A stretch of DNA of 64,000 nucleotides from positions 1 through 64,000 of the forward strand of contig NZ_LMQN01000007.1 in assembly GCF_001425355.1 (NCBI RefSeq), given 5' to 3'. Every line of letters starts with the position of its first letter. The first letter of the stretch is position 1. The position numbers and the translations under genes are program-made. Of this stretch, positions 1 through 64,000 are shown one piece after another. The stretch comes from Chryseobacterium sp. Leaf405 (GTDB lineage: Bacteria > Bacteroidota > Bacteroidia > Flavobacteriales > Weeksellaceae). The notes under the pieces were generated by a model. The model saw only the letters and a program-made list of their open reading frames with translations, had not been told where the DNA came from and searched no databases.

Positions 1-151
1 AATGAAAATACAATAGAGATGTAGGAAGAGGTAAAAGTGATTTTATTGAATCAGTCTAACTTGGAACTGTTATTCAAAACATAGCAAAATGTAATGAAGA
101 ATTCATTGACAAATTATAAGAATGCATTTCTACTTCGTCGAAATGACACCG

Positions 152-187
152 TTTGTGAAATTAATACTTAATAAAAAATTATCTTTG
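152..187 (+). promoter_or_regulatory. Bacteroidota-type promoter, near-leaderless
   Basis: TATCTTTG at 180-187 matches the Bacteroidota -7 consensus TAnnTTTG, and TTTG at 152-155 could be the -33 element (24-bp spacer, slightly long). The box ends only 4 bases before the ATG at 192, so transcription would begin at or next to the start codon, giving a leaderless or nearly leaderless mRNA. Bases 1-150 show no convincing gene; they may hold the last codons of an upstream gene (stop at 22-24) followed by AT-rich spacer. Confidence 0.45.
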
Positions 188-191
188 CCTC

Positions 192-923
192 ATGAATCAA
201 AACACAAACAAAACCGTTCTCATTTTAGGTGCCAATTCCGATGTTGCCAAACAAAGCATTAAGCAATATTTTCAAAAAGGATTTTCCATCATTGCGGCTT
301 CCAGAAATACAAAATCTTTGGAAGAGTTTGTTCAAAAAAATAATTTAAATTCAAAAGTGACGGTTTTATCTTTCGATTCAGTGGATTTTGATTCTCATCA
401 AAAATTTTATGACGAACTTTCTGTAAAACCTCATATTGTTATGTACGCAGCGGGATTTTTAGTGGATAACGAAACGGCTTTAAAAGACTTTAAAGGAACT
501 CAACAAATGATGTTGGTAAATTATATGGGTGCAGTTTCCATTCTGAATATTATAGCGACAGATGAAAGCAATAAGAATTTAGAAAGAGTCATCGGATTGT
601 CATCACTTTCAGGAGTGAGAGGCCGAAAAAGTAATTTTGTTTATGGAAGTACAAAAGCAGCTTTTACAACGTATTTAGCTGGTTTGCGACAAGAATTAGC
701 TTCAAGAAACATTAAAGTCAATGCTTTAGTAATCGGGTATATCAGAACAAAAATCAATGAAGGATTACAATTGAATGAATCTTTAATTATGGAGCCTGAT
801 TATGTAGCAAAATATATCGTAAATGCAGGAAACTCCTTCACCATTGTTCCCAATTTTAAATGGAAAATGATTTATTTGATTTTGAAAATGTTGCCGGCGA
901 GTTTGGTAGCGAAGTTACCTTAA
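192..923 (+). CDS. SDR family NAD(P)-dependent oxidoreductase
   Basis: Classical short-chain dehydrogenase of 243 aa. A Rossmann nucleotide-binding motif lies at the N-terminus (LILGANSDVA, about residues 9-18), followed by an NAG-like YAAG segment and the YxxxK catalytic pair in VYGSTKAA (about residue 150), with a conserved Ser shortly before it (GLSSLSG). The length is normal. The substrate is not visible. The overall look, with a short N-terminus and GANSDVA rather than GxxxGxG, resembles the DprE2-like SDRs that Flavobacteriia keep near a UbiA/FAD-oxidase cluster, but the upstream neighbours lie outside the window. SDR assignment is firm; the DprE2-like role is a guess. Confidence 0.85.
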   Translation: MNQNTNKTVLILGANSDVAKQSIKQYFQKGFSIIAASRNTKSLEEFVQKNNLNSKVTVLSFDSVDFDSHQKFYDELSVKPHIVMYAAGFLVDNETALKDFKGTQQMMLVNYMGAVSILNIIATDESNKNLERVIGLSSLSGVRGRKSNFVYGSTKAAFTTYLAGLRQELASRNIKVNALVIGYIRTKINEGLQLNESLIMEPDYVAKYIVNAGNSFTIVPNFKWKMIYLILKMLPASLVAKLP

Positions 924-935
924 ATTTTTCCGATT

Positions 936-1388
936 ATGAAAGATGAATTTTTAGAAATAAGAAACTATATTGACAATATAAATTACTATGCTAGTTCGGA
1001 GAATTTCGAATATGAACATTATCCTTATTTAAAAAATATTTTGTAAAGCTTTACATCAAAACATCATGATGATTTTGTTGAAGAACTTTTTAAATGGTCT
1101 GATTATCAGTTAGATTTTATTGCAAGTTTTTTAAGTTTTACAGATTATGCTTTACAGGGAAAATATAAATCTTCTTATGTTTTCTGTGAATGTTTTTCTA
1201 AAATTAATAATGTTGAATGTCTAAAATATCTTGCTCAAAACTTAGAACTCCAATTAATATTCTGTCAAAATAAAAAGGAGTTATCTATTGAGGGAATTGT
1301 TAATAATCTTTACTCAGTAATAAATGAAACAAAGGATATTAGCTGGATTGAGACTTATCTAAAAATAATTAATGATTTAAGTAATTGA
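936..1388 (+). pseudogene. small hypothetical protein interrupted by an in-frame TAA
   Basis: An ATG at 936, 13 bases after the SDR stop, opens a frame that reads 36 codons to a TAA at 1044-1046. The same frame then continues open for another 113 codons to the TGA at 1386-1388, with normal-looking protein sequence (e.g. DDFVEELFKWSDYQLDFIAS). The part after the TAA has no in-frame ATG of its own near its start. One nonsense change would convert a 150-codon gene into what is seen. The intact product would be about 150 aa, acidic and helical, rather like small immunity-type proteins, but I do not recognise the family. A sequencing error is the alternative. Confidence 0.6.
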
Positions 1389-1426
1389 TTTTCTTTGTTG
1401 GACAAAAAAACACTTAAAGAAGAATA

Positions 1427-3322
1427 TTATTCGCTTTCCTGCAACAATTCCAACCCCTTCATCATATCAATCCCCTTACCCAAAACAGGTTTAAACAAAT
1501 CACCTTTTTCCTTAATTCTTTCCAACGCATTATGAATATTAAAATCCGTCGGCCTCAACCCTTTTTTCAATTCCTCCCATTCCAAAGGCATTGAAACGGA
1601 AGCTCCTTCTTTCGGTCTTAAACTGTAAACACTTGCCAACGTTTGTCCGGAACGGTTCTGAAGATAATCGAGGTAAATTTTCTTGTCGTTTCTTTTTTGT
1701 AAACTTCTTTCTAGAGTGGTTAGTTTCGGTAATTTTTCATTCACCTGTTTCATCAGAATATAGGCAAAATCTTTTACCTGGTCAAAATCATATTTTCCAC
1801 CCATCTGAATATACACATGAATTCCCGTACTTCCGGAAGTTTTGCAATATCCTTTAATTTTTATAGATTCTAAAACTTCATTTACTTGTAAAGCGGTTTC
1901 AATCACATCATCAAAGTTATTTTTCTTCGAAGGATCGAGGTCTAAAACCAAATAATCTGGGTGCTCCAAATCGGGAAGTGACGAGTTCCATGGATTCATA
2001 TCGATGCAGCCTAAATTATTCAGATAAGCCAAAGTTGCTTTGTCATTACAGTAAATATAATCGATATTTTTGTCGGTAGATTCCGAATAAACTTGCGTCG
2101 TTTTCACCCAATCCGGAATATTGTCACTGGCATCTTTCTGATAAAAATTTTGTTCTTCAATGCCATTTGGAAAACGATTCATAGAAAGCGGTCGGTTCTT
2201 CAAATGTGGCAAAATATATTCTGCAACCGATTGATAATAATCAATAACATCACCTTTTGTTACCTCATCTTTCGGAAAATAAATCTTATCCTGATTGGTC
2301 AGTTTTACTTTATGTCGGTTTAACGTAATTTCGCTTTCTGTCTCAGAAGTTTTAGTTTTTTTTGATGAAGTTTGTGCTTTCATTTCTTTTGGTTTTTCAT
2401 TAATATCTTTTGGATTTTTATCTTCTCTTATCGCAACAAATACCGGATGTCTAAAAATGCCATCTTTGGTAATTTCAGAATATTTGATTTCGCATACTAA
2501 TTCAGGTTTAATCCACGTTACCGGCATATTGGTTTTAGGAGCGATGTTGAAAGGTGACTTTTTTACTGCCAGTTTCTCCAGCCGTTGATGAATTTCTTGT
2601 AATGATTCTTTATTAAATCCCGTTCCGGTATGTCCTGCGTAGGTCAGTGTCCCATTAATATATTTTCCTAAAATCAAAGCTCCGAAACCTTCCCTTGATC
2701 CTCGAGGCTCTGTAAATCCACAGATAATCACCTCTTCAGTATTAGTGAATTTTATTTTAAGCCAATCCGAGCTTCTGCTGTTTTCGGTGTAAATGCTGTC
2801 AGATTTTTTAGCAATCATTCCTTCCAGCTGCATTTTTTTCATTTGATTAAAAAAATCAATGCCATTTTCAGAGATATGATCACAGTATTTGATGACATCG
2901 GTTTCTATCAAAGCATCTTTCAGCAGTTCTTTTCGTTGTAGTAAGGGAAGTTCCTCGGTAGAATGACCATTCAGCCAAAGCAAGTCGAAAACCTGATAAG
3001 TCAAAGCTAAATTCGGATTATCCCCAATCTGTTGGAGCAGTTGAAAATTGGGTTTTCCGTTTTCGTCATAAGCAACAATTTCTCCGTCGAGAATCATTTT
3101 ATATTTCTGTTGGCTGAAATCGTTAGAAACTTTTTCAAATTTTGATAAGAAAGAAATACCGTTTCGGGAGTAGAAGAGCGGTTGTTTTTTACTGAGATCA
3201 GCAATAGCACGATAGCCGTCCCATTTTATCTCGAAAATCCAGTCTTCATCATCAAATGCTTTATCAGACAATTTGGTGAGCATGGGTTTAGTGAAGTTCT
3301 CCAGTTTTTTCTCATCAATCAA
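1427..3322 (-). CDS. ligD: LigD: ATP-dependent DNA ligase plus polymerase (primase) domains
   Basis: Non-homologous end-joining ligase, 631 aa from the TTG at 3322. Residues about 1-300 are the ATP-dependent ligase: adenylation motif IFEIKWDGYRA with the nucleotidyl Lys, later motif EGMIAKK and an OB-fold region. Residues about 340-620 are the LigD polymerase/primase domain: YLVLDLDPSKKN carries the catalytic DxD and SGSTGIHVYI is the family signature. There is no ATG near the ligase start; the frame stays open upstream across 3323-3360 and into the end of the phosphoesterase gene. The usual Bacteroidota LigD is one phosphoesterase-ligase-polymerase chain, so this ORF is probably the displaced rear part of such a protein (see 3361-3399). 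It follows ku and the phosphoesterase on the same strand. Confidence 0.92.
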   Translation of the reverse strand: MIDEKKLENFTKPMLTKLSDKAFDDEDWIFEIKWDGYRAIADLSKKQPLFYSRNGISFLSKFEKVSNDFSQQKYKMILDGEIVAYDENGKPNFQLLQQIGDNPNLALTYQVFDLLWLNGHSTEELPLLQRKELLKDALIETDVIKYCDHISENGIDFFNQMKKMQLEGMIAKKSDSIYTENSRSSDWLKIKFTNTEEVIICGFTEPRGSREGFGALILGKYINGTLTYAGHTGTGFNKESLQEIHQRLEKLAVKKSPFNIAPKTNMPVTWIKPELVCEIKYSEITKDGIFRHPVFVAIREDKNPKDINEKPKEMKAQTSSKKTKTSETESEITLNRHKVKLTNQDKIYFPKDEVTKGDVIDYYQSVAEYILPHLKNRPLSMNRFPNGIEEQNFYQKDASDNIPDWVKTTQVYSESTDKNIDYIYCNDKATLAYLNNLGCIDMNPWNSSLPDLEHPDYLVLDLDPSKKNNFDDVIETALQVNEVLESIKIKGYCKTSGSTGIHVYIQMGGKYDFDQVKDFAYILMKQVNEKLPKLTTLERSLQKRNDKKIYLDYLQNRSGQTLASVYSLRPKEGASVSMPLEWEELKKGLRPTDFNIHNALERIKEKGDLFKPVLGKGIDMMKGLELLQESE

Positions 3323-3360
3323 AGAATTAAATCTTTGAAAATGAGGTTTTAATGCTGAAT

Positions 3361-3399
3361 TTATGACTTTTTTTTGTTGCTTTTTAGGCTTTTTTTTTC
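3361..3399 (-). other. A-tract frameshift junction between LigD phosphoesterase and ligase frames
   Basis: On the coding (minus) strand, two A-runs precede the phosphoesterase stop TAA (3363-3361): nine A at 3398-3390 and eight A at 3375-3368. The second one reads in frame as A AAA AAG (3373-3367), the dnaX-type slippery heptamer, one codon before the stop. A -1 slip at either run joins exactly the ligase frame and would yield a single 845-aa protein, the usual length of three-domain LigD. It could be programmed slippage, a phase-variable indel, a fixed frameshift or a homopolymer sequencing error. A weak 6-bp hairpin downstream (3337-3320) is too far away to count as a stimulator. Confidence 0.6.
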
Positions 3400-3963
3400 C
3401 TCTAAAAATTTGGTAACCTCTGAATTTTTAGAAGTATTTTCTTCTGCATCATAATGTTCTTCTGCAAAATCGTCTTTATGTTTAATGAGAAGCCATGCGT
3501 TGTTTTCTGCATTTTTCATTTTAACTAAAGCAAATTCTCCTTTCAGTTTTTTGCCGTGAAGAATAAATTTTAAAGAACCTGCTTTTAATTCTTTCAACAG
3601 TTCTTTTTCGTCAGAAAGTTTACTGGTTTCATCTAAAGGCTCATACGTTCCGCTGTCCCAGACTTCAACCTGCCCGGCTCCATAATTTCCCTCAGGAATG
3701 TTTCCTTCAAAATCTTTATAATCATAAGGATGATCTTCCACCATCATCGCCAAACGTTTGTCATTTGGGTTTAAAGACGGACCTTTAGGAACTGCCCAAC
3801 TTTTCAGAACGCCTTCCATTTCTAATCTGAAATCATAATGAAGCCGGGAAGCTGCGTGTCTTTGAATCACAAAAATGAGCTGATCTTTACTTTTTTTTGT
3901 TTTCCCTTTGGGTTCGGTAGTTTCGTCGAATTTTCGTTTTTGATTATAATCTTTAAGAGCCAT
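3361..3963 (-). CDS. LigD 3'-phosphoesterase domain protein
   Basis: A 200-aa protein that is the N-terminal 3'-phosphoesterase module of LigD, which trims 3' ends during non-homologous end joining. Hallmarks are FVIQRHAASRLHYDFRLEM (about residues 31-49, with the metal-binding His and Asp), SWAVPKGPS and EGNYGAGQVEVWDSG. The C-terminal tail after about residue 165 is a low-complexity, Lys-rich linker of the kind that normally joins this domain to the ligase. Its ATG overlaps the ku stop by one base (TAATG), implying translational coupling. It may be a stand-alone subunit, or the front half of a frameshifted LigD whose ligase part continues at 3322. Confidence 0.9.
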   Translation of the reverse strand: MALKDYNQKRKFDETTEPKGKTKKSKDQLIFVIQRHAASRLHYDFRLEMEGVLKSWAVPKGPSLNPNDKRLAMMVEDHPYDYKDFEGNIPEGNYGAGQVEVWDSGTYEPLDETSKLSDEKELLKELKAGSLKFILHGKKLKGEFALVKMKNAENNAWLLIKHKDDFAEEHYDAEENTSKNSEVTKFLEEKKSLKSNKKKS

Positions 3964-4748
3964 TACGATGCGGTTTTAGAGGTTGGACGTTGTAAACTTG
4001 CCTTTAACTGCGCCATTAAATCAATCACTTTACCTTCTTTTGCAGGTTCAGATTTTTTAAGTTTTACATTTTTTCCTTTGGCTTTTTTCTTAATGATTTT
4101 TAAAAGATCTGCACTGTAATTATTTTTGTAAAATGTAGGATCAAAAGGTTCTGAAAGTTGCTCGATCAGATTTTTTGCCATTTTGAGTTCGGCAGGTTTT
4201 GGGGCTTTTTTAGCAGGGATCTTAAGTTCTTTGTAATCTCTGATCTCCTGAGCAAAGCGTAATCTGTTCAGCACTAAAACATCATCATTGTAAGGTCGAA
4301 TCATACCAATCGCTTCACTGTCTCGGAGTACAAATGTGCCAATTCCGACCATTTTTGTCTGCTGGAGCGCTTTAATTAAAAGGCGATAGGCATTTTCTCC
4401 GTTTTTCTGAGGTTCAAGAAAATAAGGCGTTTCAAAATACACAGAATCTACCTCAGCTTCTTTCACAAAATGTTCTATGGAAAGTATTTTAGATTTCTCG
4501 GGACTTGCAGCTTCGTAGTCTTCTTCATCTAAAACAATATATTTGTCATCCATGAGATAACCTTTCACAATGTTTTCCCATTTGACTTCTTTGCCTGTTT
4601 TCTCGTTAACTCGTTTGAATTTTATATTTGAAAAATCAGATTTATCCAACATATCAAGATCTAATTTGCTGGTTTCAGTCGCAGAATAAATCTTTACAGG
4701 GATATTGACTAAACCAAAGCCAATGGCACCGTTCCAAATTGCTTTCAT
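3963..4748 (-). CDS. ku: Ku DNA end-binding protein
   Basis: Bacterial Ku, 261 aa, the homodimeric ring that binds double-strand breaks and recruits LigD. It begins MKAIWNGAIGFGLVNIPVKI, the typical Ku N-terminus, and continues through the core beta-barrel (VKGYLMDDKYIVLDEEDYEA; YFLEPQKNGENAYRLL; LVLNRLRFAQEIRDY). The C-terminus is Lys-rich (about residues 220-245), as in Ku proteins whose basic tail aids DNA binding. It is first in the operon ku, phosphoesterase, ligase/polymerase, which makes a complete two-component end-joining pathway. The start is the only sensible ATG. Confidence 0.96.
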   Translation of the reverse strand: MKAIWNGAIGFGLVNIPVKIYSATETSKLDLDMLDKSDFSNIKFKRVNEKTGKEVKWENIVKGYLMDDKYIVLDEEDYEAASPEKSKILSIEHFVKEAEVDSVYFETPYFLEPQKNGENAYRLLIKALQQTKMVGIGTFVLRDSEAIGMIRPYNDDVLVLNRLRFAQEIRDYKELKIPAKKAPKPAELKMAKNLIEQLSEPFDPTFYKNNYSADLLKIIKKKAKGKNVKLKKSEPAKEGKVIDLMAQLKASLQRPTSKTAS

Positions 4749-4890
4749 TGTATCGTATTTTGTATTAATAACTTACAATGATTGTGCCGTTGAGATTCAG
4801 AAATTATAGTTGGATTAAAGGGAATTTACAAAATTAAAATTTAAAGATAGTTTTTCATTCCGGAGTGTCTCAATTCTATCAATAAAATGA

Positions 4891-4920
4891 ATAAAAAAAG
4901 CGGAGAATTTTTCTCCGCTT
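4891..4920 (-). terminator. Rho-independent terminator of aspS
   Basis: A perfect 10-bp inverted repeat (4898-4907 with 4911-4920, 3-nt loop, core GCGGAGAA) is followed on the minus strand by a run of seven T. It lies 6 bases past the aspS stop. Confidence 0.85.
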
Positions 4921-4925
4921 CTAAT

Positions 4926-6680
4926 TTATGCTTTTAAATTCAATTGTAATTCCAGTTCATCCAGCTGCTCGTTAGCAATGGCTGCAGGTGCATCGATCAT
5001 TACATCTCGTCCTGAATTATTTTTAGGGAAAGCGATATAATCTCTAATGACTTCGTTTCCGTCAAGAATTGCCACTAAACGGTCAAATCCGAAAGCCAAA
5101 CCACCGTGAGGCGGAGCTCCGTATTTAAAGGCATTCATTAAGAATCCGAATTGAGCTTCTGCTTCTTCTTTTGAGAATCCTAATAAATCAAACATTCTTG
5201 ACTGTAAATCTTTATCGAAAATTCTGATAGAACCTCCACCAATTTCGTTTCCGTTTAAGACCATATCGTAAGCGTTGGCTCTTGCTTTTCCGGGATCTGT
5301 TTCCAATAAATGGAAATCTTCAGGTTTTGGAGAGGTGAAAGGGTGGTGCATGGCGTGGTAACGTCCGCTTTCTTCGTCAAATTCCAATAACGGGAAGTCA
5401 ACAACCCAAAGTGGTGCGAACACATTTCCTTTTCTTAATCCTAAACGGTTTCCAAGTTCCATTCTCAAAGCAGAAAGCTGAGTTCTTACTTTGTGCTCGT
5501 TTCCGGAAAGAATCAACATTAAATCGCCTTCTTTTGCTCCGAATTTCTCGATGATTTTCGATAAATCTTCTTCGTTGTAGAATTTATTTACCGAAGAAGT
5601 TTTTACACCATCATTCTGGAATTTCGCCCAAACCATTCCTGAAGCTCCTATTTGTGGTCTTTTAACCCAATCAACAAGCTCGTCGATTTGTTTTCTTGTA
5701 TAATCTGCACATCCTTCAACATTGATTCCGACAACCAATTCTGCGTCATCAAATATTTTGAAATCTTTTCCTTTTACTAATTCATTCAACTCCACGAATT
5801 CCATTCCGAAACGGATATCCGGTTTGTCGTTCCCGTATTTCTGCATCGCATCAGCAAACGTCATTCTTGGGAAAGTTCCGAATTCCTGACCTGTAATATC
5901 TTTAATTAAAGTTTTCGTCATTCCCTCGAAAACATTCATCACGTCTTCCTGCTCTACGAAAGCCATTTCACAGTCGATTTGTGTGAATTCCGGCTGTCTG
6001 TCGGCTCTTAAATCCTCATCACGGAAACATTTCACGATCTGGAAATATTTATCCATTCCTCCAACCATCAACAATTGTTTGAAAGTTTGCGGAGATTGTG
6101 GCAATGCGTAAAACTGCCCCGGATTCATTCTGCTTGGAACCACGAAATCTCTTGCACCTTCCGGAGTAGATTTGATTAAAACCGGAGTTTCAACTTCGAT
6201 AAATCCTTCGTCTGAAAGATAATTTCTCACTTTCTGTGCCATTTTGTGACGGAAGATCAGTTTATCTCTTACCGGAGCTCTTCTGATATCCAAATAACGG
6301 TATTTCATTCTTAATTCTTCACCGCCATCTGTTTCATCTTCGATGGTAAAAGGTGGAAGTTGAGATTCATTAAGAATCGTTAATTTTTCAACTAAAATTT
6401 CAATTTCTCCGGTTGGAATGTTGGGGTTCTTGCTTACTCTTTCGATTACTTTTCCTGTAACCTGAATCACAAACTCACGTCCCAATTTTTTTGCATTTTC
6501 CATCAATTCCGCTGAAGAACGGTCTTGGTCGAAAACCAACTGAGTAATTCCGTAACGATCTCGAAGATCTATCCAAATCATAAATCCTTTATCACGAATG
6601 GTTTGTACCCATCCTGAAAGTGTAACTTCTTCATTAAGATGTTGAAGAGATAATTCTCCGTTTGTGTGCGATCGAAACAT
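4926..6680 (-). CDS. aspS: aspartyl-tRNA synthetase
   Basis: Class II aspartyl-tRNA synthetase of 584 aa, full bacterial length. An N-terminal OB-fold anticodon-binding domain (about residues 15-105) is followed by the catalytic core with motif 2 ([20 protein letters not shown], about residues 218-237), the bacterial GAD insertion (about residues 290-410) and motif 3 near the C-terminus ([15 protein letters not shown]). It attaches aspartate to tRNA-Asp in the cytoplasm. It stands alone on the minus strand, with a strong hairpin terminator after it. Whether it is Asp-specific or also charges tRNA-Asn cannot be told from this window. Confidence 0.97.
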
Positions 6681-6756
6681 TGTTATTTATTTGAAATTTA
6701 AGGTTTGAAATTTGAAATTTGCAGTTGCAAAGATAAGGTTTTTGAAAGTTTCTAAA

Positions 6757-6784
6757 ACAAAAAAACTCCCCGAAGGAAGTTTTT
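6757..6784 (-). terminator. UUCG-loop terminator of the S41 peptidase gene
   Basis: On the minus strand AACTTCC and GGGAGTT (6781-6764) pair over 7 bp, including one G-T, around a TTCG tetraloop, and a T-rich run follows. It sits between the peptidase stop (6808) and the aspS start (6680). Confidence 0.75.
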
Positions 6785-6807
6785 GATTTGAGTTTTTAAG
6801 GTATTGG

Positions 6808-8511
6808 TTAATTTTTAATCCATTCAAGAGCTTTTTCCAAAACTTCATCTTTATTATTTCTGATACCGTCAATTGTTTGTTTTACTTCAACATCAGGAAT
6901 AATACCGATTCTTTGTGTTTCTTTTCCATCCGGATAATAGACGCCGACACCAGAAATTCCGGTCAATATTTTCCCCGGAAGAGGAATGTAGGATACATCA
7001 CCGTCTGCTCCTGAAGTCTGTGAGCCGAAAACTTTTGCCTTCGGAGCTTTTTGGAACGCCATGGTATGATATTCTGCAGAGCTTTGCGTTGTTTCATTTA
7101 CGAGAATAGCGATTTTTCCTTTATAATAGTCTTTATTATTGCTGCCAACGTCGTATTTCTGTGCAAAAATAAAGTAGCCTGGTCTTGTGGGATAAGAAAC
7201 TGTAAAATCAACAAAAATTTCAGGCTTCGGCATTATGTATTTCGCAAGTTTAAATAGCAGTGCATCTGTAGGATACGTTCTGATATCAATAACTAAACCT
7301 TTCGTATTTTTTATTTTTTCAAAAATATCGGGTAAATGGTCAGACTTCAGATTTTGTAAATGGAGATAAGCAGTATCGCCATTGTTCATTTTGAATGACT
7401 CGGCAGGTTTTTGGGTGTAATTTATTTCATTGGATCTATAGGTAGGAATCGTAACGGTTTTTTCCAGTCCGTTGCTTAGATATTTAACGTCTATTGTGAG
7501 CTCATTTGAATTTAAAAGGATGAATGATAAATTTCTTAATTTCACAGCCTTATTGGAAGCCGGGATATATTTCGAATATTCCTGAAGGATTTTTCCCACT
7601 GTTTTTCCATTAACTTCCAAAATGATATCACCAATTTTTATTCCTGTTTCTTTTCCTAATTTTTCGTCATAATAATTTTTTACCACGGCTTTATTTTCAG
7701 CAAAAACGATTTCTAAAGGAACTATTCTTTCTCCAAAAAAATGATAAGTGACATTATTAAAGAATCCGCCATGAGAATCATTGATTTTTGTGCTGAGTTC
7801 CAGGCAGGCAAGATTATATTCGGTTCCGTCCTGCGCTGAGGTGAATTTTGGAATAAATTCTGTTAAAACGTCCTTCCAGTCTTCCCCGATTGCATATCGG
7901 TAAGGAAAATAATATTGAATGATGTTCCAGTAGCGGTATAAGCTTAATAATCTAAAGCCTGCATCCGGTGAAACCATTGTAGAGTATGGATTCTCATTTT
8001 CAAAATTTGCATTACCATCGCTGAAAAGGGAAACATAATAATTCGATTTTTTTCTGTCTGCTTTTTTTATCGCTAACAATAAATCCGACAGTTCTTTTGT
8101 AAAGCCATAAGAAGTGATCCAATCCAGGTCAGCTTTCATTTTTATATTCTTTGGTTCAGGATAATCTTTGGTTTTAAAGTCACCAAAACTTTTTATCCAG
8201 GTTATCAATATCTGATCTCTCTGCTCATCGGAAGTTCCGGCAATTTTGGGTAAAATTTTAAGCAGCTCATCATCCCAGTTATATTTTCCCGAGGAAACAT
8301 TCGGATGATAATATTTCAGGAATCCCCAGATTAATCCTAAGTTTTGAAGATTTTTAGCGCCTATTTTGTTTAACAGTTCTTCTGAAATCTTAGAATCATT
8401 ATTAAATTCTGAATGGATGAATTTTTTTTCAGGAGTTTTTGCAGCTTTTTCATTCTGACTAAAAGCGAGTATTCCTAAAAAAGTGAATGCAATGATAAAA
8501 TATTTTTTCAC
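6808..8511 (-). CDS. secreted S41 family (tail-specific type) peptidase
   Basis: Peptidase of the C-terminal-processing family, 567 aa from the GTG at 8511. This start is preferred because it opens directly with a signal peptide (KKYFIIAFTFLGILAFSQ), lies 11 bases after the stop of the HTH gene, and avoids a basic out-of-place extension. Residues about 280-340 form a PDZ-like region (KIGDIILEVNGKTVGKI). The S41 catalytic core follows, with the nucleophile region ETTQSSAEYHTMAFQKAP near residue 480 and the SGADGD segment after it. Residues about 30-260 are a family-specific N-terminal domain. It is probably periplasmic or surface exposed. The substrate is unknown. Confidence 0.85.
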   Translation of the reverse strand: MKKYFIIAFTFLGILAFSQNEKAAKTPEKKFIHSEFNNDSKISEELLNKIGAKNLQNLGLIWGFLKYYHPNVSSGKYNWDDELLKILPKIAGTSDEQRDQILITWIKSFGDFKTKDYPEPKNIKMKADLDWITSYGFTKELSDLLLAIKKADRKKSNYYVSLFSDGNANFENENPYSTMVSPDAGFRLLSLYRYWNIIQYYFPYRYAIGEDWKDVLTEFIPKFTSAQDGTEYNLACLELSTKINDSHGGFFNNVTYHFFGERIVPLEIVFAENKAVVKNYYDEKLGKETGIKIGDIILEVNGKTVGKILQEYSKYIPASNKAVKLRNLSFILLNSNELTIDVKYLSNGLEKTVTIPTYRSNEINYTQKPAESFKMNNGDTAYLHLQNLKSDHLPDIFEKIKNTKGLVIDIRTYPTDALLFKLAKYIMPKPEIFVDFTVSYPTRPGYFIFAQKYDVGSNNKDYYKGKIAILVNETTQSSAEYHTMAFQKAPKAKVFGSQTSGADGDVSYIPLPGKILTGISGVGVYYPDGKETQRIGIIPDVEVKQTIDGIRNNKDEVLEKALEWIKN

Positions 8512-8522
8512 AATAAGAATTT

Positions 8523-8729
8523 TTAACTTTTTACGTATTCTAAAATGTCTCCCGGCTGACAATCCAACGCTTTGCAAATGGCTTCCAGTGTTGAAAGTTT
8601 TACGGCTTTTGCTTTTCCTGTCTTTAAAATGGAAAGATTGGCCTGGGTAATGCCAATTTTCTCGGCAAGTTCCTGTGACTGCATTTTGCGTTTGGCAAGC
8701 ATCACGTCTACATTGATGATTATTGGCAT
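8523..8729 (-). CDS. helix-turn-helix transcriptional regulator (YozG/XRE type)
   Basis: A 68-aa Cro/CI-like DNA-binding protein consisting almost only of the HTH domain: LAEKIGITQANLSILKTGKA (about residues 21-40) is the turn and recognition helix, and LEAICKALDCQPGDILEYV is the typical ending of this family. It follows the DUF2975 membrane protein gene by 2 bases. DUF2975 plus a tiny YozG-like HTH is a recurrent pair in Bacteroidota and Firmicutes; the partnership suggests that the membrane protein and the regulator act together, but the signal they respond to is unknown. Confidence 0.9.
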   Translation of the reverse strand: MPIIINVDVMLAKRKMQSQELAEKIGITQANLSILKTGKAKAVKLSTLEAICKALDCQPGDILEYVKS

Positions 8730-8731
8730 AA

Positions 8732-9322
8732 TTATATGGTTAAGTCATTTTCAGATTGAAGTTCAAAACCTTTTTTGAAAAAAGCTACGATAAAATATAC
8801 CATGATTCCCAACAAAAGATGTATAAATACAATTAATAATATATCCATATTTAAATCACTTTTAAAATTATATAGCCAGTTTAAAACAGATAGCGGAACA
8901 AATAGAATATTAAGAATAGAGAATCTTTTTAACCACTCAATAACACTTTGATTAAAAAGTATTTCCTGACTCATTCCGTTAAAAATTTTAAATGCTGAAA
9001 AGAAGAACAAAGTATAAAAAGAGAATTGAAGTAAATAATTTAAAAACATATTTAATGAAAAAACACCTGTTACCATTTGCTGATCCGAAAAAGGATATTT
9101 AAATCTGAAATAGTTACTTCCTGTTGCTATTTTACCACCCCAATCGATTGTGTTTCCGACATAAAATGTATCATATAAAATTTTGCTATTTGTTTTTAGA
9201 TTATAATATGAAATTCCATACCCGAATAGTTCATAAATAAGATGAAATGCAAAAAACAAAAAGAGAAGAAAAAGTATACAGCTTAGCGCCGTCGACATTG
9301 AATTTTTACCTAATAGTTTCAT
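8732..9322 (-). CDS. DUF2975 family membrane protein
   Basis: A 196-aa integral membrane protein with four hydrophobic segments: about residues 10-33, 87-110, 132-150 and 158-183. The second half fits DUF2975, with a pre-helix region FKIFNGMSQEILFNQSVIEWLKRF. It heads a gene cluster with the small HTH regulator (2-base gap) and, 11 bases further on, the S41 peptidase, so all three may be one transcript. No enzymatic motif is visible. By analogy with other DUF2975/HTH pairs it is likely a membrane partner of the regulator. Confidence 0.8.
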   Translation of the reverse strand: MKLLGKNSMSTALSCILFLLFLFFAFHLIYELFGYGISYYNLKTNSKILYDTFYVGNTIDWGGKIATGSNYFRFKYPFSDQQMVTGVFSLNMFLNYLLQFSFYTLFFFSAFKIFNGMSQEILFNQSVIEWLKRFSILNILFVPLSVLNWLYNFKSDLNMDILLIVFIHLLLGIMVYFIVAFFKKGFELQSENDLTI

Positions 9323-9349
9323 TGATTTTAATTTTTATTTTTATTATTG

Positions 9350-9357
9350 CAAATATA
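9350..9357 (-). promoter_or_regulatory. -7 box for the DUF2975 operon
   Basis: TATATTTG on the minus strand matches TAnnTTTG 28 bases before the DUF2975 ATG. No convincing -33 TTG was seen. Confidence 0.45.
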
Positions 9358-9388
9358 TAATTAATTATTGTTTTACGATAAATATTTA

Positions 9389-9421
9389 TTGAATTTTTTA
9401 TATTTTTGAATTGTAATTTTG
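9389..9421 (+). promoter_or_regulatory. promoter upstream of the THX gene
   Basis: TTG at 9389-9391 and TAATTTTG at 9414-9421 are separated by 22 bp, fitting the Bacteroidota consensus. The leader to the THX ATG at 9539 would be about 110 nt. Confidence 0.45.
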
Positions 9422-9538
9422 TGGTCTAAAAAAATTAATAAACTCCAAAAAGCTATTTTTATAGAAATTTTAACAGCTGATATTTTTCATTTAAAACAGG
9501 ATTTTTTAAATTCGTAATAACAACAAATACTTAATACT

Positions 9539-9655
9539 ATGGGAAAAGGAGACAAAAAATCCAGAAGAGGTAAAATTAATAACGGAAGTTACGGGAAAAG
9601 AAGACGCAGAAAGGATGCGAAATCAACAGCAGCTTCCGGAGATAAGAACAAGTAA
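9539..9655 (+). CDS. 30S ribosomal protein THX
   Basis: A 38-aa, very basic protein beginning MGKGDKKSRRGKINNGSYG and ending in a low-complexity tail (KDAKSTAASGDKNK). It matches the Bacteroidota THX family (bTHX), a small peptide bound to the head of the 30S subunit. It lies alone between divergent and convergent neighbours, has its own promoter upstream and a terminator 9 bases after the stop. The start is the only ATG in frame. It is easily missed by gene finders because of its length. Confidence 0.88.
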   Translation: MGKGDKKSRRGKINNGSYGKRRRRKDAKSTAASGDKNK

Positions 9656-9663
9656 AAAATAAG

Positions 9664-9696
9664 AAAGACCGAAGATTTCTCTCCGGTCTTTTTTTA
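9664..9696 (+). terminator. terminator of the THX gene
   Basis: AAAGACCG (9664-9671) pairs with CGGTCTTT (9684-9691) and runs into a T-tract, 8 bases after the THX stop. Confidence 0.8.
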
Positions 9697-9711
9697 TGTA
9701 AAAAATTCAAT

Positions 9712-10365
9712 TTATTTTCCAAAAATACCTCCTAAAAGGTCTCCCAATCCTCCTTCTTGTTTTTTCTGTTGGCTTCCACCACCTAAAACACTTCCTAAAA
9801 TATCGTTCAGCGGGTTTCCTGAAGATGATGATTGCCCGCCACCCAAAACACTGCCTAAAATATCATTCAAAGGACTTGATTGCTGTCCCTGAGCCTGATT
9901 GGATGCATTTCCAAGAATTCCTCCCAACAGATCTCCTAAACCTCCGGCTCCTACATTGTTCTGCTGTTTTTCTTTACCGATATATCCCATAATAACTGGA
10001 GCAAGCATCGCTAAAATCGGTCCGATTTTGTCTATAGAAATTCCTGTACTCTGAGAAAGATTATTTTCAACATTTTGCTTTTCATTACCAAAAATATGAT
10101 TTAGAATAGAACCTCCTTCAGATTGTCTGGCTTCTGCCTGCGTAGTATCATCAAGAATGCTTCCGTCGTGGTCTTTATCAAGTGCTTTATTTAAAGCTTC
10201 CGCCTCGTTTGTATCTTTTGATTTATTTCTTAGATACGAAATAATTAACGGAGCTGCTACGGCAAGCAAGGCAAGAACCTGATTTCTGCTGATTCCAAAT
10301 TTATTTTCCGCCTGTTCGGCAACCTGATTGCCTGTGTTTCCTGTAAGTAAATCAATTAAACTCAT
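9712..10365 (-). CDS. DUF937 domain protein
   Basis: A 217-aa protein with two DUF937-like halves: residues 1-60 (VLALLAVAAPLIISYLRNK) and about 85-135 (IDKIGPILAMLAPVIMGYIGK). The C-terminal third is Gly/Ser/Gln-rich and repetitive: PLNDILGSVLGGG occurs twice and GLGDLLGGI[LF]G twice, about 20 residues apart. There is no signal peptide and no catalytic motif. The function of DUF937 proteins is not established; the amphipathic repeats suggest self-association. It is a single gene facing the THX terminator. Confidence 0.8.
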   Translation of the reverse strand: MSLIDLLTGNTGNQVAEQAENKFGISRNQVLALLAVAAPLIISYLRNKSKDTNEAEALNKALDKDHDGSILDDTTQAEARQSEGGSILNHIFGNEKQNVENNLSQSTGISIDKIGPILAMLAPVIMGYIGKEKQQNNVGAGGLGDLLGGILGNASNQAQGQQSSPLNDILGSVLGGGQSSSSGNPLNDILGSVLGGGSQQKKQEGGLGDLLGGIFGK

Positions 10366-10474
10366 TGTTTGTGTTTATTAAATGTTAACTCTATCAAAGT
10401 TATCAAAAAATATTCCTAATAAGTTTTTTAATTACTATTTGGAAGAAAATACATAGTTTTCCAAAAGTTCAATA

Positions 10475-10984
10475 TTAATTTTTAATTATCGGTACGTTAG
10501 AACACGCTTCGCCAAACATCAATGATTTTACAATGGGTTTTAATTGTTCAACTAACTCAATGTAGGCATTTTCGGGAATCTCTTTGTCTGAACAGCCTTT
10601 TACCAGGACTCTTTTTCCCTGCATTTCGCTGAAATCATGTCTTTGAATAGCGTTGTGCATTAGAATTACTTCAAGATCTCCACGATTTCCGAAAACTATT
10701 TTTTTGGAAGATTCTGTTAATTTGGCTGTTAATAAAAAATAAGCCCAAAGAGGGACGATTGCATCTGCCGAATTATAGATGTAAATGTAAGTATCCCGAT
10801 ATTCCTCCACGTTAATAGCGGCAACTTTTTCACGGAAATCTTTTTCTTTTAAGATCATTTCCATAAAAAGAAAATCTTTAAGATCAATCCCTTTTCTTAC
10901 ACCTTTAGGCACAAGATCAGTAAGGTCAAAATTGATTAAACCGCTTTCCGCAACTTTATTTCTTATTTCAAATTCTTCTGACAT
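10475..10984 (-). CDS. DUF2480 family protein
   Basis: A 169-aa cytosolic protein typical of Bacteroidota: MSEEFEIRNKVAESGLINFD at the start, DLVPKGVRKGIDLKDFLF (about 23-40), and a C-terminal part with VLVKGCSDKEIPENAYIELV. The ATG at 10984 is chosen because it gives the usual N-terminus; an ATG three codons upstream (10993) is possible. The -7 box TAATTTTG (11011-11004) places the transcript start only a few bases before either ATG. The function is unknown; it is a conserved single-copy gene in the phylum as far as I recall. Confidence 0.85.
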   Translation of the reverse strand: MSEEFEIRNKVAESGLINFDLTDLVPKGVRKGIDLKDFLFMEMILKEKDFREKVAAINVEEYRDTYIYIYNSADAIVPLWAYFLLTAKLTESSKKIVFGNRGDLEVILMHNAIQRHDFSEMQGKRVLVKGCSDKEIPENAYIELVEQLKPIVKSLMFGEACSNVPIIKN

Positions 10985-11003
10985 TTTTATCATTATCTTT
11001 GGA

Positions 11004-11011
11004 CAAAATTA
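11004..11011 (-). promoter_or_regulatory. -7 box of the DUF2480 gene
   Basis: TAATTTTG on the minus strand, 19 bases before the preferred ATG (10984), implies a very short leader. Confidence 0.4.
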
Positions 11012-11062
11012 CAAATTAAGATTCACGAATAGCTTAATTTGTTCTCTATCCTTATTATAGAA

Positions 11063-12172
11063 ATGAAGTATTACATCATCGCAGGCGAAGCTTCCGGAGA
11101 TTTGCACGGGAGTAATTTAATGAAAGCTTTGAAGCAGAAAGATCAGGACGCAGAATTCAGGTTTTGGGGTGGCGATCTAATGGCTGCGCAAGGCGGAACT
11201 TTAGTGAAACATTATAAAGATCTTGCATTCATGGGCTTTTTAGAAGTGGCGATGAATTTAAAAACGATTTTGAATAACATTAAATTGTGCAAAGAAGATA
11301 TCAAAAACAACAGACCTGATGTTTTGATTTTGGTTGATTATCCCGGTTTCAATTTAAGGATTGCAAAATTCGCTAAAGAGTTAGGAATTAAAGTTATGTA
11401 TTATATTTCTCCACAACTTTGGGCCTGGAAAGAAGGGAGGGTCGAGATTATCAAAAAGTACGTTGATGAAATGATGGTAATTCTTCCGTTTGAAGAAGAT
11501 TTTTATAAAAAACATGGTGTTCATTCACATTTTGTGGGGCACCCATTATTAGATGCCATTTCTACTTTACAGGATATCAATATTGAAAAATTTAAAGCTG
11601 AACATAATTTAAACGGAAAAGAAATTATTGCATTATTGCCGGGTTCCAGAAAACAGGAAGTGGAAAAAATGTTGGAAATGATGCTTTCTGTGAGACCACA
11701 TTTTAAAGAATATCAGTTCGTTATTGCCGGAGCTCCAAGTCTTCCGAAAGAATTTTATCAGAAATATGTAGATGAGAATGTACATTTTGTATCTAACAGA
11801 ACGTACGATTTATTAAGATGTTCAAAAGCAGCTTTGGTAACATCCGGAACAGCAACCTTGGAAACTGCTTTACTGAATATTCCTGAAGTGGTCTGTTACC
11901 GTGGAAGTAAAATTTCTTACGCCATTGCGAAAAGACTGGTTAAAAATATTAAGTACATCTCTTTGGTGAATTTAATTATGGATCGTGAAGTAGTAAAGGA
12001 ATTAATTCAAAATGATCTCAATACTAAAAATTTAGTTGAAGAATTGAAAAAGATTCTGGAAGGTGAAAAACGATCCCAGATATTGAAAGATTACGAATTG
12101 TTGAGAGAAAAGCTGGGCGGTAGTGGAGCAAGCGATCATGCCGCTGAGGTGATTTTAAAGTTTAAAAATTAA
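11063..12172 (+). CDS. lpxB: lipid-A-disaccharide synthase
   Basis: LpxB of 369 aa, a family GT19 glycosyltransferase that joins lipid X to UDP-diacylglucosamine to form the lipid A disaccharide at the inner membrane. The ATG at 11063 gives the canonical start MKYYIIAGEASGDLHGSNLM. Further hallmarks are YYISPQLWAWKEGRV (about 119-133), FVGHPLLD (about 167-174) and LLPGSRKQEV (about 200-209). A TTG further upstream would only add a nonstandard extension. The usual partner surE is not next to it here. Confidence 0.96.
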   Translation: MKYYIIAGEASGDLHGSNLMKALKQKDQDAEFRFWGGDLMAAQGGTLVKHYKDLAFMGFLEVAMNLKTILNNIKLCKEDIKNNRPDVLILVDYPGFNLRIAKFAKELGIKVMYYISPQLWAWKEGRVEIIKKYVDEMMVILPFEEDFYKKHGVHSHFVGHPLLDAISTLQDINIEKFKAEHNLNGKEIIALLPGSRKQEVEKMLEMMLSVRPHFKEYQFVIAGAPSLPKEFYQKYVDENVHFVSNRTYDLLRCSKAALVTSGTATLETALLNIPEVVCYRGSKISYAIAKRLVKNIKYISLVNLIMDREVVKELIQNDLNTKNLVEELKKILEGEKRSQILKDYELLREKLGGSGASDHAAEVILKFKN

Positions 12173-12306
12173 ATAAATTATAATCAATCGTAGAAATATT
12201 TTCTGCGATTTTTCTTTTGATTGACAAATTTGATGCACTTTTTACATTTTGTGATTTTTCTTTTGTGAATTGTTGTTCAATTAGATACATTTGGGAAAAC
12301 ACAATT

Positions 12307-14076
12307 TTGAATAAACAACCACTTTTGATTCTCGTCATCTGCTTTATCCTCGGTATTTTCTTTCAGGATAATTTTTCTTTGGGTAAAGAATGTATTTATC
12401 CGATTATCGGAATTTGTACATTAATCTTAATTTCCACATTTTTAAAGTCGTTTATTTTTCATCAATCAAAACCTTACATCTTAGGTTTTATGTTTTTCGC
12501 AATCGGAATTGTTCTGCATTTTTTTAATTCTTTTTCGTCTCAGCATCCTTCGGTTGGCAATAATGAAACAGTTGTTTTCAAGGTTTCTAAAAAATTGAAT
12601 TCAAACGAAAAGAATAGAAAATATGAAATTGAAGCGCATATAAAAGAAAGTGATTTTAATGCCGTTTTATATGTCCCAAAAGATGAAAAAGGATTAGATT
12701 TTAATCATTATTATAAAGCAAAAGGTTATATAACAAAGCCAAAATCTCCGGAATATGATTTTCAATTTAATTATGCAAAATACCTGAGCCGTAAAAATAT
12801 TGAATATCAGATTTACATCAATGACAGAATTTCTTCGGCACAAAGAAATGATCTGAGTTGGTGTGAAAAGTTTTCACAAAGAAGACTTGAAGTACTTCAG
12901 AATATTGATAAAACTGAAATATCACCCAAATCGAAAGAGTTTTTGAAAGGGATTATTCTCGCAGACAGAACAGAAATAGATGTTCAGACTGTTCAGGATT
13001 TTAACCGATCCGGACTGACGCATTTTCTGGCAATTTCCGGGACGCATATTGTTGTGATTTTCGGATTGTTTTATTTTTTATTAATTAAAATTTTACCGTT
13101 ACAATTTAGAAAATATGCAATTATTTCAAGTTTAATTTTTATTTGGCTTTTTACTGTTTTTATTGGTTTTGGAAGTTCGGTTGTCCGCTCCAGTATCATG
13201 CTGAGCGTATATTTTATTTACGTTTTGCTCCAACGAAAACCGGATTTACTGCATTCTCTGTCACTATCAGCCTTTGTTATTCTGATTTTTGATACACAAC
13301 AGATTTTTGATGTCGGTTTTCAATTGAGTTTTCTTGCAGTTCTCGGAATTTTCTGGCTGAATCAACCGATTTTAAATTATTTTCCCGAACAGAATAATTG
13401 GTTTAAAAAATTAATTTTTAATACGATTTCAATTTCCATTTCTGCACAATTGGCTACACTTCCGTTGGTTTTGTATTATTTTCATCAGTTTTCGTTTATT
13501 TCTGTTATTGCTAATTTTTTTATCGTTCCGTTTTCTGAAATTGTGATTGTTTTTTCATTTTTAATCACGACATTGATTGGTTTCAAGCTTGATTTTGAAT
13601 TGATAAATATTATGTACGATTTCATTATTCAGATATTATTGAAAATTATTCATTGGTTTGCAGATTTTGATAAATTGTTTTTTGAGAATATTTCAATGAA
13701 CCTATTTGAAGTTTTTTCTTTGTTTATAATTCTTTATCTGATGAGGTTTGCAATTTTAAAATTAAATGTTAAAAATACTGCGGTATTGATAATGGCTGTT
13801 TCCATATTTTTAGTTATCAGAGTCAGTTTCAATATATTTGAAAATAGTAAAAACGAAATTCTAACTCACAGTTTTAGTAAAAAGAAAATTCTATCAATTA
13901 AAAAAGGTAATAGTGTTTGCTTTTGGGTAAGTGAGGATGCGGAAAGGGATAAAATTATCCAATATATTATCAATCCTTACTGTTCGTCGAGAAGAGTTGA
14001 TATTTCTGAAATAAAAACGTTTTCTAAGGATGTGGAGAAGATCGTTTACAACAATAAAATTTATGATTTGAAATAA
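12307..14076 (+). CDS. ComEC/Rec2-like DNA-uptake channel protein
   Basis: A 589-aa polytopic inner-membrane protein starting at the TTG at 12307 (NKQPLLILVICFILGIFF), the only plausible start because no ATG precedes the first membrane helix. It has the N-terminal DUF4131 region (about residues 1-160) and then the Competence domain, with LTHFLAISGTHIVVIFG (about 237-253), the ComEC signature, and around ten membrane segments. The C-terminal metallo-beta-lactamase-type nuclease domain found in many ComEC proteins is missing; after the last helix only about 80 residues remain. The role is transport of single-stranded DNA during natural transformation, inferred from the family. Confidence 0.88.
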   Translation: MNKQPLLILVICFILGIFFQDNFSLGKECIYPIIGICTLILISTFLKSFIFHQSKPYILGFMFFAIGIVLHFFNSFSSQHPSVGNNETVVFKVSKKLNSNEKNRKYEIEAHIKESDFNAVLYVPKDEKGLDFNHYYKAKGYITKPKSPEYDFQFNYAKYLSRKNIEYQIYINDRISSAQRNDLSWCEKFSQRRLEVLQNIDKTEISPKSKEFLKGIILADRTEIDVQTVQDFNRSGLTHFLAISGTHIVVIFGLFYFLLIKILPLQFRKYAIISSLIFIWLFTVFIGFGSSVVRSSIMLSVYFIYVLLQRKPDLLHSLSLSAFVILIFDTQQIFDVGFQLSFLAVLGIFWLNQPILNYFPEQNNWFKKLIFNTISISISAQLATLPLVLYYFHQFSFISVIANFFIVPFSEIVIVFSFLITTLIGFKLDFELINIMYDFIIQILLKIIHWFADFDKLFFENISMNLFEVFSLFIILYLMRFAILKLNVKNTAVLIMAVSIFLVIRVSFNIFENSKNEILTHSFSKKKILSIKKGNSVCFWVSEDAERDKIIQYIINPYCSSRRVDISEIKTFSKDVEKIVYNNKIYDLK

Positions 14077-14166
14077 TTCACTGTCCTACTCTTTTTCCTT
14101 TATTTATAATATTATAGCTGTTATTTAGAAAGATTACAAACTGTGTAATTGTGAGATTTCTCACTT

Positions 14167-14195
14167 TTTGATATAGTTAACATTTCTTAATTTTG
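14167..14195 (+). promoter_or_regulatory. promoter of sdhCAB
   Basis: TTTG at 14167-14170 and TAATTTTG at 14188-14195 with a 17-bp spacer, a good Bacteroidota promoter. The leader to the sdhC ATG would be about 18-20 nt. Confidence 0.6.
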
Positions 14196-14218
14196 TGGAA
14201 ATTGAAATTTAAACTTAT

Positions 14219-14881
14219 ATGGCAGGTTTAACGAGTTCTACGATAGGTAGAAAATATGCTATGGCATTATCAGCTTTATTTTTGCTGATCTTTCTTATAC
14301 TGCATTTGACGACCAATTTTTTATCAGTCCTGAATCGTGATGCATTCAATACGGCATCAGATTTTATGGGCTATAATCCAATGGTACAGTTCTTAATGCA
14401 GCCTATTCTTGGTTTTGCGGTTTTTTTCCATTTCATTATGGGATTTATATTAGAAATTAAGAATAGAAATGCACGTCCTGTAAAGTACGATGCAAACAAT
14501 CCTTCTTCCAATTCTACATGGATGTCGAGAAATATGATTATTTCCGGCGCGGTTGTTTTAGCTTTTCTGGTACTTCACTTTTATGATTTCTGGTGGCACG
14601 AGCTTGATTACAAATATGTAGAAGGAATAGCTCCTGACGCAGAACGTTTCTGGCCAGAGCTTCATGAGAAGTTTGCAGACGTTTGGAGAGTAGCTTTGTA
14701 TGTAATTGCTTTTGTTTTGTTAGGATTGCACTTGGCTCACGGTTTCCAGTCTTCATTCCAGTCAATCGGGGCTAGACACCCAAAATATACTCCGGTAATC
14801 AAAGCTTTAGGGAAATGGTATTCTATCCTTATTCCTGCAGGTTTTATTTTTATCGCAATTTATCACTTCGTAACTCAATAA
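14219..14881 (+). CDS. sdhC: succinate dehydrogenase cytochrome b subunit
   Basis: A 220-aa diheme cytochrome b membrane anchor of the type B succinate:quinone oxidoreductase (respiratory complex II), which fuses the roles of SdhC and SdhD. Five hydrophobic segments are visible, with candidate heme-ligating histidines in LILHLTTNF (about residue 29), FFHFIMGF (about 75), LVLHFYDF, LGLHLAHGFQ and the final AIYHFV. It is first of sdhC-sdhA-sdhB with short gaps (15 and 24 bases), a typical Bacteroidota arrangement. Electrons pass from SdhA through SdhB to menaquinone. Confidence 0.95.
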   Translation: MAGLTSSTIGRKYAMALSALFLLIFLILHLTTNFLSVLNRDAFNTASDFMGYNPMVQFLMQPILGFAVFFHFIMGFILEIKNRNARPVKYDANNPSSNSTWMSRNMIISGAVVLAFLVLHFYDFWWHELDYKYVEGIAPDAERFWPELHEKFADVWRVALYVIAFVLLGLHLAHGFQSSFQSIGARHPKYTPVIKALGKWYSILIPAGFIFIAIYHFVTQ

Positions 14882-14896
14882 TATCAATATACTAAT

Positions 14897-16909
14897 ATGA
14901 GTAAATTAGATGCAAAAATTCCAGCTGGTCCTTTAAAGGATAAATGGAAAAATCATAAAGATCATATGAACCTTGTTGCACCAAACAACAGAGATAAGAT
15001 TGATATTATTGTTGTAGGTACAGGTTTGGCAGGAGGTTCTGCTGCAGCTACTTTAGCTGAGCAAGGATATAATGTAAAAGCATTCTGTTATCAGGATTCT
15101 CCAAGAAGGGCGCACTCTATTGCGGCTCAGGGAGGTATCAACGCAGCTAAAAATTATCAGGGAGACGGTGACTCTACATACAGATTGTTCTATGACACGA
15201 TTAAAGGTGGTGACTACAGAGCAAGAGAGGCAAACGTTTACAGATTAGCTGAAGTTTCTGCAAATATTATTGACCAATGTGTTTCTCAGGGAGTTCCTTT
15301 CGGGAGAGATTACGGTGGGCAATTAGATAACCGTTCATTCGGTGGGGTTCAGGTAAAAAGAACGTTCTACGCAAAAGGACAAACTGGTCAGCAGTTATTA
15401 TTAGGTGCATATTCTTCAATGAGCCGTCAAATCGGTAAAGGAAGAATTAAAATGTACAACCGTCACGAAATGATGGAATTGGTAATTGTAGATGGAAAAG
15501 CAAGAGGTATCATTGCAAGAAATCTTGTAACAGGAGAGATCGAAAGACATTCTGCTCACGCTGTTGTAATTGCTTCAGGAGGTTATGGAAACGTATATTT
15601 CCTATCTACAAACGCAATGGGTTCAAATGTTTCTGCAGCTTGGAAAATCCACAAAAAAGGAGCGTACTTCGCGAACCCTTGTTATGTACAGATTCACCCG
15701 ACGTGTATTCCTGTTCACGGAACGCAGCAGTCTAAGCTGACTTTGATGTCTGAATCTCTTAGAAACTCAGGAAGAATCTGGGTTCCTAAAAAGATTGAAG
15801 ATTCTGTAGCGATCAGAGAAGGAAAACTTAGACCTGAAAATATTAAAGAAGAAGATAGAGATTATTATTTAGAAAGAAGATATCCTGCATTCGGAAACTT
15901 AGTGCCTAGAGACGTTGCGTCCAGAGCGGGTAAGGAAAGATGTGATGCTGGTTACGGAATTGAAAATAATGATACTAAAGAAGGTGTTTACTTAGATTTC
16001 TCTACAGAGATCATTAAAAAAGGTAAAGAAGCTGCTATCGAAAAACATATTCACAATCCTACAGATCAGCAGATCTATGATTTAGGAAAAGCTTGGATTG
16101 AGGAGAAATATGGGAACTTATTCGTAATGTACGAGAAAATTACTGCTGATGATCCTTACAAAACTCCAATGAAGATCTATCCTGCGGTTCACTACACAAT
16201 GGGTGGTGTTTGGGTTGATTATAACTTACAATCTACAATTCCTGGATGTTTCGTAATCGGTGAGGCTAACTTCTCTGATCACGGAGCAAACAGATTGGGA
16301 GCTTCTGCTTTGATGCAAGGTTTGGCAGATGGATATTTCGTACTTCCATACACCATTGCAGATTACCTTTCTGCAGACATCAGAACAGGTTCAATTCCTA
16401 CGAATTCTGCAGATTTTGATAAAGCTGAAAAAGAAATTAAAGATAAAGTAGATTTCTTCTTAAATAATAAAGGAACTCATTCAGTAGATCATTTCCATAA
16501 AAAATTAGGACACATTATGTGGAATAAGGTAGGAATGGGAAGAACTCCTGAAGGTTTGAAAGAAGCTATTGCTGAAATCGCTCAGGTGAAAAAAGAATTC
16601 TGGGCAGATGTGAAAGTTCCTGGTGATGCCGATGGAATGAACACTGAACTTGAAAAAGCGTTCAGAGTTGCGGATTTTATCGAGCTTGGACAATTAATGG
16701 CTATTGATGCTTTACACAGAAACGAATCTTGTGGAGGACACTTCAGAGAAGATCATGCTACTCCGGAAGGGGAGGCAGAAAGAGATGATGTTAACTTTAA
16801 ATATGTTGGAGCTTGGGAATATCAAACAGATGATATTACAACAGAAGTTCTGCATAAAGAAGACTTGATCTATGACAACATCGAAGTTAAAGCAAGAAGT
16901 TACAAATAA
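14897..16909 (+). CDS. sdhA: succinate dehydrogenase flavoprotein subunit
   Basis: SdhA/FrdA, 670 aa, the catalytic subunit that oxidises succinate to fumarate with covalently bound FAD. The FAD-binding motif [20 protein letters not shown] is at about residues 40-59, [17 protein letters not shown] (about 71-87) holds the flavin-linking His, and HPTCIPVHG plus PAVHYTMGG belong to the active-site region. The length and the C-terminal Cys/His-containing [13 protein letters not shown] match type B enzymes. Codon use is biased in the way of highly expressed genes compared with neighbouring genes. Confidence 0.97.
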
Positions 16910-16933
16910 TCTCCAACCTATAAATATACAATT

Positions 16934-17701
16934 ATGAGTGCAAAAAAAGGCCTTCATCTTACGCTGAAAATTTGGAGACAAAAAAATAATAAGACTAAAG
17001 GTCAGTTTGAGACCTATAAAATATCGGATGTTTCTACAGATTCTTCATTCTTGGAAATGTTGGATATTCTGAACGAGAATATCATTAACGAAGGAAAAGA
17101 GCCAATCGCTTTCGACCATGACTGTCGTGAAGGTATTTGCGGTATGTGTTCTCTATACATCAATGGTAGAGCTCACGGTCCGGATACGGGTATCACTACT
17201 TGTCAGTTGCACATGAGAATGTTCAAAGACGGTGAAACGATTGTTATCGAACCTTGGAGAAGTGCGGCTTTCCCTGTTATTAAAGATTTAATGGTAGACA
17301 GAAGTGCATTCGACAGAGTAATGGCTGCAGGTGGTTTCATTTCGGTGAACACTTCAGGTAATACATTGGATGCCAACGCTATTCCGGTTCCAAAAGAAGA
17401 TGCAGACAAAGCAATGGATGCTGCGGCTTGTATCGGATGTGGAGCTTGTGTGGCTACTTGTAAAAACGGATCTGCAATGTTATTTGTAGGAGCTAAAGTT
17501 TCTCAGTACGCACTTTTACCGCAAGGTAGAGTGGAAGCGAAGAGAAGAGTTCTTAACATGGTGAAAGCTATGGATGACGAAGGTTTCGGAAACTGTTCAA
17601 ATACAGGTGCTTGTGAAGTAGAATGTCCGAAAGGAATTTCTCTTGAAAACATCGCCAGAATGAACAGAGAATATATGGCTGCTCTTGCTGACAGAGGATA
17701 A
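16934..17701 (+). CDS. sdhB: succinate dehydrogenase iron-sulfur subunit
   Basis: SdhB, 255 aa, with three iron-sulfur centres. The plant-type 2Fe-2S motif [16 protein letters not shown] is at about residues 64-79 with a fourth Cys in TTCQLH, and the ferredoxin-like motifs [11 protein letters not shown] (about 165-175) and [15 protein letters not shown] hold the other two clusters. It links SdhA to the cytochrome b SdhC. It is last in the operon, followed by a hairpin terminator. Confidence 0.97.
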
Positions 17702-17720
17702 AATTGATTAAAAATACCAT

Positions 17721-17757
17721 AAAAAATCGTCTCCTCACCGGATGGCGATTTTTTTTA
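17721..17757 (+). terminator. terminator of sdhCAB
   Basis: AAAAAATCG (17721-17729) pairs with CGATTTTTT (17746 on), partly extended inward by ATCGTC/GGCGAT, and ends in eight T. Confidence 0.75.
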
Positions 17758-17786
17758 GTTAAATCTTTCATAAAAGTAATATTTAG

Positions 17787-17818
17787 TTGCTTTTAATTTA
17801 TTGAAAAACTTATTTTTG
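17787..17818 (+). promoter_or_regulatory. promoter of the DUF4369/thioredoxin-fold gene
   Basis: TTG at 17787-17789 and TATTTTTG at 17811-17818, with a 21-bp spacer, stand 20 bases before the ATG. Confidence 0.55.
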
Positions 17819-17838
17819 CGTAATTATTAAAATTCAAA

Positions 17839-19392
17839 ATGAAAAAATATCTTTTATTGTTTATCATTGCTGTTTTTGCAATGTCTTGCTCTAAAAAAGT
17901 AGAAGTAAAAGGAAAAATCACTGGAGGTTCTCCATTAGAGAGAATCGAGTTTATCGAGGCTTCAGGTGTTGCCACTTTACCATTAATTAATATCGGTGTT
18001 AAAAGCGATGGAACTTTCGAAGGAAGCTTTGATGCTCCAAGAACCGGAATGTATGTGATTTCTTATGCCGGAAAACAAAATTTAATCTATCTAAAAGGAG
18101 GTCAGAAACTTGAGATTTCAGGAAATGCAATGGCTTTCCCTACAGAATATGTAATCACGGGAGATGCTAAAAAGAATAATGAATTCTTTACGGCAACTCA
18201 AAAATTTCTTTCAACTTACGCTCAAAGCGTTAATATGAATGAATTGATTATGAAAGATGAAAAGTCTTTCTTAAAAGGAATTGAAAAAGTGCAGGCTGAT
18301 ATTACAAAAAATATCGACGAGAATGTAAAGAAATTCAATCCTGACAGCGAAATCGTTACATGGAAGAAAAATGATGTATCAAGCACATTGCTTACTATTT
18401 TGAGTCAGTATGAAATGAGTCATAAACAGCAAGTAGGTAATCCTTCTTTCAAATTAACGAAAGCGTTCACTGATTTCGAAAATAAACTTCAGGAAAATAA
18501 AGATGTTATGGTAAAGGAAAATCCTTACTACAGACAATATCTTTTAGGTAAAATGAGTCCTGATTTCCAAAAATATGCTCAGGCTAACAGCAAAGGTAAA
18601 ACGGATGTTGTTACTTCAGAGCTATTTTCTGAATATTTAAAGAAAAACCAAAAAGATCTTTCTCAGGTAACTAAAGATTATCTATTAGCATTCGTAATGG
18701 CTCAGTCTGATATTCATCCAGGTTCTCCGGAAAAGACTACTGAGAAAATCAAGAAAATTATTGATACAGATATTAAAGATGCTACCATTAAAGAAGATTT
18801 GAAAAAAATTCAGTTTGCGATTAACGGATTCAAAATTGGTGAGCAGGCTCCTGAGGGTGCATTGGTAAAACAAGACGGTAAAGCATATAATCTTTCTGAA
18901 AACAAAGGAAAACCTTATTTATTAACATTCTATGCTTCTTGGAATCCTTACATCGGAGAATCGACAACACCTGTATTGAAAGAAGTTGTAAATTTCTATA
19001 AGTCTAAAATGAATTTCGTTTATGTAAACGTTGATGATACTAAAGATCAGTTTGTAAAAACAAGCAATTCTTTACTAAAAGGCTTTACAGGAACTAATGT
19101 TTATGCTGAAGGAGGTTTAAATTCTGAGATTGCTAAAAAATATGGAGTATATGCGTTCAAATTACCTTGTTTTATTATTATAGATAAAGACGGTAAAATT
19201 GCAAGCAAGCCGTTCTTCAATCTTGGAGATCCTGAATTGGTAACAGTACTCGATAAGCAAACAGGACTTTCTGCTCCAAAAGTAAATCCTAATGTACAGC
19301 TGCAACAAGGTGGAGGTATGGATCCGGCGGTTGTAGCAGCTCAGCAACAGGCGGCAGAGGCACAATCTCAGCAACCGGCTCAGACAAAATAA
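17839..19392 (+). CDS. DUF4369/thioredoxin-fold lipoprotein without CXXC
   Basis: A 517-aa lipoprotein with lipobox IAVFAMSC (Cys about residue 17), a DUF4369 N-terminal beta domain (about 22-125), a helical middle, and a TlpA/AhpC-like thioredoxin fold (about 340-475: GEQAPEGALVKQDGKAYNL, then LLTFYASWNPYIGES). In TlpA-like oxidoreductases the segment after W carries CXXC; here it reads WNPYIGES, with no cysteine, so disulfide chemistry at that site is not possible. The tail is Gln/Ala-rich (about 485-517). Many Bacteroidota carry DUF4369-thioredoxin proteins in the periplasm; this copy may bind rather than reduce a client. Confidence 0.85.
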   Translation: MKKYLLLFIIAVFAMSCSKKVEVKGKITGGSPLERIEFIEASGVATLPLINIGVKSDGTFEGSFDAPRTGMYVISYAGKQNLIYLKGGQKLEISGNAMAFPTEYVITGDAKKNNEFFTATQKFLSTYAQSVNMNELIMKDEKSFLKGIEKVQADITKNIDENVKKFNPDSEIVTWKKNDVSSTLLTILSQYEMSHKQQVGNPSFKLTKAFTDFENKLQENKDVMVKENPYYRQYLLGKMSPDFQKYAQANSKGKTDVVTSELFSEYLKKNQKDLSQVTKDYLLAFVMAQSDIHPGSPEKTTEKIKKIIDTDIKDATIKEDLKKIQFAINGFKIGEQAPEGALVKQDGKAYNLSENKGKPYLLTFYASWNPYIGESTTPVLKEVVNFYKSKMNFVYVNVDDTKDQFVKTSNSLLKGFTGTNVYAEGGLNSEIAKKYGVYAFKLPCFIIIDKDGKIASKPFFNLGDPELVTVLDKQTGLSAPKVNPNVQLQQGGGMDPAVVAAQQQAAEAQSQQPAQTK

Positions 19393-19411
19393 TTTAAAAC
19401 TATTATATATA

Positions 19412-19440
19412 AAAACCTTGTCTTCGGATAAGGTTTTTTT
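19412..19440 (+). terminator. UUCG-loop terminator after the thioredoxin-fold gene
   Basis: AAACCTTGTC and GATAAGGTTT pair (one G-U) around a TTCG loop, followed by a long T-run. Confidence 0.85.
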
Positions 19441-19445
19441 TTATG

Positions 19446-19453
19446 TATTTTTG
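19446..19453 (+). promoter_or_regulatory. -7 box upstream of rlmD
   Basis: TATTTTTG fits TAnnTTTG directly after the preceding terminator; the leader to the rlmD ATG would be about 90 nt. Confidence 0.4.
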
Positions 19454-19551
19454 CAGACAGATTTGAAACTGAAAGGTTTCAAGGATTTATTAGAAAAATA
19501 GAAATTAGATGGAGTTTAATATAAAAACGATCTCTGTCACAGTGTATTGTT

Positions 19552-20958
19552 ATGAGAAAGAAGAAAGATGTAATTCTTGAAAATATAAAGCTTTTTGCAG
19601 CAGGTGCAAAAGGAGTAGCTATCGGAAAAACGGAAGAAGGAAAAACCGTTTTGGTTTCAGGGGCAATTCCTGGAGATATAGTGAATGCAAGAGTTAAGAA
19701 ATCAAAGTCAAAATATTTTGAGGCTGAAGTAAAAGAAATTGTTGAAAAATCACCATTCAGAGTAGAGCCAAAATGCATTCATTTCGGGACTTGCGGAGGT
19801 TGCAAATGGCAGAATATGAGCTATGAAAAACAACTTGACTTTAAACAGGAAGAAGTTTACAATAATATTAAGAGAATTGGTGGCATTGATGATTTTGAAA
19901 CCGTTCCGATTTTAGGAGCTGAAGAGCAATATTTTTACAGGAATAAAATGGAATTTTCTTTTTCCAATGCAAGATGGCTTTCACAATACGAAATCAGTTC
20001 TGAAGAGAATTTTGGGAGCAGAGATGCACTTGGTTTCCATATTCCGGGAATGTGGAGCAAAATTTTAGATTTGAAAGAGTGTTTCCTTCAGGAAGATCCT
20101 TCAAATGCAATTCGTTTAGCTGTTAAGAAATTCGCAGAAAACAAAGGTTTAGACTTTTTTGATGTGAAAAATCAGGAAGGTTTTCTGAGAACTTTAATGA
20201 TGAGGCAAAACTCTAAAGGAGAATGGATGGTTTTATTCCAGCTCTATAGAGAAGAAAGAGAAAACCGTACACAGCTTTTTGACTTTTTATTGGAACAATT
20301 CCCGCAAATAAAAACATTGGTGTATGCTATTAATCCTAAGCAAAACGATTCAATTTATGATTTGAACGTGAATGTTTATTTTGGAGAAGGATTTTTAATG
20401 GAAGAAATGGATGGTTTAAAATTTAAAATCGGACCGAAATCTTTCTTTCAGACTAATTACAAGCAGGCTTTAGAATTATACAGAAAAACTCTGGAATTTG
20501 CTGATTTAAAAGGCGATGAAGTAGTTTACGATCTATATACAGGAACGGGAACGATTGCACAATATGTGGCAAGAAATGCAAAACATGTAATTGGTATAGA
20601 ATCGGTTCAGGAAGCTATTGATGCAGCCATCGAACACGCAGAATTAAACGGTTTGACCAATACTACGTTCTATTGTGGAGATATGAAAAATGTTTTCAAT
20701 GATGAATTTATGGAAAATCATCCGAAAGCAGATGTACTAATCACCGATCCGCCAAGAGATGGAATGCACCAGAAGGTAGTAGAGCAAATTTTAAAATTAG
20801 CTCCTGAAAAAGTAGTGTATGTAAGTTGTAATTCAGCCACTCAGGCAAGAGATTTAGCTTTAATGAAAGAACATTATAAAGTAGTAAAAATTCTTCCTGT
20901 TGATATGTTTCCACAAACACATCACGTAGAGAATATTGCGTTATTAATTAAGAAATAA
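19552..20958 (+). CDS. rlmD: 23S rRNA (uracil-5-)-methyltransferase RumA/RlmD
   Basis: RumA-type m5U methyltransferase, 468 aa. A TRAM RNA-binding domain lies at about residues 5-65, a 4Fe-4S site follows at CIHFGTCGGCKW (about 77-88, with a further Cys in LKECFLQ near 182), and the SAM-binding Rossmann core has VYDLYTGTGTIAQYVA (about 325-340). The substrate-contacting DPPRDGMH and the catalytic Cys in VVYVSCNSATQ (about 420-430) are intact. It methylates a uridine of 23S rRNA (U1939 in E. coli numbering, by homology). The two genes downstream are the envelope pair DUF6452/DUF6048. Confidence 0.93.
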   Translation: MRKKKDVILENIKLFAAGAKGVAIGKTEEGKTVLVSGAIPGDIVNARVKKSKSKYFEAEVKEIVEKSPFRVEPKCIHFGTCGGCKWQNMSYEKQLDFKQEEVYNNIKRIGGIDDFETVPILGAEEQYFYRNKMEFSFSNARWLSQYEISSEENFGSRDALGFHIPGMWSKILDLKECFLQEDPSNAIRLAVKKFAENKGLDFFDVKNQEGFLRTLMMRQNSKGEWMVLFQLYREERENRTQLFDFLLEQFPQIKTLVYAINPKQNDSIYDLNVNVYFGEGFLMEEMDGLKFKIGPKSFFQTNYKQALELYRKTLEFADLKGDEVVYDLYTGTGTIAQYVARNAKHVIGIESVQEAIDAAIEHAELNGLTNTTFYCGDMKNVFNDEFMENHPKADVLITDPPRDGMHQKVVEQILKLAPEKVVYVSCNSATQARDLALMKEHYKVVKILPVDMFPQTHHVENIALLIKK

Positions 20959-20964
20959 TTTATT

Positions 20965-20972
20965 TACATTTG
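20965..20972 (+). promoter_or_regulatory. -7 box before the DUF6452 gene
   Basis: TACATTTG (TAnnTTTG) 20 bases before the ATG at 20993. Confidence 0.45.
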
Positions 20973-20992
20973 AATTCCAAATTTTAAAATGA

Positions 20993-21475
20993 ATGAAATA
21001 TTTTAAATTCCTAATAGCGTTCTGTTTCATTAGTCTACTGTTTTCATGCGGCGGAGACGATGATATTTGTGATAGTGGGGAAGGAACCCCTAGAATGAAA
21101 TTTTCTTTTCTTACAGAAGCATCGGGAAAAGAGAGAACTGTAGATTCTCTTTTCGTAGCGGTAGATTATGGTTCCGGAAAAGTGCAACTGGGAGCACAGA
21201 CAAATATTACATCGAGGGTAGTTCCTTTGAGAGTAGACAACTCTCCTTATACTGATGTTTATTTTAAAGTGAGAACTAATGGAGCTGAGTCTAAAGTAAG
21301 GGTAAACTATACTACTAAATCATCTTACGTTTCTCCAGGGTGCGGAATAAAAATTAATTACGAAAACCTCAATTCGGTATTAGATCCTACTACAACTACT
21401 CCGGTGAAAAGCATAGAAGCCGGACAAAACTTTATAGAGAATGAAAACAAAACTAATCTTTACCTTCTTTTTTAG
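20993..21475 (+). CDS. DUF6452 family lipoprotein
   Basis: A 160-aa lipoprotein: signal peptide ending FISLLFSC (Cys about residue 19) followed by GGDDD, then a compact beta-rich domain with ICDSGEGTPRMKFSF near the start and YVSPGCGIKINYENL near the end, whose two Cys could pair. It matches the Bacteroidota family DUF6452, usually found between rlmD and a DUF6048 gene, as here. The next gene starts inside its last 35 bases, so the two are translationally coupled. It is likely an envelope protein; no biochemical role is known to me. Confidence 0.8.
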   Translation: MKYFKFLIAFCFISLLFSCGGDDDICDSGEGTPRMKFSFLTEASGKERTVDSLFVAVDYGSGKVQLGAQTNITSRVVPLRVDNSPYTDVYFKVRTNGAESKVRVNYTTKSSYVSPGCGIKINYENLNSVLDPTTTTPVKSIEAGQNFIENENKTNLYLLF

Positions 21476-22100
21476 TGTAATGAGTCTTTTGAGTTTTGCT
21501 CAGAAGGATGAAAAGGCTAAGAAAGAAAAATGGAAATATGAACCGAATTTTATGGTTGGTTTTGATGTCTTGAATACAGGTGCTTCTTTCTTTTCCGACA
21601 GAAAAATGTATCAGGGTTTTATTTCATCTAAAGTAAAAGGTGATCTTCATGGCATTATTGAAGCAGGGTTTGAATCTAATGTTTATCAAAAGAACAGCTA
21701 TGATGCCAAAGTGAACGGTCCGTTTTTGAAATTGGGAGTTTTCTATATGTTGGCGAAAGATCCTGAAAATGAATTTAATGGCTTCTACGCAGGCGGAAAA
21801 TTAGCAGGATCATTTTATACTCAGGAATATTTTGCCGTTCCGGTGCGAGGTTTCGGAGGGAGTAGCTCTTCAGTTGCATTTCCATCATCTACACAGTCAT
21901 CATATTGGATAGAGGCTACTTTAGGCGGAAGAGTTCAGCTATTTGATACTAATTTTTATATTGATGTAAACCTCCAGCCAAGATATTTAGGGTATACAAC
22001 AAAACAGGATGACATACAACCGATGATCATCCCTGGTTTTGGAAGAAGTTCTTCCAAGTTCAATATGGGCTTTGCCTGGAATCTTGCTTATAAGTTCTAA
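21441..22100 (+). CDS. DUF6048 family outer-membrane beta-barrel-like protein
   Basis: A 219-aa protein with a signal peptide (KTKLIFTFFFSVMSLLSFAQ) and a series of alternating beta strands (YEPNFMVGFDVLNTG, FLKLGVFYMLAKD, LQPRYLGYT) ending in an aromatic-terminated strand FNMGFAWNLAYKF, typical of outer-membrane barrels. It matches DUF6048. It overlaps the DUF6452 gene by 35 bases and the convergent lipoprotein gene by 4. Probably it forms an envelope pair with the DUF6452 lipoprotein; function unknown. Confidence 0.8.
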   Translation: MKTKLIFTFFFSVMSLLSFAQKDEKAKKEKWKYEPNFMVGFDVLNTGASFFSDRKMYQGFISSKVKGDLHGIIEAGFESNVYQKNSYDAKVNGPFLKLGVFYMLAKDPENEFNGFYAGGKLAGSFYTQEYFAVPVRGFGGSSSSVAFPSSTQSSYWIEATLGGRVQLFDTNFYIDVNLQPRYLGYTTKQDDIQPMIIPGFGRSSSKFNMGFAWNLAYKF

Positions 22101-22585
22101 CGAAACTTAGGTTTGGATTTTTTCATTCCTCCTGTTTTACTTTGTAATAAATTATACAATCCCTCCAGTTCTTTTGGGGGGATTCCTGCATCAAAACTGC
22201 TTGACTGATAGGTTTTCCCGTCGGATGTAATAATTATGGTAGAAGCTAATGCCCTGTCAGAATACCTTCCCGTTGTAGGTGCTTTATAAGTTGAGATCTT
22301 TGAAAGGTCGATTAGATTAACCTGTTTCACAATATTTTCCCAATCCGAAGATAATAATTCTGATTTTGTTATATTTTCATTCAAAGAAGTGCTTATTGAG
22401 CCGGGATTAAAGGTAATTATTCTATTTGTACCTCTTGTTTGTTCTTTTAGTTCTATTTTATCGATTTTATGTTTTTTTTGGAAATTATTTAAATTATTTT
22501 CTGGTTTTTCTGTTTTCTGTTGAGGAGTGCAACTTAAATTTAAGCTTACAAGAATGATTAATGACGTAATGATTTGTTTTCTCAT
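22097..22585 (-). CDS. hypothetical lipoprotein
   Basis: A 162-aa predicted lipoprotein: SLIILVSLNLSC gives a lipobox with Cys at about residue 19, then a polar linker and a small alpha/beta domain containing RIITFNPGSISTSLNENI and ALASTIIITSDGKTYQSSSFD. I do not recognise the family. It converges on the DUF6048 gene with overlapping stop codons (22097-22100). A leader with its own promoter is likely but not evident. The lipidation signal is clear; the function is not. Confidence 0.7.
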   Translation of the reverse strand: MRKQIITSLIILVSLNLSCTPQQKTEKPENNLNNFQKKHKIDKIELKEQTRGTNRIITFNPGSISTSLNENITKSELLSSDWENIVKQVNLIDLSKISTYKAPTTGRYSDRALASTIIITSDGKTYQSSSFDAGIPPKELEGLYNLLQSKTGGMKKSKPKFR

Positions 22586-22649
22586 TTGTATAATGCTAAA
22601 TGTTAGTATCTTTTGTTATTTTTAATTAATGAAATAATGTAAAAACTAA

Positions 22650-22657
22650 TATATTTG
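22650..22657 (+). promoter_or_regulatory. -7 box of the first M43 protease gene
   Basis: TATATTTG, 24 bases before the ATG at 22682. The surrounding bases (AAAAACTAATATATTTG) are very like those before the paralogue at 24932. Confidence 0.5.
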
Positions 22658-22681
22658 CAAATCATTATAAAAAAATAAGAA

Positions 22682-24754
22682 ATGCAAAAAATTACCTTTT
22701 TTAAGGTCGCTTTTTTATTGCCATTATTTTGTGCTTTAGGTTTGAACGCGCAAAATACAAATAAAGTAGTAAAAAAAGAGACGTTAGCTCAGAAATCTGT
22801 GAAATTGGAAAAATCAAATGGCTATGACAGATGTTCTAGTGATGAATATGAAGATTATTTAAAAGGGAAATTTCCAAACAGAATGTCAAAGGAGCAATTT
22901 GAATCTTGGCTGGCTCCTCTTATCGAAAAAGCTAAAACCGATCCTGCGAGCAAGTCTCAAAACGGAAATATTATTACAATTCCTGTTGTAGTACACGTTA
23001 TCCACGCAGGTCAAAATTTGGGTGCTTATCCAAATATTACTGACAATCAGGTAGTATCTCAAATTAATGTTTTAAATAACGACTATCGTAAAGCTTTAAA
23101 TACACCGGGATATAATTCTAATCCTGTAGGGGCTGATGTTGAAATTCAGTTCGCAATGGCAAAAGTAGATCCTAATGGAAATCCTACTAATGGTATTGAC
23201 CGTGTAAATATGTGTAGATCAGGCTGGACAATGGCTGCTATTGATGAATTTGTGAAGCCACAGACAATTTGGGATACTACGAAATATCTTAATATGTGGA
23301 CGGTTGCTTTTGAAGGCGCAGATCTGCAAACTTTAGGATATGCTCAATTTCCATCAAACTCTGGATTAGGAGGTTTAGATGCAAACGGAGGGTTAGCTAC
23401 AACTGACGGTGTTGTTGCGGCAGCAGGTACATTTGGAAGCAGCACTTATGACGATGGTACTTTCTTATTATATACAGGATATGATAAAGGGAGAACAATG
23501 ACCCACGAAGTTGGTCACTGGTTAGGTCTTAGACACATCTGGGGAGATAGTGATTCGTGTGTTATGAACGCAACGGATAGTAATAATGACTATTGTTTAG
23601 ATACTCCGGCAGCGGCGGCGCCAAACTATGACTGCTTAACAATTGATTCTTGTCCAGATGATCCAGGTAATGATATGATTCAAAATTATATGGATTATAC
23701 TCCGGATGCATGTATGAACATTTTTACTCTTAATCAAAAAACGAGAATTAGAGCGGTGATGGACAACTCTCCAAGAAGAGTTCAATTAAAAACTTCTATT
23801 GCTGAACAGGCAATTGCCCTATTTCCTATAGATGCTGAAATTAAGATTGAAAGAGGATGTAATAATATGGCGGCTTGTCCTACAAATACAGTTGCTCCAA
23901 CTTTAAAATTAACAATTTACAACAGAGGAACTTCTCTTTTAACTTCGGCTACTATTTCTTATTCTGTAAACGGTGGTGCCGCTCAGACATATAACTGGAC
24001 AGGACAATTAACTCAGGATAAATTTAGCACATTTAGTGTACCGGTAGCGGCTTCTACACCTAGTGGGAACGTTACAGCTTCTATTGTTACGGCTAATGGA
24101 GGTGGAGATCAAAGAGCAACTAATAATTCTGCTTCAGGATCTTTTGTTAACCCTGCTTTTGACAGCGCGTTCAATACAACGAATGTTAACTTCAAATTGC
24201 AATTGGATTACTATGGTACTGAAACAAAGTGGAGCCTTAAAAACAGTGCTGGAACAACTCTTTACGAGGGAGGTCCATATACAAACTCATTTACACCTGC
24301 ACTTATCAACCAATCTTGGCAATTGAACTTGAATGATTGTTACGTATTCAAAATTGAAGATACTGAAGGTGATGGATTATCATTTGAATATCCGCCGTAC
24401 GGATTGGTGCCGGGATCTTACGAATTGAGAACTTCAACAAATCAATTAATTGTTCAAGGGGGATTATTTGGAGAAACAGAATCAAAAGCATTTAGTTTAG
24501 GTCCAGTATTGTCAACAAGTGAAGTGAAAAAAGAAATGTTTGCGGTTTATCCAAACCCTGCAAATGATGTACTGAATATCACTAAAGTTTCAAACAAGGC
24601 AACATTTGAAATTCATAATGCAGTTGGCCAGCTTGTAAAAGGTGGAACAATTGATAATAATCAGGTAAGAGTTGCTGATTTAGTAAAAGGAACTTATATC
24701 ATTACAATTAAAGATGGTACTATTTCTGAAAGTATTAAATTTATTAAGAAATAA
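22682..24754 (+). CDS. T9SS-secreted pappalysin-like (M43) zinc metalloprotease
   Basis: A 690-aa secreted protease. The order is signal peptide (about 1-23), propeptide, catalytic domain with the metzincin zinc site HEVGHWLGLRH (His275, Glu276, His279, His285), and a Met-turn in NYMDYTPDACMNIF. Cys pairs around CVMN and CLDT fit the M43 (ulilysin/cytophagalysin) fold. It continues with beta-sandwich modules (about 400-610) and a type A T9SS sorting domain: YPNPANDVLNITKVSNKA through FIKK. It is about the same length as the next gene and highly similar, so the two are a tandem duplication. The expected role is extracellular protein breakdown; self-maturation is inferred. Confidence 0.92.
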   Translation: MQKITFFKVAFLLPLFCALGLNAQNTNKVVKKETLAQKSVKLEKSNGYDRCSSDEYEDYLKGKFPNRMSKEQFESWLAPLIEKAKTDPASKSQNGNIITIPVVVHVIHAGQNLGAYPNITDNQVVSQINVLNNDYRKALNTPGYNSNPVGADVEIQFAMAKVDPNGNPTNGIDRVNMCRSGWTMAAIDEFVKPQTIWDTTKYLNMWTVAFEGADLQTLGYAQFPSNSGLGGLDANGGLATTDGVVAAAGTFGSSTYDDGTFLLYTGYDKGRTMTHEVGHWLGLRHIWGDSDSCVMNATDSNNDYCLDTPAAAAPNYDCLTIDSCPDDPGNDMIQNYMDYTPDACMNIFTLNQKTRIRAVMDNSPRRVQLKTSIAEQAIALFPIDAEIKIERGCNNMAACPTNTVAPTLKLTIYNRGTSLLTSATISYSVNGGAAQTYNWTGQLTQDKFSTFSVPVAASTPSGNVTASIVTANGGGDQRATNNSASGSFVNPAFDSAFNTTNVNFKLQLDYYGTETKWSLKNSAGTTLYEGGPYTNSFTPALINQSWQLNLNDCYVFKIEDTEGDGLSFEYPPYGLVPGSYELRTSTNQLIVQGGLFGETESKAFSLGPVLSTSEVKKEMFAVYPNPANDVLNITKVSNKATFEIHNAVGQLVKGGTIDNNQVRVADLVKGTYIITIKDGTISESIKFIKK

Positions 24755-24776
24755 TATATCTCGATATATAATATCA

Positions 24777-24812
24777 AAAAGCTCTGAGTAATTTACTCAG
24801 AGCTTTTCTTTT
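24777..24812 (+). terminator. terminator of the first M43 gene
   Basis: GCTCTGAGTA and TACTCAGAGC form a perfect 10-bp stem with a 3-nt loop flanked by A- and T-runs. Confidence 0.9.
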
Positions 24813-24931
24813 TTAATATAGAAATTAAATATGTGTTTTTAATTAGTTCAGATATAATATGGTTTTTTAATTTTATTTTACGAAATATCTATTTTAATGT
24901 GTTTTTTATCTGTAGATTAACTAAAAAATAA

Positions 24932-24939
24932 TATATTTG
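24932..24939 (+). promoter_or_regulatory. -7 box of the second M43 protease gene
   Basis: TATATTTG 25 bases before the ATG at 24964, in sequence conserved with the promoter of the upstream paralogue. Confidence 0.5.
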
Positions 24940-24963
24940 TGAAAATCGATAAATGTATATAAG

Positions 24964-27006
24964 ATGAGGAAATCTACTACTTTTAAGGCGATCTTATTTT
25001 TAACTTCATTTTTGGCTGCAGGATTTAATGCACAGAATAAAAAAGGAAATAAAAACGCTGAATTTACCGTTAATAAACCTCAAAGTGAGTTGGCGAAATC
25101 AAATGGTTTCGACAGATGTGCAACAGTAGAATATGAAAATTATCTTCAGGCTAAATACCCTGGAAGAATGAATGATGCACAATTTGAATCTTGGTTGGCG
25201 CCTTTAATTAAAAATGCAAAAGTTGAAAAATCGCAAAATGGAAGTATTATTACAATTCCTGTAGTTGTTCACGTTATCCATAGCGGTCAGGCTTATGGTG
25301 CTGCACCAAATATTGTTGACGAGCAGGTGATCTCTCAGATTACTGTGATGAATAATGACTTCCGTAGATTGGCTGGGACTCCAGGATTTAATTCAAATGT
25401 TGTAGGAGCAGATACGCAGATTCAGTTTGCATTGGCTAAGGTAGATCCAAATGGAAATCCTACCAACGGTATTGATAGAGTAAATCTTTGTCAGGCTTCT
25501 TGGTCTCAAGCACAGATAAATTCTTTTGTAAAACCTGAAACAATCTGGGATCCTACGAAATATATGAATATGTGGAGTGTAAATTTCCCAACAGGTTCTG
25601 ATTTATTAGGATATGCTCAGTTTCCTTCAGGATCAGGTCTTGGCGGACTTAATGTTAACGGAGGTGAAGCTTATACAGATGGAGTAGTAGCAAGATTCTC
25701 TGCGTTTGGAAGCCGTGATTATGATACAAATAATAGTTTCCTACTTATTAATACTTATGATAAAGGTAGAACAATGACTCATGAGGTTGGTCACTACTTA
25801 GGGTTAAGACATATTTGGGGAGATACCACATCATGTGTAGTAAATGCAACAGATAGTAATAATGACTATTGTCTTGATACTCCTGCTGCGGCTGCACCTA
25901 ATTATAATTGCGTAGTAATCGATTCTTGTCCTGCTAATCCGGGGAATGATATGATAGAAAACTACATGGATTATACAAATGATACATGTATGAATATCTT
26001 CACTATTAATCAGAAAGATAGGATTACGGCCGTAATGAATAATTCTCCAAGAAGAATGGAGTTGAAAACTTCAACTGCAGATTTGCCTATTACATTGTTC
26101 CCTAATGATGCAGAGATAAAATTAGAAAGAGATTGTACCACAGTAAGCTGTGCGACAACTGCGGCTCAAAATGTAAGAATTTCTCTTTACAACAGAGGAA
26201 CGAGCCCTATGACGTCTGCTGTAATCACTTATACTGTAAACGGAGCTTCTCAGACTTTTAACTGGACTGGAAATTTAGCTCAGGATAAATATGCGATTGT
26301 AACACTTCCTATGAATGCAAATTCTTTAGGAGGATGGATGAATATTAATGTTACTTCTGTAAACGGAGCTGTTGACCAAAGAGCTTCAAATAGTAATGTT
26401 AATGTAAATTATTTGGGTGCTCCTTCAAGAGTGGATACAAATGTAGTATTCAATCTTCAGTTAGATCAATATGGTAGCGAAATAAACTGGAACTTGAAAA
26501 ATAGTGCAGGAACTACAGTTTATAGTAGTCCTACTGCTGGATATCCTGACGCTGATCCAAATATGCCTGCATTGATCACTCAAAACTGGGTATTAAATCC
26601 TAACGAATGTTATACATTTACAATTAATGATACTTTTGGAGATGGGTTTTATCCTTACGGAGGATATTATAATATGAAGTCTGTATCTGGAACGACTTTA
26701 TTAACGGGGTCTTATTTTGCAAGTACACAAGTTAAAACACTGAAATCTCAGGTATTGGCAACAAATGAAGTAAAGAATAATAAAGAGACATTTGGTCTTT
26801 ATCCTAACCCTGCTAATGATGTTCTTAATATCACTAAAGTATCAGATAAAGCTAAATTTGATATTCACAATGCAGTTGGCCAGTTAGTAAAATCAGGTAC
26901 TATTAACAATAATCATGTAAGAGTAGCTGATTTAGTAAAAGGAACTTATATTATTACCATTAATGATAAAAATAATATTGAAAGTATTAAATTCATTAAA
27001 AAGTAA
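24964..27006 (+). CDS. T9SS-secreted pappalysin-like (M43) metalloprotease, paralogue 2
   Basis: A 680-aa close paralogue of the gene upstream, with the same architecture: signal peptide, propeptide starting SNGFDRCATVEYENYLQA, zinc site HEVGHYLGLRH (His273, Glu274, His277, His283), Met-turn NYMDYTNDTCMNIF, beta modules and the T9SS sorting domain with YPNPANDVLNITKVSDKA. All catalytic residues are intact, so both copies look active. Divergence is concentrated in the beta modules (about 400-600), which may set substrate or surface binding. Each copy has its own promoter and terminator. Confidence 0.92.
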   Translation: MRKSTTFKAILFLTSFLAAGFNAQNKKGNKNAEFTVNKPQSELAKSNGFDRCATVEYENYLQAKYPGRMNDAQFESWLAPLIKNAKVEKSQNGSIITIPVVVHVIHSGQAYGAAPNIVDEQVISQITVMNNDFRRLAGTPGFNSNVVGADTQIQFALAKVDPNGNPTNGIDRVNLCQASWSQAQINSFVKPETIWDPTKYMNMWSVNFPTGSDLLGYAQFPSGSGLGGLNVNGGEAYTDGVVARFSAFGSRDYDTNNSFLLINTYDKGRTMTHEVGHYLGLRHIWGDTTSCVVNATDSNNDYCLDTPAAAAPNYNCVVIDSCPANPGNDMIENYMDYTNDTCMNIFTINQKDRITAVMNNSPRRMELKTSTADLPITLFPNDAEIKLERDCTTVSCATTAAQNVRISLYNRGTSPMTSAVITYTVNGASQTFNWTGNLAQDKYAIVTLPMNANSLGGWMNINVTSVNGAVDQRASNSNVNVNYLGAPSRVDTNVVFNLQLDQYGSEINWNLKNSAGTTVYSSPTAGYPDADPNMPALITQNWVLNPNECYTFTINDTFGDGFYPYGGYYNMKSVSGTTLLTGSYFASTQVKTLKSQVLATNEVKNNKETFGLYPNPANDVLNITKVSDKAKFDIHNAVGQLVKSGTINNNHVRVADLVKGTYIITINDKNNIESIKFIKK

Positions 27007-27028
27007 ATAAATATTTAAAAAGTTTTAT

Positions 27029-27058
27029 AAGCCTTAGGATTCCTAAGGCTTTTCTTTG
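27029..27058 (+). terminator. terminator of the second M43 gene
   Basis: AAGCCTTAGGA (27029-27039) and TCCTAAGGCTT (27041-27051) are perfectly complementary and followed by a T-rich stretch. Confidence 0.9.
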
Positions 27059-27129
27059 TTAAATTAATAAGCCATCTGGATTTTAATTAATTATTAAGCT
27101 ATTGTTAATTATGTATGGTATAAATTCTT

Positions 27130-27137
27130 TATATTTG
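27130..27137 (+). promoter_or_regulatory. -7 box of the reprolysin-like gene
   Basis: TATATTTG, 31 bases before the ATG at 27169. Confidence 0.45.
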
Positions 27138-27168
27138 AGCGCTTGTTTAATTATATTAATAATTTTAA

Positions 27169-30100
27169 ATGAAAAAACTTATTACTCTTTTAATGTGTGG
27201 AGTTATGGGGGGAACTGCTTTTGCGCAGTGGTCGCCGGCTTCGCCTCAGAGAGGAGGATCCGGAAAGGAGATTTCTCTCGAACAGAACAAAAACTATAAG
27301 CTTAATATTGATCAAATCAGAAGTCAGCTTAAAAATGCTAAGGAAACTGGGGCAAACGCTCAGGCTGTAGAAATTTTGCTTCCTACTTTAAGAGGAAAGA
27401 TGGAAAGATTCGCTGTATACAGTTTTCCTGTTGTTGTAAAAGAATTGGCAGATCAGTATCAGCTTGGCTCTTACGTAGGTGTCGGTATTGATGATCCTAC
27501 TAAATTTTTAAGATTCTCGCTTTCTCCAAATGATTTTCAATCAATGATTATTAGAGGAGGAGATTATGAATTTATAGAGCCTTTAAAATCAGATAAAACA
27601 ATTTATACCGTTCATGCAAAATCTAATCCTACTGGTGGAAAAAGTTTTGTTTGTGATACAAATGAAAGTCCTGAAGTGAAGCAACAGATCGATGCATTGC
27701 TTGAAAAAGGAAAATCATTTAGCAATCAGCCTACCGATTTCTCAAAAATGTCTGACAGAAAGTACAGAACAATGAGACTGGCAGTATCTGTTACCGGAGA
27801 ATATTCACAAAAGTTCGGAGGAACTGTTGCTGGAGCTTTAGCACAGGTGAATGCAACTTTAACTAGAGTGAATGGTGTTTTTGAAAAAGATTTTGCACTT
27901 CACTTAAACCTACAAAACTTTCCGGGTGTTATTTATCTTAATGCTGCTACCGATCCTTATTCTAATTCGAATGTTGGAACGGCAGCTGCTAATGCAAATA
28001 ATGCCACTGGTTGGAATGTTCAGCTTCAGAGAACATTAACTACGAATGTAGGAAATGCCAATTATGATATCGGGCATTTATTCGGAGATTCAGGAGGTGG
28101 TGGAAACGCGGGCTGTATAGGCTGTGTTTGTATTAACCCAACAGGAGATCCTGCAACTTCTCTTTCTAAACAGAAAGGATCAGGATTTACTTCTCCGGCA
28201 GACGGTAATCCTTCAGGAGATAAATTCGATATTGATTACGTGGCTCATGAGATTGGTCACCAGCTTGGGGCTAATCACACATTCTCTCATGCTATTGAAG
28301 GTGCTGGTGTGAATGTAGAGCCAGGTTCCGGATCAACAATTATGGGATATGCTGGTATTACCGGAGGTCCTGCTACAGATGTTCAGGCAAATTCAGATGC
28401 TTATTTTCATGCTGTAAGTATTAATCAGGTTCAGGCTAATCTTATTGCAAAAACTTGTGATGTTGAAGCAACAACAAATAATAATCCACCTGTAATTGCT
28501 GCGTTACCATCTTATACGATTCCTAAAGGAACTGCATTTGTTTTGACAGCATCTGCAACAGATCCTGAAAATAATCCTATGACTTATGCTTGGGAGCAGG
28601 TTGATAGTGGAATGACAGCTGCTCAGACTATTAACAGTACAAATATTGGTACTACAACCTATGGAGCTTCATTCAGATCTTTTAGCCCTACAACGAGCCC
28701 TACAAGATATTTCCCCAAATTATCATCAGTTTTAGCTGGAGCACTGGATAATTCTTTAAGCACATGGGAGTCAACTTCACAAGTGGCAAGAAGTTCTAAA
28801 TTTGCGGTGACTGTAAGAGATAATAATCCAGCTGTAGATCAACAGCAGACTCAATATGCTGAACAAAATATTACAGTAGGAGCAGACGGACCATTTAGAA
28901 TATCTAATGCTGGTGGCTATTTATATACAAACGTTACAAACACATTAACTTGGGATGTTGCTGCAACCACTGCTGCACCTTACAACTCTCCAAATGTTAT
29001 GATAGATTATTCTACTGATAACGGAGTTACGTGGACTGTATTATCAGCAAGTACGCCAAATGACGGTTCTGAGGTTATAAATATTCCTGCTTCACTTAGC
29101 GGACAGTTTGTAGTGGTTAGAGTTTCTTCTATAGGAAATGTATTTTACGCCCTGAAGAAAATGATGTTAACTACTCAGGTTGCTTGTGGAGCTGCTGTAA
29201 GTGGAGTATATGTATCCAATATTGCCACGATGACGGCAACAGCTAACTGGGCGCCGGTTACTGGAGCGACATCGTATGTTATCAGATACAAGAAAACAAC
29301 TGATAATACATGGCAGGAGACAACTTCTACAACTACTTCTGTAAATATTACAGGGCTTGCTGCTAGTTCAACTTATGAAGTACAGGTATCTTCGGTTTGT
29401 GGAACTCAAGGTCAATTTTCTAATAGCGTGATTTTCTCTACACAAGCACTTACTTATTGTGCAATTAGTGCTAATAATACTCCCCAATACGAATATATCT
29501 CGAATGTAAAAATTACTAACGGAGCATTAACTTTGTTGAATAACCCTAGTGGACCTTCTAACTATAGCAACTATACAACAAATACAGCGCTACAGCCAAA
29601 CTTGGTTTTAAATACACCTTATACATTTTCAATGACAATTACTAACCCAGATTATGATACAGCACTTGCGTTTATTGATTACAATAATAATGGGGTTTTT
29701 GATTCAAATGAGAGAGTATTTAATTATCCTATTAATCTTCCAACAGGTCCTATTTCTGGAAACTTTACTGTACCGGCGTCAGCTGTTACCAATCAGCCTT
29801 TAAGAATGAGAGTAATATTGTATTACGCAGGCCAATTTGGTTCAACAGGAGCATCTCAAGTTGGATTTTCATTAAATTCTAGTTATACGGGTTGTGGTAC
29901 ATTTAGCTATGGTGAAGCGGAAGACTATAATGTTATTATAACTGCTACACAGTTATCAACAAGCGATGTAGCAAATCCTAAAGACGGAATTCAGATTTAT
30001 CCAAATCCGGTATCTGATGTTTTAAATGTAACTAAAGTTTCAGATAAAGCAACTTATAAGGTTTATAGTGCTGCTGGTCAGTTAGTGAAATCAGGAAACA

Positions 30101-30207
30101 TCAGCAACGGACAAATCAACGTTTCTGAATTAGTAAAAGGTGCATATGTAATTACAATCGAAGAAAAAGGAAAAGAATCATTCAATTCTAAATTCATCAA
30201 AAAGTAA
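27169..30207 (+). CDS. T9SS-secreted reprolysin-like zinc metalloprotease with FN3 and GEVED domains
   Basis: A 1012-aa secreted protease. Signal peptide about 1-20 (ends GGTAFAQ), propeptide to about 190, and a reprolysin/M12-like catalytic domain with HEIGHQLGANH (His360, Glu361, His364, His370) and a downstream Met-turn STIMGYAGI. An Ig/beta region follows (about 440-660), then one fibronectin type III domain (about 665-760, ATANWAPVTGATSYVIRYK), a GEVED domain (about 765-920, ending GEAEDYNVII) and a type A sorting domain (YPNPVSDVLNVTKVSDKA to KFIKK). It follows two other secreted proteases and is likely part of the same extracellular degradative set. Confidence 0.9.
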   Translation: MKKLITLLMCGVMGGTAFAQWSPASPQRGGSGKEISLEQNKNYKLNIDQIRSQLKNAKETGANAQAVEILLPTLRGKMERFAVYSFPVVVKELADQYQLGSYVGVGIDDPTKFLRFSLSPNDFQSMIIRGGDYEFIEPLKSDKTIYTVHAKSNPTGGKSFVCDTNESPEVKQQIDALLEKGKSFSNQPTDFSKMSDRKYRTMRLAVSVTGEYSQKFGGTVAGALAQVNATLTRVNGVFEKDFALHLNLQNFPGVIYLNAATDPYSNSNVGTAAANANNATGWNVQLQRTLTTNVGNANYDIGHLFGDSGGGGNAGCIGCVCINPTGDPATSLSKQKGSGFTSPADGNPSGDKFDIDYVAHEIGHQLGANHTFSHAIEGAGVNVEPGSGSTIMGYAGITGGPATDVQANSDAYFHAVSINQVQANLIAKTCDVEATTNNNPPVIAALPSYTIPKGTAFVLTASATDPENNPMTYAWEQVDSGMTAAQTINSTNIGTTTYGASFRSFSPTTSPTRYFPKLSSVLAGALDNSLSTWESTSQVARSSKFAVTVRDNNPAVDQQQTQYAEQNITVGADGPFRISNAGGYLYTNVTNTLTWDVAATTAAPYNSPNVMIDYSTDNGVTWTVLSASTPNDGSEVINIPASLSGQFVVVRVSSIGNVFYALKKMMLTTQVACGAAVSGVYVSNIATMTATANWAPVTGATSYVIRYKKTTDNTWQETTSTTTSVNITGLAASSTYEVQVSSVCGTQGQFSNSVIFSTQALTYCAISANNTPQYEYISNVKITNGALTLLNNPSGPSNYSNYTTNTALQPNLVLNTPYTFSMTITNPDYDTALAFIDYNNNGVFDSNERVFNYPINLPTGPISGNFTVPASAVTNQPLRMRVILYYAGQFGSTGASQVGFSLNSSYTGCGTFSYGEAEDYNVIITATQLSTSDVANPKDGIQIYPNPVSDVLNVTKVSDKATYKVYSAAGQLVKSGNISNGQINVSELVKGAYVITIEEKGKESFNSKFIKK

Positions 30208-30231
30208 TTAAGGTATAATTTTAATAATATG

Positions 30232-30258
30232 AATCCTCAGGTTTTACCTGAGGATTTT
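30232..30258 (+). terminator. terminator of the reprolysin-like gene
   Basis: AATCCTCAGGT and ACCTGAGGATT form an 11-bp stem with a TTT loop, then a T-run. Confidence 0.9.
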
Positions 30259-30259
30259 T

Positions 30260-30723
30260 TTGCTTTAATATAATTTCATTTCACTAAAAAATATTTTGAA
30301 CTGACGATATATTGATACCGAATTGTGGAGTTAAATACATGAGGTTTATGTATTATCTACAAGGATTTGATGAATAATAATTACATTAAGCTTTTTTTAA
30401 TAGTTTTTAAATTCCTGTTAAAAGTGTTAAAAACCCTTTAAATAAAGAGATAATTAAGAATTGAGTCCTTTATTCTTAAATGTTAAATACTTGTTTTATA
30501 TTGTTGTGAAATTTGTATAAAAAAAATACTTAAGGTTATATATTAATAAATAAAAATCATTAGATTTGTAGTTAACATAAAAATAATATAGCCTATGACA
30601 AGATTTTTTACTATTTCCAACTTTCTAACAATTCTACTTTTTTTATATGTATAAATTCAAAAAGTAACTCTTTAATTAAAACATATAACTTTCATATCCA
30701 TAAAGGATTTAATATTTAATAAT
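30260..30723 (+). promoter_or_regulatory. AT-rich upstream region with a -7 box
   Basis: This 464-base stretch holds no gene of normal size. TAGATTTG at 30561-30568 fits the -7 consensus, giving a leader of about 150 nt for the GEVED gene at 30724. Within the leader, bases 30595-30654 encode a possible 19-codon hydrophobic micro-ORF (MTRFFTISNFLTILLFLYV); I cannot tell whether it is translated. The rest is very AT-rich with short A/T runs. Confidence 0.4.
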
Positions 30724-33700
30724 ATGAGGAAAATTTTACTATTTTTTTTCTTTACGCTTTCATTAATAATGAATGCACAAGTAAGTGCCTACAGTTTTGC
30801 ACAGTCTTCGGGAACTTATACAGATCTGCCGGCTACTGCGAATGTAATAGCAACTGCGACTGGAAATACGGGTGCTGCTTCATTAGATAATGCTGTTTAT
30901 CCTGTAACTCTTCCTTTTGGTTTTTCATTTAACGGGAGTAATTATACTTCTATAAATGTTTCTACCAACGGTTTTATTACTTTTGGTGCCACTGCACCAG
31001 GAACGGCTACTTACAGCCCGATTTCGGGTACAGAAACGTATGCGGGCGCAGTATCTGCTTGGGGAAGAGATCTTAATACTGTTTTTAACATTGCATCAAC
31101 AACTGGTATTATCAGTTGGGCTGTTGTAGGGACTGCCCCTAACAGAGAAATTGTAATACAGTGGAAAGATTTCAGACCTTCTTACACTACGTCTACTACT
31201 AATGTATATACACTATCATTTCAAGTGAGACTTAGAGAAACTACAAATACTATTGCTGTAGTTTATAAAAGTGGATCATATTTAGCGGGAACTAGCTCTA
31301 TAAGCAATACAATACAAGTTGGTTTAAGAGGAGCTACCAATGCTGATTATAATAACCGACTTAATTCTACATCTGTATTATTTACAAGTTCAACAGCAGG
31401 AACGGGAAATGCAAGTACACAGGCATTTAATACTACAGGTACTACTCCTGGAACACCTACGAATGGGCTTACCTATACTTGGACTCCGCCATCTTGCTTT
31501 GGTCCGTCTGGTTTTGTTTCTACAGGAATGACTATTAACAGTGCTTCCGTGAGCTGGGCCACACCGTCTACACCTCCGGCAAATGGGTATGATATCTATT
31601 ATAGTACAACAACAACTCCACCAGCTACTCCACAAATTACGGGTATTGCGGGTACAGCTACAAGTTATACAATTCCGGGACTGACTCCAAGTACAGCATA
31701 TTATGTATGGATTAAAGCAAAATGTAGTTCAACAGATCAGAGTGCATTAGTAGGACCAATTAATGTTTATACTGGACATTGTATTCCTACAGGGGGTAGT
31801 TCATCAACGAGTTATTATTTAAATAATATTACGACAACCGGAGGATGGACAAACCTTGCTTATACAGCTTCATCATACCAAGCGTATGTAAATTCACCAG
31901 GAGTTGCAATGAGCTCTCCAGGATTTACAGTAACTGCAAATTTGGCTTCAGGTGGTGGAGGTACATATTATTACTATGTATGGGTTGATTGGAATAATGA
32001 CTTAGATTTTAATGATCCGGGTGAAACGATTATAGCGACAACTACTTATACTGCAACAGCAACAGCAAATATTGCTATACCGGCTGGGCAGGCATTGGGT
32101 AATTATAAAGTTCGTACATCGACATCTTATATTGGTTCAGTTACAGCTTGTGGACCTGGAGCTTGGGGGAATTATGTAGATTTTACTTTGTCTGTAGTTG
32201 CTCCTCCTACATGTTTGCCACCTACAGGTTTGGCAATTTCAAATACAACAACGACAAGTACAACAATTCAATGGACGGTTCCTACTCCGGCTCCTGCAGG
32301 TGGTTATGACGTTTATTATAATACAACAGGTGTTGCTCCTGTTGCAGGAACTATTCCTCAATATACAGGGGTAACAGGACCAAGTCAGATAATATCTGGA
32401 TTAACGCCTAGCACAACATATTATGTTTGGGTACGAGCAAGATGTGTTGGTTCTGATCTTAGTTACTGGTCTGGTCCGCGAACGGTTTACACCAATTATT
32501 GTGCACCTACAGGAGGTTCATCCTCAACATCGTATTACTTAAAAACTATTACATCTACAGGTGGATTTACCAATCTTGCATATACGGCTAATACATATAG
32601 TGCATATGTAAATAGCCCGGCTACGAGCTTCTCTGTATTGCCAGGAAATTCGGTAGATGTTACTATGAATGCTGGAACGAGTACATATTATTATTATATC
32701 TGGATAGATTGGAATAATGATATGATATTTGATCCTGTAACTGAGGAAGTATATTTTTCAGGAGGTTATGTTGCTTCGGCAACCAATGTACCCATTAGTT
32801 CCGTAGGTCATGCTTCTGGTTCTTATAGAGCAAGATTTGGAGCATCTTATATTGGTACTATGACTCCTTGTGGACCTGCAGCTTGGGGGAATTATGTAGA
32901 CTTTACGTTTATTATCAGACCTTGTTCTACTGTAGCACCTACCAATGTGTATGTAGACGCTATCAGCCATGTTGCCGGAACAGTACATTGGACACAATCT
33001 CCGGATAATCTTAGTTACAAAGTATATTGGAGAAAACAAGGAACTACACCATGGGCATTTTCATCTGCCGTATTGGCTCCGCCTACCAACAGTTATGTGA
33101 TGCCAGCTTTAGATCCTGCTACGATTTATGAAGTTAAAGTAGTTGCTGTTTGTAATACGAATGAAGGTCCGGCGACTCCGGTAGTATTTACCACTAAATG
33201 TGATCCTACACCTCCAAATGTAACGGTTACTAATATTGGCACTACTTCAGCTTTAATCAGCTGGTCTCCGGTAGCTGCAGCCTCACATTACTACATCAGA
33301 TACAGACTTACAGGAAGTGGAACTGCAGGATGGGGAGCTCCTATTGCGGTACCGGTAGGTTCAGGAAACTCTTACTTATTATCAGGTCTTAGTGTTTATA
33401 CTTCGTATGATGTAGAAGTTGCTAATATGTGTGATGCCGATACTACATTAAACCCATGGTCTAATCCTAAAGTATTTGTAACAGACAGAACTTGTGATAT
33501 TGCTCCTCCGGGACTTACGATTGTAAATATCACTCCAACAACGGCAGAAGTTACATGGGCTTCATTACCTGCTGCAACGGGTTATATTCTTAGATATAGA
33601 AAAGTAGGTATTCCGAGCTGGACAACGGTTACAGTTTCTACAAATACGTATACATTAACGGGTCTTTTAGAATTGACTCAATACGAAATGCAGGTAGCCA

Positions 33701-34476
33701 ATATGTGTGGAGGAACTCCTGGAAATTATACATTACCATATTTCTTCACAACGCCTACAGTAGTATACTGTCAAATGTCTTCTACTACATCGGCTACGGA
33801 ATATATTTCAAAAGTGACGGTAACACCAACTGGTAAAAATAAGATGGAGAATATTTCTCTTGCTTCAAATTATTCGGACTTTACAGGTGTTCCAGCTGCT
33901 TATATTGAATTAGTACAAGGTTCTGCAAACAACCAAATTACGATCGATAAAAAATTGGGAGGAGGAACCAAAGCGGGAATTGCAGTTTGGATCGACTTCA
34001 ACAGAAATGGGTATTTCGATATCAACGAAAGAATCATGGCTGTAGCTCCAAATTCAGATCCTACGGTAAGCGGAACATTTACAGTACCGTCAGACGCATT
34101 CATTAGCTTAACAGACTTCAAATATGTCGTAATGAGAGTGGCTATGGAAAAAGACGGTATCCCTGTGAACTGTACAAACTTCCCGAATGGTGAAGTAGAG
34201 GATTATACCGTAAGAATTTCTAAGACACCAATTCCTAATGTTCTTAACCAGACGGATATCTTAATTTATCCGAATCCGGTAAGTACAGTATTGTATGTGA
34301 AAAATATTAGTAAAAAAGCTAATTATAAGATCTACAACTCAGGAGGACAGTTGGTATCAAATGGTATTATCTTAAACAATAAAATAGATGTACACGCATT
34401 GATAAATGGAGTTTATGTAATAGACATTCAGGATGGTGACGCAACAACCGTTCAGAAGAAATTTATCAAAGAATAA
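30724..34476 (+). CDS. large T9SS-secreted FN3/GEVED repeat protein
   Basis: A 1250-aa secreted protein without a recognisable catalytic domain. A signal peptide (MRKILLFFFFTLSLIMNAQ) is followed by an N-terminal beta domain (about 20-255). Two near-identical blocks then each hold an FN3 module and a GEVED module: the marker PTGGSSSTSYYL begins each GEVED block (about residues 358 and 597) and CGP[GA]AWGNYVDFT closes it. Three more FN3-like domains (about 735-1010), a final GEVED domain (about 1015-1165, ending GEVEDYTVRI) and a type A sorting domain (YPNPVSTVLYVKNISKKA) complete it. The likely role is adhesion or binding at the surface. The repeats are protein domain duplications visible also in the DNA. 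Confidence 0.88.
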   Translation: MRKILLFFFFTLSLIMNAQVSAYSFAQSSGTYTDLPATANVIATATGNTGAASLDNAVYPVTLPFGFSFNGSNYTSINVSTNGFITFGATAPGTATYSPISGTETYAGAVSAWGRDLNTVFNIASTTGIISWAVVGTAPNREIVIQWKDFRPSYTTSTTNVYTLSFQVRLRETTNTIAVVYKSGSYLAGTSSISNTIQVGLRGATNADYNNRLNSTSVLFTSSTAGTGNASTQAFNTTGTTPGTPTNGLTYTWTPPSCFGPSGFVSTGMTINSASVSWATPSTPPANGYDIYYSTTTTPPATPQITGIAGTATSYTIPGLTPSTAYYVWIKAKCSSTDQSALVGPINVYTGHCIPTGGSSSTSYYLNNITTTGGWTNLAYTASSYQAYVNSPGVAMSSPGFTVTANLASGGGGTYYYYVWVDWNNDLDFNDPGETIIATTTYTATATANIAIPAGQALGNYKVRTSTSYIGSVTACGPGAWGNYVDFTLSVVAPPTCLPPTGLAISNTTTTSTTIQWTVPTPAPAGGYDVYYNTTGVAPVAGTIPQYTGVTGPSQIISGLTPSTTYYVWVRARCVGSDLSYWSGPRTVYTNYCAPTGGSSSTSYYLKTITSTGGFTNLAYTANTYSAYVNSPATSFSVLPGNSVDVTMNAGTSTYYYYIWIDWNNDMIFDPVTEEVYFSGGYVASATNVPISSVGHASGSYRARFGASYIGTMTPCGPAAWGNYVDFTFIIRPCSTVAPTNVYVDAISHVAGTVHWTQSPDNLSYKVYWRKQGTTPWAFSSAVLAPPTNSYVMPALDPATIYEVKVVAVCNTNEGPATPVVFTTKCDPTPPNVTVTNIGTTSALISWSPVAAASHYYIRYRLTGSGTAGWGAPIAVPVGSGNSYLLSGLSVYTSYDVEVANMCDADTTLNPWSNPKVFVTDRTCDIAPPGLTIVNITPTTAEVTWASLPAATGYILRYRKVGIPSWTTVTVSTNTYTLTGLLELTQYEMQVANMCGGTPGNYTLPYFFTTPTVVYCQMSSTTSATEYISKVTVTPTGKNKMENISLASNYSDFTGVPAAYIELVQGSANNQITIDKKLGGGTKAGIAVWIDFNRNGYFDINERIMAVAPNSDPTVSGTFTVPSDAFISLTDFKYVVMRVAMEKDGIPVNCTNFPNGEVEDYTVRISKTPIPNVLNQTDILIYPNPVSTVLYVKNISKKANYKIYNSGGQLVSNGIILNNKIDVHALINGVYVIDIQDGDATTVQKKFIKE

Positions 34477-34496
34477 TATTTAATATTAATCAATTG

Positions 34497-34532
34497 AAAA
34501 TCGGCTCTCAGAAATGAAAGCCGATTTTTTTT
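34497..34532 (+). terminator. terminator of the GEVED gene
   Basis: AAAATCGGCT (34497-34506) pairs with AGCCGATTTT (34519-34528), followed by T residues. Confidence 0.85.
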
Positions 34533-34545
34533 GGAATAAAATTGC

Positions 34546-34580
34546 ATAAAAAAACTCGCCAGATAGATCTAACGAGTTGA
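34546..34580 (-). terminator. terminator of coaE
   Basis: On the minus strand AACTCG and CGAGTT (34578-34573, 34558-34553) flank an inner AGAT/ATCT stem, followed by seven T. Confidence 0.7.
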
Positions 34581-34585
34581 AATTT

Positions 34586-35221
34586 TTATTCGATGTCGAA
34601 GATTACTTTTTCCGTTTGTTCTTTTAAATCTTCTAAAATTGTATTATTATAGATGATGCAGTCGGCAAGTTTTATCTTATCTTTTTCGGGCATTTGTTTT
34701 TCCATAACAGCTTCTACTTCCCGATAGGTTTTGTTGTCCCTATCCATGACTCTTTTGGTTCTGATATTGTCTTCAGCAGTGACTAAAACAGATTTATAAC
34801 ATTCTTTATTTAATTTGAGTTCAAACAGTAAAGCTGTTTCTTTAAAGACTAAATATTTGGTTTGCTTTTTTACCCAATTTTCAAAATCAATGCGCACTGC
34901 GGGATGAATAATTTCATTTAATTGATGAAGTAAATCTTTATCATTAAAAACCTTTTCGGCTACGAATTTTCTGTTGTAAAGACCATTTTTATCATAAGCC
35001 TCATCCCCTAAAAGTTCCTTTATTTTTACCTTTAGATCTTCATTGTCGTTTACAATATCTTTCGCTCTGTCATCCGAATAATATACAGGAAATCCGAACT
35101 CCTCAATAAATTTGGCAACGGTTGTTTTCCCCGAACCGATTCCGCCTGTTAACCCAATGATTTTGGGTGCAGATAACGGATCAGGCTCTGCTTTCTGTGT
35201 CTCTGAATGTAATTCTTCCAT
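34586..35221 (-). CDS. coaE: dephospho-CoA kinase
   Basis: CoaE, 211 aa, performs the last step of coenzyme A synthesis (ATP-dependent 3' phosphorylation of dephospho-CoA). The P-loop GLTGGIGSGKTTVAKFIEE starts near residue 23; YYSDDRAKDIV carries the conserved catalytic Asp region; IHPAVR and the lid segment R-x-MDRDNKT follow. The ATG at 35221 is used; a TTG two codons earlier is also in frame. About 18 residues precede the P-loop, somewhat longer than most CoaE proteins. It follows the MBL hydrolase gene with an 8-base gap, likely as one transcript. Confidence 0.93.
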   Translation of the reverse strand: MEELHSETQKAEPDPLSAPKIIGLTGGIGSGKTTVAKFIEEFGFPVYYSDDRAKDIVNDNEDLKVKIKELLGDEAYDKNGLYNRKFVAEKVFNDKDLLHQLNEIIHPAVRIDFENWVKKQTKYLVFKETALLFELKLNKECYKSVLVTAEDNIRTKRVMDRDNKTYREVEAVMEKQMPEKDKIKLADCIIYNNTILEDLKEQTEKVIFDIE

Positions 35222-35229
35222 ATTCAAAA

Positions 35230-36096
35230 TTAATATCCAAAAACATCATTAAAACTAAACGTTTCATCCAATCTTACTCCTTTTTCGGTCATTTTCAGAC
35301 TTGCCAATTCGTTGTGAGCATCATGTTCAAAGAATAACAGATATTCATTATCTACACATTGTTTCAGGAATTTTCCTTTTTCTTCCAATGTTAAAAGAGG
35401 TCTTGTATCATAGCCCATCACATAAACCTGAGGAATATGTCCTGCAGTAGGAATTAAATCGGCAGCAAAAACAATCGTTTTATCCTGATATTGAAGAACG
35501 GGAAGCATTTGTTTTTCCGTATGCCCGTCAACAAATATTACATCCATTTTTAAATCCGGAGCAAAACCATAATTTCCGTTTGTCGGAAGTGGTAAAAAGT
35601 TCAACTGTCCACTTTCCTGTATCGGGATAATATTTTCTTTTAAAAAACTTGCTTTTTCTCGTGCATTCGGTTCTGTTGCCCATTGCCAATGGTTTTCATT
35701 GGTCCAGAACTGTGCATTTTTGAATGCCGGTCTGTAACCAATTTTGTCGTCGTTCCATTCAATCGCGCCACCACAGTGGTCAAAGTGAAGGTGAGTCAGG
35801 AAAACATCAGTAATATCTTCCCTTACAAAACCGTATTTTTTTAAGTTTTTATCTAAATTATCGTCTCCCCAAAGCGAATAATGTCCGAAGAATTTATCGT
35901 CCTGTTTGTTTCCAAGACCGCAATCAATTAAGATTAATTTTTTTCCGTCTTCCACAAGAAGGGAGCGGGTTCCCAATTCGATTAGATTTTTTTCGTCTGC
36001 AGGATTAGTTTTTTCCCACAAACTCTTTGGGACGACTCCGAACATGGCACCGCCATCCAGTTTAAATTTTCCACATTGTATTGGATATAATTTCAT
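35230..36096 (-). CDS. MBL-fold metallo-hydrolase
   Basis: A 288-aa metallo-beta-lactamase-fold enzyme. The metal-binding motif THLHFDHCGG lies at about residues 111-120, a further His is in VDGHTEKQMLP (about 190-200), the bridging Asp is in VFAADLIPTAGH, and the final His region is LLFFEHDAH near 255. It has no signal peptide. The overall layout (LIDCGLGNK, HFDHCGGA, DGHTEKQ) resembles the AHL-lactonase/quorum-quenching-like branch, but substrates in that branch vary and none can be named. Together with coaE it forms a short minus-strand unit. Confidence 0.88.
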   Translation of the reverse strand: MKLYPIQCGKFKLDGGAMFGVVPKSLWEKTNPADEKNLIELGTRSLLVEDGKKLILIDCGLGNKQDDKFFGHYSLWGDDNLDKNLKKYGFVREDITDVFLTHLHFDHCGGAIEWNDDKIGYRPAFKNAQFWTNENHWQWATEPNAREKASFLKENIIPIQESGQLNFLPLPTNGNYGFAPDLKMDVIFVDGHTEKQMLPVLQYQDKTIVFAADLIPTAGHIPQVYVMGYDTRPLLTLEEKGKFLKQCVDNEYLLFFEHDAHNELASLKMTEKGVRLDETFSFNDVFGY

Positions 36097-36152
36097 ATAA
36101 TATTAAGTTTAATGTATAATTTGTTTATTAGTTTAATTACATTGAGATGAAT

Positions 36153-37175
36153 CTAAAATAGTTCTCCCGGATTTCTCGGAATAGCAATATTTAAATGCTT
36201 ATAAGCTTTATCGGTAACTTCACGACCTCTTGGCGTCCGGATGATAAATCCTTCCTGAATTAAAAACGGTTCATAAACTTCTTCCAGCGTTTCAGGATTT
36301 TCTGCAATAGATGTTGCCAACGCCGAAATTCCCACAGGTTTTCCTTTGAAGTTTTCAATCATAACACGCATAATTTTGTTGTCCATTTCATCCAATCCAA
36401 ATTCATCAACATTTAATGAATTTAAAGCATATTTTGTAATGTTGATCTCAATTTCGCCATTCCCTTTTATCTCAGCGAAATCACGGACTCTTCTTAGAAG
36501 TGCATTGGCAATTCTGGGTGTTCCACGGCTTCTTCTTGCAATTTCAATCGCTGCGTCTTCATATATTTTCACCCCTAAAACCCTTGCGCTTCTGATGATG
36601 ATCATGGATAATAATTCAATGGTATAATATTCCAATCTGCTTTGGATCCCGAACCTTGCCAACATTGGCTTGGTCAGCATTCCGCTTCTTGTTGTTGCAC
36701 CAACCAAGGTAAAAGGATTCAGACCAATCTGAACACTTCTTGCATTCGGACCGGTTTCTAACATAATATCGATTTTATAATCCTCCATTGCAGAATATAG
36801 ATATTCTTCCACAACGGGAGAAAGTCGGTGAATTTCATCAATGAAAAGCACGTCATTTTCTTCCAGATTGGTTAATAATCCGGCTAAACTTCCGGGCTTA
36901 TCCAATACAGGACCGGATGTAATTTTACAGTTCACATCAAGCTCATTCGCAATAATATTCGCTAAAGTTGTTTTACCCAAACCGGGTGGACCATGCAGTA
37001 AAACATGATCAAGCGCGCCACCACGTTTCTTGGCAGCAGTTACAAATACCTCTAGATTTTCTAAAGTTTTTCTCTGTCCTGCAAAATCTTTAAAGCTCTG
37101 CGGACGAATCTGTTCTTCCTGTATGAGCTCGTCATGGGAATAATTGTCTTTGTCTGGATGTAAAAAATCAGGCAT
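36153..37175 (-). CDS. ruvB: Holliday junction branch migration ATPase RuvB
   Basis: RuvB, 340 aa, the hexameric motor that with RuvA drives branch migration of Holliday junctions. Signatures are [11 protein letters not shown] near the N-terminus, Walker [12 protein letters not shown] (about residues 61-71), Walker [11 protein letters not shown] (about 110-119), sensor 1 GATTRSG and the C-terminal winged helix ending [11 protein letters not shown]. The length is standard. It is a single gene here; ruvA and ruvC are not in the window. Confidence 0.97.
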
Positions 37176-37337
37176 TAATTCAATTTCATTTACTGTAAAG
37201 ATAATGAATTTAGGTTAAGATTTAAAGACCGAGAGATAGTAAAAAATTAAGATTTGAGCGCGACAGATATTTTAAGTATTTTTGAGAGAGAAAATTTTAA
37301 AGATAAAAATTCTTAGCTCATAATGATATTGAGGTTC

Positions 37338-37372
37338 TTTGTAAAGTAAATAAAATATCAAATGTAGCTTTG
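37338..37372 (+). promoter_or_regulatory. promoter of hutI-hutG
   Basis: TTTG (37338-37341), a 23-bp spacer and TAGCTTTG (37365-37372) fit the Bacteroidota promoter pattern, with the ATG 33 bases further on. A second TAnnTTTG-like box lies upstream near 37275. Confidence 0.5.
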
Positions 37373-37405
37373 TTTTTATCTGAATTTTAGCTTTAAACTA
37401 AATAA

Positions 37406-38629
37406 ATGAAATTAATTGGTCCTTTCAGGCAAGTCGTAACCCTTGCCAATCTTCCGTTAAGAGGAAAACTTTCTGATGATCAACTTGAAATTATTGTTGA
37501 TGGCGGAATTATAGTCAATAATGATAAAATTCAGCAAGTTGGAAATTTTGAAATATTAAAATCTGAAAATCAAGATATAGAAATCGAAGCCATTGAAGGT
37601 GAACAGGTTTTGCTTCCAGCTTTCGTAGATTCTCACACGCATATTTGTTTTGGTGGAAACCGAGCGAATGATTTTGCAATGCGAAATGCGGGGAAAACCT
37701 ACCTTGAAATAGCGGAAAGTGGAGGTGGAATCTGGAGTTCAGTTCAGCATACGAGAAGTTCTTCGGAAAAAGAATTGTTGCAAACTTTATTGGAAAGAAT
37801 CAATTTTCTAATTTCTCTTGGAATTACAACGATAGAAGTAAAAAGTGGTTATGGATTAGACGTTGAAAATGAGTTGAAAATGCTTAGAATCATTAAAAAA
37901 GCTCAGGGGCAGACAAAAGCGACTTTAGTTCCGACCTGTCTTTCTGCTCATTTGAAGCCAAGAGATTTTGAAGGAAGCAATAAAGAATACTTACAATATA
38001 TTTTAACTGAAATTTTACCAAAAGTAAAAGAAGAAGGCCTTGCAAAACGTGTAGACATTTTTATTGAAAAGTCAGCGTTTCAGCCTGAAGAAAGCAAAGA
38101 GTTTTTGCTTAAAACTAAAGACTTGGATTTTGAAATTACGGTTCATGCAGACCAATTCACACCGGGAAGCTCAAGAATTGCCGTTGAGGTGGGTGCAAAG
38201 TCAGCGGATCATTTAGAAGCAACGATTGATGAAGATATTGAGTTTTTAGCAACATCAGAAACCGTTGCAACGGCTTTACCAGGCGCTAGTTTAGGGTTAG
38301 GAGAAAAATTTACTCCGGCAAGAAAATTATTGGATGCAGGAGCTATCGTTGCTATCGCAAGCGACTGGAATCCTGGTTCTGCACCGATGGGAAATCTGAT
38401 TACTCAGGCTTCGATTTTGGCAACATTTGAAAAACTGACAACGGCTGAGGTGTTGGCAGGAATAACTTTCCGTTCTGCTTTCGCACTTAATTTGGAGGAC
38501 AGAGGAAAATTAATGGAAGGATTAAAAGCAGATTTTGTAACTTATAGAACCAATAATTTTCAGAATATTCTTTATAATCAAGGGAGCTTGAAGGCAGAGA
38601 ATGTTTATATTGATGGAGTTAAAATGTAA
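37406..38629 (+). CDS. hutI: imidazolonepropionase
   Basis: HutI, 407 aa, an amidohydrolase that opens 4-imidazolone-5-propionate to N-formimino-L-glutamate in histidine degradation. Metal ligands are visible in FVDSHTHICFGGNRA (HxH, about residues 74-88), VHADQF (about 248) and the late Asp in IASDWNPGSAP (about 319). The segment IEVKSGYGLD is characteristic of the family. The next gene, 51 bases downstream, encodes HutG, so the pair covers two consecutive steps; hutH and hutU are not in the window. Confidence 0.96.
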   Translation: MKLIGPFRQVVTLANLPLRGKLSDDQLEIIVDGGIIVNNDKIQQVGNFEILKSENQDIEIEAIEGEQVLLPAFVDSHTHICFGGNRANDFAMRNAGKTYLEIAESGGGIWSSVQHTRSSSEKELLQTLLERINFLISLGITTIEVKSGYGLDVENELKMLRIIKKAQGQTKATLVPTCLSAHLKPRDFEGSNKEYLQYILTEILPKVKEEGLAKRVDIFIEKSAFQPEESKEFLLKTKDLDFEITVHADQFTPGSSRIAVEVGAKSADHLEATIDEDIEFLATSETVATALPGASLGLGEKFTPARKLLDAGAIVAIASDWNPGSAPMGNLITQASILATFEKLTTAEVLAGITFRSAFALNLEDRGKLMEGLKADFVTYRTNNFQNILYNQGSLKAENVYIDGVKM

Positions 38630-38680
38630 CAATATTTAAAGACACTAAACACACAAAAAATTAAGACAAATTAAATTAAT

Positions 38681-39601
38681 ATGAACAATATCTGGCAGGG
38701 AAGATTAGACGGTGAAGAACTTCTTTACCATAGACTATTTCAAAGAGTAAAGGAAGAAAGTAATTACGATTTGATTTCAACTAATGATTTCGTTTTACAC
38801 GGATTTGCGGTGGATGAAGGTGTTCGGAGGAATAGAGGAAGGCAAGGTGCAAAAGATGCTCCGGATATTATCCGAAAAAATATGTCTAATTTTCCCGTAA
38901 TTCGTCCTGATTTTTCATTGCTTGATTTTGGAAATGTTACCTGCGATGATGGGAATCTTGAAAACACTCAGAATCATCTTGCCAAAAGTATTTCCAAAGT
39001 TTTACTGAAAGGAGGAAAATCACTCGTTTTGGGTGGCGGACATGAAGTGACTTACGCTCACTATTTAGGGGTAAAAACGGCTTTTCCGGAACAGAAAATA
39101 GGAATTATTAATATTGATGCACACTTCGACAACAGACAACCCGAAGAGGGAGTAGGAGCAAGTTCTGGAACAGGATTCTGGCAAATTGCTCAGGAAGGTG
39201 AAATTAATTCGTTACATATCGGGATTCAGCGAAATTCTAACACATTGAAATTATTTGATACTGCCCACCAATATGGAATGAAATACATTCTTGCCGACGA
39301 ACTTTTTTTTGAAAATCTTCCCTCAATTTATCAGCGTATTAATGATCTTTTGGAGTCAGTTGATTTTGCTTATCTTACAATTTGTTCGGATGTTTTTAAT
39401 GCTTCCATTGCTCCCGGAGTCTCGGCTTCAGCATACAATGGGATTTTTGCAGATGCGACATTTATGCATTTTTATCGTCATATTTTAAAAAATGAAAAGC
39501 TCATTGCGCTTGATGTGGCAGAGGTAAATCCGGTTTTTGATATTCAGGAAAGAACGGCAAGATTAGCAGCTTGCCTTGTCAATGAATGGTTTATCGTTTA
39601 A
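38681..39601 (+). CDS. hutG: formimidoylglutamase
   Basis: HutG, 306 aa, an arginase-superfamily Mn enzyme that splits N-formimino-L-glutamate to glutamate and formamide. The metal-binding signatures are GGGHEVTYAHY (about residues 116-126), INIDAHFDNR (about 145-154, the DxHxD site) and the C-terminal SDVFNASIAPGVSA (about 235-248). It follows hutI and shares its promoter. HutI plus HutG gives the lower branch of histidine use that yields formamide directly. Confidence 0.93.
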   Translation: MNNIWQGRLDGEELLYHRLFQRVKEESNYDLISTNDFVLHGFAVDEGVRRNRGRQGAKDAPDIIRKNMSNFPVIRPDFSLLDFGNVTCDDGNLENTQNHLAKSISKVLLKGGKSLVLGGGHEVTYAHYLGVKTAFPEQKIGIINIDAHFDNRQPEEGVGASSGTGFWQIAQEGEINSLHIGIQRNSNTLKLFDTAHQYGMKYILADELFFENLPSIYQRINDLLESVDFAYLTICSDVFNASIAPGVSASAYNGIFADATFMHFYRHILKNEKLIALDVAEVNPVFDIQERTARLAACLVNEWFIV

Positions 39602-39660
39602 GAAAGAAAATCCTAAATTTGCGATAGAGAAAATCATTATTTTATTTCATATAAAGTAAC

Positions 39661-39668
39661 TAATTTTG
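39661..39668 (+). promoter_or_regulatory. -7 box of the aldehyde dehydrogenase gene
   Basis: TAATTTTG 70 bases before the ATG at 39739. Confidence 0.45.
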
Positions 39669-39680
39669 TATCTCTCAAAA

Positions 39681-39696
39681 TGCTTTATATAAAGCA
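39681..39696 (+). promoter_or_regulatory. 16-bp perfect palindrome, possible operator
   Basis: TGCTTTATATAAAGCA is a perfect dyad lying just downstream of the predicted transcription start and 42 bases before the aldehyde dehydrogenase ATG, a position suited to a dimeric repressor. No terminator-like T-run follows. Confidence 0.4.
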
Positions 39697-39738
39697 ATCA
39701 TAAATTCAATATTTTGAATTTCAAACAGAAATTATAGT

Positions 39739-41031
39739 ATGGAACAATCAATTGAAAATAAACTTATCAAAGCAGATAAGGCATTTTCAGAATGGAGAAA
39801 AGTACCGTTCGAAGAAAAACAAAAACTTATTGCAAAAGCAGCAGGAATTTTAAAAACTCAATCTGAAAAGTTTGGAACAATCATTACGAAGGAAATGAAT
39901 AAACCCATTTCTGAATCGATTGCAGAGGTAGAAAAATGTGCTTTAATGATGAATTATTATGCGGATGCTGAAAATATTTTAAAGCCTGAAAAAGTTGATT
40001 CCGAATTTGCTTATTCTGAAGTTCATTATGTTCCAAAAGGTGTAATTTTAGGAGTAATGCCATGGAATTTCCCTTTCTGGCAGGTATTGAGATTTGCCGT
40101 TCCTGCGATTTTGGCTGGAAATACGGTTGTTTTAAAACACGCTTCAATTTGTTTTGGAAGTGGTAACGCTATTGTGGATGTTCTTTTGGAAGCTGGTTTT
40201 CCGGAAGGAATTTTTCAGAATCTTGAAGTTGGACATAAAGATGTGAAGGAAATTCTTGAGCATGATGTTGTAAAGGGTGTAAGCCTTACAGGAAGCGGAA
40301 AAGCCGGAGGAGAAGTAGCATCAATTGCGGGTTTAAATATCAAAAAATCTTTACTTGAATTAGGGGGAAGTGATGCATTTATTATTTTTGAAGATGCTGA
40401 TTTGGACGAAGCGGTAAAATCGGGAGTAAAATCTAGGCTTCAAAATTGCGGACAAACTTGTACTGCAGCCAAAAGATTTATCATTGATGAGAAAATTGAA
40501 GATCAATTTTTACCTAAATTTATTGAAGAGTATAAAAAATATGAAGTTGGTGATCCTTTAAACAAAGAAACTAAATTGGCAGGAATGGCAAGACCCGACT
40601 TAGCCGATGAGCTTGAGGCACAGTTTACCAGAGCTTTGGAAAACGGAGCAGAAATTATTATTCCTTTGGAAAGAATCTCGGAAACAGAATTTAAACCTGG
40701 TTTAATTCGTGTAAAAGAAGGAAATCCTATTTTACAGGAAGAACTTTTCGGACCTCTGGGAATGATTATGACTGCTAAAAATGATGAGGAGGTATTGAAA
40801 ATTGCCAATGATATTCCTTTTGGACTTTCCAATTCTGTTTGGACTAAAAACAAAGATCGTCAGTTATTTTTCATCGAAAACCTTGAATCTGGAACTGTAA
40901 ATATCAACAGAATGACCAGTTCGGATCCACGTTTTCCATTTGGTGGCAGCAAAGCTTCAGGTTATGGTACAGAACTTTCTTTATTGGCATTAAAGGAGTT
41001 TGTGACGGCCAAAACTATTGTTGGAAATTAA
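39739..41031 (+). CDS. NAD(P)-dependent aldehyde dehydrogenase, succinate-semialdehyde type
   Basis: An ALDH-superfamily enzyme of 430 aa. PWNFPFWQVLRF (about residues 106-117), SLTGSGKAGGEVA (about 185), LLELGGSDAF (about 207-216, general-base Glu) and CGQTCTAAKRF with nucleophile Cys241 are all intact, as is the late EELFGP motif. It is closest in appearance to the GabD/Sad succinate-semialdehyde group. It lacks about 25-30 N-terminal residues that most members have before the first helix; the frame is closed by a stop (TGA) shortly upstream, so the short form seems native. Substrate assignment is tentative. Confidence 0.88.
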   Translation: MEQSIENKLIKADKAFSEWRKVPFEEKQKLIAKAAGILKTQSEKFGTIITKEMNKPISESIAEVEKCALMMNYYADAENILKPEKVDSEFAYSEVHYVPKGVILGVMPWNFPFWQVLRFAVPAILAGNTVVLKHASICFGSGNAIVDVLLEAGFPEGIFQNLEVGHKDVKEILEHDVVKGVSLTGSGKAGGEVASIAGLNIKKSLLELGGSDAFIIFEDADLDEAVKSGVKSRLQNCGQTCTAAKRFIIDEKIEDQFLPKFIEEYKKYEVGDPLNKETKLAGMARPDLADELEAQFTRALENGAEIIIPLERISETEFKPGLIRVKEGNPILQEELFGPLGMIMTAKNDEEVLKIANDIPFGLSNSVWTKNKDRQLFFIENLESGTVNINRMTSSDPRFPFGGSKASGYGTELSLLALKEFVTAKTIVGN

Positions 41032-41054
41032 TTAAAATAAAATTCAGACATAAA

Positions 41055-41085
41055 AAACTCCCGAAATATTCGGGAGTTTCTATTT
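41055..41085 (+). terminator. terminator between aldehyde dehydrogenase and pyk, possibly bidirectional
   Basis: AAACTCCCGAA and TTCGGGAGTTT form an 11-bp stem with a 3-nt loop; T-rich on the plus side and six T on the minus side, so it may serve both convergent genes. Confidence 0.85.
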
Positions 41086-41122
41086 TATAAAGAATAATGC
41101 TGGTTATTATCAGCTTATTTAC

Positions 41123-42568
41123 TTAAACCGTAGTTAATCTCAACGTATTTGTTTTTCCGCCTTCGTAAGATGGAGTCGCATTGATATTGATTACAAAATC
41201 TCCAGCCTCAATAAATCCATAATTATGTGTTAACATATTTACCTGAATAATTGTCTCATCGGTAGATTTTTTCATGTCATAATAATAAGCATGAACTCCC
41301 CAAAGTAGGTTCAACATGTTGATAACTCTTTTATTTCCACTATAAACGATAATATGAGAATTAGGTCTGTGAGCTGCCAATTGGAACGCAGTATATCCTG
41401 AACTCGTTAATGTTACAATAGCAGAAACATTCGTAGTTTTTGCAATTCTTACTGCTGCAAGACAAACTCTGTTAGTAATGAATCTCTCATCAATACAGTT
41501 AAAGTCTTTTTCAATAGGTTCATTTTTGTGCTGATAAAAATTAGTCATTTCAATGTTCTTAACAATCTTTGACATATTCTCAACCACCTGAACAGGATAT
41601 CTTCCTACAGAAGTTTCCCCTGAAAGCATCACGGCATCGGCTCCGTCTAATACAGAGTTTGCAACGTCGTTTACTTCAGCTCTTGTTGGCGTTAAGCTGT
41701 TAATCATCGTTTCCATCATCTGTGTAGCGATAATTACAGGCTTAGAAAAGAATCTTGCTTTTTCTACCAATGTTTTTTGGATGGCAGGAACTTCTTCCAT
41801 CGGAACTTCTACACCTAAATCTCCACGTGCAACCATTAATCCGTCGCACTCTACCAGGATTTCTTCAATATTTTTAACCCCTTCCGGCTTTTCAATCTTT
41901 GCAATAATCGGAGTTTTCATTTTCCCGTTAGGATGTTTTGCTATTAATTCTTTCAAATCAATAATATCCTGAGCGTGACGTACGAATGAAAGTGCAATCC
42001 AGTCAACCTCCTGATCAAGCATGAAGTTAGCATCCTGAATATCTTTTTCCGTTAAAGCAGGGAGAGAAACGTTTGTATTAGGAAGGTTTACTCCTTTTTT
42101 AGAGCTTAATGGTCCTCCTTGTATTGTTTTTGCTCTTACGGTATCTTTTTCGTTGGTTTCAGTAACTTCCAATACCAATTTACCGTCGTCAATTAGAATT
42201 CTTTCACCCACTTTTACATCTTGTGGAAACTGTTGATAAGTCATAAAAACTTTCGTAGAATCTCCCTCAATTTTTTCATTGGTAAAAGTAAGGATGTCAC
42301 CAGGATTAAGATAAGAACCTTCTTTTACAACACCTACTCGTAGTTTCGGACCTTGTAAATCTCCTAAAATACCAACAGAAAAGCCATATTCTTTATTAAG
42401 TTCTCTGATGATTTCGATATTTGAACGAACAAGGTCGTAATCTGCGTGCGAAAAATTGATTCTAAAAACATCAACACCTGCTCTCATTAATCCTAACATT
42501 ACTTCTTTCGACGATGACGCCGGCCCAAGTGTTGCGATAATTTTTGTCTTCTTTAAATACTTATTCAT
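41123..42568 (-). CDS. pyk: pyruvate kinase
   Basis: Pyruvate kinase, 481 aa, converts phosphoenolpyruvate and ADP to pyruvate and ATP. Signatures are KIIATLGPASSS (about residues 8-19), RINFSHAD (about 35-42), PIIAKIEKPEGVKNI (about 222-236), the Mg/K-binding GLMVARGDLGVE (about 247-258) and ATQMMETMI. It is the last gene of the acpP-fabF-rnc-IPExxxVDY-pyk run; its start overlaps the end of the IPExxxVDY gene by 8 bases. Confidence 0.97.
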   Translation of the reverse strand: MNKYLKKTKIIATLGPASSSKEVMLGLMRAGVDVFRINFSHADYDLVRSNIEIIRELNKEYGFSVGILGDLQGPKLRVGVVKEGSYLNPGDILTFTNEKIEGDSTKVFMTYQQFPQDVKVGERILIDDGKLVLEVTETNEKDTVRAKTIQGGPLSSKKGVNLPNTNVSLPALTEKDIQDANFMLDQEVDWIALSFVRHAQDIIDLKELIAKHPNGKMKTPIIAKIEKPEGVKNIEEILVECDGLMVARGDLGVEVPMEEVPAIQKTLVEKARFFSKPVIIATQMMETMINSLTPTRAEVNDVANSVLDGADAVMLSGETSVGRYPVQVVENMSKIVKNIEMTNFYQHKNEPIEKDFNCIDERFITNRVCLAAVRIAKTTNVSAIVTLTSSGYTAFQLAAHRPNSHIIVYSGNKRVINMLNLLWGVHAYYYDMKKSTDETIIQVNMLTHNYGFIEAGDFVININATPSYEGGKTNTLRLTTV

Positions 42569-43034
42569 AATACTGGATAATTTGATAAAGTTCCTCTTCA
42601 GAACCTAATGTATAATCTTGAATTGGAAACACAAGATTTTCAGGTAGCAAAATTACGGAAAAATCAGGAAACTGTTCCGAACTATGCAGAATATATTCTA
42701 CATCTACCTGATTATTTAATAAAAATTTAATGTTTTCTTCTTCTGAGAAGAGTTCAGTCTGTATTTTTTTTTGCTTACTTTCAGAACATCTGTTTGAAAT
42801 GAAAGTAAAACAGGTTTTTGTAAACTTATGGTAAGCTTCAAATCTTGAAAAATGATAATCATAATAAGCGCCTTGAAGAATGAAATCATCAATTCTTCTA
42901 AATGTCAGATCGTTTATTTGATTTATTTTGTAGAAAAACTCATGATCGGGTATATTCTTTGCTAATCTTACCAATCCTATGGCAATATCTTCAAATTCTG
43001 TATCATCAAGATCATAAAGTTTTTGGATTTCCAA
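42561..43034 (-). CDS. IPExxxVDY family protein
   Basis: A 157-aa protein located between rnc and pyk, the characteristic place of the Bacteroidota IPExxxVDY family. The start is the TTG at 43034, since there is no ATG in the frame; it overlaps the rnc end by 23 bases. The sequence fits the family in length and pattern (EDIAIGLVRLAKNIPDHEFF, YYDYHFSRFEAYH, LLLPENL-like region VILLPENLVFP, VEYILH), although the motif that names the family is poorly matched at the expected place. The function is unknown. It is sandwiched and overlapped on both sides, indicating tight coupling. Confidence 0.75.
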   Translation of the reverse strand: MEIQKLYDLDDTEFEDIAIGLVRLAKNIPDHEFFYKINQINDLTFRRIDDFILQGAYYDYHFSRFEAYHKFTKTCFTFISNRCSESKQKKIQTELFSEEENIKFLLNNQVDVEYILHSSEQFPDFSVILLPENLVFPIQDYTLGSEEELYQIIQYYE

Positions 43035-43773
43035 GTATATTTTCTTTTTTGTTTAAAATATAAAATGCTCGCTGTGCTGCTTTCTCTTCCGCTTTTTTCT
43101 TGGAAGGTTCAGCTGCATTGGCAATCTTTTCTTCACCAAACCATACATGACAGCGAAAAACAACTGATTTATTCACCTGAATTTCTTCACAGGTTTCATA
43201 TTTTATATTAAGCTTTTTTTTCTGACTCCATTCCAGCAAAAGACCTTTATAGCTCACGATTTTATTCTCAAGCTTATTGATTTCAGATGGCGTAAGAAGT
43301 CTCTCCAAAATGATTCTCTTACAAGTATCATAGTGGAAATCCAGATAAACAGCACCAATTAAAGCTTCGAATAAATTTCCGGAGATATTTTCGCCCAATG
43401 CTACGGAGCCTTGTTTTTGTAAAAGATCTGTAAGTCTTAAATCTTCTCCTAATTTATTAAGATTTTTCCTATTAACAATCTTAGATTTCATCTGCGTCAG
43501 ATATCCTTCATTTGCTTTAGGATAAGTCTGGAACAGGTGACAAGAAATAATTGTACCCAAAACAGAATCTCCCAAAAATTCAAGTCTTTCGTAATTACTG
43601 TCTTGATTTTTAGAAGAACTTTTAAGAGAAAAGGCTTCGCGGTAGAGTGCAATATTCTGTACTTCAGATCCCAATATTTTTGTGAGCTCTGTAGTGAGAA
43701 AATAATCTCTCTCCGTTAATTGTCTTTTTCTTTTTTTGAGAAGGAATTTAGAAAAGTATTTCTGTAACTCCAT
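43012..43773 (-). CDS. rnc: ribonuclease III
   Basis: RNase III, 253 aa, cleaves double-stranded RNA in rRNA and mRNA processing. The catalytic signature NYERLEFLGDSVLGTI lies at about residues 59-74, the second acidic site ENISGNLFEALIGAVYLD at about 126-143, and the C-terminal double-stranded RNA-binding domain (about 170-240) ends KKKAEEKAAQRAFYIL. An N-terminal basic stretch (FLLKKRKRQL) is typical of Bacteroidota. It follows fabF by 9 bases, as in many bacteria. Confidence 0.95.
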   Translation of the reverse strand: MELQKYFSKFLLKKRKRQLTERDYFLTTELTKILGSEVQNIALYREAFSLKSSSKNQDSNYERLEFLGDSVLGTIISCHLFQTYPKANEGYLTQMKSKIVNRKNLNKLGEDLRLTDLLQKQGSVALGENISGNLFEALIGAVYLDFHYDTCKRIILERLLTPSEINKLENKIVSYKGLLLEWSQKKKLNIKYETCEEIQVNKSVVFRCHVWFGEEKIANAAEPSKKKAEEKAAQRAFYILNKKENILGNPKTL

Positions 43774-43782
43774 TCATTGAAT

Positions 43783-45027
43783 TTAGATTTTCGTAAATAG
43801 AACACAAGCGTTATGCCCACCAAACCCAAAAGTATTACTCATGGCTACTTTTACATCTTTCTTCGCAGCTTCGTTGAACGTAAAGTTCAGCCTACTGTCG
43901 ATATTTTCATCATCAGTAAAATGGTTAATGGTAGGAGGAACAATACCATGAATAATCGTTCCCAACGCAGCAATAGCCTCAATAACTCCTGCAGCACCCA
44001 AAAGGTGACCCGTCATTGATTTTGTAGAATTAATCTGAATGTCGAAAGCATGCTCTCCTAATAATTTTGAAATTGCATTTGATTCTGCAATATCTCCTAA
44101 TGGAGTAGAGGTACCATGCATATTGATGTGGTCTACTTCATCAGCAGTTAATCCTGCATCTTCAAGACAATTTTTCATTACTAAGTAAGCGCCTAATCCT
44201 TCAGGATGTGGAGCAGTCATGTGATGTGCATCTGCACTAAGACCACCTCCTTTTAATTCTGCATAGATCGTTGCACCACGTTTTACAGCGTGCTCATATT
44301 CTTCAAGGATAATTGACCCCGCACCTTCACCCAATACAAATCCATCTCTGTCTTTGTCAAAAGGTCTTGAAGCTGTTGTAGGATCATCATTTCTTGTAGA
44401 AAGTGCCATCATTGCATTGAATCCGCCGACACCACTTGCTGTAACGGCTGCTTCAGAGCCTCCGCAAACAATTACGTCTGCTTTACCCAATTGGATAAGC
44501 ATTTTGGAATCAATTAAAGCATTTGCTGAAGATGCACATGCAGATACAGTTGTATAATTCGGACCATGGAAACCATATTCAATAGAAATATGCCCCGGTG
44601 TAATATCCGCAATCATTTTAGGAATAAAGAAAGGATTAAATCTTGGAATTTCGGTATTTGCCCATCCCAATACTTCGGTCTCGAAAGTCTCTAAGCCTCC
44701 GATACCAGACCCCCAGATTACTCCGACTCTGTTTTTATCTACATTGTCTTCAATAATTCTTGAATGTGCCACCGCTTCTCTGGCAGCAACTAAGCCAAGC
44801 TGAGTATTTCTATCCATTTTTTTAGCTTCTTTCTTATCGAAATGGTCTAATGGATTGAAATTTTTAACTTCGCAAGCGAATTTTGTTTTAAAGTTTGTGG
44901 CATCAAAAAGAGTAATTGGAGCGGCACCGCTCTCACCTTTTAAAAGATTTTCCCAGTATTCTTTTGCATTATTTCCAATAGGCGTTATTGCTCCAAACCC
45001 GGTTACAACTACTCTTTTTAATTCCAT
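43783..45027 (-). CDS. fabF: beta-ketoacyl-ACP synthase II
   Basis: FabF, 414 aa, elongates acyl-ACP with malonyl-ACP. The Cys-His-His triad is intact: nucleophile Cys in VSACASSANAL (about residue 164), His in HGTSTPLGD (about 305) and His in KSMTGHLLGAAG (about 341). The N-terminus MELKRVVVTGFGAITPIGN is standard. It lies 34 bases after acpP, its substrate carrier, on the same strand. Confidence 0.97.
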   Translation of the reverse strand: MELKRVVVTGFGAITPIGNNAKEYWENLLKGESGAAPITLFDATNFKTKFACEVKNFNPLDHFDKKEAKKMDRNTQLGLVAAREAVAHSRIIEDNVDKNRVGVIWGSGIGGLETFETEVLGWANTEIPRFNPFFIPKMIADITPGHISIEYGFHGPNYTTVSACASSANALIDSKMLIQLGKADVIVCGGSEAAVTASGVGGFNAMMALSTRNDDPTTASRPFDKDRDGFVLGEGAGSIILEEYEHAVKRGATIYAELKGGGLSADAHHMTAPHPEGLGAYLVMKNCLEDAGLTADEVDHINMHGTSTPLGDIAESNAISKLLGEHAFDIQINSTKSMTGHLLGAAGVIEAIAALGTIIHGIVPPTINHFTDDENIDSRLNFTFNEAAKKDVKVAMSNTFGFGGHNACVLFTKI

Positions 45028-45061
45028 AAACTTTGTTTAATTTCTTTTTTGTTGAAGAATA

Positions 45062-45301
45062 TTATTTATTTACTACTTCTTCGATATAAGCGATAGCGTG
45101 TCCTACAGTAGTAATTTTTTCAGCCTGATCATCAGGGATTTGAATGTTGAATTCTTTTTCAAATTCCATAATAAGTTCAACTGTATCTAAAGAATCAGCT
45201 CCTAAATCGTTAGTGAAGCTAGCCTCTGGAGTTACTTCTGTTTCTTCAACGTCAAGCTTATCAGCGATGATAGCTTTTACTCTTGATGCAATGTCTGACA
45301 T
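45062..45301 (-). CDS. acpP: acyl carrier protein
   Basis: ACP, 79 aa, acidic four-helix carrier of acyl chains. The phosphopantetheine site is the Ser in [16 protein letters not shown] (about residue 36). It heads the operon that continues with fabF, rnc, the IPExxxVDY gene and pyk. The -7 box TATATTTG (45341-45334) stands about 32 bases before its ATG. Confidence 0.98.
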
Positions 45302-45333
45302 AGTAAATTATTTTTTTTAATTGTTAGATGGTG

Positions 45334-45341
45334 CAAATATA
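45334..45341 (-). promoter_or_regulatory. -7 box of the acpP operon
   Basis: TATATTTG on the minus strand, followed by a C and a leader of about 25-30 nt. Confidence 0.5.
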
Positions 45342-45719
45342 TAAAATTCTTTACGATAAAACATTTTTTTAGTCTTTTTTGTGGCTCGTAGATACGTATT
45401 TTGTGATATGTATGTTTAGTGTTTTAGTTTTCAGAGAGTTATATTTTAACATTTCATGTATTGGTTTTAGTTTAATTAAAATAAATTTTTAATCTATTCT
45501 CAATATAGTATTTAAGACTGATTTAAATTGAAAATACGATTGCTTTAATACTTTGATTCCTTTCAATAAATTACTTTTTAGATGGTATAATTTTGAAAAA
45601 TGACTGTTTCAGAACAAAATATATAATCCGAATAATTACATTTGCACTCGCTAATTCTAATGTTTTGAAAAGTTTAAACTCGATATTCTGTGGATTCTAA
45701 ATTATTGCCATAAATTTTA
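45342..45719 (+). other. AT-rich intergenic region between acpP and the nuclease gene
   Basis: A divergent intergenic stretch of about 380 bases with no supported gene, tRNA or repeat. TACATTTG at 45637-45644 fits a -7 box on the plus strand and could drive the nuclease gene at 45720, though without a good -33 element. The remainder is plain AT-rich DNA. Confidence 0.4.
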
Positions 45720-46199
45720 ATGAAAAAATACATCTTACTGCTATTCCTTTTTATTTATATATCAAATTTCTCTCAGATAAAGGGAAAAGTTATTAAAGTA
45801 AAAGACGGGGATACTGTTGTTGTTCTTTTGGAAGACAATACTCAAGAAACGTTAAGGTTGGCTGAGGTTGACTGTCCTGAAAAAGGTCAATCTTTCGGTA
45901 AAAATGCAAAACAATTTACCAGTTCGAAAGTTTTTGAAAAAGAAGTCATATTTTACAGAACCGGAAAAGACAGATACAGACGTACAATTGCTAAAATCTT
46001 TTATAAGAATAATAAATATCTCTCTGCTGAAATCATAAAAGCTGGTTTTGGATGGTGGTATTATAAAGCATCAAAGAATAGCGAACTGCAAAAGATGCAG
46101 GATAAAGCGAAAGAAAAGAGGCTTGGTTTGTGGTCTGATCAAAAAGCTGTTTCGCCTTGGGAGTTTAGGGCGAGTAAGAAGAAAAAGAAAGTTTTATGA
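45720..46199 (+). CDS. secreted thermonuclease (staphylococcal nuclease family)
   Basis: A 159-aa nuclease with an N-terminal signal peptide (KKYILLLFLFIYISNFSQ) and the SNase fold. VKDGDTVVV (about residues 27-35) carries the metal-binding Asp, LRLAEVDCPEKGQSFG (about 45-60) holds the catalytic Arg, Asp and Glu, and DRYRRTIAKI (about 83-92) the second catalytic Arg. The Lys-rich C-terminus follows SPWEFRAS. It should cut DNA and RNA outside the cytoplasm with calcium. It is the last core-type gene before the accessory element. Confidence 0.93.
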   Translation: MKKYILLLFLFIYISNFSQIKGKVIKVKDGDTVVVLLEDNTQETLRLAEVDCPEKGQSFGKNAKQFTSSKVFEKEVIFYRTGKDRYRRTIAKIFYKNNKYLSAEIIKAGFGWWYYKASKNSELQKMQDKAKEKRLGLWSDQKAVSPWEFRASKKKKKVL

Positions 46200-46220
46200 T
46201 ATTTAAGTAGATTGATTATT

Positions 46221-46260
46221 AAACAGAAAACCACTGAAATCTTTCAGTGGTTTTCTGTTT
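46221..46260 (+). terminator. long perfect hairpin at the element boundary
   Basis: A perfect 19-bp inverted repeat (46221-46239 with 46242-46260, 2-nt loop). It can serve the nuclease gene on the plus strand and, as a minus-strand hairpin, would stand directly after the 3' end of a tRNA once located at 46262 and above (see next entry). No long T-run on either side beyond TTTT within the stem. Confidence 0.7.
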
Positions 46261-46262
46261 AA

Positions 46263-46279
46263 TGTGGAGTTGGAGGGAC
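46263..46279 (-). other. probable att site: tRNA 3'-end remnant
   Basis: On the minus strand bases 46279-46263 read GTCCCTCCAACTCCACA, which resembles the end of a tRNA gene (T-stem 3' strand, acceptor 3' strand, CCA) and sits directly before a hairpin terminator, but there is no T-loop or tRNA body behind it. Tyrosine integrases commonly use tRNA 3' ends and leave such a stub on one side. The integrase gene begins 160 bases away. No second copy was found in this window, so the other end is probably past base 64000 or too diverged to see. Confidence 0.35.
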
Positions 46280-46391
46280 TAAGTTTTTAAATCTGTTAAA
46301 ATCTTGGTTAATTTATAAATGCTTTGTACAAGGGCTTCTTAGGGTTATTTAATTAATTTGAATTTATTGAAATTAAACTATATTTGAATTT

Positions 46392-46415
46392 TTTGGGTAC
46401 AACTTTGGGTACAAC
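46392..46415 (+). repeat. two tandem 12-bp repeats before the integrase
   Basis: TTTGGGTACAAC occurs twice head to tail, followed by another TTT. Their place between the presumed att site and the integrase start suggests integrase arm-binding sites or an operator for int. The core GGGTACAA appears once more at 51398-51405. Confidence 0.6.
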
Positions 46416-46438
46416 TTTAAATTTTAATCATTTCAATT

Positions 46439-47731
46439 ATGGCATCAGTAAGTTTTTTTATTAGAGGGAAAGTAGCAGATAAAGAAAGTACAATTTGGGC
46501 AAAGTTTAGAGATAAGGATATTGATATACGTCTTCCTGTTCCGTATTTGAGCTGTAAACCAAAAGAATGGAAAGAGGGAAGGTGTAAAATGCCGTCTAAA
46601 AAAATGCATAAAGATGATGCTGAAACTATAAACACCCGTCTTTCACAATTAGAAGCTAATATTATTTCAAGTTATACGGAGGATAATCCAGAAATCGATT
46701 TAAAAGGATGGCTGAAATCAATTATAGAACCTACAACTTTAAAAGCTGAAGATAATAACTATTCGGATGACGTGATTACTTTTATTGATACTTATATATC
46801 TTTAAAAAAAGATAGTGTTACGGAATCGACTATTAAGAAGGCTAATGTTGTTAAGCAATTAATGATAAGATATGTAGCTGATAGAAAAATCAGAAAGAAA
46901 ACATTTAGAGGTTTAAAGTTTAAAGATTTAGATAATTCTTTTAGAATTGATTTTGAAGATTATTGTAATAAGGAGAGCTACAAGATTTCAACTACATATC
47001 GCAACCTTAAATTCTTAAAAATGATTTGTAAAGTTGCAGGTTCTTTTGATATTGACGTTCATAAGCATGCGGAATTATGGAAATTTGAAGTTGAGAAAGC
47101 AACAAAGCATATTCCCAAATCTATTTATTTAACATTTGAAGAATTAGATAAAATTGAACAGAAAGAAATGCCACATGATTATTTAGATAATGCAAGAGAT
47201 TGGTTACTTATCTCTTGTTATACGGGTCAACGTGTGAGTGATTATATGAGATTTAATTCCTCAATGATTATTGAGGATAGTGACGGACAAAAATACATTG
47301 AATTTACCCAACAAAAGACTAATGCCAAAATGCAAATTCCTTTATTAAAAAAGGTTCAGGATATTTTAGCAAAACGAAATGGAGAGTTTCCACGAAAAAT
47401 ATCGGATGTAAAACTAAATCTTTATATTAAGAATGTATGTGAGATTGCTGAAATAGATGAGATTGTATACAATGGTAGAACTGAGACGATAGAAAAAGAT
47501 GGGAAGAGTATTACACGCAAAGTTTTTGGCAATTTTCCTAAACATAAACTTGTTACATCTCATATAGGAAGAAAAAGTTTTGCTTCTAACTTTTATGAGA
47601 AAATTCCTACTACTTATTTGCTTAATTTTACAGGGCACACAACAGAAAAACAGCTTTTAGCATATATCAATAAAACAGAAGTAGAAAAGGCAAAGTCAAC
47701 TGCAAAAATATTTAACAGTTTAGGGTATTAA
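46439..47731 (+). CDS. tyrosine recombinase/integrase
   Basis: Site-specific integrase of 430 aa in the Bacteroidota mobile-element style. Residues about 1-75 form the arm-binding domain (SVSFFIRGKVADKESTIWAK), about 105-220 the SAM-like core-binding domain, and 230-430 the catalytic domain. The active site is intact: Arg265 (CYTGQRVSDY), His375 and Arg378 (SHIGRKSF), His400 (NFTGHTTEK) and Tyr409 (AYINK). It lies next to the presumed att remnant and carries the tandem repeats in its leader, so it is the probable mobiliser of the element that follows. Confidence 0.93.
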   Translation: MASVSFFIRGKVADKESTIWAKFRDKDIDIRLPVPYLSCKPKEWKEGRCKMPSKKMHKDDAETINTRLSQLEANIISSYTEDNPEIDLKGWLKSIIEPTTLKAEDNNYSDDVITFIDTYISLKKDSVTESTIKKANVVKQLMIRYVADRKIRKKTFRGLKFKDLDNSFRIDFEDYCNKESYKISTTYRNLKFLKMICKVAGSFDIDVHKHAELWKFEVEKATKHIPKSIYLTFEELDKIEQKEMPHDYLDNARDWLLISCYTGQRVSDYMRFNSSMIIEDSDGQKYIEFTQQKTNAKMQIPLLKKVQDILAKRNGEFPRKISDVKLNLYIKNVCEIAEIDEIVYNGRTETIEKDGKSITRKVFGNFPKHKLVTSHIGRKSFASNFYEKIPTTYLLNFTGHTTEKQLLAYINKTEVEKAKSTAKIFNSLGY

Positions 47732-47741
47732 TAATTATTGT

Positions 47742-49232
47742 ATGATTAGTATAGAATCGAAAAGAGGAATGGCATTAGATTTCATTGTTTATTTAATAGC
47801 TGTTGAAGCCCCTGTTTCAAATCATGGCATACATGAGTTTTTTTTACAAAAATTTGAAATACAAAAATCTGAAAATGTTAATATTGAAAACATAAAAGCA
47901 AAGTTAGATTCTTTATCACCTTTTTTTCAGTTCGGTATTGAAAATATGATACTTTCAGAAACAGTCAATGACTTGTTATCATATTACCCAAAAGAACTAT
48001 CTCCACAAAAGACTGAAAATTCAGCAGATTGTAATGTGGATTATTTTGACTATCTCAACCGTTTTATAGATATAAGTACGATAATTGTTAATGACGAATA
48101 TATTGATTTTTATGATATTCAATCATCAATTGAAGAAAATTATAATGATGAAGAAATTAATAATATTTTAAATGCGGTTAATTCTATCATTACATCTAAC
48201 GAATTATACAAACAGAAAAAGAACCAATTTGAAACTTTTTCAATTAATCAATTTGAAATTAATTTAGCATCTATTAAGGAGCATTTTGAAAACTATTTTA
48301 TGTTGCGAACTGTATCTCCAGATGTTTACATAAGTTACTATGCATCGCTCATATTTTCTTTGAATAAAAGAGCGTCAAATTTTCTTAATCGTTTTATTAG
48401 AGAAACCAATGGAGTATCAGAATCAATAGTTATTAATAAATATTTTAATAGCAAAAATTTTAAAAGCAAAGAATACTTAGATTATCAAATTGATGAAAAT
48501 GAAAAATTACTTTTTCAGTATTCATTTGAAGTTCCACAACTTGATGGTTTTTTTACAAAGAATAATAAATCTTCAACTATTTCTTTACAAGCTTCTCTTA
48601 AAAATTACCTTAGCATATTAAGTGCTTCTGAATTACTACAAAATACAAATCTCACAGGGATTAATCCCCACCAATATTTAGAATTAAATGCTGAACATTC
48701 TCTTTACGGAATGAAATTAAAATACCTGAATTTTCTGAGGTATGGAGACATAATTCATTCACAGGAAGATAAAGTTCTTGAGAATAATTTGGAAGAGTTA
48801 ATGGTTGAAAAATCTGATTTTACCGAATATCTTAAATCTAAAAATTTTGATACTGACAAAATTAAAATTATTTTAAACGCATTGTCTGAAAATAAATATA
48901 GTAGCATTGGTATTAAGGAAATAGAATTTAAAAATGATATTTATTTCTTTAGGTTTTGCTATTTCTTTTACGTTTTTGATTATTTCCAAGATATTGAAGG
49001 AAAGAAATTTGATACAATTGCTTCCTTTGAAAAAATTACTAAATTCAATACGGATAATAGGAGAGAAGTTAAGCAACAATACCATAGGAATTTCATTGAA
49101 ATTGACAATTCAAATGGTAAACACTTTCCTTTCTCAGCTAAATCCACGGATGCTTTTCTTTCAGAAATTGAATATTCATTAAGAATTGATAGGGAAAAAT
49201 TAAAACCTATTCCAATGTTGAAAAAATATTAA
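47742..49232 (+). CDS. hypothetical protein of the mobile element
   Basis: A 496-aa protein I do not recognise. It starts 10 bases after the integrase stop, so the two are probably co-transcribed. It is acidic, Asn/Ile-rich and predicted largely helical, without signal peptide or membrane segments, and I see no catalytic motif. Short features are an N-terminal SKRGMALDFIVYLIAV, a central YISYYASLIFSLNKRASNFLNRFIR and an aromatic stretch YFFRFCYFFYVFDYF near residue 410. Its position suggests a role in integration or maintenance of the element rather than in defence, but this is only context. Confidence 0.6.
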   Translation: MISIESKRGMALDFIVYLIAVEAPVSNHGIHEFFLQKFEIQKSENVNIENIKAKLDSLSPFFQFGIENMILSETVNDLLSYYPKELSPQKTENSADCNVDYFDYLNRFIDISTIIVNDEYIDFYDIQSSIEENYNDEEINNILNAVNSIITSNELYKQKKNQFETFSINQFEINLASIKEHFENYFMLRTVSPDVYISYYASLIFSLNKRASNFLNRFIRETNGVSESIVINKYFNSKNFKSKEYLDYQIDENEKLLFQYSFEVPQLDGFFTKNNKSSTISLQASLKNYLSILSASELLQNTNLTGINPHQYLELNAEHSLYGMKLKYLNFLRYGDIIHSQEDKVLENNLEELMVEKSDFTEYLKSKNFDTDKIKIILNALSENKYSSIGIKEIEFKNDIYFFRFCYFFYVFDYFQDIEGKKFDTIASFEKITKFNTDNRREVKQQYHRNFIEIDNSNGKHFPFSAKSTDAFLSEIEYSLRIDREKLKPIPMLKKY

Positions 49233-49281
49233 ATTTTTCTATCTGATAATCATTTAGTTATGTTTAGCTAAATGAAAAATA

Positions 49282-49315
49282 TTTTCCCTAAATTTTCCCT
49301 ATTTCCCCTCTCCCT
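49282..49315 (+). repeat. CCCTA-type direct repeats upstream of the HTH gene
   Basis: TTTTCCCTA at 49282-49290 and 49293-49301 are exact direct repeats spaced 11 bases apart, followed by the related TTTCCCC and TCCCTA. They sit just before a near-match to a -7 box (TATACTTG), 30-70 bases ahead of the excisionase-like gene, and look like a multi-site operator or excisionase/integrase binding array. Confidence 0.45.
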
Positions 49316-49348
49316 ATACTTGCATCATAATAACAAACAAAAAATATT

Positions 49349-49624
49349 ATGACAAATTCAGCAATTCAATTGATACAAATAGATTTAGATTCTTTTGGTC
49401 AATTTATTCAAAAATTAGTGAGAGAGGAATTAGAAAAAGTTATACCTGCTCAATCAACGGAAAAAGAGTTTTATACTCGTGAAGAAACGACAAAACTTTT
49501 AGGGGTAAGCCTAACAACTTTGTTTCACTGGAATAATGACGGTACATTGAAAAATACTAAAATCGGCAAAAGAGTGTATTACTCAAAAGATGAAGTATTT
49601 TCAAAACTGAAACAAGCTTCTTAA
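49349..49624 (+). CDS. excisionase-type helix-turn-helix protein
   Basis: A 91-aa DNA-binding protein. After a short helix (about residues 5-30), residues about 38-88 form the HTH_17/excisionase winged-helix domain: YTREETTKLLGVSLTTLFHW then GKRVYYSKDEVFSKL. Such proteins are standard on Bacteroidota integrative elements, acting either as excisionases with the tyrosine integrase or as regulators. The direct repeats upstream may be its own target sites. The ATG at 49349 is clear. Confidence 0.88.
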   Translation: MTNSAIQLIQIDLDSFGQFIQKLVREELEKVIPAQSTEKEFYTREETTKLLGVSLTTLFHWNNDGTLKNTKIGKRVYYSKDEVFSKLKQAS

Positions 49625-49633
49625 AAACACACA

Positions 49634-49724
49634 TCGGGAAATTCTAGACTACCCGAACATTTCTTAACTATTTACCACACTTTTTAAAGTTTAATCAAGA
49701 CGCAGTTTGATTGCTGTGTGGGTA
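49634..49724 (+). ncRNA. structured leader before the DUF5131 gene
   Basis: Three helices are visible between the HTH gene and DUF5131: TCGGG/CCCGA (49634-49656), AATCAA/TTGATT (49693-49698 with 49707-49712) and around the latter TACC-ACAC/GTGTGGGTA (49673-49680 with 49716-49724, one bulge). The first may be the terminator of the HTH gene. The nested pair would form an elongated hairpin ending 27 bases before the DUF5131 ATG. It is a fold read by eye; no RNA family is claimed. Confidence 0.35.
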
Positions 49725-49751
49725 TCTCTTTGTCATTTCAAAAGTAAAATT

Positions 49752-50534
49752 ATGAGTAAATCAACAATAGAATGGACTTCCAAAACATGGAATCCAACAA
49801 CAGGATGCACTATTTTCTCGAAAGAATGTGATAACTGTTATGCAAAAACTATGTCCAAAAGATTAGAAGCTATGGGACAGGAAAAATATAAACAAGGATT
49901 TGATGTTTTCGTAGAGCATCCCGATACATTGCAAGAACCTGATCGTTGGAAGAAACCTGCTATGGTATTTGTAAATAGTATGTCAGATCTATTTCATAAA
50001 GACTGTACCCCTGAATTTCTGAAAAAGATATTTCAAACCATGAATAGAAACCTAAAACATACCTATCAGGTATTGACCAAGAGGGATGATAATCTTTTGA
50101 AATTATCCGATCAGCTAACTTGGACAGATAATATTTGGATGGGTGTCTCTGTAGGGAGTGTTGTAAGTGTACGAAAAATAGACCGATTGAGAGAATGCGG
50201 AGCAAAAAATAAGTTTCTTTCAATAGAACCTTTGATCGAAGAATTACCAGATCTTGACTTGACAGGAATTGACTGGGTAATTGTAGGTGGTGAAAGTGGA
50301 TCGGGTAACATAAGACCTATGAAAAAAGAATGGGCACTTAAAATCAAGAAAAATTGTGAAGATCACAATGTGTCTTTTTTCTTTAAACAGTGGGGAAAGG
50401 TGAAGTTTAATCCTGATCCGAATGATCCAACTATCAATAAACATCACCCTTACCGTGCCAAAGGAGGCTGTATGCTCGATGGCAAACTTTATCTTAATAA
50501 TCCTACTGAATCTTTAAAAAACACAACTTTATGA
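49752..50534 (+). CDS. DUF5131 (phage Gp37/Gp68) family protein
   Basis: A 260-aa protein of the Gp37/Gp68 family. It begins MSKSTIEWTSKTWNPTTGCT and has the three-cysteine cluster CTIFSKECDNC (CX6CX2C, about residues 19-29), reminiscent of radical-SAM iron-sulfur sites; later IWMGVSVGSV, FLSIEPL and WVIVGGESGSGNIRPM are family hallmarks. The ATG at 49752 is used because the frame upstream only adds a nonstandard TTG-started extension. Such proteins often travel with a partner called TcmP; none is present here. Instead its stop overlaps the ATG of a ParB-like gene by 4 bases, so the two are coupled. The biochemical role is unknown. Confidence 0.88.
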   Translation: MSKSTIEWTSKTWNPTTGCTIFSKECDNCYAKTMSKRLEAMGQEKYKQGFDVFVEHPDTLQEPDRWKKPAMVFVNSMSDLFHKDCTPEFLKKIFQTMNRNLKHTYQVLTKRDDNLLKLSDQLTWTDNIWMGVSVGSVVSVRKIDRLRECGAKNKFLSIEPLIEELPDLDLTGIDWVIVGGESGSGNIRPMKKEWALKIKKNCEDHNVSFFFKQWGKVKFNPDPNDPTINKHHPYRAKGGCMLDGKLYLNNPTESLKNTTL

Positions 50535-51385
50535 CACCAAAAACAATACAATTATTCAACAACGAATATTACGTTATCTATCAACACGGAAACCTTACTA
50601 CTATTTGGGAATTACAAGCTCACCTTTCAATAGCTGACTCAGCAACATACAATCAATTAAAGCACGACATTAAGCAAAACGGTGTTCATAATCCTATTTT
50701 GTATTACACCCTAGGGGACGGAATCAAACTTGTTCTTGACGGTCATTCACGGTTAAAAGCCTGTATAGAACTTAAAATATCGAATTTTCCAACAAAAGAA
50801 ATCAAAGAAGATTTTGAAACTCTTTCAGATATTCAGTTTTGGATGGTTAAAAATCAATGTCAGAGAAGAAATCTTACGCCTGTGGAAAAATTAAAATTTG
50901 CCTGTTTACATGAAGAAACTATTGTAAAAAAAGCAAAAGAAAATCTTTCTAAAGCTGGTAGAGGTGATAATGTGAAAGATAAAATTGATACTATTTTGGA
51001 AATTTCCAAATTGGCGGGTATTGGTAGAACTACCACAGCTAGATATAGAAGTGTAATAAATAGTGGCTTCTATGGTATTATCAGGCAAATGATGAATGGA
51101 AATTTAAGTATAACTACTGCATATAATCAGGTTCAGGAAAAATTGAAAGTAGGAGTAAATGAAATAAATATTATTTCAGAAATTTATGACATGTTAGAAT
51201 GCGAATCAAAGCAAAAACATACTGATAAATTTAAAACACAAGAACCAAAATATGTGAATGATATTCATAACGGTTTGCATCTTTTAAGAGATGATGAAGT
51301 TGAATATTTTATTATGACAAAAGATAAAAATAAATTATCTCAAAAACTAAATGGCAAGTATGCTGTATTTATCATGGAACAATAA
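50531..51385 (+). CDS. ParB/Srx-like nuclease-domain protein
   Basis: A 284-aa protein with an N-terminal ParB/sulfiredoxin-like domain (about residues 20-115): LKHDIKQNGVHNPILYY, then VLDGHSRLKACIEL (GHxR type CTP/phosphate-binding motif). The middle has a HTH-like stretch (ILEISKLAGIGRTTTARYR, about 155-173). It starts within the last codon of the DUF5131 gene (ATGA), so the two are translated together. In mobile elements such proteins may act in partition, regulation or DNA modification; the DUF5131 link suggests a joint role, still undefined. Confidence 0.82.
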   Translation: MTPKTIQLFNNEYYVIYQHGNLTTIWELQAHLSIADSATYNQLKHDIKQNGVHNPILYYTLGDGIKLVLDGHSRLKACIELKISNFPTKEIKEDFETLSDIQFWMVKNQCQRRNLTPVEKLKFACLHEETIVKKAKENLSKAGRGDNVKDKIDTILEISKLAGIGRTTTARYRSVINSGFYGIIRQMMNGNLSITTAYNQVQEKLKVGVNEINIISEIYDMLECESKQKHTDKFKTQEPKYVNDIHNGLHLLRDDEVEYFIMTKDKNKLSQKLNGKYAVFIMEQ

Positions 51386-51401
51386 CCTTATACACACGGG
51401 T

Positions 51402-51475
51402 ACAAGGCTGGGAAAACAAAATCTTTTTACTACGACATCGCACAACTCTGCATGCGCATACCGTAAAAGCCTTGT
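51402..51475 (+). repeat. 8-bp inverted repeat enclosing a 58-base region
   Basis: ACAAGGCT (51402-51409) and AGCCTTGT (51468-51475) are exact complements. The enclosed DNA is less AT-rich than its surroundings and contains GCATGCGCATAC. It overlaps the GGGTACAA motif shared with the repeats before the integrase. It could be a structured leader of the VirE-N gene, an origin-type site, or a protein-binding locus. Confidence 0.35.
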
Positions 51476-51525
51476 AAGTTCCTCAAAAATCAACTAAAAC
51501 TTTACCAAATAAATACTCTAAAGAC

Positions 51526-51579
51526 ATGGCAAAAAAGCTATGTACAGCTCTCGCTATGCCTTTTTTTATAACATTATGA
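51526..51579 (+). CDS. possible 17-aa leader ORF of the VirE-N gene
   Basis: ATG at 51526 opens a 17-codon frame (MAKKLCTALAMPFFITL) whose TGA overlaps the ATG at 51576 of the next gene (ATGA). This 4-base overlap, the same coupling as between DUF5131 and ParB-like genes, supports 51576 as the real start of the downstream gene. Translation of so short a peptide is unproven. Confidence 0.3.
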   Translation: MAKKLCTALAMPFFITL

Positions 51580-52877
51580 TAAATAAAATAGATTATTGTA
51601 CTAATCGTGCTATTACAGGTTCATTCGAAAATATTCAAGAAGTAGTAGAATTTATCCGTAATCCACCACCCGAACATCTTAGAAAGGTTGAATATGCCCG
51701 AACTTTAGAGCGAGGTTCTGAGGAGTATAAGACAATAAAAATCCATAAACTTCCTGCAATTACCATAAATTTTAACTTTTCGGATAGCTATATTACAGGA
51801 AAAAACGTAGTGGAATCAACAGGCTATCTGTATATTGATGTTGATAATATGACTGAGCAGAATTTTGATATTAATATAGCTTATGTATGTGCTTATTGGA
51901 GAAGCTTATCCGATACAGGATTAACTTTAGTAGTAAAAGTGGATGGTTTAACACCTGATAACTTTAAGATTGTCACTCAGGAGATTGCAAAGCTACTGGA
52001 TATACCTTTTGATAAATATGCAGTATCAATTGATAGGCTTACTGTATTATCATACGACCCGAATGCTTACCATAATGATAATGTAGAGGTTTTTCCTGTT
52101 GCGGAAATGATGCCTACGCAGTCTGTAGAACTTGTGCAGGATAATTTGACAATAGATACAGAAAAAAGTACCCAATATAATACTATTTTAAAAACTAATA
52201 CAATAGGGTATGATTATATTGGGTATAAATTAAGATTTAACAATTTAGATGAGTTACTGCAACACTATGATATTATTTTTGATGAAAACGGTTTGTATGA
52301 TTTTGGTAGGGAGAATAAGCTTAAATATTCATTAATATATGTTCCATTCAGAAAAATAGTTGAAGGAGAAAGAGAAAATATCCTAAAAAGCATAGCATAT
52401 CAGTTAATTGCCTTGAATAAAACAGCGGACAAAGATTTGATACTAAAATATCTGTATGCAATTAATTACGGCAAAATGAGTCCGCCCCTTGAAAATCGTG
52501 AAATTGAGACAACGGTTAATAAGATTTATAAAAACTTAAATGAGGTTGAACCTTTCCTAAATGCTGAAAGAAGATTTATTTATGACAAGTCCAAAAACTT
52601 TACACCAACTGAAAAAAGAAGACTGAATATTAAAAAAGTTCATCAAGATAGAACAAATAAAACTCAATCAGAGCTTTTGGAAGTAATGAAAAACTGGGAT
52701 CTTGATTTACATGGAAAAATGACCATAAAAAAATTGGCAAAAGTAGCTATTAAAGATCCAAAGACTGTTCAAAAATATTATACTAAATTGAAAAAAGAGA
52801 TTTTACAGGATTTAGACTATGGGCAAATTCAGATTGCAATAACTCAAAAAATATTATTTAAAAAATTTGTCAAATGA
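51576..52877 (+). CDS. VirE N-terminal/BT4734-like, primase-type protein
   Basis: A 433-aa protein (from ATG 51576; an ATG at 51540 is also in frame). The N-terminal half (about residues 1-190) fits the BT4734/VirE-N domain of Bacteroidota mobile elements: HKLPAITINFNFSDSYI, STGYLYIDVDNMT and YWRSLSDTGLTLVVKVDG, where the two Asp and the SxxG-type loop are family landmarks related to archaeo-eukaryotic primases. The C-terminal part (about 270-430) includes a PriCT-like helical segment (ILKYLYAINYGKMSPPL) and a basic HTH-like tail. It probably functions in replication or maintenance of the element. A 43-codon ORF overlaps its stop. Confidence 0.78.
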   Translation: MINKIDYCTNRAITGSFENIQEVVEFIRNPPPEHLRKVEYARTLERGSEEYKTIKIHKLPAITINFNFSDSYITGKNVVESTGYLYIDVDNMTEQNFDINIAYVCAYWRSLSDTGLTLVVKVDGLTPDNFKIVTQEIAKLLDIPFDKYAVSIDRLTVLSYDPNAYHNDNVEVFPVAEMMPTQSVELVQDNLTIDTEKSTQYNTILKTNTIGYDYIGYKLRFNNLDELLQHYDIIFDENGLYDFGRENKLKYSLIYVPFRKIVEGERENILKSIAYQLIALNKTADKDLILKYLYAINYGKMSPPLENREIETTVNKIYKNLNEVEPFLNAERRFIYDKSKNFTPTEKRRLNIKKVHQDRTNKTQSELLEVMKNWDLDLHGKMTIKKLAKVAIKDPKTVQKYYTKLKKEILQDLDYGQIQIAITQKILFKKFVK

Positions 52878-53005
52878 ATCCATTATTGAAAGATTTAGAT
52901 GATTTAATGAAATATGATTTACAGGAAATCTTAAAAATTAATAGTTATATTATTCAATTAGATTTGATATGCTTCGAATATGACTCAAAAAGGTTGGTAA
53001 TTTGA
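52874..53005 (+). CDS. 43-aa hypothetical protein coupled to the VirE-N gene
   Basis: ATG at 52874 overlaps the TGA of the upstream gene (ATGA) and opens 43 codons to a TGA at 53003-53005. The product begins MNPLLKDLDDLMKYDLQEIL, is acidic and helical, and matches no family I know. The overlap type equals that of two other gene pairs in this element, which argues that it is translated. The remaining bases to 53080 are AT-rich leader of the next gene. Confidence 0.5.
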   Translation: MNPLLKDLDDLMKYDLQEILKINSYIIQLDLICFEYDSKRLVI

Positions 53006-53080
53006 GCACAAAAGATAATTTCATATGATATTAATTTTAATTATTAGAAGAAAAGTTATATATTTTTATAAATATAATTT

Positions 53081-56000
53081 ATGAAAAACATTTATGATCC
53101 ATGTAATTGTGGAAGTGGGAAAAAGATAAAATTCTGCTGTGGTATAAAAGGGAATAATGATACTAAATTTAACTTATCGACATATATAAATAATAATAAT
53201 TCAACAGAATTGCTGAAAATTTTTGCTTTATTACAGGTTTTACCAGAGAATAGTTCGAAAATATTAAGACTTCAGAATATACAAAAAGTTATTTTACAGA
53301 ATTTAAATACGAATCATGATGCTATTAATTATGAAATTCTCAGAAATGTTGTAAAGAAAAATTTTCCACCGCTTGAACATGAAGATCCTAATGAATGTTG
53401 CTTTGTTGAAAACATAATGTTTTTCAATGGAAATAATTTGGTGTTTACTGGGATTACAGATAATACGCGTGAGATAAATCAATATATAATTGATAGCATA
53501 ATTTCTGACAATGATAAAATATCATCTGAATGTAAAAAAGAAATTTTTGATGGTATAAAATTTCTTTTGCATATTCATCATGAAATAGCACTTAAACTTA
53601 ACATAAAAAGAAACGAATTTATTGAGAATTACAATGAAGTATTAGAATTCCCTTCTAACGAAAACTTAGAGAACTATAAAGATTTATTCGTTTTTAAACC
53701 AGAGAGTATTGATAAAATCTGCATTGATAATGAAATAGATAAAAATATAATCAATGAATTTTTATTAGATATAAAAGTTCTTAACTCAACTGATGATATA
53801 CTTGATTTAGATTTACTAAAGAGACCATTTATTAATTATAATGGAATGTACTATTTGTATTTACCATCTGCCGAAATGCATGTGCTAAACCAATTTGTAG
53901 TTAGTAAGTTAAAGAAATATAATGAGTTGAAAAAATTTGAGGCAACTTTCTATGATCATTTTAGATATATGTCAATTAAAACATTTCTTAAAATGTCTTG
54001 GACTCTTAATGATCATTTTGAACATTTTGATATATTTCAATTTGATACTAATAAATTCGCAATTGTGGAATATAGAGTATCTGACTCTACCTTTAATACA
54101 AAAACTATTATTGATTTTGTAGAAAGTCAAAATAAGAGTGATGAGTTTATTTACATTACACTAGTGGGAATTTTTGATAAAAAAGGTTTTGGTTATATTG
54201 AGCAAAAAAAAATAAATGGTATTAAATACTCATTCATGCTAACTTTAATGGAGTTAAATATTCTAATTGTACTATGGGATCTAAATAGATTATCAATATG
54301 GAAATATTTAGTTGCAGATGATATAAGAAATAAAGAAAGTATTCTAATTCCTAATTTATATAATATTCTTGTTAAATATTATTGGTATCAAAAAAATAAT
54401 TATTCATTTTTACCTAATGATAAAGCGACCCCAGAGCTTATACATTTTGATTTTAAACTTCAAGGTGCTCAGGCTATAAATGCTATACAGAAAACTGATA
54501 AACATGTGGTTTTGTTTTATGAGTTAAACGGAGATTTAGTTTTTCGATCAGTTACAAGAACCGAAACTTACGCACCAATTTATTTATCTGAAAATTTTAT
54601 TAATGGATGGCTTGAAATTGTTTTAGAAAGATATAATTTTCCTATATGGATTACTAGCACTTTAAGATATGATTCTCTAACTAAAAACTTTGCAGATTCT
54701 ATTCTTTATTGGTTAAATAAATTTTATCCAGAATTGAAAAATTATATTGATAATTATAAATATCCAATAAATGTAGAACTGAGATTTGATGTTGCATTCC
54801 ATAATTTGGATGGTTTTGATTTTAATCACATAAAAGACTTTTCAAAATCGAGCTTAGATTATATAATAGATTATGAAGTAAAAAAAATATCAATTGATAT
54901 TCCATTTGCCATGTATAATTTATTTAAAAAAAATGATAATTCTGGAGAAAAAGTATTGTTGCAAACTGTTTTAATAGGTATATCTGATCTTTTAAATTAT
55001 GATGATATTTCTCTCTCTCAAGATAATATCGATACAATTTTTTCAGAATTTATGCCATTAAGTATGGCTAAAATGATAATTGCTTATGATAATTATGATA
55101 ACATAAGATATGATAATAGATTTATTCCTCAGCCAAGATATTTGGAGGAGGCTGACACATCAATAATTTTGCAAAATTTAATTAGTTGGGGTAATATAAA
55201 TATTTCAACAACATTTGATACTAGAGACAAAAAGATTGAGATTTGTAATTTTATTATCAAAACATTAATAGACAAAGTATCAGATATCTTGGTCAATTAT
55301 AATACAATCGATTTAATACAATTTGTAATGTTACGGAACGAATCTCTACTACATCAACATTCATTTAGCAAAATAAGGATGGTTACATATTATGAATGTT
55401 TTAAAGATCATATTGATGCCTTTAATGATTTTTTAGAAAAAGATAATAGAAATGTTAGGACAAGACATGCTACTCGCGGATTAATTGAGTTTATATTGGC
55501 CGAAAAACATCTTGGGACTAAAATGCCAAATGATAACGACATAGATTTTCTTACATCATTGCTAGATGAGATTTCTTTTTTTGGAAATATGCTAGATTCA
55601 ATTAAATTTGAATTTAATGATCCTGATATGTCTATATTACCATCAAAGAGACTTGGTATTAATTATAGTTTTCATAATAAAGTAAATCAGTATAATTTAG
55701 AAATGAAAAAGGATGAACATATAGATTCTATAAACTATTTTACTGATATATATGAAGATCATAGTGACCAAAGTGCTTATTATAATAAAATAAATAAGAT
55801 ATATGATGAAGACCTTGGAATAGCCCTATTTAAAATCATTGCAACATATGATAAACTATCTAGATTTATTTTAGAAAATAAAGTATCCGTATATGTATTT
55901 AAGACTTCTGATTTTCATCTCTTTTTAAAGCAGGAATGTGAATTGACGGAAAAGGAAATTCATGGGTTCATAAATAATTTTGTTTTAACGTCGAGAGGTG

Positions 56001-56683
56001 AGATCAGTAAACCTCCACAAAATTATCAATATTCAGATATTCAGCCTTGGAGATATAATAGATCTTTATCTTATTTGATAAGACCAATTGTCTTTGTTGA
56101 TGAATGTTATATAATTAGTGCAAGGCATTTATCTAGTTCAAGTGAAAACTATTTGGCGAAATTTATGGATGGAACTATTAAATATGATAAAAAACTAAAA
56201 GGACTTGCTAAACTTCAAGCAGAAAGAAATAAGATTAAGGGTACACAGTTTAGAAAAGAGGTTTATGAATGGTTGAAAAATGAATATAACAATTTAGAAA
56301 TAATTCCGTATGAATTTAATATAAATCATAAAATAGCTGATAAGAACTATGGGGATATTGATATTTTAGCTTTTGATAAGAATAAAAAAATTATTTACTC
56401 CATTGAATGTAAAAATACTAAACAAGCAAAAATAATATATGAATTCACAACTAATATCAAAAATTATGTAGAAGATAAACTGCCATTACATAATAACAGG
56501 AGGATATGGTTAGAAAATAATCTTAAAAAAATGTCTATTGAATTCAAATATGATTTTACTGATTTTAAAGTTAAATCAATTCTAGTGTCCTCATATAAGC
56601 TTCCTTTAAATATGATTGGGAATATTAAAAATGTTGAAATATTTTCATTAAATGAATTAAAAAGAAAAGTAGTCACCTTCTAG
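53081..56683 (+). CDS. large SEC-C/PD-(D/E)XK nuclease protein
   Basis: A 1200-aa protein. Residues 1-22 are a SEC-C zinc motif: DPCNCGSGKKIKFCCG with Cys8, Cys10, Cys19 and Cys20. About a thousand residues follow that I cannot assign; they are helical, rich in Asn, Asp, Ile and Tyr. The last 130 residues form a restriction-type nuclease domain (NERD/Mrr-like): GTQFRKEVYEWLKNEYNN, then GDIDILAFDKNKK and YSIECKNTK, giving the acidic pair Asp1092/Asp1094, Glu1109 and Lys1111. Alone on the plus strand, it converges on the six-gene minus-strand defence operon with 28 bases between stops. The N-terminal zinc motif suggests binding to RNA, ribosomes or a partner; a defence role is inferred from context. 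Confidence 0.72.
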   Translation: MKNIYDPCNCGSGKKIKFCCGIKGNNDTKFNLSTYINNNNSTELLKIFALLQVLPENSSKILRLQNIQKVILQNLNTNHDAINYEILRNVVKKNFPPLEHEDPNECCFVENIMFFNGNNLVFTGITDNTREINQYIIDSIISDNDKISSECKKEIFDGIKFLLHIHHEIALKLNIKRNEFIENYNEVLEFPSNENLENYKDLFVFKPESIDKICIDNEIDKNIINEFLLDIKVLNSTDDILDLDLLKRPFINYNGMYYLYLPSAEMHVLNQFVVSKLKKYNELKKFEATFYDHFRYMSIKTFLKMSWTLNDHFEHFDIFQFDTNKFAIVEYRVSDSTFNTKTIIDFVESQNKSDEFIYITLVGIFDKKGFGYIEQKKINGIKYSFMLTLMELNILIVLWDLNRLSIWKYLVADDIRNKESILIPNLYNILVKYYWYQKNNYSFLPNDKATPELIHFDFKLQGAQAINAIQKTDKHVVLFYELNGDLVFRSVTRTETYAPIYLSENFINGWLEIVLERYNFPIWITSTLRYDSLTKNFADSILYWLNKFYPELKNYIDNYKYPINVELRFDVAFHNLDGFDFNHIKDFSKSSLDYIIDYEVKKISIDIPFAMYNLFKKNDNSGEKVLLQTVLIGISDLLNYDDISLSQDNIDTIFSEFMPLSMAKMIIAYDNYDNIRYDNRFIPQPRYLEEADTSIILQNLISWGNINISTTFDTRDKKIEICNFIIKTLIDKVSDILVNYNTIDLIQFVMLRNESLLHQHSFSKIRMVTYYECFKDHIDAFNDFLEKDNRNVRTRHATRGLIEFILAEKHLGTKMPNDNDIDFLTSLLDEISFFGNMLDSIKFEFNDPDMSILPSKRLGINYSFHNKVNQYNLEMKKDEHIDSINYFTDIYEDHSDQSAYYNKINKIYDEDLGIALFKIIATYDKLSRFILENKVSVYVFKTSDFHLFLKQECELTEKEIHGFINNFVLTSRGEISKPPQNYQYSDIQPWRYNRSLSYLIRPIVFVDECYIISARHLSSSSENYLAKFMDGTIKYDKKLKGLAKLQAERNKIKGTQFRKEVYEWLKNEYNNLEIIPYEFNINHKIADKNYGDIDILAFDKNKKIIYSIECKNTKQAKIIYEFTTNIKNYVEDKLPLHNNRRIWLENNLKKMSIEFKYDFTDFKVKSILVSSYKLPLNMIGNIKNVEIFSLNELKRKVVTF

Positions 56684-56711
56684 TTCTTAAAATATAAAGC
56701 CTTGTAATTAA

Positions 56712-57530
56712 TTAAAACTTACGTTCATTATATTTTTTCAAAAAATTATATAAATCTTCACTCACACCTACTGGATCTCTAAAAATTTCACTTCCAGAAT
56801 ATCTTATTACATCATAACCGTTTGATTTTAAAAGGCGATCTCTTCTTCTATCGTTTTCAAAAGACTGCTTTGAACTATGAAATTGAAAGCCATCACATTC
56901 TACAATAAGCTTTATTTTTTTATTTCCTGGGCACCAAACTAGTATATCAGGTCTAATACTTTTATTGTCGATTTTGAAATTTGGAAATTCGGGTTGTAGT
57001 GTAATGTGATAGGAGTTAAAAGTAAAATTCTTAACGATATAATAATGTTCCCACACCTCATAATAATCGACTTCAGTATATTTTCCCACATTAATATACG
57101 TTTCTTTGAAGAATGTTTTAAAATTTGTTAAATTAGAATCCCCTGTAGTATTTTTATAATTATTAATGAGTTTTAAAATTGCCTTATGGTTTTTACGGTA
57201 ATTTCTCATACTGTCTTCTATATCAGGTAGACGTGGAGTTATAGAAAACCCAAGAATTCTATTTTTTATGAATAAAAGAAGTAGTGAACTAATGAAAATT
57301 CTTTCTATTGGTGATTGACAGTTTTCAAAAATCAAGTCAGCATGTAATTTCGAATAATTTTCTGTATAAATAGAGTAAAAATTTGAATAATTAAGTTGAT
57401 TTTCAGGATTTTTTTCTTTTTCTGTTATCTCCTCAGTAGACTTTTTAACAAAGAATTGGAGCAAAGGCAGGAAGCTCTCCTTCGATTCCAAACTTTTTCT
57501 TAACAGGGAAAGTTCATCTTTTGGTAGCAT
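56712..57530 (-). CDS. DUF559/Vsr-like PD-(D/E)XK endonuclease
   Basis: A 272-aa protein whose C-terminal 90 residues form a very-short-patch-repair-like nuclease of the DUF559 group: IRPDILVW (Asp195), LIVECDGFQFH (Glu211, Asp213), then FENDRRRDRLLKSNGYDVIRY and SGSEIFRDP, the standard order of conserved elements. SPIER (about residues 73-77) is the conserved acidic site often found upstream in this family. The N-terminal half is helical and specific to this protein. It is the last gene of the operon, 35 bases after the PLD-EVE gene. It probably nicks or cuts DNA. Confidence 0.82.
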   Translation of the reverse strand: MLPKDELSLLRKSLESKESFLPLLQFFVKKSTEEITEKEKNPENQLNYSNFYSIYTENYSKLHADLIFENCQSPIERIFISSLLLLFIKNRILGFSITPRLPDIEDSMRNYRKNHKAILKLINNYKNTTGDSNLTNFKTFFKETYINVGKYTEVDYYEVWEHYYIVKNFTFNSYHITLQPEFPNFKIDNKSIRPDILVWCPGNKKIKLIVECDGFQFHSSKQSFENDRRRDRLLKSNGYDVIRYSGSEIFRDPVGVSEDLYNFLKKYNERKF

Positions 57531-57565
57531 AGCTTAGAAATGTCTTTTTATAATCGGGATATTGT

Positions 57566-58615
57566 CTAGATTTTTTGTAATTCATAATCTATTTTGAAGA
57601 CTTTATCTAATATATATTTTCCAAATTCCTGTGTGATTTTTAACTTGTCAGCCCCTTGCATTAGACTTCCATACGTGTTCTTACCACTTGGTGTAATATT
57701 GAATGATGTTTGAGATAGAAATAAACTTTTTTGATTTGATATTGTTATGTTATTTTTCATCCATTCCCTCCCGTAATTTGGAGTAAGATTTTTGCCAACA
57801 ATATAAAAGGGCCATCGACTTTCCTTATTTACATTTTTTATTTCAGAATTTACTTTAGATATGGAAAGAATTTTTAAATGCCCAACAGCATAAGAGACTA
57901 TAATATCTCCCATTTTTATACCGCTAGGCCGTTTGGAAAAATGCAAATCACTATCTATTAAATCAAACTTTTGAGTTAATGGCACTAAATCATCGGTGAC
58001 ACCAATAGGTTTCAGCCAAAAGGTTGTTTTATTATTCAGGTCAAAGTAATTATCTTTATTTTCAAGTAATAAGGATAAGTTCAATGTTAATAATTCATTT
58101 ACATTTTGAGTTATAGGTGTTTGTTCTATCTTTTTAAGAAATGAATCAATATTGAGTTCATTTAAACTTTTATGCTTTACATTTTCTATTATTCCATTTT
58201 TTATTTTATTAATTTCTATGAAATTATTAATTAAAACTCCCCACTCGTTGTTAATTCTTAGACCACTATCAGTAAAATTTGCGGATGTTATGATTGCTTT
58301 AACACTGTTATTATTTTCAGCAATGAAAACTTTTCCATGAAGCGAATTATCAATCTGAATTTCAAACTCGATGTTTTTAAGATTCAAAATATTATATAGT
58401 TGTTTAAAATATAAGACTTTTGAATACTGATCTACATCGTAAGGTTTTAATGTTGTAATTATTGTTATCTTTTCTAAATGAGAAAAATCACCAAAATTAA
58501 TAAGATTTATATTTTTTGTGATAAATGGACTAATTATAAAAATCTTTTTTGCTGATTTAAAAATTTCATTTAGATATTTTAAATGATTATCCCTAGTTAA
58601 ATTATTTATTATCAT
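57566..58615 (-). CDS. PLD-family nuclease with C-terminal EVE/PUA-like domain
   Basis: A 349-aa protein with two parts. Residues about 5-135 match a phospholipase D-type nuclease: IFIISPFIT, then the HxK site LHGKVFIAE (His93, Lys95; Glu100 replaces the usual Asp) and ITSANFTDSGL followed by NNEWGVLI. Residues about 197-300 resemble an EVE/PUA-like base-binding domain: TTFWLKPIG, IKMGDIIVSYAVGHLKILSISKV and RWPFYIVGKNLTP. EVE domains recognise modified DNA bases in modification-dependent restriction systems, so this may be a nuclease directed at modified phage DNA. The PLD part is well supported; the EVE assignment is from pattern only. Confidence 0.7.
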   Translation of the reverse strand: MIINNLTRDNHLKYLNEIFKSAKKIFIISPFITKNINLINFGDFSHLEKITIITTLKPYDVDQYSKVLYFKQLYNILNLKNIEFEIQIDNSLHGKVFIAENNNSVKAIITSANFTDSGLRINNEWGVLINNFIEINKIKNGIIENVKHKSLNELNIDSFLKKIEQTPITQNVNELLTLNLSLLLENKDNYFDLNNKTTFWLKPIGVTDDLVPLTQKFDLIDSDLHFSKRPSGIKMGDIIVSYAVGHLKILSISKVNSEIKNVNKESRWPFYIVGKNLTPNYGREWMKNNITISNQKSLFLSQTSFNITPSGKNTYGSLMQGADKLKITQEFGKYILDKVFKIDYELQKI

Positions 58616-58642
58616 GCAGGATTTTATAAAGTTTACAAAATT

Positions 58643-59170
58643 TTAAATATCATTTTTGAAATTTTCCTTTACAGTATCATTTAGGCTTAACCATTCCTGT
58701 AACACAACAATTACGCTTTTTAATAAAATGTAATTCCGAGATTCATCCTCTTTGTAATTACCGTTAAATTTTCCACCGTGAAATAAATTATTTCTGACAT
58801 CTCTAATTGATAAAGAAAGTTTATTAATAAGTGGTTGGTTTATATCACCAACTCTAGGTTTCCATTCAAGGTTTCCATCTGAGAATATTTGTACTTTAGG
58901 TGGATTATTTTTTAGATAATTTACAGCTTCTTCCAATATTTGATTTGTAAAGGGGTTGAAATTTTCTCTTATTGATATTATAAACCCATCCCAATCAGGC
59001 TGAAGTTTAGTTTCCGACCTATTATGATAACCAGATTCTTTTAATGCACATTCAAACCTAGAGAAAATTAAAAAAAAATTATAAATCAGATGTTGACCGT
59101 TCTTATCATAAGTATTGTTAACTTTTTCCAAAAAAAATTCAGTTATAGTTGGTTTAGCTTTTTCATTCAT
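58643..59170 (-). CDS. HEPN-domain protein, probable RNase
   Basis: A 175-aa all-helical protein with the HEPN hallmark RX4H: RNNLFHGGKF (Arg126, His131), near the end of the third helix, and a first helix FLIFSRFECALKESGY typical of this family. HEPN proteins are metal-independent RNases found in abortive-infection and toxin-antitoxin systems. The gene lies between the RusA-like and PLD-EVE genes with gaps of 19 and 27 bases. No separate antitoxin (e.g. MNT nucleotidyltransferase) is next to it, so control may come from the operon partners. Confidence 0.75.
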   Translation of the reverse strand: MNEKAKPTITEFFLEKVNNTYDKNGQHLIYNFFLIFSRFECALKESGYHNRSETKLQPDWDGFIISIRENFNPFTNQILEEAVNYLKNNPPKVQIFSDGNLEWKPRVGDINQPLINKLSLSIRDVRNNLFHGGKFNGNYKEDESRNYILLKSVIVVLQEWLSLNDTVKENFKNDI

Positions 59171-59189
59171 AACTTATTAGAATTAAATT

Positions 59190-59951
59190 TTATAAATTAA
59201 TGTTCTTTAATGTGTTTAAAATACTAGAAATGTCAATGTTTTTTTTGTTACAAATTTCTTCAAAAGCTGTACTGGTCAAAATTCGATTTTTATCAAATCC
59301 CACAAGTCTCGTTCTGTGAAATTCATATTCAGAATAAATTAAAAGTCTTTCTAAATTAGCATTAGCATTTTTTTTAAACGAATCACTTAAAATTCTTTTA
59401 GCTTTCATGATTCCAATGAAGAATTTCATTATTTGCAATTGATGCTCATTATCTAAATCAATATTCAAAGGCATGTATACAGCTGATCCAGTTTGAATAA
59501 AACATAAGTTTTCCTTCATTATTGAATAGTCATTATTGAAATTTATTATAATCTTGACTATGTTTCCTTCGATAGTTCCATTTTTTGAAGTCCATGTTGA
59601 ATGGAAAGAATTAATTTGAGAGTCATCAATTAAAACCCCAGAATGCCCAGTTAACGAATCTAAAAGAGGTTTGGTAATATTATCTAAATCTCCAATTTTA
59701 TCAGTTTCTTGTTTTTCTACTGCATCAATAAACCAATGTATTTCAACTTGTACTTTACCTAAAATTAGCCATTTGAAATTTCTTAATTCATTTTGTATAT
59801 CTTGTATAAGTATGTCTTGGGTTTGTTTTTTTGACTGAGCGGTAATGATTCTTTTAAAATTGGAATCGATCTCTATGGAACTATCTGCAAATTCTTCAAT
59901 TAAGTAAGGAGATTCAAAATCACAATTTTTATTTATAATTTTAACATTCAT
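59190..59951 (-). CDS. RusA-like Holliday junction resolvase with extra C-terminal domain
   Basis: A 253-aa protein. Residues about 30-140 match the RusA family: KIGDLDNITKPLLDSLTG (Asp88, Asp90, Lys94) and VLIDDSQI (Asp109, Asp110), which correspond to the catalytic Asp/Lys set of E. coli RusA. About 110 residues follow that are unlike RusA (helical, with LERLLIYSEYEF). RusA proteins resolve four-way DNA junctions and are usually prophage genes of about 120 aa; an enlarged form inside an OLD/helicase operon is unusual. It begins 3 bases after the helicase stop. Confidence 0.8.
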   Translation of the reverse strand: MNVKIINKNCDFESPYLIEEFADSSIEIDSNFKRIITAQSKKQTQDILIQDIQNELRNFKWLILGKVQVEIHWFIDAVEKQETDKIGDLDNITKPLLDSLTGHSGVLIDDSQINSFHSTWTSKNGTIEGNIVKIIINFNNDYSIMKENLCFIQTGSAVYMPLNIDLDNEHQLQIMKFFIGIMKAKRILSDSFKKNANANLERLLIYSEYEFHRTRLVGFDKNRILTSTAFEEICNKKNIDISSILNTLKNINL

Positions 59952-59954
59952 AAT

Positions 59955-61127
59955 TTATATTAATTTATAATGTTTAATTTGATTTCCTTCAGTTTCAATA
60001 TTATTTACGATAGCAACACTATATCTTGCTCTAGTTAGAGCTACATAAAGCTTAGATCTGCTTGTTTCTGCTAACTCTGATTTATTATCAACAAGCCATG
60101 CTAAAAATGGTTGGGTAGGATAAATTAATACTCTATCAAAAGATAATCCCTTAGATTCTCCGAAGTTCATGACTTTGAAATTTTCATTAACAAGTTTTCT
60201 TTTATTATCTCTTAATTGCATAGGATTGAAATTTAATAAATAGTTTTCAACATCTTTTTCCTTAATAAAAAAAACACCATCATGTCCAGTAATAATTTCA
60301 TTTCCAGACTCTGTTCTTTGAAATTTTGGAAATAAATCATTTGATAGGTCGCAAATTGCTTTATTACATCTGTAATTTATTAATAATGATTTTTTATCAG
60401 TATTAATTTTCATTGTTTGATCTTGGAAGAAATGAACAATACTCGACTTTGTAAACTGTTTATTTTTTGCAGAAATGTTAGTAACATAAGTGCCTTGCCT
60501 AGGATCACCAACCATTAATATTTGAGATGAACTATTAAAAAGTAGTTTGAGCAATTCTAAATCGTAACCAGCCAAATCTTGAACTTCGTCGATGAATATA
60601 TGAGAATAAATCTTAGAGATTCTATTTATTAATTCCCCTTTAGACTTTTCATTGCTTCGTATAACAAACTTTGAAAGTTTATCAGAATAAATTTTAGTTG
60701 ATTTTGAAAAATAATGCTGTTCAAAATTTTTTTCCTCTGAAAAATATATAGGCTTTTTACATTTGGTACATTCTTCTTTTACGATGTTTTCCTTCTTACA
60801 CTTTTCACAAGGACTTGAATATGCTTTCAACCCAGATTTACCATTTACTAATATAAGTCCATTAATTTTTTTTTCAAATAGTGCCCCTTGGTAAGGTTTT
60901 ACACCATGTTTTAATAAAAAAGAGAACCAAGTTTGGACAGTTATATTTTCTGGAATGCATTTGTTCTTTGTCACAAATTTTCTTTTTATTTCTGACTCAT
61001 TAGCTTGTGTGAAAGTTGTAATTAAAACCTTTTCCTTTTTTTGTTTAATCGCCTCATCTATTAGAAAGGTTGTTTTACCAGAACCTGCAGCAGCTATAAT
61101 TAGTTTATTATTTTGTTGTAATTGCAT
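59955..61127 (-). CDS. UvrD/Rep-like superfamily 1 helicase with zinc ribbon (GajB-like)
   Basis: A 390-aa SF1A helicase, the expected partner of an OLD-type nuclease in Gabija-like systems. Walker A AAAGSGKTT (Lys18), Walker B HIFIDEVQDLAGYD (Asp180, Glu181), motif III VGDPRQGTY, motif IV NYRCNKAI, motif V ESKGLSFDRVLIYP and motif VI YVALTRARYS are all present. A four-Cys zinc ribbon is inserted between motifs Ia and II (CEKC at 107-110, CTKC at 120-123), and the 1B/2B domains are much reduced, making it shorter than typical GajB (about 490 aa). Its ATG lies 20 bases inside the OLD gene, so the two are translationally coupled. Confidence 0.85.
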   Translation of the reverse strand: MQLQQNNKLIIAAAGSGKTTFLIDEAIKQKKEKVLITTFTQANESEIKRKFVTKNKCIPENITVQTWFSFLLKHGVKPYQGALFEKKINGLILVNGKSGLKAYSSPCEKCKKENIVKEECTKCKKPIYFSEEKNFEQHYFSKSTKIYSDKLSKFVIRSNEKSKGELINRISKIYSHIFIDEVQDLAGYDLELLKLLFNSSSQILMVGDPRQGTYVTNISAKNKQFTKSSIVHFFQDQTMKINTDKKSLLINYRCNKAICDLSNDLFPKFQRTESGNEIITGHDGVFFIKEKDVENYLLNFNPMQLRDNKRKLVNENFKVMNFGESKGLSFDRVLIYPTQPFLAWLVDNKSELAETSRSKLYVALTRARYSVAIVNNIETEGNQIKHYKLI

Positions 61128-62760
61128 CTAAAATATATTGAGGATAATTTAATTCATCATGCGTTTCAAATATTTTTAATGCACATTCAGTTTTATTACT
61201 TTTCATATAAATATGCATTTCATCATCTGTCTTAAAGTCTTTTTCGAAAATCTTATTCAATTTTTTAAGATTATTGACTTTTAAAAATTTGGGTTCTAAA
61301 GTATTATAATTAAAATTTTTATCTCCTATTTTCAAATTTCCACTATCTATTACACTGTCAAAACAAATTTCAATCCCGTCTTTAGCTTTATCACCTAAAT
61401 ACGCCTTATACTTTTTATTTAATGCATTAACGTTACCATCATTATCAGTAACTACTGAAACTTTAATTCCTAGTTTTTCTGCAATCTCTAAAAATCTTAG
61501 AAAGGAAGTTCCCACTGAAATTACATCTACAGCAGATTCAATTGGAAGTTTTCCATTATTATTTACCATAAATGCTTTCTGTACGACTAATTCATCTGAA
61601 TCCCCCTCAACTAATATGGCTTTTTTACAAAGAATTAATCGTAATGTATCATACCCAGATAATTTCTCGAAAAAAAGTTTTGTATCTGATGAAAGATCAT
61701 TTAATCTTAAAGTCTTTTTATTATTAAGTAATATTAAGTGCTCAAGCCCTAATTTATTTGCAACAAAACTACTATGAGTAGAAATTAAAATCTGTTTATC
61801 TTCATTGTCGTTTTTTATCTCATTGATTAACTGATTTAATTTTGAATAGGATAAATGATTCTCGGGTTCTTCTAGTAATATTATATTTGCTTCTTTTGCT
61901 TTTTTATGACCTAAAGCAAGCTTTGTTTTTACTAAACATTGTTCACCTTTTCCAATATAATGAAATAGAATGTTCTCTAAATAGGTAACTAGACTGTTTT
62001 CCCATGCATTCTTAGATGATAGTTCTACGGATAGTTCTACTTTTTTATCTGAAATTTTAGACACCGTTCTTATCTTCTCATTTATTTTTTTGATGGCTTC
62101 TGTACCCATGAAAAATTCCTTCATTTGCCTATGAGCTTGAGAAATTTCTACAACTTCATTTGAACTCAAAAATTCTTTTATAATTCTTGAGATGTAAATA
62201 TCCGATCCATTTTGAAACTTATTACTGGCCGAGTCTATAAGAGCAGATTTTATAGGAATAGACCTAGTTGTTATTCCTTCGTCACGAGAAAAGGTTGACC
62301 ATAGGATGTTATAATATTCAATTGGTAATGTTTTAATTCCTCCAATCTTTATAAGTTCTTCATATTCGTTTTGAAATTTATTATCAAAGCAAATTTTTAG
62401 TGAAAAACCGCTGGCTTTATTTGGCTTTTCTCCATGATAATCTCCCTCAAATTCTGCAACGTTATCTCCTTCAATAAAAATTTCAATTACTACCTCTGGT
62501 AAGCTTTGGGCAGTGTTTGCCTCTTCTAAGCTATTGATATATTCTTCTACGACTTCATTATTAAAAATATATTGGGATAATTCGTTTTTTAAATACTTAC
62601 CATTGTATAAGCCTGTTAGAGCAAGATGAATAGCTTCAATAATTGTAGATTTACCAGCCTCATTATTACCAACTAGTATATTGATCCCTTTATTTAATAT
62701 TATATGAAATTCCCCTTTGAAACTTTTAAAATTTTCAATATATACTTTTCTTATGTGCAT
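61108..62760 (-). CDS. OLD-family ATPase-TOPRIM nuclease (GajA-like)
   Basis: A 550-aa overcoming-lysogenization-defect endonuclease. The N-terminal ABC-type ATPase has Walker A LVGNNEAGKST (Gly31 to Thr39), a signature GKGEQCLVKTKLAL (about 270-283), Walker B IILLEEPENHL (Glu297/298) and the switch His in ISTHSS (His329). The TOPRIM domain follows with AILVEGDSDELV (Glu385) and VVTDNDGN (Asp439, Asp441). The length and order match GajA (about 580 aa), which cuts DNA when nucleotide pools fall. It heads the six-gene operon; the next gene is a UvrD-like helicase, the GajB position. Confidence 0.88.
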   Translation of the reverse strand: MHIRKVYIENFKSFKGEFHIILNKGINILVGNNEAGKSTIIEAIHLALTGLYNGKYLKNELSQYIFNNEVVEEYINSLEEANTAQSLPEVVIEIFIEGDNVAEFEGDYHGEKPNKASGFSLKICFDNKFQNEYEELIKIGGIKTLPIEYYNILWSTFSRDEGITTRSIPIKSALIDSASNKFQNGSDIYISRIIKEFLSSNEVVEISQAHRQMKEFFMGTEAIKKINEKIRTVSKISDKKVELSVELSSKNAWENSLVTYLENILFHYIGKGEQCLVKTKLALGHKKAKEANIILLEEPENHLSYSKLNQLINEIKNDNEDKQILISTHSSFVANKLGLEHLILLNNKKTLRLNDLSSDTKLFFEKLSGYDTLRLILCKKAILVEGDSDELVVQKAFMVNNNGKLPIESAVDVISVGTSFLRFLEIAEKLGIKVSVVTDNDGNVNALNKKYKAYLGDKAKDGIEICFDSVIDSGNLKIGDKNFNYNTLEPKFLKVNNLKKLNKIFEKDFKTDDEMHIYMKSNKTECALKIFETHDELNYPQYILDAITTK

Positions 62761-62810
62761 TTTTTTCTCAATTGTTAATTTAAATTTTTTGGTTATTGTT
62801 TAGTTGAAAT

Positions 62811-62818
62811 CAAATTTA
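62811..62818 (-). promoter_or_regulatory. -7 box of the defence operon
   Basis: TAAATTTG on the minus strand, 50 bases before the ATG of the OLD gene. No good -33 element is visible, so support is moderate. Confidence 0.35.
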
Positions 62819-62958
62819 CAAACTTTTATAACTTTTATCATTATCATCTATATTCGTAGTACAATATCATTAAAATTTGTGACTTGACTATCCGTATTTT
62901 TACTATATTTTATTACATAAATAGATCACATTATTCAAAGATTTTGTATATGAACCTA

Positions 62959-62990
62959 ACAAAAAAGCCTTGAACAACTGGTCAAGGCTT
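62959..62990 (-). terminator. terminator of the SH3-like gene
   Basis: AAGCCTTGA (62965-62973) pairs with TCAAGGCTT (62982-62990); six T follow on the minus strand. It separates the SH3-like gene from the defence operon. Confidence 0.85.
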
Positions 62991-63013
62991 AATTATTTGA
63001 AAAAATATACTCA

Positions 63014-63763
63014 TTAGTTCTTAAAATGACCAACCCACATGTAGCCCTCAAAATAGCCTGATTGGACTTTATAAGTGCTGTCATTATACTTTTCGATAAC
63101 AATTACTTTATTATTGATTGAATATCCAGTTTGTTTGCCATTCTCAGGTTTATCATATATGGGACTATTAGTAAAAACCTCCTGCTCACCAGTGTATGTT
63201 TTTACTTGTTTCGTAGGGTTGGTTGGTTCTGAAGTTTCATTTTTTGATACATAAGTAGAAGTAACATTTTTTATAATTGTATTCAATGAATCATACAGCC
63301 ATTGTATCACGCGATTAGTTTCATTTGCTGAAGAATAATTTATTCGAGTACGGTTAATCTCATTAACACAATTTTGTTGAAACGTATCATAAATAAGTTT
63401 CCTCTGTTCGTACGATAAATCTAAGTTTTTGATTTGATCAGAGATAGTATTAACAGCGTTTTGTAATTGCTGTACATTGTAATTATAATTATTTTGTTTC
63501 GCCGTCATAGCATTTCCTAATGCAGAAATGTCTAACTGTTGTGGATCTCTGTATTGTGTCGGTTGCCTAGATTGAGAAGTATTATTTGTTGTATAATATT
63601 CCCATTGTTTTGAGAAACTGTTGTATTTTTCATAACCAATCATATTCCCGTTAGAATCAAAATATTCATATCGGTTCTGGAATGAGTTAAACTTTTTGGT
63701 TGCTATTTGAGAAAAGCAAAGATGTCCAAGCAAAATACATACGGAAAAGATAAGTTTTTTCAT
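63014..63763 (-). CDS. secreted protein with C-terminal SH3-like domain
   Basis: A 249-aa secreted protein: signal peptide KKLIFSVCILLGHLCFSQ, then a YD-type repeat-like region (FNSFQNRYEYFDSNG, YNSFSKQWEYY), a polar Gln/Asn-rich helical middle with possible coiled coil (about 85-175), and a C-terminal bacterial SH3-like domain (about 193-249: QEVFTNSPIYDKPENGKQTG through GYMWVGHFKN). Such domains bind cell-wall or surface ligands. It has its own terminator and a long structured leader. It is unclear whether it belongs to the element or to the chromosome beyond it. Confidence 0.8.
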   Translation of the reverse strand: MKKLIFSVCILLGHLCFSQIATKKFNSFQNRYEYFDSNGNMIGYEKYNSFSKQWEYYTTNNTSQSRQPTQYRDPQQLDISALGNAMTAKQNNYNYNVQQLQNAVNTISDQIKNLDLSYEQRKLIYDTFQQNCVNEINRTRINYSSANETNRVIQWLYDSLNTIIKNVTSTYVSKNETSEPTNPTKQVKTYTGEQEVFTNSPIYDKPENGKQTGYSINNKVIVIEKYNDSTYKVQSGYFEGYMWVGHFKN

Positions 63764-63813
63764 AAGTGATTTAATGTATCACTCAGTCCCAAAGTGACGG
63801 TTAATTTAAACAG

Positions 63814-63968
63814 AAAGCGTGGGACTTAGGCTTACTGTTACTGAGGTACTGGTATACCTGATACACAAATAAACCAAGCCCACGCCAAAGCATGGGCATT
63901 AGGTCTATTTATCTCGTGTATCTTTAAATTACCAGTTTTCAGTAACAAGAATAAATAGCTAACGCTTT
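63814..63968 (-). ncRNA. 6S-like or regulatory structured RNA
   Basis: Reading the minus strand: closing stem AAAGCGT (63968-63962) with ACGCTTT (63820-63814); open bubble of 14 and 15 bases; stem TGTTACTGA (63947-63939) with TCAGTAACA (63844-63836); stem GATACAC (63922-63916) with GTGTATC (63866-63860); and terminal hairpin GCCCATGC-TTTG-GCGTGGGC (63897-63878) whose only non-Watson-Crick pair is a G-U on the minus strand, arguing for that direction. A -7 box stands at 64000-63993. The layout equals that of 6S RNA, which mimics an open promoter. Alternatively, since TCCCA in the bubble can pair with TGGGA at 63791-63787 and a further hairpin (63783-63765) abuts the ATG, it may be a cis-acting leader of the SH3-like gene. 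Confidence 0.45.
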
Positions 63969-63992
63969 ATTTTTCGTAAATGTTCTTGATTG

Positions 63993-64000
63993 CAAATATA
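63993..64000 (-). promoter_or_regulatory. -7 box of the structured RNA/SH3-like gene
   Basis: TATATTTG on the minus strand matches TAnnTTTG; the -33 element would lie outside the window. The predicted transcript start is about 20 bases before the closing stem of the structured RNA. Confidence 0.5.

Follow-up and report, generated by a model that had tools for sequence, protein, structure and literature searches.

A Gabija gene pair followed by four probably independently acquired nuclease genes in Chryseobacterium sp. Leaf405

The window, a 64,000-nucleotide stretch of Chryseobacterium sp. Leaf405 (contig NZ_LMQN01000007.1), carries six open reading frames between positions 56712 and 62760, all on the minus strand. 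They probably constitute an ordinary Gabija system joined by four independently acquired accessory nuclease genes, which share its transcript within a low-GC, integrase-bearing defence island. In protein sequence, genes 1 and 2 are strong matches to the Gabija models of the type with a short GajB ("short-GajB" is a label coined in the present analysis). The six-gene mix looks local, judging by where relatives of its members occur, and does not look like a conserved six-part machine.

Table 1. Genes and candidate transcript border of the operon, in window coordinates
Feature	Position	Strand	Length or remark
Gene 1, gajA, OLD-type ABC ATPase with TOPRIM nuclease domain	61108..62760	-	550 aa
Gene 2, gajB, short UvrD-like helicase-family protein	59955..61127	-	390 aa
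Gene 3, extended RusA-type Holliday-junction resolvase	59190..59951	-	253 aa
Gene 4, putative RNase, HEPN-type	58643..59170	-	175 aa
Gene 5, NgoFVII-type PLD nuclease with C-terminal domain, EVE-like by eye only	57566..58615	-	349 aa
Gene 6, N-terminal part followed by DUF559/MTES_1575 nuclease domain	56712..57530	-	272 aa
Terminator-like hairpin just 5' of gajA	62965..62990	-	consensus match only

The six-gene minus-strand layout given in the preliminary description is borne out, and the spacing follows from the ORF coordinates: genes 1 and 2 overlap by 20 bases, and the gaps from there to gene 6 measure 3, 19, 27 and 35 bases. The terminator scan, which returned 4 sites over 8 kb where shuffled sequence gave 1.9 (sd 1.7), reported no minus-strand terminator-like site within the six genes and lends weak support to a single transcript. 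The hairpin upstream of gajA is a possible upstream border of that transcript, and no full match to a Bacteroidota promoter pattern was found near the operon. Genes 3-6 are probably on the same transcript as gajAB: the tight spacing and the lack of any reported internal minus-strand terminator point to co-expression, for which joint function would be one explanation. The tight co-directional spacing, the result of the terminator scan and the sharing of part of the set with a congener would all suit an extended Gabija, in which the six products form one machine triggered by GajAB and executed by the RusA, HEPN, PLD and DUF559 nucleases. The gene distribution set out below makes such a machine very improbable.

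Gabija is triggered by the nucleotide depletion that phages cause. In the B. cereus system, according to the accessible part of PMC10568477, GajA is a DNA-nicking nuclease that ATP inhibits strongly, GajB is a (d)ATP/(d)GTPase stimulated by DNA, and the two form a 4:4 complex. Gene 1 matches the PADLOC GajA model PDLC00102 over residues 1-548 (E 1.2e-208) and Pfam OLD-like_TOPRIM (9.4e-13), and its motifs GNNEAGKST, LLEEPENHLS, VEGDSDE and DNDG are those of GajA, an OLD-type ATPase fused to TOPRIM. It shares 53-66% identity with the GajA proteins of five plasmid loci, and a search of solved-structure sequences returned PtuA (8ee4) and OLD (6p74). The UvrD-like gene 2, directly downstream and overlapping gajA, matches the GajB model PDLC00148 over residues 6-388 (E 1.6e-138) and, of the UvrD motifs, carries GSGKT. 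These near full-length matches uphold the earlier assignment of the pair as GajA-GajB in Gabija order, and they answer the PADLOC check proposed with it. The GajAB of the window presumably works like B. cereus Gabija.

The four genes behind this core carry nuclease-type features of differing clarity. Gene 3 was described as RusA and is so: Pfam RusA matches residues 37-121 (1.5e-8; 35.7 bits against a cut-off of 22.8), and D88, D90, N91, K94, D98, D109 and D110, among them the catalytic aspartates, are invariant across six aligned sequences including that of the window. The protein has an additional C-terminal half, whose FHRTR motif is invariant in the same six sequences. Among solved-structure sequences RusA 1q8r was reached at E 0.17, ranking below chance-like matches to IpaD.

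For gene 4, the HEPN label stands on the conserved Rx4-6H motif, present as RNNLFH at residues 126-131 and invariant in five aligned sequences including that of the window; the profile did not follow, with Pfam HEPN_Apea below its cut-off (E 0.03; 15.2 bits against 24.4). In a BREX operon of Planktothrix, a relative of this family is encoded between PglX and PglZ, and a PLD-like protein comes after HEPN and PglZ.

Gene 5 had been called a PLD-EVE protein, and the first part of that name holds. Its N-terminal half is an NgoFVII-type PLD nuclease domain (Pfam RE_NgoFVII, residues 15-152, 2.6e-9; 37.0 bits against a cut-off of 23.8), with H93, K95, N113 and E124 invariant in three aligned sequences including that of the window. 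The C-terminal EVE domain was not confirmed, as profile searches of the genome's own proteins up to E 10 gave no match to EVE (PF01878); NgoFVII_C gave none under the same conditions. Among solved-structure sequences it reached the restriction enzyme chain 2c1l (BfiI) at only E 0.53. In gene 6 the DUF559 label applies to the C-terminal third, where MTES_1575 matches residues 189-264 (5.8e-12; 46.0 bits against a cut-off of 38.2) and DUF559 scores 2e-9; the solved-structure search gave 3hrl at E 0.87. Single-sequence structure predictions of genes 5 and 6 had mean pLDDT values of 35 and 42, too low for use.

The distribution of these genes decides between the readings. GajA relatives were gathered in a one-genome-per-species scan, and the best 80 of at least 502 were used as loci. 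A GajB relative is present in 79 of these 80 loci; at 1e-10 it is found in 77 and absent in 3. At 1e-4, tblastn detected relatives of genes 3-6 in 0 of these 80 best loci, in a survey that covered at least 5 kb of downstream sequence in 59 of the 77 GajB-bearing loci and less than 5 kb in 18, and that is blind to strongly diverged relatives. All five plasmid GajAB loci examined are also without genes 3-6, and a truncated copy of the set occurs in one congener only. Domain substitutes were sought in 113 downstream same-strand ORFs of at least 80 aa, at most three per locus, from 45 of the 77 GajB loci; a locus contributed none if it had no such ORF or if the first ORF downstream was on the opposite strand. 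Among the 177 Pfam families in these ORFs, the 25 commonest have two or three members each and include none of the RusA, HEPN, PLD or DUF559 families, though families with one or two members may lie outside the 25.

Viewed from the other side, across 395 same-phylum genomes, the own genome counted, relatives number three for RusA, two for PLD, three for HEPN and one for gene 6. Gene 6 has no relative at 1e-8 in the 394 other genomes of the phylum, none in plasmids covering more than 48% of the gene and none in viral contigs, the last with a single-protein query that reaches close relatives only; its co-occurrence test is one-sided, with no full-length relative found outside the window. Among 19 loci compared, the 13 chosen for RusA, HEPN or PLD relatives hold one of the six families each, except one in which RusA lies near a distant GajAB. 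All 13 come from outside the window lineage, and in none did tblastn match a second member of genes 3-6 beside the relative of gene 3, 4 or 5.

On this distribution the candidate new six-part system that headed the preliminary description was rejected: tblastn finds its last four genes in none of the best 80 GajA loci or the five plasmid loci, and the relatives of genes 3, 4 and 5 whose neighbourhoods were compared occur without each other. The alternative offered alongside it, neighbouring but independent genes on a shared transcript, is the better fit. That genes 3-6 never co-occur with the core, named there as a refuting observation, is nearly the case, the exceptions being the congener copy and a Xanthomonas RusA beside a different Gabija pair. 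A further possibility is that some or all of genes 3-6 constitute a multi-gene system in their own right that came to lie behind Gabija by chance, as the uninterrupted spacing of this block might suggest; it is improbable, because by tblastn 0 of the 13 loci outside the window lineage pair two of these genes and the Planktothrix PLD-like protein aligns with gene 5 along just 23 residues (E 0.006).

A phage origin of the extra genes was also considered and rejected. Gene 3 has no match at 1e-3 in 50,697 phage records, and an alignment query of viral contigs gave 43 loci with partial matches to the RusA core. Single-protein queries with GajA and genes 4, 5 and 6, which reach close relatives only, gave none confirmed in viral contigs. 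Gene 4 has distant matches in five phage records and matches a function-unannotated PHROG group (1e-28).

The congener shares positions 58461-63152 at 98.2% identity, a 4.7 kb copy, and GajA-GajB-RusA-HEPN and the start of PLD are common to it and the window through recent common descent. GajA, GajB and RusA are intact in the copy, with dN/dS values of 0.10, 0.07 and 0.12. HEPN is frameshifted by a one-base indel, located in a poly-T run of a draft assembly and possibly a sequencing error, and PLD matches only up to residue 53; the remainder of PLD and gene 6 were not found elsewhere in that draft genome. Retention of GajAB and RusA beside a frameshifted HEPN and a cut PLD speaks against the six products acting as one machine.

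RusA deserves separate consideration. On the Xanthomonas citri plasmid pCuR a relative is found 253 bases upstream of a GajAB pair of another sub-type, with a Septu pair close by on the other side. RusA is near Gabija in two cases, the window lineage and Xanthomonas, whose GajAB sub-types differ, an observation that counts against the ordinary-Gabija reading. Together with purifying selection in the window lineage, it suggests that RusA may be more than a passenger. In a three-gene core, RusA would be a true Gabija partner cutting branched DNA exposed by GajAB, with HEPN, PLD and DUF559 as passengers, and both the pCuR neighbourhood and the intact congener RusA with its low dN/dS would follow. 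This is nonetheless rather unlikely: RusA is missing in 80 of the 80 best GajA loci; the RusA type occurs in P. aeruginosa, Paraburkholderia (in both beside tyrosine recombinases) and two other same-phylum genomes with no tblastn-detectable relative of the window GajAB in the stretch examined; and the Septu pair means that a general defence island explains the Xanthomonas neighbourhood. It is likewise improbable that the RusA-type resolvase with its conserved FHRTR part recurs as a third component in some Gabija systems, cutting branched replication or recombination intermediates exposed by GajAB, to which HEPN, PLD and DUF559 were added here to give a layered Gabija operon. A RusA-Gabija link, if true, would equip Gabija with a structure-specific DNA nuclease.

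Genes 1-6 have a GC content of 0.256-0.284 and a GC3 of 0.18-0.22, against a GC content of 0.36-0.39 in four core genes, which suggests that the island is foreign; by base composition, genes 3-6 are not set apart from GajAB. The surrounding low-GC, integrase-bearing island looks mobile and of the defence type. In the preferred reading, Gabija with accessory genes, GajAB would act by the known Gabija route, and genes 3-6 would be accessory effectors, each gained separately. From their domains, RusA may act on branched DNA, HEPN as an RNase, and PLD and DUF559 as DNases. They would be co-expressed with Gabija, and neither required by it nor conserved with it. The locus shows how a known defence core can have unrelated nuclease genes attached to its transcript, and that close spacing, taken by itself, is only a weak argument for genes having a mechanism in common.

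Compared with known systems, the window resembles Gabija (PDLC00102/PDLC00098 with PDLC00148/PDLC00140) in both genes, their order and the near full-length model matches, and differs in the four additional same-strand genes behind GajAB, not seen in the best 80 GajA loci or the five plasmid loci. A limited open-access literature search found no described set of Gabija with RusA, HEPN, PLD and DUF559. Gene 3 resembles the RusA Holliday-junction resolvases in its catalytic region and differs in its long C-terminal part with FHRTR. Gene 5 shares its N-terminal PLD domain and conserved residues with the NgoFVII-type PLD restriction enzymes and EVE-PLDc fusions, as far as the available part of PMC7641849 describes them, and differs in a C-terminal domain that matched neither NgoFVII_C nor EVE and in lying among six genes without a methyltransferase. 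In BREX operons, the accessible part of PMC12839542 reports, auxiliary and backup nucleases recur. The window differs from what is described there in that its core is Gabija and its set was not seen to recur; the likeness lies in the kinds of module beside a defence core, namely HEPN, HKD/PLD nuclease and PD-(D/E)XK, and extends to the HEPN family itself, through its Planktothrix relative between PglX and PglZ.

The six minus-strand reading frames of the preliminary description were borne out (550, 390, 253, 175, 349 and 272 aa), as was their spacing in ORF coordinates, an overlap of 20 bases followed by gaps of 3, 19, 27 and 35. The locus is present once in its own genome. A single transcript for genes 1-6 is plausible because the two sites on the minus strand reported as terminator-like between 56000 and 64000 (63897-63878 and 62990-62965) lie upstream of gajA; the terminator signal is weak, since the scan returned 4 sites on both strands together vs 1.9 (sd 1.7) in shuffles.

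Profile and motif comparisons established the gene identities. Genes 1 and 2 match, near full length, PADLOC GajA (PDLC00102, E 1.2e-208) and GajB of the short type (PDLC00148, E 1.6e-138), as first labelled. GajB carries a CxxC...CxxC arrangement, possibly a zinc ribbon, which a loose pattern recovered in the tblastn-aligned segments of 1 of 77 other GajB sequences (fetched locus L027). Gene 3 has a RusA domain (Pfam, 1.5e-8, aa 37-121) and a longer C-terminal part; six aligned sequences, the window's among them, have in common an acidic RusA core and the motif FHRTR. The RNNLFH of gene 4, invariant across five aligned sequences, is of the Rx4H type given as a HEPN signature in the available text of PMC3710099. 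Its HEPN profile score lies under the cut-off. Gene 5 contains a PLD domain of the NgoFVII type (2.6e-9) and, in three aligned sequences, invariant H93, K95, N113 and E124, which we take to be the counterparts of the BfiI active site. Its C-terminal half, conserved in one Priestia relative, matched no EVE or NgoFVII_C model in own-genome searches; the EVE label it first received may hold, because EVE-PLDc fusions are known (PMC7641849, available text). Gene 6 ends in an MTES_1575/DUF559 domain.

The block sits in a low-GC stretch, where nine island genes have a GC of 0.25-0.31 and DUF5131 of 0.35, compared with 0.36-0.39 in four core genes. The Upx-like gene converges on gene 6, 28 bases away, and its similarity to Upx is distant (NCBIfam 115 bits vs a cut-off of 1900). 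No tRNA was found within the window. A protein with HD-CE and HSP90-like ATPase domains, possibly a further defence gene, begins just inside or beyond the right window end and stops 71 bases from the contig end at 66190.

Coordinates of the features discussed (L numbers are handles of fetched loci)
Feature	Position	Strand	Remark
Phage-integrase-type gene	46439-47731		Start of low-GC stretch; Pfam Phage_int_SAM_5
DUF5131 gene			Within stretch
ParB-like ORF			Within stretch; by eye, no model match
BT4734-like/PriCT gene			Within stretch
Upx-like 1200-aa protein	53081-56683	+	SEC-C-like start; PADLOC Upx 4.8e-26
gajB	59955-61127	-	CxxC...CxxC at aa 107-123
HD-CE/HSP90-like protein	64047-66119 of window contig (L156:4047-6119)	+	
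Septu-RusA-Gabija array	L009:7320-14797		X. citri copper plasmid pCuR
Extended RusA locus	L010:4479-10816		P. aeruginosa plasmid
Extended RusA locus	L011:5929-10639		Paraburkholderia plasmid
BREX genes	L018:4221-14795		Planktothrix plasmid

In the congener G287 the block is partly decayed. Window 58461-63152 is common to both genomes at 98.2%, and GajA, GajB and RusA are intact there (protein identity 99.1%, 99.5% and 96.0%; dN/dS 0.10, 0.07 and 0.12). HEPN has a one-base indel within a poly-T run, and the PLD match ends at aa 53. No further part of PLD, and neither gene 6 nor the Upx-like gene, lies elsewhere in the G287 draft, because a search with window 52900-58640 gave no match past the first 180 bases. 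In HEPN the changes, 4 of them non-synonymous and none synonymous, are too few for judgement. Values of dS differ along the block, at 0.0375 for GajA, 0.0308 for GajB, 0.137 for RusA and zero for both HEPN and the beginning of PLD, and suggest a mosaic history. When 21 genomes of the genus, a sample without G287, were searched at the DNA level, the full block turned up only in the window's own genome. Seven of the 21 matched, own genome included; five gave matches of 25-55 bases (E 3e-4 to 9e-4), and the genus genome G743 gave two pieces that by conversion fall within the Upx-like gene. G743 holds a relative of the Upx-like protein.

The preliminary description, which proposed the six genes as a candidate new defence system, read the gene content correctly and over-read the novelty of the set. 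When one genome per species (84,980 in all) was scanned with an alignment of six GajA sequences as query, at least 502 relatives were found; in the best 80 of these loci, Epilithonimonas bovis (72%) and Chryseobacterium polytrichastri (57%) among them, tblastn at 1e-4 placed GajB in 79 and each of genes 3, 4, 5 and 6 in none. The 77 loci with GajB at 1e-10 reach downstream by at least 2 kb in 66 cases, 5 kb in 59 and 8 kb in 53. At 1e-30, GajA occurs in 2 of 395 genomes of the window's order, its own and G287. Among plasmids, GajA matches 2162 records (tblastn, 1e-5), 1660 with query coverage of 80% or more and 2161 below 60% identity, with 66.2 to 40.7% among the 20 matches listed; these identities suggest that the majority are GajA-like proteins less closely related to it. 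Five gajAB loci on plasmids (Bacillus, Buttiauxella, Rhizobium, Agrobacterium and Tistrella; 53-66% identity) contain no match to genes 3-6 by tblastn and neighbourhood, and hold GajA and GajB alone in a 19-locus tblastn matrix.

Relatives of genes 3-6 are scarce. Among 395 phylum genomes per gene, own genome counted, RusA occurs in 3, PLD in 2, HEPN in 3 and gene 6 in 1. Plasmid records number 4 for RusA (two with the same Xanthomonas protein; three neighbourhoods examined), 35 for HEPN (four examined) and 1 for PLD (examined), with 19 partial matches to gene 6 at coverage of at most 48%. Nor do the families travel together: of 13 loci fetched because they carry a RusA, HEPN or PLD relative, 12 hold that one family only in the tblastn matrix, which was queried with the window's GajAB, so that distant GajAB could escape it. 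Annotations or ORF starts revealed no recognised GajAB at the other fetched loci, L009 apart.

That locus, on Xanthomonas citri pCuR, combines RusA with a weak GajB match in the matrix. The extended RusA has a Septu pair before it and, 253 bases after it, a GajA-GajB pair that belongs to a different sub-type (PDLC00071, E 5.9e-294; PDLC00106, E 1e-251), all on one strand. RusA-Gabija co-occurrence in two lineages amounts to one extra case in a small number of RusA loci and is no more than a lead. The P. aeruginosa and Paraburkholderia RusA relatives adjoin tyrosine recombinases, lying downstream of recombinase/integrase clusters, and the resolvase may be part of such integrative units. Next to the Priestia PLD relative are an annotated SbcCD-D gene, an OLD-like gene (1.1e-53) and an SMC-type ATPase (best PADLOC match LmuB, 3.1e-19).

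The available text of PMC10568477 describes GajA as a DNA-nicking enzyme strongly inhibited by ATP and GajB as a DNA-stimulated (d)ATP/(d)GTPase, the two forming a 4:4 complex, with Gabija carriage estimated at 8.5% of 38,167 genomes. The GajAB pair of the window would act as this published pair and, less surely, genes 3-6 might act as independent nuclease effectors expressed from a shared transcript. The Planktothrix HEPN related to gene 4 sits between PglX and PglZ, with a weak DrmC-like PLD gene and then BrxL further along. Add-on nucleases are a known phenomenon, because auxiliary nucleases of these same kinds recur in BREX operons, as described in the available text of PMC12839542.
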